A stretch of DNA of 64,000 nt, taken from NCBI GenBank assembly GCA_019321725.1, contig CM033111.1, positions 9,920,001 through 9,984,000 on the forward strand. The letters run 5' to 3'. Below, piece after piece: positions 1 to 64,000 of this stretch. The notes beneath the pieces are model-generated. The model had not been told where the DNA came from and ran no database searches. It saw nothing but the letters and a program-made list of their open reading frames with translations. A program made the translations under genes and the position numbers. The stretch's first letter is position 1; each line of letters starts with the position of its first letter. The stretch is from Paulownia fortunei. Taxonomy: Eukaryota; Streptophyta; Magnoliopsida; Lamiales; Paulowniaceae.

Positions 1-339
1 GCCAATGGGCCATAAGTTTAATCTGACGTAAAATTATTTTTCTGAGTTTGCCAGAACAGTTGGCTGTGAAAGTGGCTGAATTTCAGATGATTAAAGATGT
101 GCAAACTTTAAGATTAATGTGTGGTATACTAAAGTCTTGACATGCGTTAAATTTTGCATTTTTTTTCTTATTAGATCATGAAATAGCAGAAAAAATTATT
201 GTATCTAATGTCACATGATGACGGGCTTGATCAAATATTGAAGCATATTTAGTTTTTGTTTTTAACCTTTCCAATACTGAAAGTTTCTTAAAAAAATTAT
301 TTCTGCCTTATGTTGATGCTTGAAAATCAAATAATCCAG
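1..339 (+). other. intron of the 5-phosphatase gene
   Basis: AT-rich non-coding sequence with no open frame of note. It ends in an AG acceptor at 338-339 that opens the first visible exon of the downstream gene. Upstream exons of that gene lie outside the window. Confidence 0.6.
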
Positions 340-3300
340 GGAAACCTTCAAAAGACTATTCAGTAAAACATCGGAGAGGAAAATCAGAAACTTTGCGACT
401 CCAGTACATAAATACAAAAGATGTGAGGTTTGGCTCTATAAGAAGTCATAATTTTTTTGAACTTTTATGCTGATTTAATTTCCATCTACATCTTGGTTAT
501 TGTTGATTCATTGTATTGGTTCACGTCTCTACAAGTAAAAATATATGAGTGGTTCATTTTCTGCAGGGTAACAATAGGCACTTGGAATGTTGCTGGAAGA
601 CTTCCAAATGATAATCTTGAGATTGATGAATGGCTCTGTATGCAAGAGCCAGCAGATATGTACATCCTTGGGTAAGCAAAGCATCAAAGTTTTGAACTCT
701 TTTGGAAGATGGATAACTACTCAGTCATCATTTCAGCTACTAAGAAAACTGAGTTAAGTTCGTACATTAGTTTTTGAACTAGATTATGTTTGGGAAAGGG
801 AGATTGAAATAAAGGAGAAAAACAATCTTACAAAAATACTAAGAGCAGTAATTTTCTTCTCTCCGCTAGAATTTAGAAGGCATAAATTAATTTTTTTAGT
901 ATTCAAACATTTTGCAAATAACTCATATTAAGTTTAAACTTATTTTTCAAAATAATTTTTTTCAAAATAATTTTTTTTCTTCTAATTCTTCCTAAATTTT
1001 AAATTTTCTGTGAAAATAACCATAAGAATAGCTGTGCCATGTCTCTCCATGTGCTCTGCCTTTCGAGACTTCCTAATATATGATTCAACTGCCTAATCCT
1101 GCATCTGGAAAAACTCTTCTCTGAATTTCATCTTGTGATTGGACATAACTTTTTAGTATAAGATAACTTTGCACCCTAACTGCTTTTACTCTGTGATCTG
1201 ACAAGAATACTTAGGATTTCAGATATTGTCTTGGTGCATCTCTAGATTTATATAGGGACCTATGATTTTGTGTCACATTTCTATTCTAGAATAGCATTTC
1301 TTCATTTAAAGATGCAGCATGATGTCGTATTAAAAGTTTATTTTTTGATTCAGCATCACAAAATTGGGCTTACACTTCACTTTTCCCAAATTTTGAAGGG
1401 TTCGGAATGTGTATTTAGTTATTCTTAGAAGAATTTTCGTTGTCTTCTTTATATCATCAAACATTGCATTTAGCTGTCATTCAATTCTTGGTTTATTCAA
1501 TCTTTGTTTTAGAATACATGTTATTTTGGATAATTCCTTATTCTCGTTTTACAGTTTTCAAGAGGTGGTTCCTTTGAATGCTGGGAATGTACTTGGAGCA
1601 GAAAATAGAAGACCCATTCCCAAATGGGAGGCTATCATCCGCAAGACTTTGAATAAGTCACTGGAACCTGAAACTAGACATAAGAGCTACAGTGCACCCC
1701 CCTCTCCAGTTTTTAGGACTTCCTCTGCTTCTGATATATTGGCTGATGTGGCAGATACTCCTGTACTAGATATATTTGGAGAGGATTCCATAGGCACCAT
1801 CATCGGCAGTGATCCTGAGATAACAGGCAGTGGGAAGAGCTTCCAGCTAAAGAGGATATATGATATTGATTGGGACAGCAGATTGGACTGGCCTGAACAA
1901 TCTTTGGATGCAACACCTCAAGCTCTATCTTCTAGATCCAAATTACGAAGAGTACTAAGCAGTTCTGCAAAAATTGGTTCTAGCTGGATGGGTAACGGTC
2001 TTACCTCCAGCCCTCAAAATATTCCACTGAGTGGTTCTGGCTTAAAAAGAATGCACCGCAGCTCTGGAAACTTAGGATTGATATGTATGGACCATGAAGA
2101 TGACCTAGAAGTTCTAGATTATCTGTCCGATGAATTGGATGAGATCTCTGGAGAGGGAGAAGATTCTTTTGTAGAAATGACAGAGGTCAGACATGAAAAT
2201 CCACTTTCAAATGATGCAGTGAAGTCACGTCCAAGGTATGTTCGGATTGTGAGTAAGCAGATGGTTGGAATATATATATCAGTTTGGGTGCGCAGAAGGT
2301 TAAGGCGACACATAAACAACTTGAAAGTCTCTCAAGTTGGAATTGGGCTTATGGGCTACATGGGCAATAAGGTAATGTTTCCTTCTTCTTTTTCATTTTC
2401 TTATTTCTTTCTTCCCCCCTTACTTTTGTGGTTTTGGATCCACTGAAAGTAGCATTCATATGGATCTATGAATCTCCAAGTTTGTTATTTAGCCCAGTAA
2501 TCCAAAAACCTTCATCTTTATCATTAAACAACTGGCTGCAGGTTTTCATATCAGAAAGTTGAATTTTCCGTATTGGCCCTAAATTTTGATAATTAACTTC
2601 TTAGATCAAGATATTAGTTATTGTTGTATCCGGAGGTTCTGACCCATGCACAATTTACTTATGGCTTCTACACAGGGATCTGTTTCTGTTAGTATGTCTC
2701 TTTTCCAAAGTCGTCTATGCTTTGTTTGTTCTCATTTAACCTCTGGTGAAAAGTATGGGGCTGAGCAAAGGCGTAATTCTGATGTTCATGAGATTATAAG
2801 GCGGACTCATTTCTCATCCGTCTTTGACATTGATCAGCCACAGACAATTCCATCTCATGAGTAAGTGAACTATCTAGTTGAAGATTCTCTTTTTTACATG
2901 TTTTTCAGTTGAGTATTTGCTATTAGTGCTATTATTTAGGCATATGGACTGCTTCTCTGCCTATATTTGTATTCTCTGGATTGAAATATAAACCTTGTAG
3001 TTTGTTGAAATTGTCTTTCATCTGAACATTTGTCTACTGCATTTGTTACAATTTCAATGGTCTTTGCTGATTCTGCTTTGGTACAGAAATTTCAATCAAC
3101 CAACAATCAAGCGCATCTTTTAGCTATTCTGGCTTTTGTCTCTAGACGTAAATTGTCGTTAGAGGCTGACAGTTTCATTCTTTGTCTCAGTGGTATCAAT
3201 ACTAAAAGAGTTAATACTGGTCCATTAAGCTATGAAGCTTGTGGGTGCATATATGTTCAGTTTTCTACTGTTGGAATACCAACTCTTTTGCATTATCTTA

Positions 3301-5328
3301 AGCACTAAGTCCAATAAAGCGGCCTTTGTATGTTTTTAAGAACAAGCCCAGGAACCAAATATTGTTAGCACTACAGTGGGAGTATTTAGATACCTTTAAT
3401 AGGTTGAAGTAGAGAGTGTTTTAGGTAGTCATCTTCAATAAAGGTATTCATTGGATATCCAATCTCAGACATGACAATCATCAAGTCGAGCAGTATAAAC
3501 AAGTTTATTTCTTTAGTTCATTTCCCCAATATGGCATGTGAGGATGCAGACTCTTTGGCCAGAAATATTTATAGTTCACCTAGTTTTGTTCAGCTGTTAG
3601 TCAGGAATTCTACAATTGTACCCACTTTCTCTTTAATCTTATTGAGGAAGAAGAAATGAAAGAATTTTGATAATTTGGGCCCCTAGTTTGGGAGCCAGAT
3701 GAAGTGACAAAGTTATCCATATCCTCTGAGTTGCTAGTTTATTCACAACAGTTAAACCACTTAAGTTTAAGACAGGAGCCAATTGTGGAGCCTCTTCTGT
3801 CACTTTATTTAGTGCATTTAGCTTAAATTCTTTAGAAGGTTAGATATACCTTAGTCCGTGAAAATTGAAACTATTGGTTAACAATCACCTGAATCTAACT
3901 TTTCTAAATTAAATGCTCTTTCCTTGTAATCTAACATATTCTTGAATTATGTTGTAGTGATTAATGAGCCAATGTCTCTATGAACAGTCAGATATTCTGG
4001 TTTGGAGATTTGAATTATCGCATCAATATGTTGGACACAGAAGTAAGAAAGCTTGTCGATAAGAAGCAGTGGGCTGAGCTTCTCAACAATGATCAGGTAT
4101 AATGCATAATTGTTATCATGTTATAAATCAATCTACCTTGGATTTACATTGCTTTAGCCACTATTTTCATTATTGTGTTGATATTTAAGTGGATAAATTG
4201 TTATGTCAAACCATAAACGGACTTCTCTTGGAGATTGGGTTTAATCTATGAATTTGTATTTTATATCAAAGAACTTCACCTCCAATTAAGTAATTTGCCA
4301 AAACAAAGCAAAATTGTTCTAGTTTTTTTTCTTGTTTTGCTACTGAAGATAGGGCCTTTTGGTCACAGAATAAATTTGCAGAGGGAATTGATGCCCATAA
4401 AGTATGATGTTTTTATTGTTGATGATGTCTCTCACAATCTCACTTATTACCTTTTGGATATGCATACTGTAAATTGAGATGAGATAATCTAATATGGGGA
4501 AAACCATTGCAGTTAAGCCAAGAACTTCGAGATGGGCATGTGTTTGATGGGTGGAAAGAAGGGATGATAAACTTTGCACCCACGTACAAGTATGAGATCA
4601 ACTCTGATAGATATGTTGGGCAAAACCCAAGAGAAGGAGAAAAGAAGAGATCTCCAGCGTGGTAAGTGATGGTTTCTTTGAATTGAACTCTACTGCAACT
4701 TTGAATTTGAAGACACTATCTACTGCTGTCAACTACAGACCCAGATTAGGACCTAAACAATGAACTCTTCAGTTTGGGTCATTTATGAAATGATAATGAT
4801 GAGAGATCTAATAATAAGTGAAACAAATGTTTCTTCAACATTCTTTCAGCTAGTAGTGGTTAGTGATACACCAATGTTGTCATCCCGACTCTGTTCACAT
4901 GACTATAGGGTGCATATTGAGATGCAAACTGATTGTCCATAATGAACTGGCCACTTGTAAGCATATTGTGAGTTAGTGTCATCTGCATCATAATTTCTTG
5001 GAGAATGCAGTCATTTTATTTCAATTTAGGCAAATTTATGTAATGGGCTGCAGATTACCACCTTCTAGCATGTATATACTGGCAGTGGTTAACAAGGAAC
5101 TGCATATTATGCAGGTGTGACCGTATACTTTGGTTTGGGAAAGGCATTAAACAGCTTTTTTACAAGCGAACAGAGATAAGGCTATCAGATCATCGACCTG
5201 TCAGTTCAATGTTCTTGCTTGAAGTTGAGATCTTTAATCAACGCAAGCTCCAAAAAGCACTTAATTTTTCAAGTGCAGTGGTATATCCTGAGATTTTTCT
5301 CGACCAAGCTGAGGAATATCAATTTTAG
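340..5328 (+). CDS. inositol polyphosphate 5-phosphatase (plant type), 3' part, seven exons
   Basis: Removes the 5-phosphate from inositol polyphosphates and/or phosphoinositides in the cytosol or at membranes. Exons by splice sites and frame: 340-427, 567-671, 1555-2371, 2676-2860, 3988-4096, 4513-4661, 5115-5328 (stop TAG 5326-5328). All introns are GT..AG, and the join gives 554 residues in frame after a partial first codon. The catalytic fold starts at GTWNVAG (exon 2). Exon 3 holds a long low-complexity Ser-rich insert and then MGYMGNKG across the 2371/2676 junction. Both signature motifs of the family are present: WFGDLNYR in exon 5 and RSPAWCDRIL across exons 6-7, followed by SDHRP. 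The C-terminus ends shortly after the SDHRP motif, as in other plant members. The 5' end is cut by the window edge. Subfamily (type I versus type II, CVP2-like or not) is not resolved. No frame damage seen, so it is probably functional. Confidence 0.93.
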
Positions 5329-6218
5329 CATGTAGATAGCTAGTAGTCTCAACCATAGGTGGGTTATATAACATATGCCATCATCCTTTTGAAGAGGTGG
5401 AAAATTTTGTGAATGTCTTTTGTTTTGTGTTTCATCAAGGTGTAGAGGATTGATTTTGTTTGGAACTCAGTAAGTTGTGCTCATGATTTATCAAGATACA
5501 GTGGCTTGCTGCTAGATTCTTACTTATTTTCTTGGTTAAAATGTATGTAGCAGCAAAACCTTTTTTAGCTGTGCCATAACTATGGTAAAACTGATGTTGT
5601 TGAGCTCGTCATCACAGCAATACGAGAAAGGAAACAATTCTGACTATGATATGCATTGTGCTCAAATATTGATCTCTGGGTAGCATGCGTGGTGGCTTTG
5701 TATCCCAGACGGAGGACAGCGACTAATGAATATTATGAATTTTTGTTTCGGGTAGTTCGACCATACAAGCATGATCTCTTGACAATTTCCCTTCTGGAAC
5801 TAGTTCTGAACCAATCTGAAGTTTTAGTAGCGCAGGTCTTTATAGATCAATTTACTGAACTTTTGGGAAACATAAAGAGAGATTCTCTTTGGAATTCCTT
5901 AATATTCCAAGTTCTTAAAGGTTTGTATAAGCCAAAAGGAAGAAGCATGTTTTATTAGAGTTGGCATCATGATTGAGCAATGATTATCGAGTGTTTTGGA
6001 TTAGTGAGATTCTTTGTGCGAACCTCCAGTCAGTGTTGTGCTTTGTTCTTTTTCAGCATATCTCAGTCTTGGCCATTTTTGGTGCACCCTTCGTTTAGAC
6101 AAGGGAAATACAAAAAAGTTTACGTCACCATTGGATGAAATGATGCGGCATGTATTCTGTTTCTAGCTTATTACTCATTCATGTAAGCTTTCTACTCAGC
6201 AGTATACTATTCCATTGA
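5329..6218 (+). other. 3' flank of the 5-phosphatase gene
   Basis: Should contain the 3' UTR. An open frame of 100 codons at 5656-5958 on the + strand matches no family I recognise and has no splice or codon context to support it. Nothing else stands out before the gypsy LTR begins at 6219. Confidence 0.4.
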
Positions 6219-6864
6219 TGATGTGGTTCGGAAAAGACCACATATATTTAATGGGCCTTTTGTGGCCCAAAATTTGAGCTGAATATTCAATAATTGTTAG
6301 GTACTAATGATTTTAATGGTTATTGGTGATGGACTGATTATTATGCTAAGATGAGATGGTCTAGTCGAATTGAAGTCGGTCATATTTACCTTATTGATTT
6401 TGGGTGTATCCGAATTGAAGTAGGCCAAACCTGTACTATTGATTTGGGTGTTCGAGTTGGTGTAGTTCAGATCTACAATATTATAGAAAATGAAAAAAAT
6501 CATTCCATATTAATAGGCAAGATTTTAGGGGATTGACCATATCTTTTCCTAAATATTAGCTTTATCTCCGCAAGGTAATAAAATTCTTTCCTTATTCAAC
6601 TAGTGTCTATGCATTGCTATAAAAGGAGATGCAAGGTATGGTTTTTGGTTTTTTACATGCACATATATTCAGAAAAATAGAAATTTAATCTTGATTGATT
6701 GATTAATTGAGGCTTTTGATTATTTTTACTGACTTGAGCGTCAGAGTGTTTATACTAGACACTATCTAGCACTTTGCAGGTTAATTCAGCACAAGGCTCG
6801 TTTATATTAATGTATTATCATTTAATTAAAATTTTCTTAATTATTGCTGGATTTTTTGGCATCA
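6219..6864 (+). repeat. 5' LTR of the Tat-like gypsy element
   Basis: 646 bp, starting TGATG and ending CATCA (inverted termini). It aligns along its length with 17870-18606. A TATA box (TATAAAAG, 6618-6625) would start the element transcript. It lacks about 90 bp present in the 3' LTR at about 18134-18235. Confidence 0.9.
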
Positions 6865-6869
6865 TCAAG

Positions 6870-6884
6870 TGGCGCCGTCTGTGG
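6870..6884 (+). other. primer binding site
   Basis: TGGCGCCGTCTGTGG lies 5 nt after the LTR. The TGGCGCC start complements a tRNA 3' end with its CCA and is usual in Tat-type gypsy elements. The priming tRNA is not identified. Confidence 0.75.
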
Positions 6885-7004
6885 AAATAATTTAGTGGAG
6901 GCATGAGTTTTTGTTACTGCAAAATTTTAAGTAATTTTTTGGGAATATACGTGATTTTCAATTAATAATCTACTAAATTCCTGGAGAGATTTTGGATTTT
7001 ACCA

Positions 7005-8421
7005 ATGGCCAATAAAGAGATGACTAGAAACTTGAATGAAGAGATGGAGGAATGTCCAGAAAAGGAAAGAGATCCGGACACAGAGAGAATGGATAAGGAT
7101 GAACAACTACTTGTTACTCCAGCCACTGTCTCCCGGTTCCTACCAATTCAAAGAGGCATAAGAGGGGGGGATTTGGGCTCCAGTACACCCATTGCACTCA
7201 CTTTGGAACAATTGTAGGGCATGATTACTGCCGTGGTCAACACGACACTAAAACATAAAGAGGTTATGCAACCTCTTCCTCAGTTGCAGGAAAGAGGTAT
7301 AGCAACCGAGAGAATAAGTAAACCTCTACCTGCAGAATATATCCATGAAGAAAGTTGCACCTCAGTCGTTCCGGGGAAGAGTGCTGGGAAAGACAGAGTA
7401 GATGTTGATCCAAATATGTCACAAAAAGTAGACAATCTCCATCAAGAATTGAAAGAGATTAAACAAAAGATAGCTGGAAAAGCGATGGTGCAAAGAAAGG
7501 GAATTCCCTTCTCTAAAGAGGTTATGGCGGATGAATTACCCTCTAGTTTTAGGCTGCTAAAATTTGAATATGATGGGACTGCAGATCCATGGGATCACGT
7601 TTATGGATTTGAGAATGCAACTATATTGCACCGATATATAGACGGAGTGAAATATCGAGTTTTCCTTACTACATTGACCAAATTAGCCCAATAATGGTTT
7701 AGTCAATTACCTCAGAACTCTATCAGTAATTTTGATGAGTTCAGCTTGGTGTTCTTACATCAGTTCGCCAGTTCCAGGAAACATCAAAAGACTGCCTTAA
7801 CCTTATTCAGTCTTAAGCAGAAGGAGAATGAAAGGCTCAAAAGTTATATCAAAAGATTCACTACTGCTGCGCTGGAGGTTCCATCAGCCTCACAGGATGT
7901 CTTGTCAAATACCTTGGCTCAAGGATTGTAGGATGGTGAATTTTTTAGGTCCTTAGCTAAGAAACCTACTAAAACTTTCGACGAATTATTAGCCAGGGCA
8001 GAAAAGTTTATCAATGTGGAGGAAGCCTAAAAAACAAATAGGGGAGAAGAAAAAGGAGAGAAGAAAAGAGAGGGAAAGAAAGGCAAATTTTAATCCTAGT
8101 AATAGACCCAGAATAGAGAGAAGAGGAGGACCTCAATTGAGGTATGAAAAATACATGCCTTTGGTCATGCCTCATGAGCAGATGCTGGTTGCATTAGAAA
8201 GACATTCTGCTCTACGATGGCCCAAAACATATTCAGATGCTTCCAAAAGAGTTAAGTCAAATAAGTTCTGTCGGTTTCATAACGACTACAACCATACCAC
8301 AGAGGGCTATTATTATTTGAAAGATGAAATTGAGAGGATGATTCTAGTAGGACATCTAAAAGAGTTCATATACAAGTATAGAGAGCAGCCAAGAGGCCAG
8401 AAGAGGAACGGGCAGAACTGA
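7005..8421 (+). pseudogene. gypsy gag, interrupted
   Basis: Encodes remnants of the capsid polyprotein, in pieces at 7005-7217, 7221-7694, 7746-7931 and 8014-8421 separated by stops or frameshifts. Family-typical stretches are visible: a Pro/Ser-Phe-Lys segment followed by YDGTADPWDH, then a WFSQLP-like motif just past a stop near 7694. Next come LKQKENERLKSYIKRF and a Lys/Arg-rich C-terminal part with CRFHNDYNHTTEGYY, where a zinc-knuckle-like segment has a C-H-H pattern. This spacing is that of Tat-lineage gag. At least three in-frame stops make it non-functional. Confidence 0.85.
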
Positions 8422-8688
8422 CAGAACGCCCTAAGGGAGGAATAGAGATTAGAAGAAAGGACTGAACCAAGGAAGAATGCACCACCAGCTTCTCCTAAGA
8501 GAGGAACAAACCATATGATCGTGGGATGACCTACGGATGGGGATTCTCATCGATCTAGGAAACCTTATGCTAGATCAGCTAGGTTTTGGCAGGAAGAAAG
8601 GCATGAGGTTAACCAGGTGGTTAAAGGAGTATTAATCTAGTTCGAATCAAAAGACGAGAGAGGTTTACAGGTCCCACATAATGATGCT

Positions 8689-9175
8689 CTAGTTATAATG
8701 GTTTTCATTGCCAATTACGATATAGCACGAGTTTTTGTGGATATAGGGAGCTCTGTAGATATTCTGTTTTATTATTGCTACAAGCAGATGGAATTGGGAA
8801 CTAAGCTACTACCTGTGGAGACATCACTTTTCGGCTTTGCAGGTGGAGTAATTCAACCAAAAGGAGGTGATCTTGCCAATAGTATTGGGCTAACCAATCG
8901 TACGAAAGGTCAGGATGGTATGATTTTTGATGGTTGATGCACCATCAGCATATAATGTTATATTGGGTAGACCTATACTTAATATGTTCCAGGCAGTAGG
9001 ATCTACCTATCATATGAAGATAAAGTTCCTAGGAGAAGCTGTAGGAGAGGTAGAAGGAGATCAGTATTCTGCCATGAAATGTTATGTGGAGGCCATAAAA
9101 GGAGCAGATAAAGAAAAAACAATGAATATAGATGCTCCTAAAGGGGGAGATCAAGAAAAAAAAAAACCAAAGTAG
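8689..9175 (+). pseudogene. gypsy aspartic protease, degenerate
   Basis: Retropepsin-like segment that would cleave the polyprotein. VFVDIGSSVDILF sits at the place of the usual D-S/T-G-S-S active site; the S/T is replaced by Ile, which should abolish activity. A frameshift near 8930 separates this from the second half (AYNVILGRPILN), the conserved ILGRP region downstream of the active site. Followed by the RT after a stop at about 9173. Confidence 0.8.
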
Positions 9176-9201
9176 GATAAGAAGACGAGCTCGAACCCCA
9201 T

Positions 9202-10346
9202 GTGCAGCCTGATGAAGAACTGATGACAGTTGAGCTAGTTCCTGGTGAACCTCAGAAGATAACTAGAATTAGTACTCAATTGGGTCAACAATTGGCAGAA
9301 CTACTGGTAGATTTCTTAAGAAAGAATGTAGATGTGTTTGCATGGTCTGTTCAGGATTTGACGGGGCTAAATCTTGAAATAAACATACTCCATTTGAATG
9401 TGGACCCAATAGCTCGACCAGTCAAGCAGAAGCAGAGATATTTTAGTTTAGAAAAAGATAAAATTATAGAGGAAGAGGTATGAAAGTTGTTGGAAGCTAG
9501 TCATATTCGCAAAATACAGTTCCCAGAATAGTTGTCTAATGTTGTTATGGTCCCCAAAGGGTAGGAAAATGGAGGATGTGCATTGATTTTCGGGACTTGA
9601 ATAAGGTATGCCCGAAAGACCACTATCCCTTAACTAGAATTGATTAGCTTGTGGATTCTACCTTGGGATGCGAGTTATTGAATGTAACAGCTACTAGTAT
9701 TTTTTTAAATTATATATATGCGGAATTTAAATATGAGTTTACTCTTAAAAAAAATATGAAAGATTTAAAACTCTCTTTGCTTAAAGGAAAACTAGGAATA
9801 ATCATTTAATACTTGTAAAATATCAATTTCTCAAATCTCCACGTAACGGAAATGGAAAAGAATTTAATTTCAAATATTATTCTCTCAAAATCTTAAGAAA
9901 GCGAAACCCATAACAAAATATGTCTAAAGGTTCTAAAACTAGAAGTTCATTTAATAACGTAAGACAATGGGCAAGTCACTGCACTGGGCCATCTTCGTCC
10001 ATCTCTTGGATGTCATCACCTGAAAATATATACAATATGGAATGAGCTTTCAACAAGCTCAGTAAGTAACCCATGCATGAATGTATGCTCATGAATGCTT
10101 GTTGTATAAAAACTTATCGAGTATCCCCTTTTTAAAAAAAACATAAAAAGGTTTTAATTTGAAAACCTTGGACTTGGACATCAACTTAAAAAAAACTTTG
10201 AACTTAAATCTTTAACTTGGAAACATTGAACTTGAACATTATCGTGGAAACTTTTGAATCTTTCATTTCATTGACCAAGTCGCGAGCTCACTTGGTGAGA
10301 CATCTAGCTAATCAGGGATACAGTAGGTCTAGTTATTTAGAACCAG

Positions 10347-10377
<31 letters not shown>

Positions 10378-12560
10378 TATAAATACTTTCATTTTGCCGC
10401 AAACAGCACATCAATATTAACATTAAATATTACATTTGGCTATAAAGGCCCTTGGTCGGAACGTCGGTCCCCTGCGCCCATTTCTCACTCACACCTTTCT
10501 CAGCATCAATGTACACCCGACTAAATTTTTGGAAACAAAATATTTGGGGCACATGTATCTTTCAAAAATAGACTTGCATCTACCTTCTAAACTTAACTTA
10601 ATCATTCATCGTGTTTGTTGATATAATATGCAAGTACAATGACAGTATAAGGATAATAAACACACAGAATTTAAAGCATAATCACACACGTATCATCAGT
10701 TAGGCACATAATTGCATGTATGGAACTAGGGTGGGGTTACTTATCTTTCGAGTTCTAAACTAACTAGAATTCTATCGGCTAAGTGGCCCTCCAACGCCAT
10801 CGTTCACAAATTCTTTGAAATACCTTGAAGTAAATCGTATAACACATTATTTCTTGTTTATCTAGGGTTGTAAAGATGCTAACTTTTGGTTTGCAGAGGG
10901 TGGAAAGGTGGTTTGTGCATGCAACTTGAGTGGAGAAGGAGAGAAGAAGAAAACTTCTTGCTTGTGGCCAATTTTTTGAAGTAGTAAAAGAATCGGATTT
11001 TTTTATCTTTAATTTTATTTTATATGATGGCTACAAAAATTAGGTCCAAACTAATATTAACCTCACATATTAATTTAGTTGTTTGGAAAGTCTAACTTTC
11101 CTAATAGATCAATTCCATATCATACCAAAATTCCATCTTCCTTCTATCTTTAATGACCGAAAATATGGACTCTAATTGGCTATTAATTTTTGACCCTTCT
11201 CTCCTCCAAATACATTGAACCTATCCTATAAATTCAATATTGATATCTTATATCAATTTTAAATAAGAAAAACTATATATATATATATATTTTAATTTAA
11301 TTCTTCTAATATTCCAAATGGGCTTCTACTAATGAACCATTTTTAAGTTGGGCTTGGACTTTAGCATGTACATTAATTAATTCAATTAATTAATAAGTCC
11401 AAGTTGATTTAATTGATCCAATCAATTAATTAACTCACTCCAAATTAGATTTTTAATTTTATTGGGTCCCATTAAATAATCATATTATTTAATTGAATAA
11501 TTAGCTCATCTAATTTAGATTAATTGAATTCTTAATTAATTAATCCAATTTATTAATTATATCTAACTAATCTTAAGTTAGGCAATTATATATGAAATGT
11601 AACACAGTTTTGATGAAATTAATAGGAAATGAGTACGAAATTAAGGTCATTACATTGAATATGATGGATGTTTCTCAGGAATATCATCTCATCATGCTTC
11701 ACCTGGCAGATCAGAAGAATGTTAGTTTTGTTACTTCAAAAGACACTTAATGTTATGTAGTTATGCCTTTTGGATTAAAAAATATCAGGGCCACTTACCA
11801 AAGGTTGGTGATAGAATGTTTAAGCAGCAGTTGGGGAGGAACAATGAGGTATATGTAGATGATATGTTGGTGAAGAGCAAAAAAATAGAATCTCATATCT
11901 CTGATCTGAAAAAGACCTTCGACGTATTAAGAAAGTATGGCATGAAATTGAATCCGTCCAAGTGTTCCTTCAGAGTAAAAGTAGGCAAGATCTTGGGATA
12001 CATGGTGACTGAAAGGGGAATCGAAGTCAACCCCGCAAAGGTCCGAGCTATTTTAGATATGAATCCTCCTTCAAAGATCAGAGATGTGCAGTGCCTTATA
12101 GTAAAAATTATAGCATTGAGTAGGTTCATATCTAGGTTAGTAGAGAGGAGTTTCCCCTTCTTTAGAATCTTGAGAAAGGGATATCAATTTGAATGGACAA
12201 CAGAATGTCAAAAGGCGTTTGATAAGCTGAAGGAGTTTCTATCTAAACTTCCATTACTCATAAAGCCAATTTTGAAAGAAGTGTTGTATGCCTACCTATT
12301 GGTAGGTGAGCGTGCTATCAATTTTGTCCTATTACTATAAGAATGAAATCATCATAAGCCAACTTATTATATGAGTAAATTATTTCATAGAGTTGAACAA
12401 AAGTATTTTGAGATAGAGAAATGAGGATTAACTCTGGTCCGGCAAGGAGGCTAAGACCTTATTTTTTATCGCACAAGGTGGTAGTCCACATAAACTTGTC
12501 ACTAAAGCACATTCTAGGAAAGCCTGATACTTTTAGGAAGAATGATCAAATGGGCTATAG
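9202..12560 (+). pseudogene. gypsy reverse transcriptase and RNase H, split by a solo LTR
   Basis: The N-terminal RT part is at 9202-9682 (DVFAWSVQDLTG, then a damaged fingers region with stops at 9481 and 9529). The frame resumes at 11660 exactly across the insertion at 9683-11654. The second part has MPFGLKN-like (11763-11785) and the catalytic YVDDMLVKSKK at about 11850, then GYMVTERGIEVNP. The RNase H start (FEWTTECQKAFDKLK ... LYAYLLVGERAI) runs to 12340 and continues broken to about 12560. Both catalytic Asp of the RT are present, but stops and frameshifts upstream prevent function. The reading across the insertion shows that the element was already in place when the LTR landed. Confidence 0.88.
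9683..11654. mobile_element. nested solo LTR with 5-bp target duplication
   Basis: 1,972 bp starting TGTAACAG and ending CATTACA, so TG..CA with TGTAA/TTACA inverted termini. It is flanked on both sides by TTGAA (9678-9682 and 11655-11659). Removing it and one TTGAA copy restores the RT frame. It has no coding potential, PBS or PPT, as expected of a solo LTR left by LTR-LTR recombination. The TGTAACA start and a stretch resembling 'ACAAGCTCAGTAAGTA' (about 10054) recall Tekay/Del chromovirus LTRs; that family name is inference. Contains an AT microsatellite at about 10347-10374. Orientation unresolved. Confidence 0.85.
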
Positions 12561-12569
12561 AGATGGGAG

Positions 12570-14090
12570 AATATGATATTGACTATCAACCTAGATTTAG
12601 TGGTCTACTCAAACTCTAGACTTGTGACTCAATAGGTGGAAAGTCAGTATGAAATAAAAGAAGAAAGGATGGGGAACTATGTAGAGCAAATTTCAGTCCT
12701 GAGGGCACAATTTGATTGTGTGAAAATACATCAAATTCCTCGATTAGAAAATAGCAAAGCAGATTATTTGTCTAAGATGGCTAGCTCTGTAGTTGACTGT
12801 AAGACCCGAAGGATAACTATAATGTCTGCACCGCACAATAGCATTGAAAGTGAAGTAATGGTAGTAGAGGAAAGAGACAATTAGAGAATGCCTATTCTAT
12901 CGTATCTGAAAGATGAACTCATTCCTCCACTCAAATACAGAGCCGAGCAGTGCGATTCTGCATTATAAGAGAGCTTTTATAAAAAGGATGTTCAACACGC
13001 CTTATTTGAGGTTCTTATCAAATGAGGAAGAAAGATATGTTCTCAGAAAAATCCACGAAGGATGTTGTGGAGATCATTCCGGAAGCAGAGCGTTGGTAAG
13101 AAAAGTCTGGAGGGCATATATTTTTAGCCCACCATTCGACGAGATGCAGATGAAATAATTAAGAGATATGGTAAATGTCAGAAGCATGCTCCGATAATAC
13201 ACCAACATGCAGAAGAGCTGATCGTGATGAATTCCTCTTGGCCTTTTACACAGTGGGGAATAGATATCGTAGGACCTTTTTCATTAACCTTAGGGCAAAA
13301 GAAGTTTCTGATAATAGAAATTGACTATTTTAGCAAATGGGTAGAGGCTGAGCCCATAGCTAAAATAACAGAGGCAAAAGTCATGAAGTTTATTTGGAAA
13401 AATATTTATTGCAGGTATGGAGTTATGAGGAACTTGATATAGATAATGGTACCCAATTCAATGGGGCAAAAGTATGAGCTTGGTGTGAGGAAATAAAGAT
13501 CAAGCAAAGGTTCACCTCGGTTGCCTATCCACAAGCAAATGGACAAGTGGAAGTTATTAACCGAATTATTGTAAAAGGCATCAAGGCCAGATTGAGTAGA
13601 TTAGGAGGAGGATGGGTTGAGGAGTTAAGTTCGGTCTTATGGGCTTATTGTACGAGTCCTCAGACTAAAATTGGAGAATCCCCATTCAGCTTTATCTATA
13701 GGGCTGAAGTAGTGATTCCAATAGAGATCGGTATGGAAACACACATAATTTAAAATTTTAATGAAGAATAGAATGAAACATTGATGAGAGAAAATCTAGA
13801 CCTAATCGATGAGCATAAGGATCAAGCATGTACTAGAATGGAGGCATATAAAAGTAGGGTATGAGCAGGATATAACTTGAAAGTAAAACAACGACAATTC
13901 CAAGTGGGTGACTTAGTATTATGTAGCGCAGATACATTGAAGCCATAGAAAAGTTGGAGGCCAATTGGGAATGACCATATAAGATTGTAAAGGTTCTAGC
14001 TAGAGGTGCATATGAACTCGAGGAGTTGGAAGGACGAAAACTTCCTTGGCCATGGAATATCTACCATCTACACAAATTCTATACTTAGGT
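12570..14090 (+). pseudogene. gypsy archaic RNase H remnant and integrase, broken
   Basis: At 12570-12884 a segment with SNSRLVTQ, VESQYEIKEERM and ENSKADYLSKMAS matches the extra RNase H that marks the Tat lineage. Integrase follows: zinc-binding region around 13040-13200 (CGDHSG ... KCQKHA), then PFTQWGIDIVGPF (first catalytic Asp), KWVEAEPIAKITE, DNGTQFNG (second Asp, after a stop at 13440), YPQANGQVEVIN (catalytic Glu) and a C-terminal FQVGDLVL-type segment. Stops at about 12882, 13155, 13440, 13471 and later show decay. It runs to about 14087. Confidence 0.85.
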
Positions 14091-14182
14091 TAGAATTTTA
14101 GAGGTTTTTTGTACTTCTTTTTGTAATGTAAAGATTTTGAGTAATGAATTAATAAAACTATTTTTTGAAGATCAATACGATG

Positions 14183-14712
14183 TTGATAAAAAGGGTTGTG
14201 TTTGGTCCGCCGACCTCCCAACGATAACGAGCAAAAGCCTTTAATTAAAAGGGTTATGTTTGATCCACTGACCTCTTTACGATGATGGGCAAAAGCTTTT
14301 GATAAAAAGAATTGTGTTTGGTTTGCCGACCTCCCTATGATAATAGACGAAAGCCTTTGAATAAAAGGGTTGTGTTCGGTCCGCCGACCTCCCTACAATG
14401 ACGGGTGAAAGCCTTTAATAAAAAAGGTTGTGTTCTATCCACCAATCTCCCTACGATGATGGGCAAAAGCCTTTGATAAAAAAAGTTGTTTTCGATCCGC
14501 CGACCTCCCTATGATGATGGGCAAAAACCCTTGATAAAAAAGATTATGCTCAATCTGTCGACCTCCATATGATGATAAATGGTGCTCGGTCTCCCGACCT
14601 CTATACAATGATAAATAGTGCTCGATATGTCGATCTCCGTATGATGACAAATGGTGCTTGGTCTGCCGACCTTCTCATGATGATAAATAGTGTAAGGACA
14701 GTCGACCTAATC
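14183..14712. repeat. tandem repeats in gypsy 3' non-coding region
   Basis: About seven degenerate copies of a unit near 64 bp, built around 'CCGCCGACCTCCCTACGATGA' variants and 'GGGCAAAAGCCTTTGATAAA', are followed by about four shorter units near 38 bp ('GATGATAAATGGTGCTCGGT'). The short units are the long ones minus the GGCAAAAGCC part. Such arrays between integrase and the 3' LTR are common in Tat elements. Confidence 0.85.
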
Positions 14713-14949
14713 CATAATGGGCTTGAGCAATTGTTTTAAATAGGGCGTGTTCGAACATGTTGGCTTTCTGATCTGACTAACGAGCAGATGGAGGATATAG
14801 TAATCTATTGGGAATGATGGATGATCTGAGTAAGTAAATACAAATGAACTTGACATGTTTTACTTAAGTTAATTTTGTATTACGATAGTTTTTAATGTTA
14901 TAATAACTGAGATAGAAGCATAAAGCTGATAATGATGAAATTCTTTCAT

Positions 14950-17575
14950 TCGATAAAATGGAACATCTCATACAAACCCAGGATGGATCAGGGCATCTCC
15001 ATCCTCGGCTACTTGAGATTGATTCTCTAGGCCATTTACAAAGGATTCTAGAGTCCTATCATCTACTTCTACCTCTCCATTTTCTATTCTAACTAGTTAT
15101 TCAGGTATATGAGTGGAGAGGGTAGAAGTTGTCTGAGTAGGAGCAGCTGGAGCTAAGGAATCTAATGCTAGCAGAGTAGGGGCTGGTTGAATGGTAACCT
15201 ATGCAACTTCTGACCTCTGAGCAGAGCTGGATGCTTGGGCCTCTTAGATAATTCAAAAAGCCATCTCGACAGTAGATTCCCACCAAGGATGATTCATAGC
15301 CTCGCGGGGATTGCCCTCCTAACCTTTAGGAGAAGGAGCTCTGCAGAGAGGGGTCTTATGGTCCAGTTCATCCATAAAGCCTTGCTCCCTGACTTACTCT
15401 TTGGCATATCGAAATCCATAGTGATAATAGTCTAAGGCTGCTGGAGTAAGTTTAGCCAAATAAGCTTTTGACTTCAGAAAATTAAATTGGATCTCACGGC
15501 AATAGATTTGCATAAATTCTCGTCCGTCCGAGGAACCAAGATAGCCATAGTGACCTTCCTTAACACCATTGTCATAGCCTGCTTTTAGCCCTTGATCATA
15601 TTTGAGCTGGCGACCTTCCACTTTGAGCTCGGATTCTCTCTCTTATACTGACAGCATGAGGCGACAGTTTTCATCCTTAGCAACTTAGTGTTTAGCTTCT
15701 AGCTTAGAAATTCGAGATTCATAGGAGGCTTATTTGGTGGCGATCAATTCAGTTTTCTTCTCAAGAATTATCAGGTCATGCTTTTGTTGTTTGATGGTTG
15801 CTTTAGCAGCTGCCAATTCTTGTTTCAAAGAAGAATTTTCAGCCAAGATAGCGGGAGTAGTACCGGTCTCCCACTCGGACAGAAGCTCAACATGCATTAC
15901 GGTTGCCTAAAGTAGATATATAATTAAAGAAGAATATATTATTAGTTTAAGTTTGATAGAACAGTCTATATATGTGACTTGGAGTGATTAAAAGAACTTT
16001 TTGAGAGTTAGTCAATTAACTAATAATCTCTGTGTCTCTAGGTGGAATAAAACTTTTTAGATAAGAGGGGAAGATGGTTCTATCCTTATTTTCCAAAATA
16101 GATTTTAGTGAAATACTCTTCCCTGATGTAGAAGTAGTCTTAGTGGTTTTTGACTTCTTGGCAGGGTAGGATTTTGAAGTCTTCTTAGGCATGGGCCTTT
16201 TGCCTTTGTCCAATCGACTCGCTACTGGGGTAGGAAGATACGACCGATTCAGTTCAGCCTCTAGATTAGCTGTGCTAAGAGGTAGGGAGGTACTTAGAGT
16301 AGAATCCTCCACAAGCTGAGAGTTAGGAGGTACCTTGATCGGGAGCAGTTGCAGTCGAAGCTGACAAAGAGCCAACAAGGTTAGAAGGCTAGAGTGCAGA
16401 TGAAAGATTTGTCTCTAGCTGAGCAACTGCAGTTTCTTCTTGATCTAGGTCATACAACATCTTGCTAAAGTAAGGATTTACATATGATGAACATTAAGTA
16501 GTTATAAAAAAAATAATATAATAAAATTTTGATGGGGAATGTATACCTATTGGTTGAGGAAGACAGACTTTGAGTAGACTCAGCCCAAAATAGTACAGAA
16601 GGGAGAAGAATGATGTCAGTTTGGTGACATCATAAATCTTCTTATTAAGATTAGTGAGAAGCCTCATAAAAGCTTGAGGACGAGGTCTTTTATTAATTTT
16701 ATCCTGCTAGGGGGGTCTTCAAAATCCAGCTCATAGGAAAACCCCATGGATGGGGGTTAGATACATAAAAGTACTTAGTCTTCCAATTCTTTATGGAAGA
16801 ATAAGCTCCGACTCAAAACCTGGCTGAGCCTCAAGAAGTGAGATAGAATCGGCCTGGACCTAAAGTCCAAACTTGGTAGTAAAAATGAAAGAGATCAGCT
16901 AAGGGCTTTGCTTTGTAATAGGCAACCACCATGACAAAGATAGCCATTGTGTGGAAAGTATTAGGGACAAATTGTTTCAAGGGGATCCTAAATTTGGAGG
17001 AGATATCAACGAAAAGTTGAGGGATTGAAAAATGAAGACCAGCCTCCAGCTGGTCTACAAAAAAAGCTAAACAAACCAAAAGGAGGTAAATCTGGTCTCT
17101 GGTTGAGGCATAGTTCTAGAAGAGCAAAGTCATTAGGGATGCTAAAATTGAAACATATTTCTTCCAAGGTTTGACGAGATACCTTAGAAGGAAGGGGATC
17201 TAGAGAAGGTGAAGTACTGGACAGAGTAGCTATTGTCACAGTTTCCACTGGAATAGCTATGAGAATAGCTATTAGAAGGGAAGAGATCGGCCTAGAAAGA
17301 GGATCTAAATGTTCAGCTAAAGTATTGGAGGTACTAGGATGAATTTCTTCGTATACAGTGAGTTCGTTACTGATTTCATCCCATAGAGTTAGAGATTGTC
17401 TAGTTGGTTGATACGCTTTAGAGTCAGGGCGAGGAGACTCTATAAGAATAGAGTGTTCCCTAGATTGACCAGAAGAAAAATTAGGGGGACTACTCTCGGA
17501 TCCCCTAGAAGGGGAGAAGGATATTAGTAAAGCCCTTATGGAACTTACACACATAGTATTATATGAGTTAGACAT
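14950..17575 (-). pseudogene. antisense gene of the Tat element (putative gypsy-type 'Transposase_28' family), degenerate
   Basis: Reads against the element's pol, start ATG at 17575 going down. Pieces: 17575-17006 (Ser/Pro-rich N-terminus, then QTLEEICFNFSIP), a frameshift in 17006-17079, and 17079-16831 (EAGLHFSIPQLFVDIS ... LKQFVPNTFHTMAIF). The conserved SSIKNWKTKYFYVS lies at about 16800-16758, a basic KKTSKSYPAKKSK part at 16378-16016, a heptad-rich coiled coil at about 15900-15730 (SSLKQELAAAKATIKQQ), and a YDQGLKAGYDNGVKEG ... DYYHYGF tail at 15621-15394. This order matches the plant family known as putative gypsy-type transposon (PF04195). Candidate introns: GTATAC..TTTAG at about 16546-16486 and an acceptor TTTAG near 15907. 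Stops within several parts show decay. The role of such antisense genes is unknown. Confidence 0.7.
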
Positions 17576-17852
17576 GATTGGGGTTTGGGAAATATGAGTA
17601 AGGGATTAACAGAGAAAAAATATAGAAAATCTTAAAGGAAAGACCGTAAGAGAAATTGCTATGAAATCGGCCGAAAACCTAAAAGGGAGGTGATTATGTA
17701 ATTGCAGAATTAAAAGAAAAGGCACAATTTCATACCCATGTAATTGAAAGAAAAAAGAAAACGACAGGGGTAACCGAAAGAGAAGACTGGGGATGGTCGG
17801 AAAGGCACAGATTCATGTGTTGTTACTCTAATTAATCAGTCTCCACTTAAAC

Positions 17853-17869
17853 AGAGTAGGGGGACTATT
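17853..17869 (+). other. polypurine tract
   Basis: AGAGTAGGGGGACTATT lies directly before the 3' LTR. The purine run is the primer site for plus-strand DNA. Confidence 0.7.
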
Positions 17870-18606
17870 TGATGTAGTTTGGAAAAGACCACATATTTAA
17901 TGGGCCTTTGTGGCCCATAATATGAGTTGAGTATTCAATGATTGTTAGGTAGTAATGGTTTTAATGATTACTGGTAATGGGCTGATTATTCTGCTAAGAT
18001 GAGATAGTCTAGCCGAACTGAAGTCGATCAGATCTACCCTATCAATTTTAGGTGCATCTAAACTAAAGTAGGTCAGACCTGCACTATTGGCTTGGGTCTC
18101 CAAGCTGGTGTAGTTCAGATCTGCAATATTATAGAGTTGGTATATCAGACAATATGCTTGAGTTGCATAATGTTGAGCAATGAGCTCGGATTAAAGATAA
18201 AGGTAAGTAAATGGGCATTATCATGGTTCAAAAAAAGGAAAGAAATCATTCCATATTAATAAACAAGATTTTAGGGAATTGGTCATATCTTTTCCTGAGG
18301 ATTAACCTTATCCCCGCAAGATAATAGAATTCTTTTATTATTTAACCATTGTCTATGCATTGCTATAAAAGGAGATGCAAACTATGGTTTTTAGTTTTTT
18401 ACATGCACACATATTAAGAAAAAGAGAGATTTAATCTTGATTGATTGATTGGGGCTCTTGATTATTTTTACTGACTTGAGCATCGAAGTGTTTATGCTGA
18501 ACACTCCCTAGCACTTTGTAGGTCAATTCAGCGCAAGGCTCATTCATATTAAGTTATTATCATTTAATTAAAATTTTCTTGATTATTGCTGAAATTTCTG
18601 ACATCA
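17870..18606 (+). repeat. 3' LTR of the Tat-like gypsy element
   Basis: 737 bp, TGATG..CATCA, matching 6219-6864 apart from about 90 bp extra at about 18134-18235 and scattered substitutions. TATA box at 18365-18371. Confidence 0.9.
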
Positions 18607-20185
18607 TCTTTAATGTTTAAATTGACAATTCAATTGTTGTCTCTATGTAAAGTAGGCAAAATATTCAAGTTCATTTAATGGGAGAAGATGATTGGTTAAA
18701 GTCATTTTTTTTTCTTTTGTTCCTTCTAGGCGATGGAAAAATAAATAAGTCTTGGATAGTTTATTTGTGAAAATATATCTCCTATGATTTGAATACACAT
18801 CAATTCTCGAGCGGTAGCAAAAGAAAAATTGGGATAGGATCCGAGACCATGCATAGCTCTGAACAGGAAATCGTGAAGTAGAGGGCTCGTGTATTCTTTT
18901 TTTCAGGTGTGTGATCCATCCCCATATACATTTATCTAGACAACCATATATGACAACCTATGGTATTGTAGATACTACACTTGGTGTACATACATTTGAT
19001 ATAAATCTATTATTAAAGTATCTTATTTTTTATAAAATAAGACACTTACCCTTCATCTATACACCAATTGAATCATACATCATGTGCAACATAAATATTA
19101 CCACAACCTATGGTGGTGTGGGATTAGTATCGTCAACATGTGGGATTAGTATCATCAGCAGTCATACAACTAAGACTTCTCTTTTGAGGATGTGATGTGT
19201 TAGTGTTCAATATCAATTGAACGAGTCACTTTAGCTAATGTACTAGTTATGTATGTATATAAAATGAAGGAAACCGTAGTCAGTTATAAGAAAAATAATC
19301 ATTTTGCATTATTATAAATTTGAGATTATACATATTTAAAATCATTGGCATATTCTTGAGATTGCCTCACAGCAAACTGTAAAGTGCGATAATTAGGTCG
19401 ATTTTTGGGCAACATAAATTCAAATATTTTTATCTTTATATAATTATGTAATACAACCTAATTCGAGTAGCAAAATTTAAAATTTAAAAATTCTAAAACA
19501 TTATAATAATGAATTCTTGGACTGAGTCCCATTAGGAGTTCGCACTTTGGCACTCTTTCTCAGTCCCACATCTGCAATGCCAATTGATTACCTGCTAATT
19601 TGGCAATCTGGGATGTCATTTTTTTTTCCAAATATTTCCTCTTTCCACATTAATGAATTAACTTATGGACAATGCTTACTCTAGAAGCCCCCCAAGGCCG
19701 GCATTCTATCTACTGACAAGTCCAACTACTTGTATAAATATGCTGCCAAAGTCTGCCGATTCTGGGGTTGCTCTGACAAGGACACATCTCTGATTCTCTT
19801 GTGACTGAGAATGTCTCAAGCAATGACAAAGTATCATAAACAGAAATTTTCATTTATTCTTAGTATTATCTTTTAACTGGCTAAGCACTCACTCGTCATC
19901 CTGATCCATGGTGCTTATGGGGCCACCCGTCTCCTAGTAGGATTTTTGAATTGTCGGGTATGTAAGAAAATAAAATTGAACCTCTGTCAATAGCTACTGC
20001 TTTTAACTTAATGATGATCCTAACAAAAATAACATCCATTTCCAATGTGGTAAAACTGTCCATCATACAATTTGGCAGTTTGCATCCCACAGTCACAGAT
20101 TCTCCTTTCGGCTGGCTTCACCATAAATCAGAGGTGCTCTAAGCCGGAATAGTTAATATCAAGGCACCAAAATCTCATAAACAAA
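18607..20185 (+). other. intergenic, upstream region of the dioxygenase gene
   Basis: Mostly AT-rich. A TATAAATA at 19733-19740 is the clearest TATA-like site, about 445 bp before the start codon, so it would imply a long leader or an upstream intron. A 94-codon frame at 18911-19195 resembles nothing I know. Confidence 0.4.
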
Positions 20186-22513
20186 ATGGCTTCAGCTAAA
20201 ATCCACAGCAGAGATAAGTGTATAAGAAGAGACGAAGGTCTAACATTAGATGAGAACACAAGTCAGAAACTGACTGTCATACAGGATAATATGGAAGCAG
20301 AGAATCTGAGCAGAAGGGAACTTGGAGGTTCTCTTCCTGTTGAGAATGTACAAGAACTAGCTTCCCACAACTTGAAAGATATCCCTAACAGATACATCCG
20401 GCCTGAGCTGGATAATAATGTCTCAGTCTACGAATCTTTACAGATCCCGGTAATTGACATGAGCAAGCTATGCAACGAGCAATCAGAAGGGTATGATCAG
20501 GAGTTGGCAAAACTTCATCAAGCAAGTAAACACTGGGGATTCTTTCAGGTACTTACATGATACTTTTTTGTATAATTATATGAATATTAGATCAGATCAT
20601 GTTCATCAACGGTTGACCATCAAAGGAAACATCCATTTTAACTTACCAAGTGTAATATGGTGGTGAAAAAAACAGCTGATCAATCATGGAGCAGCAGAAG
20701 TGATTGAAGAAATGAAGGTTGTGACTGAGGAGTTCTTTAAGCTTCCTCTGCAGGAGAAGATGAGCTGTGCTCAGATACCAAATAACATTGAAGGTTATGG
20801 CCAAGCATTTGTAGTGTCCGAAGATCAAAAGCTCGACTGGGGCGACATGCTCTTCCTCATGTCCCTCCCTGTTTCTCTAAGAAACATGAGATTCTGGCCC
20901 AGCACTCCACCTAACTTCAGGTATTCATCCTTTCCATTGAAAAGGTTTATCAGAACCAGTGAGAAATATACTCCAAATGTCCAATTTCAGCAACCTTTGA
21001 AAGGAAAGAATTGTGCGGTAACTAACAGCAGAAGTATTAGAGAAGAAGTATCACAATTACAATAGGGTCATGATCAGGGGAGATCAGTGGCAGAGCCAAG
21101 CACAATTGTGGTGGTTCAGAACCCATTCAAGATTTAAAATTTTGCTAATAAATAAAAAAATTACTTTATTATTAGGAGACTTAGGCAAAAGGGTCTTCCC
21201 TAAGGAAACTTGATTTTAAGAATGAGTACTGACCAAGTGGATGTGTGAGTTATATACGACGATATTGTAAAATGAAATGTTGGCATCATCATGTGTAAAT
21301 CAATAGCTCACGAACCCCACTTAGATAGTACCTAACCGGATGGCACCTCATGTCTATTATGGAAAATTTATCAGGTAGCTAGCTAGGATTCTGCCTGTTG
21401 TCTTCCCTAAAGACGTAAAATTCTCTGCAGATTTAACTTGTATGCTGTGTTTGAATGTTTCATGTCAGGCCAACTTTGGACAACTACTCCAAAGAGATGC
21501 AGAAAATTGCCCTCAGACTTTTGACTTGGATGGCCATAAACCTTGGGATTGAGCCACATAAACTCACCTCTGCATATGAAGATTGTAATCAAGGAATAAG
21601 AATGAATTACTACCCACCTTGTGTACATGCAGACAAGGTGATTGGGCTCACTCCACACTCTGATGCAACTGGCCTTACTCTCCTGGTTCAGATCAATGAA
21701 GTGCAAGGCTTGCAAATCAGGAAAGATGGCAAATGGGTACCCGTTGAACCCATTTCTGGTGCAATCATAGTTAATGTTGGTGACATCTTGGAGGTATTGG
21801 ATTGTCTGTGCTCTCAAATACACTTTATTTTAACAAATGAAACAAAATCTAGATCACCCCTTAATCTATGTGAGGTAATGAATCGATATCCATTAACAAT
21901 GAATCAATAGTTATCAATTTTTTTAATTTGAACTTTATTTGAAAATTGTTACAAGTTTAAAACCAAGCCTCAGCCCTCAAATTTGATATTTGTGAAAATT
22001 ATAGACTTAGTTAATGTAGTACATGAACTAAGTATAATTCAAATCAGGCTTACTTTGGCTTACCCCTCAGACTTTGTTTGATTTAGGTTCAGCTTAAGCT
22101 TCAATAGAACCAGACTTGCTCTTTGTCAACTTCATCAAAGCTGCAACATAGTTTCACCCAAAGAACTAGATGAAGTGATAAAATTGCTCTTTGTCAAATG
22201 ATCTTACTACCTTCATTTGCTTTATACTCTTTGATTATGATCATATTTATGTGGGGTTTTGTTGCAGATAATGAGCAATGGTGAATACAGTAGCATCGAA
22301 CACAGAGCTGTTGTCAACTTTGAGAAGGAAAGACTCTCAATGGCTGCATTTCACAGTCCAAATATGACAACAAATATAGGGCCATTGCCAGATCTTGTTA
22401 AAACAAGTGGTGAAAAGTACAAGAAATTTAGCTATCAAGAATATTTAAGGTTAGTCATTGCTAGCAAACTTGATGGCAAAAGCTTATTGGATGATATGAA
22501 AATTACGCATTAA
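20186..22513 (+). CDS. 2-oxoglutarate/Fe(II)-dependent dioxygenase, SRG1-like, complete
   Basis: Soluble oxygenase using Fe(II), 2-oxoglutarate and O2. The substrate cannot be read; relatives hydroxylate or demethylate specialised metabolites. Exons 20186-20548, 20676-20920, 21469-21793, 22268-22513 (TAA), all GT..AG, give 392 residues. N-terminal DIOX_N region: GGSLPVENVQELA, IPVIDMSKL, HWGFFQ/LINHG. Core: NYYPPC (249-254), Fe ligands H266, D268 (PHSDATGLT) and H323 (SIEHRAV), and 2OG-binding R333-x-S335. Family length is usually about 350-370; the extra 35 N-terminal residues disappear if translation starts at Met36 (20291). The first ATG sits in a good plant context (AAAATGGC), so it is preferred. 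No damage seen. Confidence 0.93.
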
Positions 22514-23494
22514 ACGATTGTACCATGGGAAGATAATAGTTTCAGAATTGCCCCCACCCCTTTCTACAAATATATTGAAATTTTAAATTGTTTTAGATTT
22601 ATCCCGATACAAGGAGTAAGATATAAGCATTTTTAGGTCAACTTAGAGAGAATTATGTATTCCATTTTTATTATGTCTTCCAAAAACTATGCATGCAATT
22701 TGGAAAAAATACAACACATCCACAAAACAATATTTTTGAAAGGAGTTCTTCCAAGTTAATAATATTATTAAATTACTACATTAAGCAGTGAATATTGAAA
22801 AAAAAATTTAAAAATTAAATTTTATTTAAAACATTTCCAAAAAAATAAATAATAATAGGAAAAAAATTGGGATAGATGGAATAAGAAAAAAATGAATTGC
22901 AAAAACCCCATAATATAGGTAAATTTTCTTAAGAAAATAAAATAACATCCACTCCCATACTATCTGACATAAAATGAAGTTCAAAATCATTTTAACTATA
23001 ACACATTATTATTTAATTAAGTATAACTTTCTCCGATATATCTTCTACTTTCTAAATATCAGCTTACTTTTTACCATAAATCAAAATTAGAAGAAAAACT
23101 ATATTGCTTTAATCACTCCAACAAAAACCACGTTGCAGTTGTTTAGCAACCCACACAAACAGACCCCAAAAAAATAAAATAAAATATAAAATTACAGAAC
23201 CAAAAATATAAACAAGATGTATGTGAAACCAAGAAATACATATCATGTGACGCGACATTCTCTTAAGTTATATTGAAAAATCACAACTTTAAAAACTTTT
23301 AAAAGAAGCTGTGATAGACTTATAGATTTGGTAAAACGAATAACATACTTGAATGGATAGTTAATTGAATTTAAAAACTAAACAATTAAAGAAAAATCCA
23401 GAAAAATCATTATAGCCAAACTCTTACAATGAAAATCTGCTTCGATTTGGGAAGGAAGAAAAACAGAAAGAACAAAAAAGATAGAAAATGAAGT
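22514..23494. other. AT-rich intergenic
   Basis: Holds the 3' UTR of the dioxygenase gene and, from about 23494 downward on the - strand, the 3' end of the snoRNA transcript. No further snoRNA with C/D boxes and a closing stem was found here. Confidence 0.4.
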
Positions 23495-23583
23495 GGGGCA
23501 TCAGGTCTCCAAGGTGAATTTAGCATCAAGATTAAATTCAGACGCAAATTACCCATTTTCACATCAGATTCATCCTTTGCCCC
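23495..23583 (-). ncRNA. C/D box snoRNA with two rRNA guides (U16/snR87-type D' guide)
   Basis: Closed by a six-pair terminal stem: GGGGCA (23583-23578) with TGCCCC (23500-23495). C box GGATGA (23575-23570, first base off consensus), D' CTGA (23541-23538), C' TTGATGC (23529-23523), D CTGA (23504-23501). The 13 nt before D' (complement of 23543-23555) pair with 18S rRNA CGCAAATTACCCA, which by the D+5 rule puts the methyl on the first A. I recall that as the target of U16 in animals and plants and of snR87 in yeast. The 14 nt before D (complement of 23505-23518) pair with GTCTCCAAGGTGAA, which I recall from 25S rRNA near the U24 target. rRNA matches are from memory. Confidence 0.8.
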
Positions 23584-23680
23584 AAACCCATTCATAGATA
23601 CAAAATCAAACCCATTTACTTTTTAGGATACACTTTATATTATGATAACATAAATAAACATATATGTATATATATGTGTG

Positions 23681-23713
<33 letters not shown>

Positions 23714-23722
23714 GGAGCAAAA

Positions 23723-23807
23723 GCGATCAGAACCTGTCGGGATTCATTATTAACATCACACTTAATCAGTGGATTGACAGACTTTATGAATTTCTTCGTC
23801 ACCTCGC
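23723..23807 (-). ncRNA. C/D box snoRNA (18S guide; same target as yeast snR55)
   Basis: Terminal stem GCGA (23807-23804) with TCGC (23726-23723). C box GTGACGA (23802-23796, TGACGA variant), D' CTGA (23769-23766), C' GTGATGT (23759-23753), D CTGA (23730-23727). The 13 nt ahead of D' (complement of 23771-23783) pair with GGATTGACAGACT of 18S rRNA. The fifth base from D' pairs with the first U of GAUUG, which I recall as the site of yeast snR55 and human SNORD110. The stretch before D (complement of 23731-23744) has no target I recognise. Confidence 0.78.
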
Positions 23808-23882
23808 AGAAATCATAGATATTGAGGCACCAAAAATCCTAAAAAAAGTATATATATAATAAAAATACAGTGTAAATGGGAA

Positions 23883-23966
23883 AGCTCAGAACTTCTTAGA
23901 GGGATTGAGTGCCGTCACCGACGGCCAGCGTCTCCGGCTCACAAAATTCTAATATTCATCACCGCT
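23883..23966 (-). ncRNA. C/D box snoRNA (18S guide, U61-like)
   Basis: C box TGATGA (23961-23956), D box CTGA (23889-23886), flanked by a short AGC/GCT stem. A GGTGACG in the middle could be C'. Directly upstream of D (two nt spacer) the complement of 23892-23904 pairs with CTTCTTAGAGGGA, a conserved 18S stretch. The D+5 rule marks the U after CU. This is the region I recall for the U61 snoRNA. First snoRNA after the promoter. Confidence 0.8.
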
Positions 23967-24075
23967 AATTAAATTAATTATATTAAACAAAACCAAACAA
24001 AATATTTGAAAAGAAGAGATCTGGAAATTGAACTGCGGAGGAGATGGAATGAGCCAAAGGAGTGGGGAAAGAGAG

Positions 24076-24165
24076 AATTTATAGCGTTTGTGGAATGGTC
24101 GAAAGAAACCCTAGAGACGTTGAAATGGGCAGAGTCGTGTGGTGACGGCGCCCTAAAACCCTAAC
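24076..24165 (-). promoter_or_regulatory. Pol II promoter of the snoRNA cluster: TATA and telo-boxes
   Basis: On the - strand: TATAAATT (24083-24076), telo-box TAGGGTTT (24113-24106), a second telo-box TTAGGGTTTT (24164-24155) and TGGGC at 24125-24129 (+ strand), a partial site II. The telo-box/site II combination is typical of plant snoRNA and ribosomal protein genes. The TATA lies about 110 bp ahead of the first snoRNA. Confidence 0.7.
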
Positions 24166-24169
24166 TATT

Positions 24170-25600
24170 ATACGTGAGGAATGCTATGGGTTCTAAGGTG
24201 CTGTTTGGCAACACCTAAATCCGGAATTTTTTTCTATTTATGCAATTTTTTTATTTTATTTTATTTTTTGTGATAGGGATACATCCGGATTAACTGGTTA
24301 AAATTATTAAAAAAATATCTAAGTTCCTATATTTTTAAGATACTTTAGAGTTTATAAAATATCAGACTTATTTTAAAAATAAATTGATGAAGTATTTTGA
24401 AAAAATAAGACATGGAGTTTTAAAATATTAGTTGTGATAATTTTATAATTAAAATTATTAAAATTGAAAAAATTTGTCAAAATAAGATCTTATTTTAAAA
24501 ATAAGTTATGGTAAAAATACTTTTTTTTAAAATTTATAAGTTTTCAAATCACTTTTTTTTTAAGAGGAATTATTAAACTCCAAAAAATTATGACATTAAT
24601 ACAAAAATTATTTGAATATGAAAATAAAACCATGATCTTTATCCTAAAAATAATAGTATTTTCACGTACTAATAAATAGTTATATTGTTGTGCATAAATT
24701 TCAATTCATTTCATATATTCTACTTGTTCAATTAATTTCATTTAGGTGGGATGGTTGTTGTTCTTATTTTTTATCTTAATGATCGGTTGTCGTAGGCCTA
24801 CCAAATTTAAACATTACTCTTTAATAAATTTTTAATGAGTATAGTGCAAGTAAGAGTCGATCCACGAGGTGTGTTGTGTAGAGAGTGAGTGAATATAAAT
24901 GAATGTAGAGAGTGAGTGAATGTGAAAATTGATGTGTGTGTTGAGAGGATAGTATGTATTTATAAAGTGTGAGATGATGTTGTGATTTGTTATAAAGTAT
25001 CTAAGGTGTGTTGTGTGCTTGGTGTAAAGTGTTTAAGGTGTGTTATGTGTTGGGTGTAAAATGTATGAGGTATGTTGTGTGATATATTAAATGTATCTAG
25101 TGTATACATATCACAAACATGTGCTAAAATGTGTAAAGAGTTGTCATTCCAAGCAAATGAATCTATTTTCCTACATGGATAGCGCCTAGGCGCTATAATA
25201 TAGCACCTAGGTGCCATATTTGTCGAAGAGAACAGTAAGTACGATATTTATCCCATTTCAACTAATTTTTGACTTCTTTCTAGAATGAATTAGATTTTGG
25301 TATCTTCATAACAATTGTAGCCCTATTGGTTAGTTTTCTGTAGCAACTTGAATCAGATCAATATCACATTTATAGATAAATTTATGCTAAAAATACAAAA
25401 ATTGTTATATTTGAAAGTTTCAGTGCATGTTTGACTTTTTAACTGAATTTTGCTCTTTGAAATCAATTGAATTGGGAAATGTTTCCAACATATTATAAAC
25501 TCTCTAGAAAAAAATACCAAATATTTTTACAACTTATAACAAGTTCTGAAAAGCTTGTAAACTCAGCTAAACACATTTAAGACGAGTCTGTACCAACTGT
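24170..25600. other. AT-rich intergenic with degenerate repeats
   Basis: About 24990-25085 carries three degenerate copies of a unit near 32 bp around 'TAAGGTGTGTTGTGTG'. GAGAGTGAGTGAAT occurs twice at about 24878 and 24910. No gene found. Confidence 0.5.
25180..25216. repeat. two adjacent palindromes
   Basis: TAGCGCCTAGGCGCTA (25180-25195) is a perfect 16-bp palindrome. It is followed after 5 bp by TAGCACCTAGGTGCCA (25201-25216), the same pattern with one mismatched pair at the ends. Confidence 0.85.
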
Positions 25601-26272
25601 TAGGAGTGATTATGGTGCGGTTTTGCGATTTTTTTCACTATTTTCAAATCGAATTGCCATATGCGGTTTTGTTGGAAAATAATTTCAAATTGCGATTTTG
25701 TCAAATAAAATAAAAAGTTGTAGATATATCTCTTATCTTTCTAATAAGCTAAGAATTAGGTCAATAGAGTTTTGGATTAGATATTTATGCCAAAAATACA
25801 AACACTGCCGTAGTAGAACTGTGTCAATTTGGCCCAAAAATACTTCTTTCAACTTCGTTTTAGCTCATTTTTAATCTTTTGGTTTCCAAAATCCTATCAT
25901 ACACAAAACATTATTAAAAACCCATTATTAACACAAACAAAGCAAGGAAGACATAGAAGAATTGATACAAATAAATATAAAAATATGCATTTATCACTTA
26001 AGTCTTGAGATTGAGAGATGTGAGTTGAATAAAGAATAATCAGCTTAATTATTAATGTTTTGTATAATATGTTAATTACAAAATTACTCTTTTAAGGTAT
26101 AAATAGACGGTTTGATTTTTTACGATTTTTTCAACTTCCAAACCGCCACCGCACCGCTAAGACAGTGCGGTTTTTGTTTTGTATTTTAAATTACAATTTT
26201 TGTGATAAATCAATATTATCGGTGTGGTACGGGACTGTTCGACCGATTTTTTTAAAATTATAATCACCACTA
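25601..26272. mobile_element. non-autonomous hAT-type element
   Basis: 672 bp. Inverted ends: TAGGAGTGATTATGG at the left, TAGTGGTGATTATAA as reverse complement at the right. Flanked by CCAACTGT (25593-25600) and CCAATTGT (26273-26280), an 8-bp duplication with one change, as hAT elements make. Sub-terminal GTGCGGTTTT motifs occur at both sides. No transposase. Confidence 0.7.
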
Positions 26273-27336
26273 CCAATTGTATTGTTCTTGTACCCTGTTT
26301 GGTTGGAAGATTTTAATGAGAAAAATATAAAAGAAAATAAAGTCGTAAGAAATTTAAATATCAAACTTATTTGGTAGTTGTCTAGGATTGAAGAGGGTGG
26401 TGGCACCGTGGCAACGGTTGGCCTCATCATCAGTCAAATGAAGAAATTTATCATTCATTTGCTTAGTGAGAAGAGCCAAACAAAGAATTTCATTATATCT
26501 ATTTTTAACATTCTATTTCATTTGATATTTATAAGGATAAACCATAAAGTAGGCTTCTTTTTTGTTAACTTATATAAAGAAACCTAAGTTAAATATCTAA
26601 ATTAACTTGAATCAGAAAGTGGACCAAATAATACATTTTCTCTAGTTTTTCATACCTTTCTTTGAAGAAAATGAATTTTCTCCTATTACATAATATTTTT
26701 TTTATCAACTTGTCTTTTATTTAGTATTTTCCCGACAACAAAAAAATCAAGATTATTTATCCCAGCATTTTTTTTTCTTTTTTCTTACCAAAATTCTTAC
26801 AATGAAAATGTTGTAAGGCTGTAATTTAGTTGGATCAACCCAAAATCAATTATTCGACCCACTTACATTTGAGTCGAATCTAATTAAATGTGAGTCAAAG
26901 TTGAGTTTGAGTGTTTAAATTGAGTCCGGTAAATTTGTGTGGTCAATTTGAGACTTTCTAAGCTCGAGTCAGCTAAGCCCAGATATTTAATATTTTAATC
27001 TTAGTTTTAAACATCTTATATAGTTATTTAGTCTCATATAACTAAACCATTTTACAATCTAGTTGAAATACAAGATGTACAGTAAATTTGCTAGAAACTT
27101 ATGACAAGATGAAACACATGTATTCATTGCAAATTCTCGTGTAAGAGATTTTAAGAATATTTTTTATATTTTTATATCATGTCATTGTTATTTACAAAAA
27201 AATTAAATTTCATATATAGTATCTTAAATTTTTACAGTTCGGGATCAAATTTAAATTGGTGCTTAATATTTTATGTAATGTATTATAAGTTTGGAAGTTT
27301 TGTATTATTTAAGATTAGTTTTTCCTACACATTTTA
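26273..27336. other. AT-rich intergenic
   Basis: No gene, RNA or clear element recognised. Confidence 0.4.
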
Positions 27337-27779
27337 TGTTGGGAAATGATACAAATTTTCGATAAACCACATTAGTGAAAATACAAACTCACAGCAGAAA
27401 TAACACATATACAAATTTGATAATGGAGTTCGGCCAATTGTGTCTGTGTCTCAGGACCTTCTGCAAATCGTTTTACTAAAGGGAGAAAATATACAAAGTG
27501 TTTACAACACTCACAACTCACAACTCACACCTAATTATACCCAATAATTTTTCTTCACAAACTTTTTCTCTTAAGCTTTTCTCTCAAAATCTCTCTAATT
27601 CTCTAATTTTGGGATGCTCTACAAATGAGAGATAAGAGGTTTATATAGGCTTCAAAAGCATGTGTTGGTAAAATTTAGATAAGAAATTAGGAAATAGTTA
27701 GACATTTTAATTGATAATTTCCTGAGTTAGGTGCTCTTTGTTTTTGACCAAAAATGATTGATGCCCATTTTTGTTGACA
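27337..27779 (-). repeat. 3' LTR of the truncated copia element
   Basis: 443 bp, TGTCAAC..CCAACA on the - strand, directly after a purine-rich AAGTGAGAAAT tract. Contains a TATA box (CCTATATAAACC) near 27640. Confidence 0.75.
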
Positions 27780-28875
27780 ATTTCTCACTTAAAGACTAAT
27801 TTCAATCTGTATTCACACTTCGATCTGTGCAGCAGATCTTTTTAGTCTTGTTATTCTTGCAAACCAATTGAAGTTGAACACAACTTCAGTTTGTCGATAG
27901 TCACTCTTTTCCAGTATTATCACCTCATCTTCCAATAAAGATCTGATAAAGTAATAACGAAGTCCAATATGCTTGGTTCTGGAATGAAATGCTGAATTTT
28001 TCACCAAGTGTATCGCACTCTGACTATCACTGTGCATAATATTTTTCTCCCGTTTGAATCCCAACTCAATTAACAAACCTTGAAGTCATATCATCTCTTT
28101 ACTTACTTCAGTTACTGTTACATACTCAGCCTCATAGTAGATAGAGTGACAATCTTTTATAACTATGATATCCAACTAACAGTTATAATTCCAACAGTGA
28201 ATATATAACCGGTGGTGCTTTTTCGATGATCGACTTCACCTCCAAAATCTGCGTCTACATAGCCTTGTACTTTTAATTCTCATTTACCAAAATACAAATA
28301 TTTCTTTATGATGCCTCGTAGATACCTCAAAATCCACTTGACTGCTTCCCAATGAGCTTTCCTTGGATTTGACATAAACCTGCTAACAACACCCACTACA
28401 TGACCAATGTCTGGTCTCGTATAGACCATTGCGTACATCAAACTTCCAATGGTTGAGGCATAAGGAACCTTAGCCCTCTCAGCCATGAATTCTCTCTCTT
28501 CTTCCATATGAGGGGATTGATCTTTGGATAGGCGAAAGTGACTAGCCAAGTGTGTGCTGACTGGCTTGGCGTCGTCCATGTTGAATTTCTGCAAAATATG
28601 GTTGATATACTCTGCCTGAGATACCTGTAAGATCCCTCTCTACTTATCTCTTGTGATTTACATTCCAAGAATCTTTTTTGTTGGACCCAAGTCTTTCATG
28701 TCAAATTCCTTTAACAATTGCTGCTTCAACCTTCTGATATCATCCATATCTGAACCTGCTACTAACATATCATCAATATAAAGTAGTAAAATGATATAAC
28801 TGGACCTATATCTCTTGAAGAAGCAACAGTGGTCAGTGTTGCACTTTTGGATACTTTCCTTATGCATGAAGCCAC
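27337..28875 (-). mobile_element. Ty1-copia element, 5'-truncated
   Basis: Read on the - strand. RT C-terminal part 28867-28658 with the catalytic YIDDMLVAGSD. Then 28594-28280 with PVSTHLASHFRLS, PYASTIGSLMYAM, RPDIGHVVGVVSRFM and the WILRYLRG region. RNase H is at 28076-27813 (HSDSQSAIHLVKNSAFHSRTKHI). An LTR at 27779-27337 follows. Stops between the parts show decay. Everything upstream of the RT palm (gag, protease, integrase, 5' LTR) is missing beyond about 28875, where a purine-rich low-complexity run begins. Confidence 0.85.
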
Positions 28876-29010
28876 CAAACGTGAGGGAGAGAGATGGGAA
28901 GAAGATGAGAAGTGAGGGATCTCAGGGAGGGAAAGTGGAGGGAAGTGAGGAGAGAATGGAGGGAAAGTGGAGAAAAGTGAGAGAAAGAGAACGCGAGGGA
29001 GAGGGAAGGT
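28876..29010 (+). repeat. purine-rich low-complexity tract
   Basis: About 135 bp almost wholly G and A on the + strand (GGGAGAGAGATGGGAAGAAG-like, GAAAGTGGAG twice). Open in one frame by composition only. Confidence 0.8.
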
Positions 29011-29111
29011 AGTTGCCTCTTTTATAAGAAAGGCAGCCCGAGTGTTTTAAATGAAAGCGCAACCTCGGGTTGCACCTTTAAGGCAGAAAGCGCAACCTTC
29101 TGCGCCTAAAT

Positions 29112-29181
29112 TTCTTCGCTGACTGTGCAGGACAGAAAGTGCTAGCCAAACTTGCGTTTTCTATCCGCAGTCAGTGAAGAA
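29112..29181. repeat. imperfect inverted repeat (hairpin)
   Basis: TTCTTCGCTGACTG at the left pairs with CAGTCAGTGAAGAA at the right (one G-T). The pairing continues inward with GACAGAAAG..TTTTCTATC, giving arms near 28 bp and a short loop. Could be a MITE core or a small-RNA fold-back; nothing decides. Confidence 0.6.
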
Positions 29182-29467
29182 TCATACCCTGAATTGGTGG
29201 CGTGTTTGTGATGTAGATCACACCTGAATTGAATGCATAAGTTTAACTTGCACATTCAGTTAAATTGACAAAAAAAAGATTATAACCACAAGTGTAGCTT
29301 GCGCTTTTAAATGAAAGCATGTCTCATACTTGCACTTTTGCCTATTTTATTAACTCCTCTATAATCTATAGCGAAAACTTAATTAACTTTTAAATTTATT
29401 ATAAACTGTTAAATTAGTTGGTGAAGGAAGGACAATCAAACAAACTTTGTGAATAGGTCCGACAGAA

Positions 29468-29613
29468 CTCTAAGGATACAAGCAAATAACAGAGAAGATA
29501 GAAAGATTCTAAGTGATGGACATAATTAGCTAAGCCCAAACTCTAAGGATACAAGCAAACAACAGAGAAGATAGAAAGATTCTAAGTGATGGACATAATT
29601 GGCTAAGCCCCAA
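29468..29613. repeat. 73-bp tandem duplication
   Basis: Two adjacent copies (29468-29540, 29541-29613) beginning CTCTAAGGATACAAGCAAA, differing at about four positions. Confidence 0.92.
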
Positions 29614-29617
29614 GTGT

Positions 29618-31400
29618 ATGAATAAGGCCTAATATTTGTTTGAGCCTAATGTTATAATTAGGTCTAGTCTAATAGGCCAAATTCTAAAGTTTAACACTTT
29701 ATACACCATACCACATGTGAATACAACTCTTATTTTAATATCTGTAAATATCTCTTATCCCACTCATTTGGAATTACGTTGAATTCATTATTACTTTACA
29801 ACTTTTAGTTCTCCATTGATTTTCCTAAGCTCAGATTTTAATTTGATTATTGGAGGGTTATTGCCAAGAAAATCTAGTTGCCCCTTACCATTTGTTTGTA
29901 TCCCAGGCATGATCCAATTACTTTACCAGCTACTTGGATGAGTCAATCCTCATCAACTGAGAAAATACCATATTATTTTGAATAGGCCCAAGTCCAAGGC
30001 CTACCAGTGTATGCACCATACCACATATGAATACAACCCTTATTCTAATATCTATAAATACCCCTTATTCCACTAAGTTAGAGGTATGTTGAATTCCTTT
30101 GTTACTTTACAACTTTCAGTTCTATATTGACTTTCTTGAGCTCTAATTATGTCTTGATCATCAGAGGGTTATCATCAGGAACGCCTTAGGACCCCTTATA
30201 GTCTTTTCGTGTCACAAGCAGGATCCTATTACTTTACTAACTGCTTGGAGGAGTCAATCATTGTTAATCGACAAAACACCATATCATTCTGGCACTGTTG
30301 AAACTTGATTCAACATTGAGGATGCAAACAAGATCTAGAGCACGGAAAGTTAGGTAATGGAGTTGACTAGAGCTGCCTCCACGTCATGACTAGCAGTCTT
30401 CTCAGTTTTTTTTTGGGAAAGGGGGGCTCTTTGGTGTAGCCGTATTGCAAACCACTCAAGAATCTCTATAGGCTTTAATAAAAGATGCCTCAGTAAGAGC
30501 TGTCGTAAGAGTTGTAGTCCAGTACGTCAAAGATCAACGTAGGGGTGAGCCTTTTCACTCTTCTCGCCGAAGTTAATTTTATCCTCGGTCTTGGAGAAGA
30601 TAAAGCCAATGAGAGAAGAGTTGTTTAGGAAAGAAGTATATATTCATGAGGAAGCAAGCAGTCAAGCATTTTTTCCTAAAAATGATGTGAAGTGGAAGAC
30701 AGAAAAATTGGTAAAGTCCAGAATGTTGCAAACCACAATCACTGTCCACACAAGAGATCGTATAGATGAGTACATTCCACTAGCAGTAGCACCCCCATCT
30801 TTGCAAAATCCCTTTCTACTAAAGTCAAGGTGTCAAACTTGCAAGAGTATGATTAACCTAGAAACCCTAAGGACAAAGTTAATGCCAAGGGAAATTTGTA
30901 CAACCTAAGTGATGGTGTCTATTGTAAGATATTTCATGCAACTCTATCTAAGCTTACCCTCACATGATTCAGCCAATTACCCGCTAGGAGTATTACTGGC
31001 CTCAAACAACTGACCCGACATTTCTTACACCACTTTGCGATTAACAAAAAGTACCTAAAGACCACATCTTACCTATTCACCATCTCCTATAGAAATGGAG
31101 AACTGCTATGAGAACATTTTGTGGAGGCAATACATGAAGTGCCTTACCTTAACTAAGAGTTATTAGCAAGCATTATGCTCAAAACTTACGCTAAGGGAGG
31201 TTCAAAGAATCTATTGTTGGAAAACCTCCTCATACATTAGAGGAGTTGCTATCTAATGCAGAAAAATACATCCGTATTAAGGAGATCGTTGGCATGGAAG
31301 CAATGGTGGCCAGCAAGAGAAGGTATAGGGAAAAGAGCAAGAGAAGAAAAAGAATGAGGAGCATCATCATGCACCTATATTGGGCACCCCCATTATATGC
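29618..31400 (+). mobile_element. gypsy fragment: two adjacent LTR-like copies plus broken gag
   Basis: About 29618-29978 and 29979-30292 are diverged direct copies (shared CACCATACCACATATGAATA-type, TTACTTTACAACTTTCAGTT and GGAGGAGTCAATC stretches). After the second comes TGGCACTGTTGAAAC (30295), a decayed PBS like TGGCGCCGTTG. A gag remnant follows: 30591-30908, then pieces at 30930-31340 with LPAGSITGLKQLTRHFLHHF and FVEAIHEVPYLN in shifting frames. The style is Tat-type gag. No protease, RT or integrase follows. Confidence 0.65.
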
Positions 31401-31745
31401 CCCTAAACATAATTACAGATATAGAAATTTTATTGCCAAATATACATTAATATGTGTAATACAATTTTTGCTTATCAAGTTATGTTTTATTTATTTTTGA
31501 ATTATCATTGAATTTCAAGATTAAATATGATATTTAATTAATAGAAAAAATAAATATTAATGTATCAAATTATGATATTTTGGTAATGAAGATCTTGCAA
31601 ATAATGGAAGTGAATATAATATTTTGGTAATTCAAATTGCATCTTGTGATTAAGACAATAAATATCATCAAATCATGAAAAACTAAAAAAATTCTCCCAT
31701 ATCATCAAGTAAAAATGGTAAGAGCCTTGTTCTTCAAGTATAAAT

Positions 31746-32137
31746 ATGAATGGTAATGGGGCAGGTTCAAACCCGGATCAACCTAATTTATGGTGGGTTT
31801 CAAAGTCAAAAATAGGTCTGGGGATTTTTTATTTTCAAACCCCTGCCGCCCCGAACATGCTCCGTTTAGTTTTTGTATTTATTTTTTATTTTAATATATA
31901 TGTATTTATGTAATATTATATTTTAAAAAATATTTTTTTTAAAAATTAGTGGTGTTATTTTAAAAATATATTTTTTTTAATATTTTTAAAATTATAAAGC
32001 GGGTCTAACGCGTATAATGGGTCTAACAAGGACCCGGTGGGTTTGGGGTATGGTGGGTCTCTGGTCCTTAAAAATCTTAGTGGTGCGGGTCTCAGATTTT
32101 GACAAACCTGCCCGAAACCCACCCCATTATGATCCTT
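31746..32137. mobile_element. small TIR element, 392 bp
   Basis: Ends ATGAATGGTAATGGGGCAGG and, reversed, AAGGATCATAATGGGGTGGG (about 16 of 22 matching). Flanked on both sides by AAGTATAAAT (31736-31745, 32138-32147). No coding. Superfamily uncertain: a 10-bp duplication is closest to Mutator, the GGGG-rich ends to hAT. Confidence 0.55.
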
Positions 32138-32574
32138 AAGTATAAATAGAAGTCATCTCTAAAAAGTTAAATACAAGTTGAGAAGATGAAGAAGTCTAAG
32201 CAAGAAAGGTATTGGAGGAAGTTCTCTCAACTCAAGTCCATCAAATTCAATGAGATTTATGGTGTTCAAGATGAATTAATGCTATTGAAGGACAAAATCA
32301 AGTGCGAAAGAGATCGAATCAATAATTCTACTTTCAAAATTTTAAATTTCATTCTTGATAAGATCAGAGGAGTGACATAGAGATTGTATTCACATTCATT
32401 CATCAAATTTAATAAAATTTCTTTTGTACTATTTTTTTTATTTTACTATTTTGCAGACAACGAAAATTTGTATTACAATGACTTGAGCTGAAATTTTGGA
32501 AGTACCTGAGCAATAGGGAAAAGTTTAATGGCCTAAGATAATGATGGATAACTTGAAAAGACTAAAATCAGATA

Positions 32575-32748
32575 AGCTATATTGACTTTCCTAAGCTCTG
32601 AATTTGATTTGATCGTCAGAGGATTATCGTCCAGAAAACCCCAAGGCCTTCACTGTTTGTTCATGTTGTAAGACAAAATCCCATTACTTTACCAGCTGCT
32701 TGGAGGAGTCAATCCTAGTCAATCAAGAAAATACCACATCACTAAGGA
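32575..32748 (+). repeat. third copy of the 29.6-30.3 kb LTR-like repeat, partial
   Basis: Shares TATTGACTTTCCTAAGCTCT, GTCAGAGGATTATCG and TTTACCAGCTGCTTGGAGGA with the ends of the copies at 29978 and 30292. Possibly the remains of the matching 3' LTR. Confidence 0.65.
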
Positions 32749-33402
32749 TAATTAAACGAGCTTCCTCAATTCTAAATGAGTTTTAAGTGTAAAATCATAA
32801 TTTTTATTTTTTTAATCACAATATTATGTTTTTTCCACCCAAATTATCACCTAAATATTCTTAGAGAAATTACATTAAACAAAATTTTAATTCTTAATAT
32901 TGAATGAACTAAACAAGGATAATTTTCAAAAATGTATTTTAAATTTAATTATTTAATGCTAAAGTTTTTTATTACATTAACATTTTTCTTTTCAAAAAAC
33001 TTATATTCTTCTCAAATTTTTAAAAAAGATTTATTTTGAGTGAATTTTATTTCTAAGTTCAAATAAATTCAAAAAAATTATTATTCGCATAAAATAATTT
33101 AACATTTAACATAAAAAATTAAAATTATGATTGATAAAATTTATCAATTTTCCAAAGAAAAAACACTAATTCCTTAATTTCTTTATTTATGAAACCAAGA
33201 ATAATTTAGTTCAAAAATTATTAACCTTTAACTGTGTTAACTTACAAATTAACAATTGGATTCTTTCAAATGAAAAACTGGTGGAATACATTTTTTCATG
33301 GGTTATTTGGATATAAAAGTTTAATCTAAGGAATTTTAATCATTTTTTTTCATTTTTTCTTGTATGCTGTTTCTTCTTGTGTGGCATAAGAAAAAGTTTC
33401 AC
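32749..33402. other. AT-rich spacer
   Basis: No gene or element recognised between the LTR fragment and the next copia LTR. Confidence 0.4.
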
Positions 33403-33720
33403 TGTTATAAATATTGTATTTATGGATGTCCATTCATCTTCATCTTCTGTTAGTTGAAAGGTCTCATTCTTCCCATGTTCTAAGGTATTGATTGCTCTAC
33501 TAATTACACCATTAATCTTGTGACCTTACATACCCCCCATGATGTGTATTCATTCCCTTATTTACCTTTCCATTATTGTGACTTTTCAATTGTAATAGTG
33601 TGCCTATAAGTAGAGGACATAATGTTGTACTAAAGTGCAAGGAATCCAAGATATTATCCTCTCTACTCTTATGTTCCTTTACTTCTTTTACTTTTCAATA
33701 ATTTTCTTTATTTCACAATA
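33403..33720 (+). repeat. 5' LTR of the copia element
   Basis: Starts TGTTATAAATATTG and ends TTTCACAATA (terminal CA changed to TA). Matches 39719-40008, with about 28 bp extra. The sequence after it, CGTTATTAGCATGAC, is the degenerate form of a motif often seen after such LTRs. Confidence 0.85.
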
Positions 33721-34419
33721 CGTTATTAGCATGACTGATTGGTCAGTAGTCTCTTGGTGATCATGCAACGGGATAAGACATTTATCTTACCATGTGAGCA
33801 AATGAAGTTTTATCTTGGAGATGTGATCAATAGTCAGAACTTGCCAATAGGGGAGACAATCATGGCTTTGCAATAGTTATAGTGTTAATAACTCTTTATT
33901 CTTCCAATTTATATATATATATATATATTAATTTTCATATGGTTTGAGATGTTATTTCATGTTTTATATTGATATAGTTGATTTATGGTAACAAGTTTCA
34001 AGATATTTAGATTGATTTATATTGTTTAAATACAAATCGCACATTTTTCACAACAATCTAAAGGCATGAAATGTGATTTGTGTATAGCAGCATGACGTTT
34101 ATGATTATCTAATTTATGACTTCTGTGTTTTCTACGTTAAATTTGTGAGGATGATAAAGTGAAGCCTATTGACAACGAGTCACAATGATTCACATTTTCA
34201 AGGAGCATCAAGCATTGGAAGCAATTGGTATGAGTTCTTGGTTGCTACTTTACTAAAGGTAGATGAGGAATGCTTTACTACTATCTATTAGTTTTTTATA
34301 ATAGAGTCTGACTGATATGATAAAATTTAAAACCTTATAAGTTGTCTATTTTTATTAGTATTATAATATAAAAAGATGGCAATATATTTTTTCCATTTTG
34401 ATGATATTATGCAGAGAAA

Positions 34420-34720
34420 AAGTCTTCGAGAAGATATATTAGAGACAATATTTTCATGCCTAGAATATGCTCCTGGAGCAGAATATCAAGAGCAAAGTTT
34501 TATAAAATATTTTGAATTAATCACATGTCTTTTTGTGGCCAAGTAAAAGACTTAGCCTTTGATGAAAAACCACGAAGTGAATGCAATATCATTTCATTCT
34601 ATAACAATCCTTGAAGTAGATGTTGTACCATTAGGTTGATCTTTATCAAGCTTCTAAAAAAGAAAAGAAAAAAAACAAGGAAGCGAAGCTTGGCATATTA
34701 TGATGGCAGATCAAAATGAG
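34420..34720 (+). pseudogene. copia gag remnant
   Basis: Frame around 34420-34600 reads LETIFSCLEYAPGAEYQEQ, IKYFELITCLFVAK and LMKNHEVNA. This resembles the UBN2-type gag of plant copia elements. Interrupted by stops. Confidence 0.6.
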
Positions 34721-35739
34721 CATTTAATGTGGGTTATTTTGAACGAGTTGATGGAACTAATAACCCTTTTTAATGATAAAATTTAATTTTGTCAGTATGT
34801 TCAATTTGGTTGTATTTACTTTCTTCCCTTATCTAGTTATATGATCTTAAGTATTCACTAACTTTGATTTTATTGAAATGTGGAACATATCTAGCAAGAT
34901 ATGAATTTTTCAATTTTTGAGTTAGAAGGGGAAATAAATTAACTTTAACTCATTTTCTTTATTAAATTGTTAAATTAAAATATTAGGTAACTTTAATGTC
35001 TATATTATGGATTAAAGGTTGTTATAAAATCATTTGTTGAATTGTTATCATTTGGAAGTTAAATTTTTATGCTTCTAAATATCATTAAATTATCTTATTG
35101 TTTTACTCAAAAAGATTAAAGAAAGAAATGGTTACTATTTGTATTTTTTCAAGGTTTGTTTTTTAGAGCAATGCATCATTTATTTGCTAACGATATAGCT
35201 ATTGGAATTTTTTCATGTCGTAATGAGCAATATCTATAATATAGTAATCTTTTTATACTCAAGTTTTATATAATTGTCTTGTAAACTGTTCAAAAGAGGG
35301 GCATAATATGTCTGTTAGCCTATGTAGAAAATATTATAACATTTAAAAAGGTATATTTTCAACAAACTTTGAGTAAAGTTTTTGTAACTAAGTAAAATGT
35401 GATTATTTTGTGATCATCATCTTTGTATGAAATTAATAGCTCATCATTGTGTTTTAATGAGACTAAAAATTTATTTTATTAATCTTAAAAATTATTCAAT
35501 GCTATAGAATATACTATGTCCTAAAATATGACTTATTTATTTGTACATATTTTTTGTGTCAGCTACAAATTATATTAGTCAATTTTAAATTTTGAATGTA
35601 ATTAGAATATTTTTTTCGATTTAAATGACTTAGAGAATGAAAGGTTATATACCTTATCTTCTTGCCTATCTTACACATATATTGATGCAAATGAAACAAA
35701 TACAATCGTAAATCAGAAGTTTACTAATTCAATAACTCT

Positions 35740-36310
35740 ATTATTTGGTATGACCGATTAGGCCATCCCAGATCAATTATGATGCAAAAAATTATTGAGA
35801 ATTCATATAGGCATTCACTAAAGAACCAGAAGATTTTTTACTATAATGAATTCTCATGTGTTGCATGTTCACACGAAAAATTAGTTATTAAACCATTATT
35901 AGTTGAAGTTGATATTGAATTCCCAGTAATTCTGGAATGTATTCATGGAGATATATATGGGCCTATTCACACTCCATGTGGACCATTTAGATATTTTATG
36001 GTATTAATAGATGCATCTATTAAATGATTCCATATTTATCTGTTTATCCCATTTACTTGCTAAACCACTACTTATGAGAACAAAACTTCCAATTTCTACT
36101 TCGGAACGTGCAATTTTACATGCAACAATACTTGTTCAGATTAGACCAACATTATTTCATAAGTACTCCCTATTGCAATTGGTTTTTGGTCAGGAGTTTA
36201 ATATTCTCCATCTAGGAATTTTTTATTGTGCGGTATATGTTTCAATAGGTCTACCACAATGCACTAAGATGAATCCTCAAAAAAGGCTGGGAATATGTTG
36301 GATATGAATC
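35740..36310 (+). pseudogene. copia integrase with deleted catalytic core
   Basis: 35740-36027 carries the HHCC-like zinc region (YDRLGHPRSIMM ... CVACSHEKL) and the first catalytic Asp (HGDIYGPIHTP ... FMVLIDAS). 36011-36307 jumps to a region normally well downstream (PLLMRTKLPIS, HKYSLLQLVFGQE, FYCAVYVSIGLPQ). The stretch with the second Asp and the Glu is absent, an internal deletion near 36055. Confidence 0.8.
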
Positions 36311-36949
36311 ACCTTCAATTATTAAGTATCTTGAACCTCGTATAGGTGATATTTTTTACGGCACGATTTACCCACTGTCATTTCATTGAGACATTTTCCC
36401 AGCATTAGGGGGAGAAAAGAAATAATTGAAAAAAAATGGAATGCACCATCATTATTGCAACTTGAACCTCACACAACAATATGAACTTTAAGTTCAAAAA
36501 TAATTAATTTGCAAAAAAATTAATCAATTACTTCATACATTTAATGACCCAAATAAAGTGACAAAGTCATACATACCAGCTAAAAATGCTCCAGTGAGAA
36601 TTGATGTCCTGGCAGTCAATCTAATGAGTGTGACGCATGTTTGAAGCGTGATAGACAAATCAATTCCAAAAATAAAAATTCTCGAAATAGGAGAGGAGCT
36701 AGTAATCAAGATGGCCCTATGAAGGAGGCAAGCACTCCAGTAGAAGTAATAGACATAATTTAAATTCTAAAAGAGGTTCAGATACTTGAAAATATTAAAA
36801 ATATTGAGATCTCAATAAATTATGTCAATATTGAAAAATGATGGAACTAAAATATATAGTCATCGAAAATATTTTTGCATATAAAATAGCGCTTGATTTT
36901 ATAACAAAAAATAAGGATCTAAAACTAAGGATAGTTGAAGAGTGCCAAC

Positions 36950-37790
36950 ATGATTGGCAAAAATAACAAGACAAAATTCAGGTTGAATTAAATTTACTTG
37001 TAAAATGCAAGGTATTTGGACCTGTAGTCCAAATACCAAAGAATATAAAACCAGTGAGGCACAAACGGGTCTTTGTATGAAAATTGAATGAGAAAATGAG
37101 GTTGTAAGATATAAAACACAACTTGTTGCAAAGATTAGGAATTGATTATGAAGAGATATATTCTCTCATGGTGAATGCAATTACTAGGATTTTTTATTAG
37201 TCTGACAGTTTGAAAATAAATTAAATATGCGTCTTATGGGTCACAACCTATGTATTAGGCTTACTTGATAATGATATCTACATGAAAATCCCTAAAGGAT
37301 TTAAAATGCTTGAAGAATGTAATTCAAATTTCTAGGATGTGTATTCAATTAAACTACAAAGTATTTATATGAATTGAAATAATCCGAAAGCATGTGATAT
37401 AAGTATCTCAGTGACTATTCGTTAAAGTAAGGTTATGAAAATGATCCTATTTGTCCATGCGTTTTTTAAAAGATCAAATTTTGGATTTGCTATTATTGCA
37501 GTATATATTGATGATCTAAACATTATTGGAATCTTGATGAACTTCCAAAGGCAATAAATTACTTACAAAAAGAATTTGAGATGAGAAACCTTTGAAAGAT
37601 AAACTTTTGTCTCACTCTGCAAATCGAGCATTTAGCAGATGAGATTCTTATTAATAAATCTGCCTATATAAAAAAAGTCATAAGACGATGTTACAAGGAT
37701 AAAAACACATTCATTAAGTACCTCAATGATTGTTTAGATTACTCGATGTAAAAAGGACATTTACGACCTCAAGAAAATAATAAAAAACTC
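36950..37790 (+). pseudogene. copia reverse transcriptase remnant, first part
   Basis: Recognisable in shifting frames: GPVVQIPKNIKPV, GIDYEEIYS, DNDIYMKIPKGFKM, then FGFAIIAVYIDDLNIIG with the catalytic Asp pair. It ends at the nested element. Confidence 0.75.
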
Positions 37791-37793
37791 TTA

Positions 37794-38833
37794 TGGCTTG
37801 ATTGGTACGTGGGACTTGAGTGGGAATGGAATGGGCATTCCCAAGTCTGTCTATTCTCATTCATATGATTGGTATAATTTAGTAGTAAGAATATCTATTC
37901 CCATAGAAATTAGTATTCTCAAAAGTATGGATTAATCATTCCCTTCCTCCACCATAGGTATAATTATTTCCAATCAAGAATAAACTTATATTTGTTTTAG
38001 ATAAAATTATCCTTCAAAGCATAACAAAAGTATTGGATATAACTCGAGATTCGATCTATCAAGATTTTTATAAGTTCAGGAACCTGCTTTGAACTTAAGA
38101 TCTATCAAGTTGGACCTACTAGACTTATTTTATTATTTTAAAAATATTAAAAAATATTATTTATCCATAACTTTGTATATATGAGAAAATAATATTTTTA
38201 ATTATCAAGAAATTAAAAATTTCAAACATATTTATTACTTTTAGTTGTACTAGCATACACTATTCATTAATTTTATATTATTATTATTATAAGAGTATTA
38301 GATTTATATTTAGTAAATATGTAACATGCATATATTATAAATAAATATACATCAATAATAAATAAAAAGTATATATGCAATATTTTAACGGGTCGTATTC
38401 AAATCCTGTTCAAGCCTAACAATTAAAATCTAAGACTTGCTCTAAGACCTATTTGTGGATTTTTGGTATTTTTTATTAAAAAAATATTGTAAGATATTCT
38501 ATATATACATGTATATATATTTTTAACACCAATTAAAATAATAACATACCCATTTATGCACAACATATTGAATATAAAATTATTTTAAAATTTTCTACTA
38601 AATAGTAATTTGGTCCTTAAAGCTATTTTGTTATATTCTTATCATTCATTCCTAATTACTAATCATGAGATTGAAACCAAACAAAACAAGATGACGATTT
38701 CATTTATTTCCCATTCCTTATACATATCAAATATAGAAATTACTATATTGATATCATTCCATTCCCATCATTATTCTATTTCTAAATCCATTCCATTCCT
38801 ACATAATTTCATTCCTACATATCAATCACCCTC
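37794..38833. mobile_element. Tourist/PIF-Harbinger-like non-autonomous element
   Basis: 1,040 bp flanked by TTA (37791-37793, 38834-38836), the 3-bp duplication of this superfamily. Inverted ends TGGCTTGATTGGTACGTGGG and GAGGGTGATTGATATGTAGG, with sub-terminal GGAATGGAATGG at both sides. On either side the copia frame continues. No transposase. Confidence 0.7.
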
Positions 38834-38839
38834 TTAATC

Positions 38840-39510
38840 TTGAAGTACCATATCTTAATGCACTAATGTATTCTATCAATAACACACCTGATATAGAATT
38901 TTTCAATAAATTTATTAGCAAGATATAATTCTTCTCCAACATGGTGACATTGGAATAGAGTCAAACACATATTTTGTTATTTTCAAGGAATAGTTGATAT
39001 GAGATTATTCTATCCAAATAAATATATGTCACAACTAATTGGTTATGCAAATGCATGTTATTTATCTGATCAATACAAAGGTCGATTTCAGATAAGTTAT
39101 ATATTTATATATGATGATACTGTTATATCATGGCGTTTAGCAAAATAAATTACAGCAACTACTTCTTCCAACCATGCTTAAATTCAGGTCGTGATGAATA
39201 TATTTGAGGCAGATGATTCACATATCAAGAAAGCATATGATTAGTCATATGTCAAAATAGCCCCAACAATATTGTAAGAAGATAATGTTGCATATATAAG
39301 CGAAGGATATATTAAAGGAGATAGAACCAAATATATATCACCAAAGTTATTATTTCACACATGACCTACAAAAAAAATGGTGATATTTGATGTTCAAAAG
39401 GTTTAGTCAAGTGATAATTTGGCATACCTATTCATGAAGGTATTGCCTACTATAATATTTGAGAAGTTGAGACATAATGTTGAAATACGTCAATGTAAGA
39501 ATCTCATATG
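38840..39510 (+). pseudogene. copia RT end and RNase H remnant
   Basis: EVPYLNALMYS directly after the nested element, then LARYNSSPT-like, YANACYLSDQYKGR, LYEDNVAYISEGYIKGDRT and an FMKVLPT tail. Typical of TNT-like copia RNase H. Broken by stops. Confidence 0.75.
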
Positions 39511-39718
39511 ATAATGAGGGGGAGCTTATACGTAATGTACTCTTTTTCCTTGGTTAAAGTTTTATTTCACTGAGTTTTCCTAGCAAGGTTTTTAATGAAA
39601 CAATTTACAATGTGTATTACACAAGAATAATGTACTTTTTTTCTTTACTAAGATTTTTTTTCAATAAGGTTTTTTCCTAATAAGGTTTTAACGAGACATA
39701 TTTTTTGTATAGGGAGAG

Positions 39719-40008
39719 TGTAATGAATATTGTATTTATGGATGTCCATTCATCTTCATATTTCATTAGTTGAAAGGTCTTATTCCTCCCGTGTTCTATG
39801 GTGTTGATTGCTCTACTCATTATACCATTAATCTTGTGACCTTACATACCCATAATGTATATTCATTCCCCTATTTACCATTTCATTAAATTTATAACTT
39901 TTCAATTGTAATAGTATGTTTACAAATAGAGAATATAAAATTATACTACAGTGCAAGAAATACAAGAACTTCTTTTACTTTTCAATAATTTTTCTTTATT
40001 TCACAACA
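39719..40008 (+). repeat. 3' LTR of the copia element
   Basis: TGTAATGAATATTG..TTTCACAACA, 290 bp, preceded by the AGGGAGAG polypurine tract. Confidence 0.88.
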
Positions 40009-40769
40009 TTTAGTTTTGAATGAATTGTATGCAAAAATAGAGTCATGTTTAGTGGGGAGGAATAAATGAGCTGACTACTTTAGAGAAAAAGAAAATGAAA
40101 TGACTAATATGTCCATCCTAACTCATCAACTCATTTTCTATTGGGTTTTAAGTCACAAAAGTTAAGAGGGTGTAAAATGCTAATATTAATCTGGTTCAAG
40201 GGTGTAACATATCATAATAGTGTGGTTTGAGAGTGTAAAGTCGCAAACTACCAATTACCCTAAATAAATTGTGGAAGCCTTGGATTTACCAAATCAATCT
40301 TATCCTACTTTACTTAAGCCATAAGTATATCGCAACAAGTATTTTATAATAGTTTGTCAAATAGTCTACTATGTTGATTGAGATTAATTAAACCAAACAC
40401 AAAATTAGTAAGAAGTATCCATTTTATCTCATACGCTTGTGCTCTTAATAAAAATTAGATTAAATGAAGCTTTGTTTTTTATTATTAACCAATAACAAGT
40501 TGAATTAAGTAGGAAAATAGACATGATTTTTGAGCTTAGCTATGTTCAACCTCACCTTACCTAAATCAAGCTCCTTAATTAGAAAAAGGTTGAAAACATT
40601 ATCTACCTCAACTTATAAAGCCAACTCTGACAAAAAGGTTCAAAACTTTAACATAAATGTTGATTATTTCAGAAAACTTTACACCAATATATGTAGAAGA
40701 AGAATGAAAAGGAGGAAAAAGAGAAGCAGCAGGAACACAAAAAGAAAAGAAATAAAAGAAGAAAAGATA
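40009..40769. other. AT-rich spacer
   Basis: A 93-codon frame at 40530-40811 is Lys-rich by composition and runs into the MITE; not taken as a gene. Confidence 0.4.
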
Positions 40770-41130
40770 CTCCCTCCATCTCATAAAAACGTATTGGTTG
40801 ACTATTTCTGAAAAAACAAGAAAAGTCAACATAAGTTTCTTTCTTACCAAAAATTCCCTTCTCTAAAAGAGTTATTAATAATTGTATAACATGTCTAATT
40901 AAGTTGCAATTTTTTTTTCATATATAATGCTCTATTATTGTTGTTTAATATTAAGATGAAATATAGAATTTTTAGGACATAATTTGTAACTTACCGTATC
41001 AAAATCTGATGTACTTATATTTAAAGAGGGACGAATGATAATCAAATCAATTTGTCAATTTTCAGAAATAACTAGCAATTTAGGACAAACAAAAGAAGAA
41101 ATCAAGACTTCCTTTTCAAAATGGAGGGAG
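40770..41130. mobile_element. Stowaway MITE (Tc1/mariner type)
   Basis: 361 bp, CTCCCTCCAT at the left and ATGGAGGGAG at the right, each flanked by TA (40768-40769, 41131-41132). These are the standard Stowaway ends and duplication. Confidence 0.92.
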
Positions 41131-42055
41131 TAAGAAAAAAACATTAGATTCCAATGAAAATGAAAGCAGGAGTACTTTATCTCTTCCAACATAAAAGAAA
41201 AATTTTGCTGGCAATTGACTTGTAAATTGATATGGTTTAGCCATTCTTACGAACGTACTTCAAGTCCCCGAACAATTACAATTATTAGTATATAATGGAC
41301 CATGTAAATCTCATCATATTAATAATTATAATTGTCCGAAACCAGAAGTCTAAAGACCTCCTAAGAATGATCCCACCATTTTCGATTCATTTTTGTTACT
41401 TGCTCAGAATGTAAAGATAGATTTGCATTTCTTACGATAAATTTTTATATATTGGGGAACTTCACCATGATAAGAAATTACTGATAAATTGAGATCCCTG
41501 CCCTGACTAGATAAGAATCAAATAATGATGTTCCTAAAGTGTTGGACAGCCAAAACATCAAACTGGCCTGCTAGTAAGTATTGCTCCTTGCTGTTGAATC
41601 CCTTCCTTTTGCACTGGATTTATGTCAAAAATTAAAAACAATGAAATGTAAAATCTACTTCAAATACATTGCAAGCATGAGCATACACCACTTTTCATTC
41701 TGCTACTGCTCCTGTCAAGATTTTCAGAAATCACTCTCTTCTCACTGATATCTACACTGGGATTCCCCAATTTCGTGAAGACATCTATGGCTAGAAACAT
41801 CTCAACTTGGGCAGAAGAATTTGGCTCAAACTGCAGCTCAGTCAATGTCAAGTGGTTCTACTAGCCAGGCATGAGTGCTTCAACTCTTAGAAATACTGGC
41901 ACCTTTGGCAGGTCGGTGGTGTTCATGGTGTGGGCAATTATGGAAATTACAGAAACGAGGGTGAAAGGTAAAGAATGCGAATTCAATAGAGAAGAATCCC
42001 CTTAGGCTCTCCTTCAGCCAAGCAATTTGTTATCACCAGTCTAATAAATTTATTT
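41131..42055 (-). other. 3' flank of the PRPP synthetase gene
   Basis: On the - strand the stop codon is followed by AATAAA (near 42045), a possible poly(A) signal. At 41851-41660 there is an unrecognised open frame with LTELQFEPNSSAQVEMFL; upstream, DLPKVPVFLRVEALMPG lies in the same direction before two stops. It looks coding-like in composition, but I cannot name it. Confidence 0.4.
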
Positions 42056-45000
42056 TCACTGGAAAATGCTACTCACAGAACAATCATCATGAACTCGCCA
42101 TATTGTTTCGCCCAAGAGGTTAGCAACTGATAAAACTGTCAATTGTGGGAAATAGTTCTTCTCCGTTACTGGAATAGTATTTGTAATAATTACCTCTTGG
42201 AATAGGCCACTGGACAACCTCTCAATTGCAGGGGGGCTGTAAAAGAACCACATCAATAGATTATATAAGATAAATTAATGCCAAGCACAAAAAGGAGCAA
42301 GTACATGGGGCATAAATTGAAAATACATCCTCTTCTCATCATAAACCAAAAAAAAAAAAAAACTCTGAATAACTAAAGATAGAAAGGAGTAAGTCACAAC
42401 AGAGGCATATACAAAAGCATAATCACAACTTTTATTAACCTGGATGAGTTGGCTAATTCAATTGCATTACATTGTGGCACTGCTTTAATACAGAGAAAAT
42501 TGCAACATTGGTCCCGTAAATAAAGGGGGTTGGCAAAAATAATCTTAACCAAATTCAAAATCGAAATTTAGTCTTGCAACTTAAAAAATTCACGGATTGA
42601 ATCCAAATTTTGCTGGAAATTATGAATTTGGCCAGAAAAAGTCATGTGCACCGCACGTGACGCTAAAAAATGAGGGATTTTGAGGATTTCGGCCAATTTT
42701 GCCCAACTATGCATGCCCAAGCCCATGTGGCGTCCACATGGATGCTACCCATCTTATGTGGTGCTCAGGTGGAAAAAAAGAATGTTGACATGTACTAAAA
42801 TATCCCAATTAAGTATACCAAATTGGAAAAAAAATTAGAATGTCTTCTTTTTTAATACTTTGTTTAAATAATTGATATTATTTACTACAAAAAAAGTCTC
42901 TCCATTTGTGAAAATCACAAATAACCATATACCATGTATTATATTTCCTAATTTAATTCATTAAGTAATATTTCCAATCATGAAATTTTTTATTGCATTT
43001 GTAAATTAAAAATAACTTGATATAAAAAAATTACTATAAAAATAATTTTATATTTTTATTATTTTTTTCTATTAATTAATATAATTCAATTTTCCATTTT
43101 TCCTATTAATTAATGTAATTCGATTTCCCATCTTTTTCTATTAACTAATATAATTAAATCATAATTAATCTTGTATTAGTGTGTTAATTAATATCAATTA
43201 AAGAGTAAAAATTTAACTATTTTAAGAATATAATTAATTAAATAGAGGATTTTAAAAAACATAAAAGAAAATATTTATTTATTTATTTCCCTTTTTCTTT
43301 TCCATATATTTTTTTTCTTTTTCCTTGTTCATCTTCCTTAATCTCCCGTCGCCCACACAACAAACCTGCCACCATCTCCACAGAACAAACCCACCACCAC
43401 ATCCTTTTAAAAGCCTCACTCTAAGGTACCAAACAAATCCAAGGGGTTATTTACAGGGGTTAAAGAAACTAGTGGGGAAGAGGGGCTAACAAAATTCAAA
43501 TTCAGGGAAAGCTTTGCGTGGGTGGGGCAGGGGGTTGTTTGTAGGCAGTGGCCTTCCATGGGTAGGGGAGGGAGGTTGCAAATAGTTGCTTTGGAAGAGG
43601 GGATTTCGGCGATGGCTTTGGGGAAGGGGGATGCCGGCAGCGGCTTGAGGAATTTGCCAATTGAGGAAGAGGATGTTAAATTTTTATTGCTAATTGATGA
43701 TTAATTAACTAATTAATAATTAGTCTATAATTAAATTATATTAATTGCATTAATTCATTAAATGTTTATAAATTAGTTAAGAATTAAAAAAGATTTTTGA
43801 ATTTACTTGATTAATTTTATATTTGACTCATCTTCATTAATTTCATATTTAATGAGTAAAATATATTTTTAATTTGGCTTTAGGGTTTTTGGAATTAATT
43901 AAAATATTTAATGTGGTTTAGGATTTTTGGAATTATATTTGGATATTTTATTAGGGTCGACAAAAGGGTGTTAAGGTTTCCTCCAAAATGTGCCTAGATG
44001 GCTTTATTTTCTAGGTGGCGGCAACCATTTTTCCACCTTGGTAGAGGAGGTGAGTTATTTAATCCGCTCCACGTGGGTGCCACATGGGCTTGGGCATGTC
44101 CAGCTAGGCAAAATTGGCCAGAATCCTCAAAACTCCCAATTTTTGAGAATCACGTGTAGTGCACGTGACTTTTCCAGGCAAATTCATACTTTCCGGCAAA
44201 ATTTGGACTAAATCCGCAAGTTTTTATTAATTACAGGACTTTATTTCAATTTTGAATTTAGTCAGGACTATTTTTACCTACCCTTTAGTTATGAGATCAA
44301 TTTTGAAATTCTCCCTTTAATACTTGATAGCCATTAAGATAATAATCCCTTATAACAACCATATCATAACCCCTTAGAAACTACACATATTGTAACCCAC
44401 TTGTATATTTTTGAGAAATTCTTTCTTTCTTTGTATATTGAGAAGATTAAAACTTAAATCTTTATTGACAAACATATAGCAATCCAACTTTTCTGATTGC
44501 AGCATTCAAGATGATACAATGCTCATGTATAGCAATCCACAAGTTTTTCACAATCTGATTTGTAATTCTCCAAAGTGGACACCAAATTGTAATTTGCTGG
44601 ACTTTTCTGAAGCATTTTATAATGCTATTTACTAAAAGAATGATATTTTTCTTTCATTCATTCCTCCAAAAAATGAAAAATATACTAAATCAACAATTTA
44701 CAGAAAATTGTGAGGTTTAACTTCTAGATTGTAACTTCAAACAACTGAAGATACTAGCATAATTATATTTGTCAATAACCTAATGGTTAGAGTGTCTTAC
44801 ATGTCATCATCTATATGCGGAACTTGGCATAATATATTAAATGCGGCATATAATACGGATTTAGTGTACAAGTTGCAAAAGAATAGAGGTTATAGCTCCC
44901 AAAGTTGACAGTTCATAAACAGTAAAGATTAGCAATCTCTTTTGTCATTGTTGGAAATTGAGTTGGGTTTAGAACCCTTAATCCAATTGGCATCCATATT

Positions 45001-48000
45001 TGATTTGGATTATGTGAGATTTAGTTTTCTAATTGGACTAGGAACCCTTATTGTATAGGAAGAGATATATTCTTATACATATTAAATCCCTACCCTAATG
45101 GAATGATAAAACGAGCGTATTCTCCCAATATACTTTCTCCTAATTTTTCTCTCTACACAAAATTCTCTCTACGTAGCATCACTATAAAACTTCAAGGATT
45201 TAAGGTATATAATTGAGTGGGTAACCTTATTAGCTACACATGACGCACCACCGCCAGTAAAACTATGTTCGTGGTTCGATTAAAGCAAGACTGATAGGCG
45301 AGCTTAATCCTGAATATGTGAATCGACAATTCCACTGCATATGGATACATTCGATCCACCTACTTGATTATGTGATTATAAATGTGTTTACATGTATGTA
45401 ATATGCAATTACATATTTTTTTCCAATAGTCATAATAGTTAAAACTTGATTTGCAGTTTCTAATTCAGAAAGCTTAGTCCAAATTTTCCTTGATGATATC
45501 TTACGTAATATTCACAAGATAAAAATTAAGAATAAAATAAAATCTAGCAAATGAACCCCTATTGTGTAATTCGTATATTCGTTTACTCTTATGAACCTGT
45601 AATTCGTATATTTGTTTACTCTTATGAACCCCTACTGTATAACTCGTAAATTTGTTGATGTCTACCTCAATCCCCACAAAATGAGCATACGCTCAAAGGA
45701 GTACTAAGATAAAGAAAAAAACAAAAATGTCCGCACATAATTTTTCTGAATACTTGTTAACTCTGTGTAAGCACGAGCATTCCTTCTCTCATATATTTTG
45801 CCTTCAAATGATTGAAGATTATGATGTAATGATATGTGTAAACAATAAAATTGGTAACTTTAGAAAAAGGATTGAACGCCAACCGAAAAAGAGTTTTTGT
45901 GACAATTCTAAGAAGAAAAGATTTGACTATCTTCTTTTTATGGCACGGGACTAAAAATTCGTGCATTTTGGAACAAATGTAAATTTGGAAAAATAGAGAG
46001 AGTTAGTCCCATAATGTAAGAAGAAGAAAGAATTCCTTTTTCTTGTGGAAGCATGTAAAAATCTTACTAGTTAATAATTTTTCCAAGATAATTAATAATA
46101 GGATAAATTACAAAAATTACCCCTGAGGTTTTGCTTAATTATAAAAAAAAAACCAGCAAACTTTCAAAATTACAAACACTCGCCTCCGACTAACAAAAGT
46201 ATGGTCAAACTAACAGAATTGATTAAAAGTCCAAATTCTCCCACAATTTTTTTTTTTCAAAAATGCTGAAATTTAAAAAATCGGAAGAGACAACTTTGGC
46301 CCCAAGTCAAAATAAAGAGGAAATTATAAAAACTACCCCTAAAATTAGCCTAATTACAAAAAAAAAAAAAAAAAAAAACTCAATTATTTTTCAAAATTAT
46401 AAATACCTCTTTGAGATTTGTCTTTATTTTACAAATACCCCTTAGTAGGTGCAATTGTCAAATAAAAACAAATCTCAGGGGGTATTTGTAATTTACAAAT
46501 TTAGAAGGATTTTTCTGCAAATAGTCTAAATCTCAAGAGTAGTTTTTATTATTCACCCACAATAAATATGAACAATCGGGGAAGGGGGTGATTGCGTCGG
46601 AGGGTGGAGGGGGGGAGATGGGGCTGGTGGTCGGGGAAGATATAGGAGGTGATGAAGAAAATGAATACTAACCTTTTTTTTTAATTTTTAAATTTTTTTC
46701 ATACTTTGTAAGTTTTATCACTTTTAAAAATAATATATAAATATATCTAAATTATTTTTTATTTAATTATTAAAAGTATGTTTTCCAATTTACCCTTTTT
46801 TTAATTTTTAATTTGCTTTGTGTATATATATATATATATATTTTAAAAAAAATTGCATGTAAATATATATTCTATTTTTTAAATATAAAATTACATTAAT
46901 ATTTAAACTTATCTAGTTTATGATATATAATATGAGCAAACTTTAAGCCTTAAGCTTTGCTCAAATTATTCATATTTAAACATTAGTATAAAATAGAAAT
47001 CACAAAATATACTAAAGGAAGTTTTGAACAATAAATTAAGTATGTTTGGATAAAAAACAAATAAAAAATAATCATGAAAATATGCAAAAAGGAATTAAAA
47101 TGTTACCCAAATTGTGATATTTAAAGAATATAGAAATTATAATAATTATATCCCTGTAAAATATACAATATCACAGATAGTCCCAAGGGCATTTTTGTCT
47201 TAACACATTTTGTGAACAGTACTTCAGAGACAAACTTGGATTTTCACATTAATTTTTTTTATGACATCAACAATTTCCATTAGGTCAACTAACAACTGTG
47301 CAAAATGTAAGACGGATCAAACCTCAAGGGTGGTTTTCGTAATTTTGAAAGTTAGTTGGGTTTTTTTTTTTTTAATTAGGTCAAACCTCAGGATAGTTTT
47401 TGTAATTCACCCTTAATAATATCATATTGTCAGTTGTGCTGTTTGCAAAGGTCCATACTAATGCATTTAAAAAATATACATTCCATGGTCGAAGAATAAG
47501 CAATACTATCACAGTTGCACCACTGGCATCTAATGGTCCATTAGCCTGCATGAATCTGCTTCATTAACAATAATTTTAAACTATTTTCTAGAGTTATCTT
47601 TTGATTTGCTAGATATTCAAGTACATCAAATTTTAGAAATCTAGACAACAACATTGCAACTAAGATAACTGAAAATCAGATCACTATACATAGTCAGTAA
47701 TTGTTGAAACAAGTTGTTTCATTATAAGGAAAACATTTATTACGAAATAGGGCAGCACATCGAAGTTTATTCTATGTTATTAAAGAATTAAGCATCCATG
47801 GTATGCATAAAAATGTTGAGAAAGAGGCACAGAAAACAAGTTGATACTTACCTGAAAACAGCATGAGTACTGCATGCATAGACTTCTTGAGCGCCTTCCT
47901 CATGCAGCAAAGCTGCACCTTTGGCAATAGTTCCTTAAAGCCACCAGCAATAAATATGTTAGCTTTCATGAATTGAAAAGAAAGAAAATGATGCAATCAG

Positions 48001-51000
48001 CTAAAAATTCAAATTACAAGTACATACTACGTGGTTCCAACACAAAAATTACTAAACATAGAGAGTGCTAACTGAAAGAAGATTCTCGAGCACTTGTAAA
48101 GTAAAACTGGGTCCTCCTACCTTCTTCCACTTTTTTTGCAGTTATGTATTGTAGGCACTCAAGGCAGTTAATCAGCCATATGAGGACTGAAGGGTCACTG
48201 ACATTGACTATATATTCTTCTTTGGGCAGAATGACACATGGCTTATGCCTTGCAGCCTAACGGATAAATTTATTAGATACTCTAATTCATTTGTTTAGCT
48301 GTCTGGATTAAAGTTGCGATCAAAGTTGTAATTTTGCATGACAAACTAAAACAAAATCCACACTTACAATCTTCAATTAATTAACTACTCTCTACCTCTC
48401 TCGCAAAGGCATGATTAGCCATGTCTAAATTATGATCATATCTCTGAAATCAACTCTAAACTCTTTCAACTATCATTGTTTTTGCAAAAGGAAGAGATTT
48501 TATCCACAGGGTATGGCTTGGAAGGGATGGACTGCGATAAATGCTTAAAGTCTTTGATGACGCAAGGGTTAACCGCACCTCTCTGTTTTTCACCAAGTCA
48601 AGGAATCTACAAAGCTTCTACTGGTGCATTAAGGTCCTACAATGGAGGCTCTTTCTTAGAAGTGGAATTTTATGGAAGACACAGGAGACTTGTCATCAGC
48701 ATCCTTGAAGAAAATAATTACTTAAGTTGTGTGGATTTCAGTTATGTTTTGTGTTTCAACTTTCTGAAAGGTGATCTGAATTTGGCAGGGCAGCTTACTC
48801 GTGGCAGAGCCAGATTTTGAATAGAAAAGGAGAGTAGTTCAAGGCTTTATTCAAGGGAGGATCATTGCAACTATGGCGACAGAAGGCGGCAAGCAGATTT
48901 CAATTCTGGGAAGGTTTTTACAAGGCTTAATTCAAGGGAGCATCATTATACCTTTGGTAACGTGATTGGCAAGCAGATTCAAAATCTGCAAAGGTTTTTT
49001 CAGGACTAAAATCAGGGGAGGATGGGTATAAATATGGCAGAATTAGATGGAAATCAGACTTGAATACATATTAAAAATTCCAGGTTTGATTTTTGGATTT
49101 ATAACAAGAGAATAAAATCTGGAAATTCAATGCCTCGTTCAGACATGCAGTCCTTTTCCAAGCCCATTTTCAAGAAGCCCATGTATTGTAAAATTCTTTT
49201 TTCCAATTCTGACAAATTCCCAGGCCACCAGTCTGCACCCAAGTCAATCCTAAAGCCCCATATACCTAAAAACAGGCCTGCATTGCCAGCTAAACGAAAG
49301 TTTGTCTCCTTCATCTTCAAACCAACTTCCAGACGCACCCCCAGCCTGGAGGACAACTTGGTTTGGAAAGCTAAAAAGCGAATTTTTCCAGCGGACACCA
49401 TTACTGGACAGTCTCTAGGCAGTCAACTGTTGAGTTGCCTAATGAATATCTGGACAATCATTGTAGCTACAATCAGAATGTTCGAGGTGAATTTGGATCT
49501 CTAGTATTCACTTTGAAGACTGATGGAAAATATATGTAATCACATATTGCATATCATCACGCATATAAACACATAAATCGAGTAGGAGAGTGAGATGTAC
49601 CAATAAGCAACGGAATTGTAGATCCACGTATCCAACATTAAGCTCGCCCACCAGTCTTGCTTTAATCGAATCATGAACATACCTTTACTTGCAGGTGGTA
49701 AATAACTATTAGAATTATTCACGCCTTTAAACACCTCAGAATCTTGGATTTCTATGGTGATGCACCAAGGAAAGACGTAGATAGAAATTGTGTATAGTGA
49801 AAAATATTAGGAGATAATCGGGAGAAACATTCATTCGTTTATTCCATTAGGGTAGGGATATGATATATATATAAGAATATATTTCTTTCTATACAAGGAA
49901 GAATTCTAGTCCAATTAGAAAATTAAATCTTACTCTAATTATGGAATTGAAGTTCATATCACATATGAATGTCAATTAGGTCAAGGGTCTTAAACCCGAC
50001 CTAATTTCCAACATCTCACACTCGCACATATTTTGACTCAATCTCCTCGAATCTCATCATCGTACAATTTCTCATCTCACGTCATTTCCTTCATATAGGA
50101 AATGGAGTGTGAGAAAACGAGAAATAGTAAGGAAAGTTATATTAAGTTATCACCAAACTAGTATAACCCTACTACTCAATAACTAGCTTTGTACCTAAAC
50201 CAAGTGGTCACACCCAATCAAATATCTCTATATCCCTCAATAAAAATAAGTTGCGCATGCATGATTCTCTCAAATATATATCTATATTCATTACTAGTCA
50301 AAAATAATTCGACACAATGGCCTGGGCTATGAACCATAAAACATAAGTACGCTACCAACTTAATTCTTCCTCAGCCTCTCATGCCAAGCAGCTTGGTTTT
50401 GACAGCTTTCATAGATATGCTCCGATAGACCGAATCATCCTTTGGCTATTAGATACATACTAAAATAGCATCATCAAGCTTACACTTCGTGACATGATCC
50501 AGAATCCCAAAAGGTACAAGAAATAACATGGGCTCACACAGTTACTAAGAGGGACCCATTCAATCACTTCCTACAGAAGGTCGTCTCAAAGCACATGTAG
50601 TATGAATACACGCTATAATGAAGCTCCCACTCAATTTGGGCATGTCATGCTCTAAAAAACATATAAACCTAAGTTCAGTCACTATCTAAGTGCCTAACTT
50701 GCGCACTAGAAGACAATCACTTTCCAAATCGCCATCTAGTAGCTCGCACGTTTAGCTACAAACATGCTTGTTATGAAGTTTAAACATACTTAATAATCAA
50801 TCAAATCTGATCTCATCTTAGTCTCACCTTTTGGTTATGCATATTAACCTTCCTTGCTACCCCAAGCACGAAGGCGATCATTTGGAAACATCAATTATAC
50901 GACACAATCTTTAAGTCTCATCCAACTCACTATCACAGCGCCACGACGATTGCCCGTATGAGAAGGCCAATTAAAGCCTAGTGACAACTCACAAATTTAG

Positions 51001-54000
51001 TACGAACCATATAATGAGAACACAATACAACGAGAACACACAGATATGTCTTATTAATTATTAAATATTCTCACAAACCACAAAAAACAAAGTGTACATA
51101 ATACCATACTATTCACATACCTTTGGAGCATATCTCCATAAAAGGCTCAATAAAAAAGATAAGCACACTGCTCAAAGAAATATGCATGAGAACAATTTAA
51201 TTATGCGCAATACTCTCATTAGGTGAAGCAAATATCTGATATAACTATGTTTGGTCCTCCAACAATACTCGACACCCAAAGCATACATCATAATAGCTTT
51301 ACTATCACAATGGTAAACAATAGTCTAACAAATGTGCGCACAATGTGCCTCCTTTCAAGATACAATACTTAACTAGATAGCCTCCAATTAATCTCAACTC
51401 TATTGTATTAAGATATCTCAGTATCCACTTGACTGCATTACAATATTTGCGTCAATGATCACTTTAATATCCACTCACCAATAATCTAATTGCCAAACAC
51501 AATACTAGTTGAGTACACACAATGTACATCAAACTTTCTAGAACGCTTGCACAATATTAGCTAGCATTTCTTTTGTTCCATTGTTGTTTTAAGACATTCC
51601 ATTAACTAATAACAAAATGTTGACCATAGAGTGTCAATAGGATTAAAATGATGCATACAAAATACTAGTATCACAATACCAAGTATACATCTCACTTCTC
51701 CTATGTCCATTCTAAATGTAAAGAACAACCACTACTAAGTGGCGTATCTTCATATCTATTCCAACCATCATATTATCGCTCATACAAAACTACATTCTCT
51801 TAATCTTACTCGACCATTGGAAGCCTATCACAATGCACTCGATGAAATCGAAAGCACCACTACTTGAAAGTCAATTGAAGTTATGAATGGAGCTTTTTTT
51901 AGCAGCAACCTTAACACTCTTGCCCCACTTCTTGAATTCATTAGGTGATCCACATAGACATCATCCACTCCTCATTAGTATATATCAACGTCAATCATCT
52001 AAGACAAACCTAGACGAAAGTAGCAACAATTGATAACATATTAGAGAATGGAGGCAATCTCACCACTTAGGGAAAACATCTCAAAAATTTACGCCCTTCT
52101 ATTAGGCGTAAACATTTCGCCCTTAGTTAAGCAACAATCTTTACACTCTTGCTCCACTTCTTGAATTCATTAGGTGATCCACATAGATCTCATCATCCAC
52201 TCCTCATTGATATATGTCAATGTCAATCATCCAAGACAAACCTAGGCGAAAGTAGCAACAATCGATAATATATTAGAAAATGGGGGCAATCTAATTACTT
52301 AGGAAAAACATCTCAAAAGTTGCGCCCTTGTATTAGGCGTAAACATTTCGCTCTTAGTTAAGTTATACGCTTGTCAATCAACCCATCTACTTTGCACTTG
52401 GCCTTTAGAAACCAAATATTTCCAACGGTCTTATACCTAGATGGAGGAATCTACTAGCTCCTAAACTTTGTTCTCAGTCCTTGGGCTCATCTTTTCCTCT
52501 ATAACAACTATCTACTTAAAGCATCAAGTGAAGTCACAAGTTCTAAGTTAACTCATCAACATCCACAAAAGTAGTCGCGAAGGATACCCACCTAATCTCA
52601 TATAGACGGGAACATTTAATGTTCACTCCTTACTTATGGAATTTGAGAGTACTTTTCGAGATATTTCCATTGACTTTGGGTCGCTCCCACTATCCCAGTG
52701 ATTGTTGGATAAGTTTACAATACATCATCCTTGCTAGAAAATGAGCACCTCCTCAAGGATTTTGCAAGTCATATAGTCAAAGATTTCCTTGGACTTCACA
52801 TATGCTAGTAAAATCCTCCATGAAGAAATCTACATTTTTCAATTTAATTTCTATCATTCCTCTATCAAATTGTTCATCACCACAAACTCTTTAATTTAGG
52901 CTTGCTCCCATGTTAAAGTTCATACAAAGTTGGAGAATTCACATGGAGGCACACTTTTCATGATATAGGCTGCAGTTAAGATTGCATTTTCGCAAGTGAG
53001 AAACATATGAATTTACGCCATCATAAATCTAGTCATTTTGAAGTATTTGATTCCTCCTTTACAAGCCTGTTTAGCTTCGAAGTGTTTAAAATCATTATGC
53101 AACTTGCAACTCCGTTTTCCTAACACGTGTCCAAACTAATTAGACATGATATTATTGCTTTTTGTTAGTACATTGAACCTCAATGTTCATCTCCCTATAG
53201 TTCTCTACCTCTATCAAGAATCGATTATAACAAATTAGCGCTTCTGATTGGTGAGATTAAAAATATACTAATTTATAACATGAATAGATAAAGGAAGGAA
53301 AGATAGAATAGGTTGTTTAGTGCCTCACGCTCATAAGTCCACATTCGTTTTACTAGACTAACTTTAGAGGATAAGTGGCCCTCTTATTTTTCCAACAGCT
53401 TTTCCCACTAGAAAAGTTTGTATAGAGAGAGGTTAACCTTAGTGAGTAAGCTAATAAAGCTTTCTCTAGTTCGCATAGTCATCCTCCTAATATCGTATGC
53501 CATGATATAATAATATCAATAAAAGAAGTATAAGAAACACTATCTTAAGTCAATCGCATCACAAAGAAGAATAACCTATATCGTAAAGGTCTCTTATATG
53601 AAAGATGGACTAATTAATCAACTAACTTCTTACAAGTGCAATCTCTTCAATTTAGATTATATTGAATCTAGTACCTTTTGCACATCTCTAATGAGTAGAT
53701 CACACCATGTTGAACTTGAAAAATAGCTTATTCTTTTGCTGAGCTTGAAGGGGCACTGCAATCTCAAAATACCTCCTCTTATGTGCTATTTTTAACAAAT
53801 ATAACTGCACAACACTCAATCGTAGTCTTGCTCAATCTCCAATCTCATACTATGTTTTACCAACATCTTTTATCCATTTAAGAAGAGAATTGGGAACATT
53901 AGCAAACAGAAGAATAAGAGAGCTTCAAGTAATCAAACTTCATCCTAGTACAATTACGAGCGAAGTGATTAATCTCATAACAATCATGGCACTAGGCACT

Positions 54001-57000
54001 TGTTTTGTTTGATCAATCTGTGCTTCGAGTTTAAATTGACTTTAAATATAAAGTTAATGAGTTGGTCTAATACTTCTAAATTAATTGCGCAAAACTTAGG
54101 TACCGATCTAATATTCTAATCCAAGTAAATTCTTTATTATTTCTTCATACCCAACAAAATAAAAAATTTCACAACTCAATCTAGTAATCATCTCCCACTA
54201 AGTTAAAAGCATAATAAAGGTTTACTAATCCTAAATAAATAAAAACTTGTCATATATTTATGCATGCAACTATACAATATGCAAAGAAAGAATTAGCCCA
54301 ATTAGAGGACACATTAGCATACAATGCATCATGTTGAGATAATTCGGCCCATTGTGGTAAAACAAAAAATATCCCAGTAAAATCGATGATACACGGCCTC
54401 CCAAAAATTAGCCTAAGAAATACATGCTTTGAAAATAATAAAAAATTACATTAACATTTATTCAAGGTTTACTACATCATTCTAATAAAAAAAAAAATTA
54501 AGGATGCCGAATTACCATCATCGCCACAAAATAATAAAAAAAAAAAAAAAAAACACTCAATCTATATGAGCACCCAAATGTCAAGTTAATTCTCTAAAGG
54601 ATCAAAGAATACAATTTAAATTAATAAACATTAGAACTGATAAAAATATCACCAAAATCGGTCATTATTTGGCAATGGCAGACTTTATATGCTGGAGAAG
54701 CACGTGTAAACAAAACTCATACCACAAAATATCCTTTTTTTTGTTTATATAAAAAAAAAATAATTGGTTATGAATATATGACTACAATTAATTAAGATTA
54801 ATCATCTATGGTCTAGTGGTAGAATAAAACCTCACCACTGTATAACCCCAGGTTGAGTTCCCACACACTCACCTATCATTTTTTTTTCAATAGTAAAGTG
54901 TGCGGCCAAACGCGCCTTTACGGTTAGGTTCAACAGCCACACGCGAACTAAATAGGTGCCAACAGGGCACCAACTTGCCATGTTGGCCACGTCAGCAAAG
55001 TCCAGGGTCTTCTCTGGCATTGGCTGGCCAAATTTCAGCGACTACGATTTTTCGGTGAATTTTTTTATTTTTCACCCCAAAATTTAAAAAAATCATATCT
55101 TGCTCATTTTAAGTCCATTTTAAATAGATTTATTAAATCTTTCGAACCTCTTTTCATACTCCACAACATGACATAAAAAATTTTCAACAAAAATAGATTC
55201 TATTTTGAGGCCAAAGGAAATGGATCTCAAACTAAAATAGATTTTCTCCCAAACCACCCCCGAGTTTTTCACCATATAGAGATCTGCTTTGAAGACTTCT
55301 AAAGGTTTAATTCATTTAGAAGATCAAGATATCACGGTGTCAAATCCTAAGTTAGTTTCATTGGAGCTTATTTTCTGAGGAAAAATTTGTATTCTAATTC
55401 CACCTAGAATAAATTAGAAAATTCAAGCATAAATTTTGTCTGCCGCAAACTTGATATATGTAGACAACGTTTACCAGAGAATTCATAGGGAGTTGAGTTT
55501 TAGTTCTAGGAAAGAAGAATCGAGAGAAATCATGGCTGCTGGGATAAACACTTGAATTCCCCCAAGACTGGGATTCAGAGCCAAATTTTGACTTGTGTTT
55601 GAATTTGTTGAGAAGAATGGTGATGAATTGTTACTTGACAAAAGTTGGGTTCACCAAGCATTGCTCGAGCTGAAATTTCTCTGTGCGCCAGGTTAAGGAG
55701 CTAAGAAAGTTTGGCAAAAGCAATGACTTACAATGAACAGAGTGACTTAGAAGGTCTTCGACTTTGATGCAGAGAATGGTGTTGGATGACCTGAACAATG
55801 ATCGATTTAGAGCTCATTGTGCTCCCCTTCTGTTCCTTCTAATGCTCCTTTTCTTGTATCTTCTTCTCATGGCATTGTCAATACAGCCACGAGCACTTGT
55901 CAAGGTTCCAACATTCATAGAAAGCCAATTATGACTCATTACAACAGTGTTATAAGGAGTTGGATATGTTACTTATTTAATGCAACTGCTGAAGATGAAG
56001 GGGATAAGAGTAGCAACCAGACTAGCAATTCCATCTTGGATAAATTAGGTCTGATGCGGTCAAATGTCATATTGCAGCCAAAGCACCTAATTCGAATGAT
56101 GTGCGTAGGAGACTTAAAGTTTCACCATCTTTAAAACTGTGCAAAGGCCTTAGATTCTATACTGAAAGTTATAGCATATCACGTCTAGCATATGCTTTTT
56201 AAAACCAAGTTTTCATGTGAGCCAAGCAGGGTATGGTCTTTACTAAGGTGTTATTTATCTACAGGACTTTAGATGTCAAACAAAAGGATGTGGAATCTGT
56301 GAGGACAACCAGAAAAGTAGCATGTCTATCTTTTCATTACTATCACCACCTTAAAAGAATGCATATAATAGAATTTCTTGAGCACAACAGTGTTTTTTAT
56401 TAAGCTGTATAAATTAATTCCTTCATCAGATTAGAAGCAGCAATATACTATGAAACTTTTTCTTTAATAGTTTGAAAGTATGTAAACTAGAAACTCCAAG
56501 AAAAAAGGTCCCACACAAAGCTAGGTTCTGCAGCTAGTACATATGTAAACTAGAGACTTACACTTAAAATCTTTTGAATTTGATGTAGTGCGTATGAATT
56601 TTAAAAATATGCTATCTTCTGCATAAGAATATTGCAATAGTAAAAGACTATGTTTAGTCTCCTGTTGTAATACGGTAATAGAAAGAGCTGAAAAGTTATA
56701 GAATCCAAATTCACTATGTCTGATCTGAGGCTTAGCATAACTTCAAGCTTGCCTGGTGGTAGTTTATTTTGGTTAGGGGTGGTTGTTGATAAGAGTTGGC
56801 TTTCAATTTCCAAGTCGTAGACTATAAAGGATATGTCATAGATTATGCTGCTGCTACTGCTGATTGAAAGATCAATGCAGAACCCCTACCAGTGGCATAG
56901 ATCCTCAGTAAACTGAACCATCAGAGATTGACTCATCATCCTCAACCCTTGGAGATATCTTTCTTTAACTCCTAGCTTGCTTCTTTTGTTTATCGTCTAT

Positions 57001-60000
57001 ACAATTGCTTGAATTAAATCCCTTTGTGCTTTAGCTAGTTTTATTTGTCCGACATATATCAGCCACAGATTCACATATTCCCTTATTTGTAACTGGCTTT
57101 GATAAATTTTTCGTGCTACTATCCCAATAAATATTGAATTTAAGCTTTATATGTGATATCACCTGTATATTAAGAGTTGCACATTCATCGCCAGTTACCA
57201 TACAACTCTTATTAGGACCAACAATTAAGTCCCAAAAGGAAGATATGAAAGCAAAGAGGTCGAGAGAAATGTTGATACTTGACGCTTTATTAGTCTCTAA
57301 GTTTTCATGTGGAAATTGTGCCATAATTAGGATCTATTATAATTAGAATTAGTTTAAGAATTCAGGTAAGTTCACATTCTGTCTAGGCTCTGAGCACTAT
57401 TTCAGTTCTTTTGAAATGTTTCCTTTCGTGTGCCAGGTCAATCACGGCAGTTAAGATATTCTATGTTCTAAATGTTCACATTCATTTTTCTTTAAATTCA
57501 GATAGAACCTCATTACTCTGAAAAGAATATAGACAAAATGAATGAGAAGTAATGACAAGTATGACCTATGGCTACAGCTTCCTTGCATCATCAATAGGAA
57601 AAGCGCACACATTAGCATTTCACAATAAAACACATTGATCCTAACCAGATTTCTAAACATTGACACTAGCATTTCACGATAAAACACATTGATCCCAACC
57701 AAATTTCTAAACATTAACTGGCAGACAAAGAAAAAAGATCGTTGGTACAACAGTTAGCATGGTGCTTAATGGTTTAATTAACAGATTATATGCTTGATTA
57801 CACCTTCAAAGATCATCGAGCATGAAAATAAAAATTTTAGGTGATAACAGAGTATATTTTGTGCATTCTTAAGAAGATTACTCTATTGTAATCAGATATG
57901 GTTTTACTTACCTGCCGTATCAATCATGTCATCCACCATAACTGCAACTTTTCCTTTTACGTCACCAATCAGATTCATTACCTGCAAATGAACAAAAAGT
58001 TGTGGAACCAAGAAATGAAAAACAAATCATAACAAGGATTGAGAAAAGAGTAATGTAGAGAAAGCTTTTCACAATTATCAGAAAACATACTAGATGGATT
58101 AGATTTGTCAGTGAATTTTCAAAATGATTATTGGTGATGTTCACAACATAAATAGTTAAAGTACATTAGAAAGGTGATTTATGCAACCATCAATGGACCC
58201 TTCTAAAGGGCATGATTTTCAGTTTTTCAGTAAATAAAGTCTGATTTCACCATGCTTCTAGTAGCAGCAAAAGGCGTAGCACTTTTTAATGAGTGTATGC
58301 CATGGTGATTAAAGAGAAATTCCCTATTGGTGGTTCAAGTCTGTGACTTAGCCATTGTAATGCATTATGGACATATTTGTGAATGCTTTTTCCTGTTCAA
58401 GAAGTGCTAACTTGTAAACAAAGCAGGAGACGTGCTGAAATTGTAAAATTTGTGCATGTTTGTAAAAGCTGCTAAAAGCTAGAAGTTGTATATGGATGTT
58501 TGCAGATTAAGCTGGTAAATTAGTTGAAGTGGTTTTTGGTTATGTAAATGTTCTAATTATCCTTGAAACCTAAAAAATAATTTATTATGTACATTTATAT
58601 TATGCAATTTAAAAAGTTTGCATTATTTATTAATTTTATAATTATCATATTTTATTTAGTTCTGCTACAAATAAAATAAATTGCTTCTTGTTGTTAGCCT
58701 TTAACTGTTATTTAAATTAGATTAACTAATGACTAATTATTTATCACAATTAAATTAATATTTGTTGGAGGATATAGGCTAATTTTAGTAGGTGTATTAA
58801 TTATATGATTACCTAATTTATTTCTTGATTTCCTGGGATATGATTATATTTTCCTTGATTCTGTTTTGATTGTATATCAGCCTATAAAGGTCAGGCTCCT
58901 CTATATTGTTATGTCAATGAAAAATAATTCCCAATTTCTCCGATATGGTATCAAAGCACTAGGTGCTCTTTCTGGGAAAGAATTATTTTCATCACCTATA
59001 GTGCGAGATGTCAGAAGTTACGTAAATTAGTTGTCAGTCAAAGGAGTCTACAATCTAACAGGTTCCTGGAGACCTACAGAACATTCAAGCTGCGTATAGG
59101 CTGAATGGAACAGACTATTTAAAGTGGTCTCAACTTGTTCGAACCTTTCTGAAAGGAAAAGGCGAACTCAACCATCTTCTAGGAATAAGGCCTAAGGAAG
59201 GAGACCCCAAGTTTGTTGCATGGGACGAAGAAGACTCAATGGTTATGTCGTGGCTTTGGAATGCTATGGTACCTGAGATATGTGATACTGTCATGCTTTT
59301 TACAACTGCTCGAGAGATATGGGAAGCAATCAGGCAAACCTATTCAAAGAAAGATGATGCAGCCCAGGTGTACGAGATCAAAGTGAAGCTAGCAGCTATG
59401 AAACAAGGGAATAAAACCGTAACAGAATATGCTAACACTCTAAAAAATTTGTGGTACGAGTTGGACTATTAGCAAGTTCTCGAGATGAAAAAAATGAGGA
59501 TGTTGCCTTATTGAAGGCTTTCATAGAAAAGGACCGAATATATGATTTCTTAACAGGTCTCAATCCAGAATTTGATAGTGTGAGTCCAAATTTTAAGGAA
59601 AGGGTTGTCCTCTCTAAATGAAGCAATTGCAACTATTTGCGAAGAAAGCAGGAGAAGAGTCATGTTGGATTTGCAACCACTGGGAGGATCGACACTACTT
59701 ACAACCGCTTCCAGTAAACAAGCTTCGGAGAAGACTTCATTGGCTACCACAGATAACAAGAAGTCTGACACAAAAAAGATGAATAAAGAAAGTTTGAAAT
59801 GCGACTATTGCCACAAACCAGATCATACAATAGAAACCTGCTACAAGTTGCATGGGAGGCCACAAAACGTGAATCAGTCAAATCAGAATTTTAGAAGAAG
59901 AGGCTGGCACCAAAAGGGACAAGCCCACATTGCACAAATTGGCACCAATAATGCTAGTCATCAACTGAATTCTAGCAACAGAGAGTTTAATAAAGAAGAC

Positions 60001-63000
60001 CTTGATCGCCTTCGATCCCTTCTAGATTTACTCGAAAAAAGTTCAGGTGTCTGTTCAATGGCACTTTTGGGTATGTGTTCTGGTTCTCATGCTTTTAGTG
60101 TCTCAAATGATGTTCAAGTCTACCCTCATTTCTGGATTGTTGATTCTGGAGCAACCGACCACATGACCAATTCATCCCTTTTTTTTTTCTTCTTACAGAC
60201 CATGCGCTAGTAATATAAAGATTACTATAACAGATGGGAATTTAGTCACAATTACAAGTCTGGGGGACATATGCTTAGGGCCTTCTTTGTTCTAAAAAAT
60301 GTCCTCCATGTGCCTAAATTGACAACCAATCTTATATCTGTCAAACAAATCACTAAGGATATGAACTGCAATCTCATTTTCTCAAACAATTCATGTGTGT
60401 TTCAGGACCGAGTTTCGGGGAAGACGATTGGGCATGCTGAAGAAAAGGATGGCCTCTACTATCTCGAGCTTGTGAATGGAAAAGTAAATATTGGAGTTGG
60501 TTTCATCTATTCTTCTATCAGATTCCTCCACAAATAAAGATAAAATTTTCCAACATCATTTACAGCTTGGTCATCATTCCTTTAGAACTCTCAGTCTTAT
60601 GTTTCCTTCTTTGTTTAAAAATGTTGATTTGAAACAACTTCATTGTGATATTTGTGAATTAGCCAAACACAAACGTGTTTCTTTTACTTTGAGCAATAAT
60701 AAATCATTGGTTCCTTTTTATTTAATACACAATGATGTTTGGGGTCTCTCACGAGTTGCTAATCATTCTGGGGCACGTTGGTTTGTCATTTTTATAGATG
60801 ATTGTATGTGGGTCACTTGGACTTTTCTCATTAAGCAAAAATCTGATGTAGCCAATATCTTCCCAATTTTTCACAACATAATAAAATCACAATTTGGGGT
60901 GAAAATTAAAAGGGTGAAGATAGACAATGGGAGAGAGTATTTGAATCAAATTTTATCACCATATCTCAACCAAGAGGGAATAGTTCATGAATCCTCATGC
61001 ACTAACACACCCCAACAAAACAGTGTGGCTGAAAGAAAAAAATGGACATCTTCTCGAAACTACCCGTGCTCTTCTTTTCCAAAGACAAGTTCTAAAATAT
61101 TTTTGAGGGGAAGCCGTTCTTACAGCCACATATCTTATCAACCAGTTACTCACTAAAGTCTTAGATTTTAAAAGTCCCTAGAAAACGTCATTTTTCAGAT
61201 TTCCTTATCCCAAACAAGTTACCTCCTCGAGTATTTGGGTGCGTTGTCTTTGCTCATATTCATGCTCACAATCAAAGCAAATTTGATCCCCGAGCATTAA
61301 GATGTATGTTTATAGGGTACTCTTCAACAAAAAAAGGCTACAAATGTTATCATCAGCCTACTCGAAAAACATACATTTCAACTGATGTCACATTTGTTGA
61401 GCATGAGAGTTTCTTTCATCATCCTTCTCCTTAGGAGGAGACAACAAGTGATGAAAAGGATGATGTTGATGTTCTCAATTTTATGCCCGAATTGTCGCTA
61501 TCATCATTGAGTCCAAGTCCTACAACCATTCCTACATCAACTTCACTTCCAAAATCAGATCCCAATTTTGTTCTTCCCTCACTTCAAGATCCAGTTGTAA
61601 TATCTCCTGAACCTCAACCAAAATCATCTCCTAAAACTCCATTACCATCACCTAATCCAGTAATCGTTAAACCATTTCAGGTATATTCAAGAAAGAACAG
61701 ATGTAAGACTAATCAGATGCAGGCCCAAAAGTTAGAACCTATGCTCAGGAAAGAAACCACTCAAGAGAAAGATACAGCTGAGGTAAACAATCCTACTCTT
61801 ATCTTTGATACAAGTGAGTTAGAACTACCTATTGTTGTTTGTAAAGGTACCCGGAGTTGTACACAACACCCACGCTCTCATTTTATCTCCTTTGAAAAAT
61901 TATTTCCCTCACATAAAGCATTCCTTACTCACCTAAACTCAACAACTATTCCTAAAACATTATCTACGGCATTAAATAGCAAAGAATGGAAACAGGCTAT
62001 GAAAGTTGAAATGGACGCACTTATTAGGAGATGATTGAATTGCTAAACGGAAGAAGGCCAGTGGGATGCAAATGGATGTTTTCTGTAAAATATAATGCAG
62101 ATGGATCTCTTGAGAGGTATAAGGCAAGGCTAGTAGCGAAAGGTTATACTCAGACCTTCGATGTTGACTATCAAGAAATTAACTCCCAAAGAAAAACCTA
62201 CCTAATAACAACCCACATGCTTCCTTTCCTCCCTACTGCCCACCTCCATTCTTTCACACCCATACTCCTCTAATGATGGAAGTACAGACAAATGTCGCTC
62301 ATATCTACTTGACAGTAGGATTTCATCACTTTTACAATCTTCTTTTTCTTCCAAATTGTTTCCTATTCATTTTGTTATTGTTTAATTCCCAAAATTTACA
62401 TTCTGCTTGCCTCTATTGGAATTTTTTCCTGTCCAGCTAAGACTCCAAAGGAAAACTACATTATGGGTTGAAGGCACAAGGCAGAACAGATTAAGGACAC
62501 ATTTGCAAACACTTGTGCTTTTGAAGAAGTGCTAACTTCAACTAAAAGCTGAAGAAGTGCTGAAAGTGTAAAAGTTGTGCATGTTTGCGAAAACTGTTGA
62601 AAAGTACTAGAGTCTTTAATGTTTGACAATAAGCTGGTAAAGAGGTAAAGTAGTTGAAATGGTTTTTGGTTGTGTAAATGTCCAACAGAAGGTCAACATA
62701 TATGGTTGAGGGTCCTAATGCTGACTAGAGCGATATCCTAAACCATGTAAGAGACTAGAACTGATGGCATTTCTTAAGAATAACTAAATATAGTTGTTCG
62801 CATCTCACCTCTTCCTTACAATTATCCTCTGCATTCCAATTAGATTCACACCTACCATTCTCTAAAAAGCTTGCTTACCTTGTCTTGAATTTTTTGATAA
62901 TGATGAGAAAATCACATTTTAGGTTTTGACACCATGAATGGTCAGTATCACTGGAAGACTATGACCACTGGTCACATTAAAACGACAAAATTTCAGGGCA

Positions 63001-64000
63001 GAGAAGGCTGCAGAAACTTCAAATGCTCTATTGATAACTTTCTGAGGACAGAGATTAATCAACTATATCCGAGGGCATCATAGTTTAAATCACTAGAATT
63101 GAAGAGATAAAAGTAGCGAGCTAATTACTAGCAACACAAAAATCATGATGCACGTCAAGCAGTCAGAGCTTAAGGAAACAACCAATACTGTCTGTTACAG
63201 TAACAGCATTAAGTGGTTGAAGTTCCATAAATTATCAAATTTTTATAAATTGGGACCAATAAGGTGAAGAAAAAGTGGAGACTGATTCCTTGGTTTTGTT
63301 TAGAAGTCAAAAGAAGAAGAAGAAATGACACTTCTGTAAAACGTAAGACATTTGAATTGGGGTAGAGTCAACTACCATAGTGGCACATGCATTGCACCAG
63401 CGCATTACATTAAAGATGAGGTCAATTAAGTGAATTATAAGAATGACACTGTGACGGACAATACGAAACTCATTAAGCACTGGAGGATAAGTGACAACAA
63501 AAACATCATTTACTAACAATTTACCCTCAGATTAAGTTCACCGCGCAAGAACACATATTTTGTCTTACAAACCTGTCATGAAATCCTAAACGAATCCAAT
63601 CCTCTGCTTTAGATGTGGTAATTAACTCCAGGCAAAACTGTTCAAAAATCTGATCTTATCTAGGTTGTTCTACATCATTTAGTTTTTCATTTCTCATAGT
63701 TAATTCAATAAAAGTCAAAACAAGAAAAGGGGTCAAAATCTATTTCTTTACATCATATGGACACACAACTTGAGAAAATACGAAAAGGCATTTAGGCTGG
63801 AAAAGGAAAACTACCTCGGCAACATTATGTCCCTGACGCCTTTTGTCCACAATGGCTAAAGGTGCATCAGACAACTTCTTGGCAAAAGCTCGTGCTCTAG
63901 CAACTCCTCCAACATCAGGTGAGACCACTACTAAGTCACTGGAACATATCTTCTTGCTGGCAAGATAATCGAGGATGACAGGCTTTTGCACAAAACCACA
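42056..64000 (-). CDS. PRS: ribose-phosphate pyrophosphokinase (PRPP synthetase), C-terminal four exons
   Basis: Makes PRPP from ribose 5-phosphate and ATP for purine, pyrimidine, NAD and His/Trp synthesis. The plastid or cytosolic form cannot be told without the N-terminus. Exons on the - strand: 64000-63815 (continues beyond the window or starts at an acceptor near 63983), 57981-57912, 47933-47852, 42236-42056 with TGA at 42058-42056. All splice sites are GT..AG and the phases join exactly, giving 172 residues. Visible: [19 protein letters not shown], the flexible region [14 protein letters not shown], the ribose-phosphate-binding loop [28 protein letters not shown], and the C-terminus ending DCSVSSIFQ. 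These match class I plant enzymes closely with no damage. The three introns are about 5.8, 10.0 and 5.6 kb and are filled with transposons listed separately. Confidence 0.93.
42492..44314. mobile_element. Mutator-like element with long terminal inverted repeats
   Basis: 1,823 bp in the last PRS intron. The arms, about 42492-42770 and 44035-44314, are inverted copies near 280 bp; both contain GGCCAATTTTGCC and CCCAAGCCCATGTGG, and the inverted stretch around the CACGTGA box. Flanked by the 9-bp repeat CTTTAATAC (42483-42491, 44315-44323), the Mutator hallmark. The middle is AT-rich except for a GC-richer stretch at about 43320-43680 with a short + strand frame (43522-43704), possibly captured host sequence. 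No MURA-like transposase. Confidence 0.85.
44949..45428 (+). mobile_element. solo copia-type LTR with 5-bp target duplication
   Basis: 480 bp from TGTTGGAAATTGAG to TTTTTTCCAATA, flanked by GTCAT on both sides (44944-44948, 45429-45433). It aligns as an inverted copy with 50013-49521. No internal domain is attached. Confidence 0.85.
46101..47412. mobile_element. Mutator-like TIR element with nested relative
   Basis: 1,312 bp with ends GGATAAATTACAAAAATTACC and, reversed, GGGTGAATTACAAAAACTATC. Inverted similarity extends over about 150 bp. The 9-bp repeat TTAATAATA flanks it (46092-46100, 47413-47421). Inside, 46319-46558 has the same kind of ends (AAATTATAAAAACTACCCC and GAGTAGTTTTTATTATTCAC), a smaller relative nested in the left part. 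No transposase. Confidence 0.8.
48300..49520 (+). other. intron stretch with unrecognised open frames
   Basis: A 114-codon + strand frame at 48476-48820 contains [20 protein letters not shown] recall this type of segment from plant retroelement ORF1/gag-like proteins; that is tentative. 48830-49020 repeats 'CAAGGCTTAATTCAAGGGAG' and related phrases two to three times. Frames at 49130-49504 (+) and 49401-49099 (-) overlap each other and resemble nothing I know. Probably a decayed transposon. Confidence 0.4.
49521..50013 (-). repeat. copia LTR, inverted relative of the solo LTR at 44949
   Basis: 493 bp, TGTTGGAAATTAGG to TTTTCCATCA on the - strand. Shares with 44949-45428 the start, the CCCTACCCTAATGGAAT block and the GCAAGACTGGTGGGCGAGCTTA-like block. 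Confidence 0.85.
51904..52362. repeat. tandem duplication of about 230 bp
   Basis: 51904-52130 and 52131-52362 are nearly identical, sharing CACTTCTTGAATTCATTAGG and ATTAGGCGTAAACATTTCGC. The duplication lies inside the decayed copia element. Confidence 0.9.
54802..54873 (+). pseudogene. tRNA-Gly(GCC)-like relic or SINE head
   Basis: TGGTCTAGTGGTAGAAT (from 54809) is the A-box half of tRNA-Gly. GGTTGAGTTCC (54851-54861) is a B box with one change from GGTTCGATTCC. The spacing fits a tRNA, but the anticodon arm reads CCTCACCACTG and the acceptor stem does not pair, so it is not a working tRNA. A T-run follows at about 54881. Could be a SINE 5' part. Confidence 0.6.
55021..57600. other. PRS intron, no element resolved
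   Basis: Mixed-composition sequence. A 105-codon + strand frame at 55817-56134 has no recognisable motif. Possibly further decayed transposon or captured sequence. Confidence 0.35.
57613..57717. repeat. 54-bp tandem duplication
   Basis: Two copies beginning TAGCATTTCAC(A/G)ATAAAAC at 57613 and 57667, about 200 bp from the 57912-57981 exon on its 3' (intron) side. Confidence 0.9.
58369..58553 (+). repeat. dispersed direct repeat, copy A
   Basis: Contains AGAAGTGCTAACTT, TTGTGCATGTTTG and GTGGTTTTTGGTTATGTAAATG. Copy B at 62497-62683 has the same order. Probably a MITE family (hAT-like style), ends not fixed. Confidence 0.75.
58763..58945 (+). repeat. 5' LTR of the truncated copia element
   Basis: About 183 bp, starting TGTTGGAGGATATAGG and ending just before the PBS. 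TATA-like CCTATAAAGG near 58880. Confidence 0.75.
59060..60210 (+). pseudogene. copia gag and protease, interrupted
   Basis: UBN2-type gag: [35 protein letters not shown] (59239 on), [18 protein letters not shown] stop at 59470 and a frame change follow. From 59605: a zinc knuckle [14 protein letters not shown] (C-x2-C-x4-H-x4-C) and the protease active site [16 protein letters not shown]. The frame then runs into a T-tract at about 60180 and shifts. Confidence 0.85.
60271..61156 (+). pseudogene. copia pre-integrase and integrase, interrupted
   Basis: 60271-60537: [17 protein letters not shown], the usual link from protease to integrase. 60491-61156: zinc-binding [12 protein letters not shown] ... 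CDICELAKH, then the catalytic triad: Asp in LIHNDVWG, Asp in KIDNGREYL, Glu in NSVAERK. Frame breaks lie between the two parts and after the Glu. The downstream region 61190-62034 continues with [12 protein letters not shown] and a Pro/Ser-rich linker. Confidence 0.87.
62031..62185 (+). pseudogene. copia RT, N-terminal fragment
   Basis: [29 protein letters not shown] and VDYQE mark the RT start. The sequence afterwards is unrelated, so the palm domain is lost. Confidence 0.85.
62497..62683 (+). repeat. dispersed direct repeat, copy B
   Basis: Pairs with 58369-58553; the two copies bracket the truncated copia element about 210 bp before its LTR and about 310 bp after its RT end. Confidence 0.75.
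62700..63814. other. PRS intron sequence
   Basis: No gene, RNA or element recognised up to the exon donor at 63814. Confidence 0.4.

What the first reader, a model, noticed from the sequence alone, without database searches (positions are those of the whole stretch)
23495..24165. Polycistronic C/D box snoRNA gene on the - strand
Seen: three units in a row, each with C and D boxes, a closing stem, and a guide run of 13-14 nt ending at or within two nt of a CTGA box, with a telo-box/TATA promoter ahead of the first. Known: plant snoRNAs are often made as Pol II clusters with telo-boxes. The region has no protein frame, so ordinary gene callers would leave it blank.
Basis: partly seen in the sequence, partly recalled or inferred. 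Interest (0 to 1): 0.75.

Follow-up and report, generated by a model that had tools for sequence, protein, structure and literature searches.

The report
This is an ordinary plant gene that makes three small RNAs which guide chemical marking of ribosomal RNA; all three belong to known families, and two of them form a pair already described in rice and Arabidopsis.

The parts
24156..24164 (-). Telo-box TTAGGGTTT
   Evidence: exact match
24106..24113 (-). second telo-box core TAGGGTTT
   Evidence: exact match
24078..24083 (-). TATA box (TATAAA), 116 nt before the U61 unit
   Evidence: function inferred from position
23882..23967 (-). snoU61 box C/D snoRNA (RF01170)
   Evidence: 60.7 bits, cut-off 55; only match in the own-genome search
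23892..23904 (-). U61 guide before box D (CTGA 23886-23889): 13 Watson-Crick pairs to 18S, +5 nucleotide = U1383 of the C10 18S copy (Arabidopsis U1384)
   Evidence: Arabidopsis site
23723..23807 (-). snoR14 box C/D snoRNA (RF01280)
   Evidence: 87.2 bits, cut-off 40; only match in the own-genome search
23771..23783 (-). snoR14 D' guide (CTGA 23766-23769): 13 pairs to 18S, +5 nucleotide = U1234 of the C10 18S copy (Arabidopsis U1235)
23732..23742 (-). snoR14 D guide (CTGA 23727-23730): 11 pairs to 25S of the C20 copy, +5 nucleotide about 800 nt from the 25S start (Arabidopsis U803)
   Evidence: one rRNA copy only
23493..23585 (-). snoZ101 box C/D snoRNA (RF00358), a double guide with the two targets that the Arabidopsis table gives to SnoR15 (with U16 and U55 respectively)
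   Evidence: 83.5 bits, cut-off 44
23543..23555 (-). [not shown]
   Evidence: one rRNA copy only
23505..23518 (-). [not shown]

Best explanation
An independent polymerase II gene, read on the minus strand from a telo-box/TATA promoter, makes one precursor that holds snoU61, snoR14 and snoZ101. The precursor is cut and trimmed into three C/D snoRNAs. Each joins the fibrillarin RNP and directs 2'-O-methylation at the rRNA nucleotide paired with the fifth guide base before box D or D'. Shown here: family membership, boxes, guide-target pairing with rRNA copies of the same genome, and promoter-like motifs. Inferred: transcription start, co-transcription, processing and methylation.
For: Three Rfam matches over the cut-off on one strand within 475 nt. 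Five guides hit rRNA copies and the +5 bases are U, U, U, A, C, as in the Arabidopsis table for U61 (one site), SnoR14 (two) and SnoR15 (two). Background and shuffle controls. Two telo-box cores and a TATA box upstream. The U61-snoR14 cluster is described in rice and Arabidopsis. Telo-box and Site II are described as highly enriched in promoters of plant polycistronic snoRNA genes. U61 and snoR14 were measured by qPCR in barley (PMC4368757, passages seen), so the families are expressed in another plant.
Confidence: 0.95

Rival explanations
1. The three snoRNAs are real but lie in an intron or non-coding exon of a longer host transcript and are not driven by their own promoter.
For: Site II is missing, and no transcript data were available.
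Against: Two telo-box cores and a TATA box sit 116-197 nt before U61. The longest minus-strand stop-to-stop frame overlapping 23400-24300 has 70 codons, and none of 120 codons or more lies on either strand between 22 and 48 kb; short exons are not excluded.
Confidence: 0.05
2. The locus is a decayed, silent copy and the active genes lie elsewhere.
Confidence: 0.02
3. Chance resemblance of boxes and guides.
For: Single elements such as the telo-box core occur about as often as expected in the window.
Against: Rfam E-values of 5e-17, 4e-15 and 1.2e-11; guide control.
Confidence: 0.001

Closest known systems
Plant U61-snoR14 cluster (rice cluster 49; Arabidopsis counterpart written 'U61-U14.1-U56' in PMC5122169, section on clusters read)
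   Same: U61 and snoR14 close together, in the order named there
Rfam snoZ101 (RF00358) and Arabidopsis SnoR15
Plant TeloSII polycistronic snoRNA genes (PMC4660826, abstract and passages seen)
   Same: Telo-box and TATA ahead of a snoRNA cluster
   Different: No exact Site II element here; that paper itself describes a rice snoRNA locus with Site II and TATA but no Telo-box

Membership tests
Box C/D snoRNA (snoU61, snoR14, snoZ101) | covariance-model score over the family cut-off | tested here: met
   60.7/55, 87.2/40, 83.5/44 bits, all end to end
Box C/D snoRNA (snoU61, snoR14, snoZ101) | box D CUGA and box C RUGAUGA | tested here: met
   [not shown]
Box C/D snoRNA (snoU61, snoR14, snoZ101) | guide of 10 or more pairs to rRNA, +5 rule | tested here: met
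   five guides, 11-14 perfect pairs, two of them seen in one rRNA copy only; sites agree with the Arabidopsis table
Box C/D snoRNA (snoU61, snoR14, snoZ101) | binding of the fibrillarin RNP and methylation of the target | not testable with these tools
   needs RNA data
Plant polycistronic snoRNA gene (TeloSII promoter) | several snoRNAs on one strand, close together | tested here: met
   spacers of 74 and 137 nt (coordinates)
Plant polycistronic snoRNA gene (TeloSII promoter) | Telo-box (AAACCCTA) before the TATA box | tested here: met
   two TAGGGTTT cores, TATAAA at 24078-24083
Plant polycistronic snoRNA gene (TeloSII promoter) | Site II (TGGGCY) | tested here: not met
   none in 23480-24600 on either strand; Site II is not needed to be a snoRNA cluster, but the strict TeloSII label is not met
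Plant polycistronic snoRNA gene (TeloSII promoter) | one precursor transcript | not testable with these tools
   no RNA reads

The most novel reading that the evidence does not exclude
Probability: 0.3. Interest if true: 0.25.

Novelty: new member of a known kind. Interest (0 to 1): 0.12.

Why it matters
A caller that looks only for protein genes would leave the locus blank, so annotating it is useful. If it is the sole source of U61 and snoR14, one deletion would test three to five rRNA methylation sites at once. Otherwise it adds one species to a known plant cluster.

Full report
Observation. The minus strand between 24164 and 23493 holds, in order of transcription, two telo-box cores (24163-24156 and 24113-24106), a TATA box (24083-24078) and three box C/D snoRNAs. 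An Rfam scan of the whole window at the curators' cut-offs gave three matches and no others: snoU61 23882-23967 (60.7 bits, cut-off 55), snoR14 23723-23807 (87.2, cut-off 40) and snoZ101 23493-23585 (83.5, cut-off 44), all on the minus strand and all end to end (alignments).

Chance. Counting the longest perfect match to the rRNA set (C10 18S, and the rRNA strands of L043 and L045) ending 0-2 nt before a CTGA, five of the six CTGA words inside the units reach 11-14. Of 412 CTGA words in the window, 18 reach 11 or more, these five included. In 200 dinucleotide shuffles of the targets the best over all boxes reached 11 in 14, 12 in 1 and 13 in none. The target set includes non-rRNA inserts in the fetched copies, which makes the control harsher. 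The telo-box core is not rare in itself: 4 in the window, 3.04 expected; its weight comes from position.

Promoter. Plant polycistronic snoRNA promoters are described as highly enriched in a Telo-box and a Site II element ahead of the TATA box (PMC4660826; abstract and passages seen). Here the Telo-box and TATA are present and an exact Site II (TGGGCY) is absent on both strands of 23480-24600. A one-base-off TGCCCA lies between the two telo-boxes (sequence). The U61 unit begins 116 nt after the TATA box.

Noticed in passing
window 20153-21910 (+): Pieces of a 2OG-Fe(II) dioxygenase gene (Pfam DIOX_N and 2OG-FeII_Oxy), the protein gene nearest to the snoRNA cluster that I noticed, on the other strand.
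   Followed up: partly
window 11726-12340 and 59059-61156 (+): Retrotransposon fragments: a reverse transcriptase piece, and copia-type gag with an integrase piece (the integrase match is below its curated cut-off).
   Followed up: no
window 1397-2446 (+): Frame with an Exo_endo_phos2 (endonuclease/exonuclease/phosphatase) match near its end.
   Followed up: no
[not shown]
   Followed up: partly
G000 loci L009-L020, L026-L047: The rRNA copies found in the assembly look scattered and degraded; over their full length the recalled 18S fragment matched at 97% at best and the 25S fragment at 93%. No intact rDNA array was found; the SSU and LSU family searches did not complete.
   Followed up: partly
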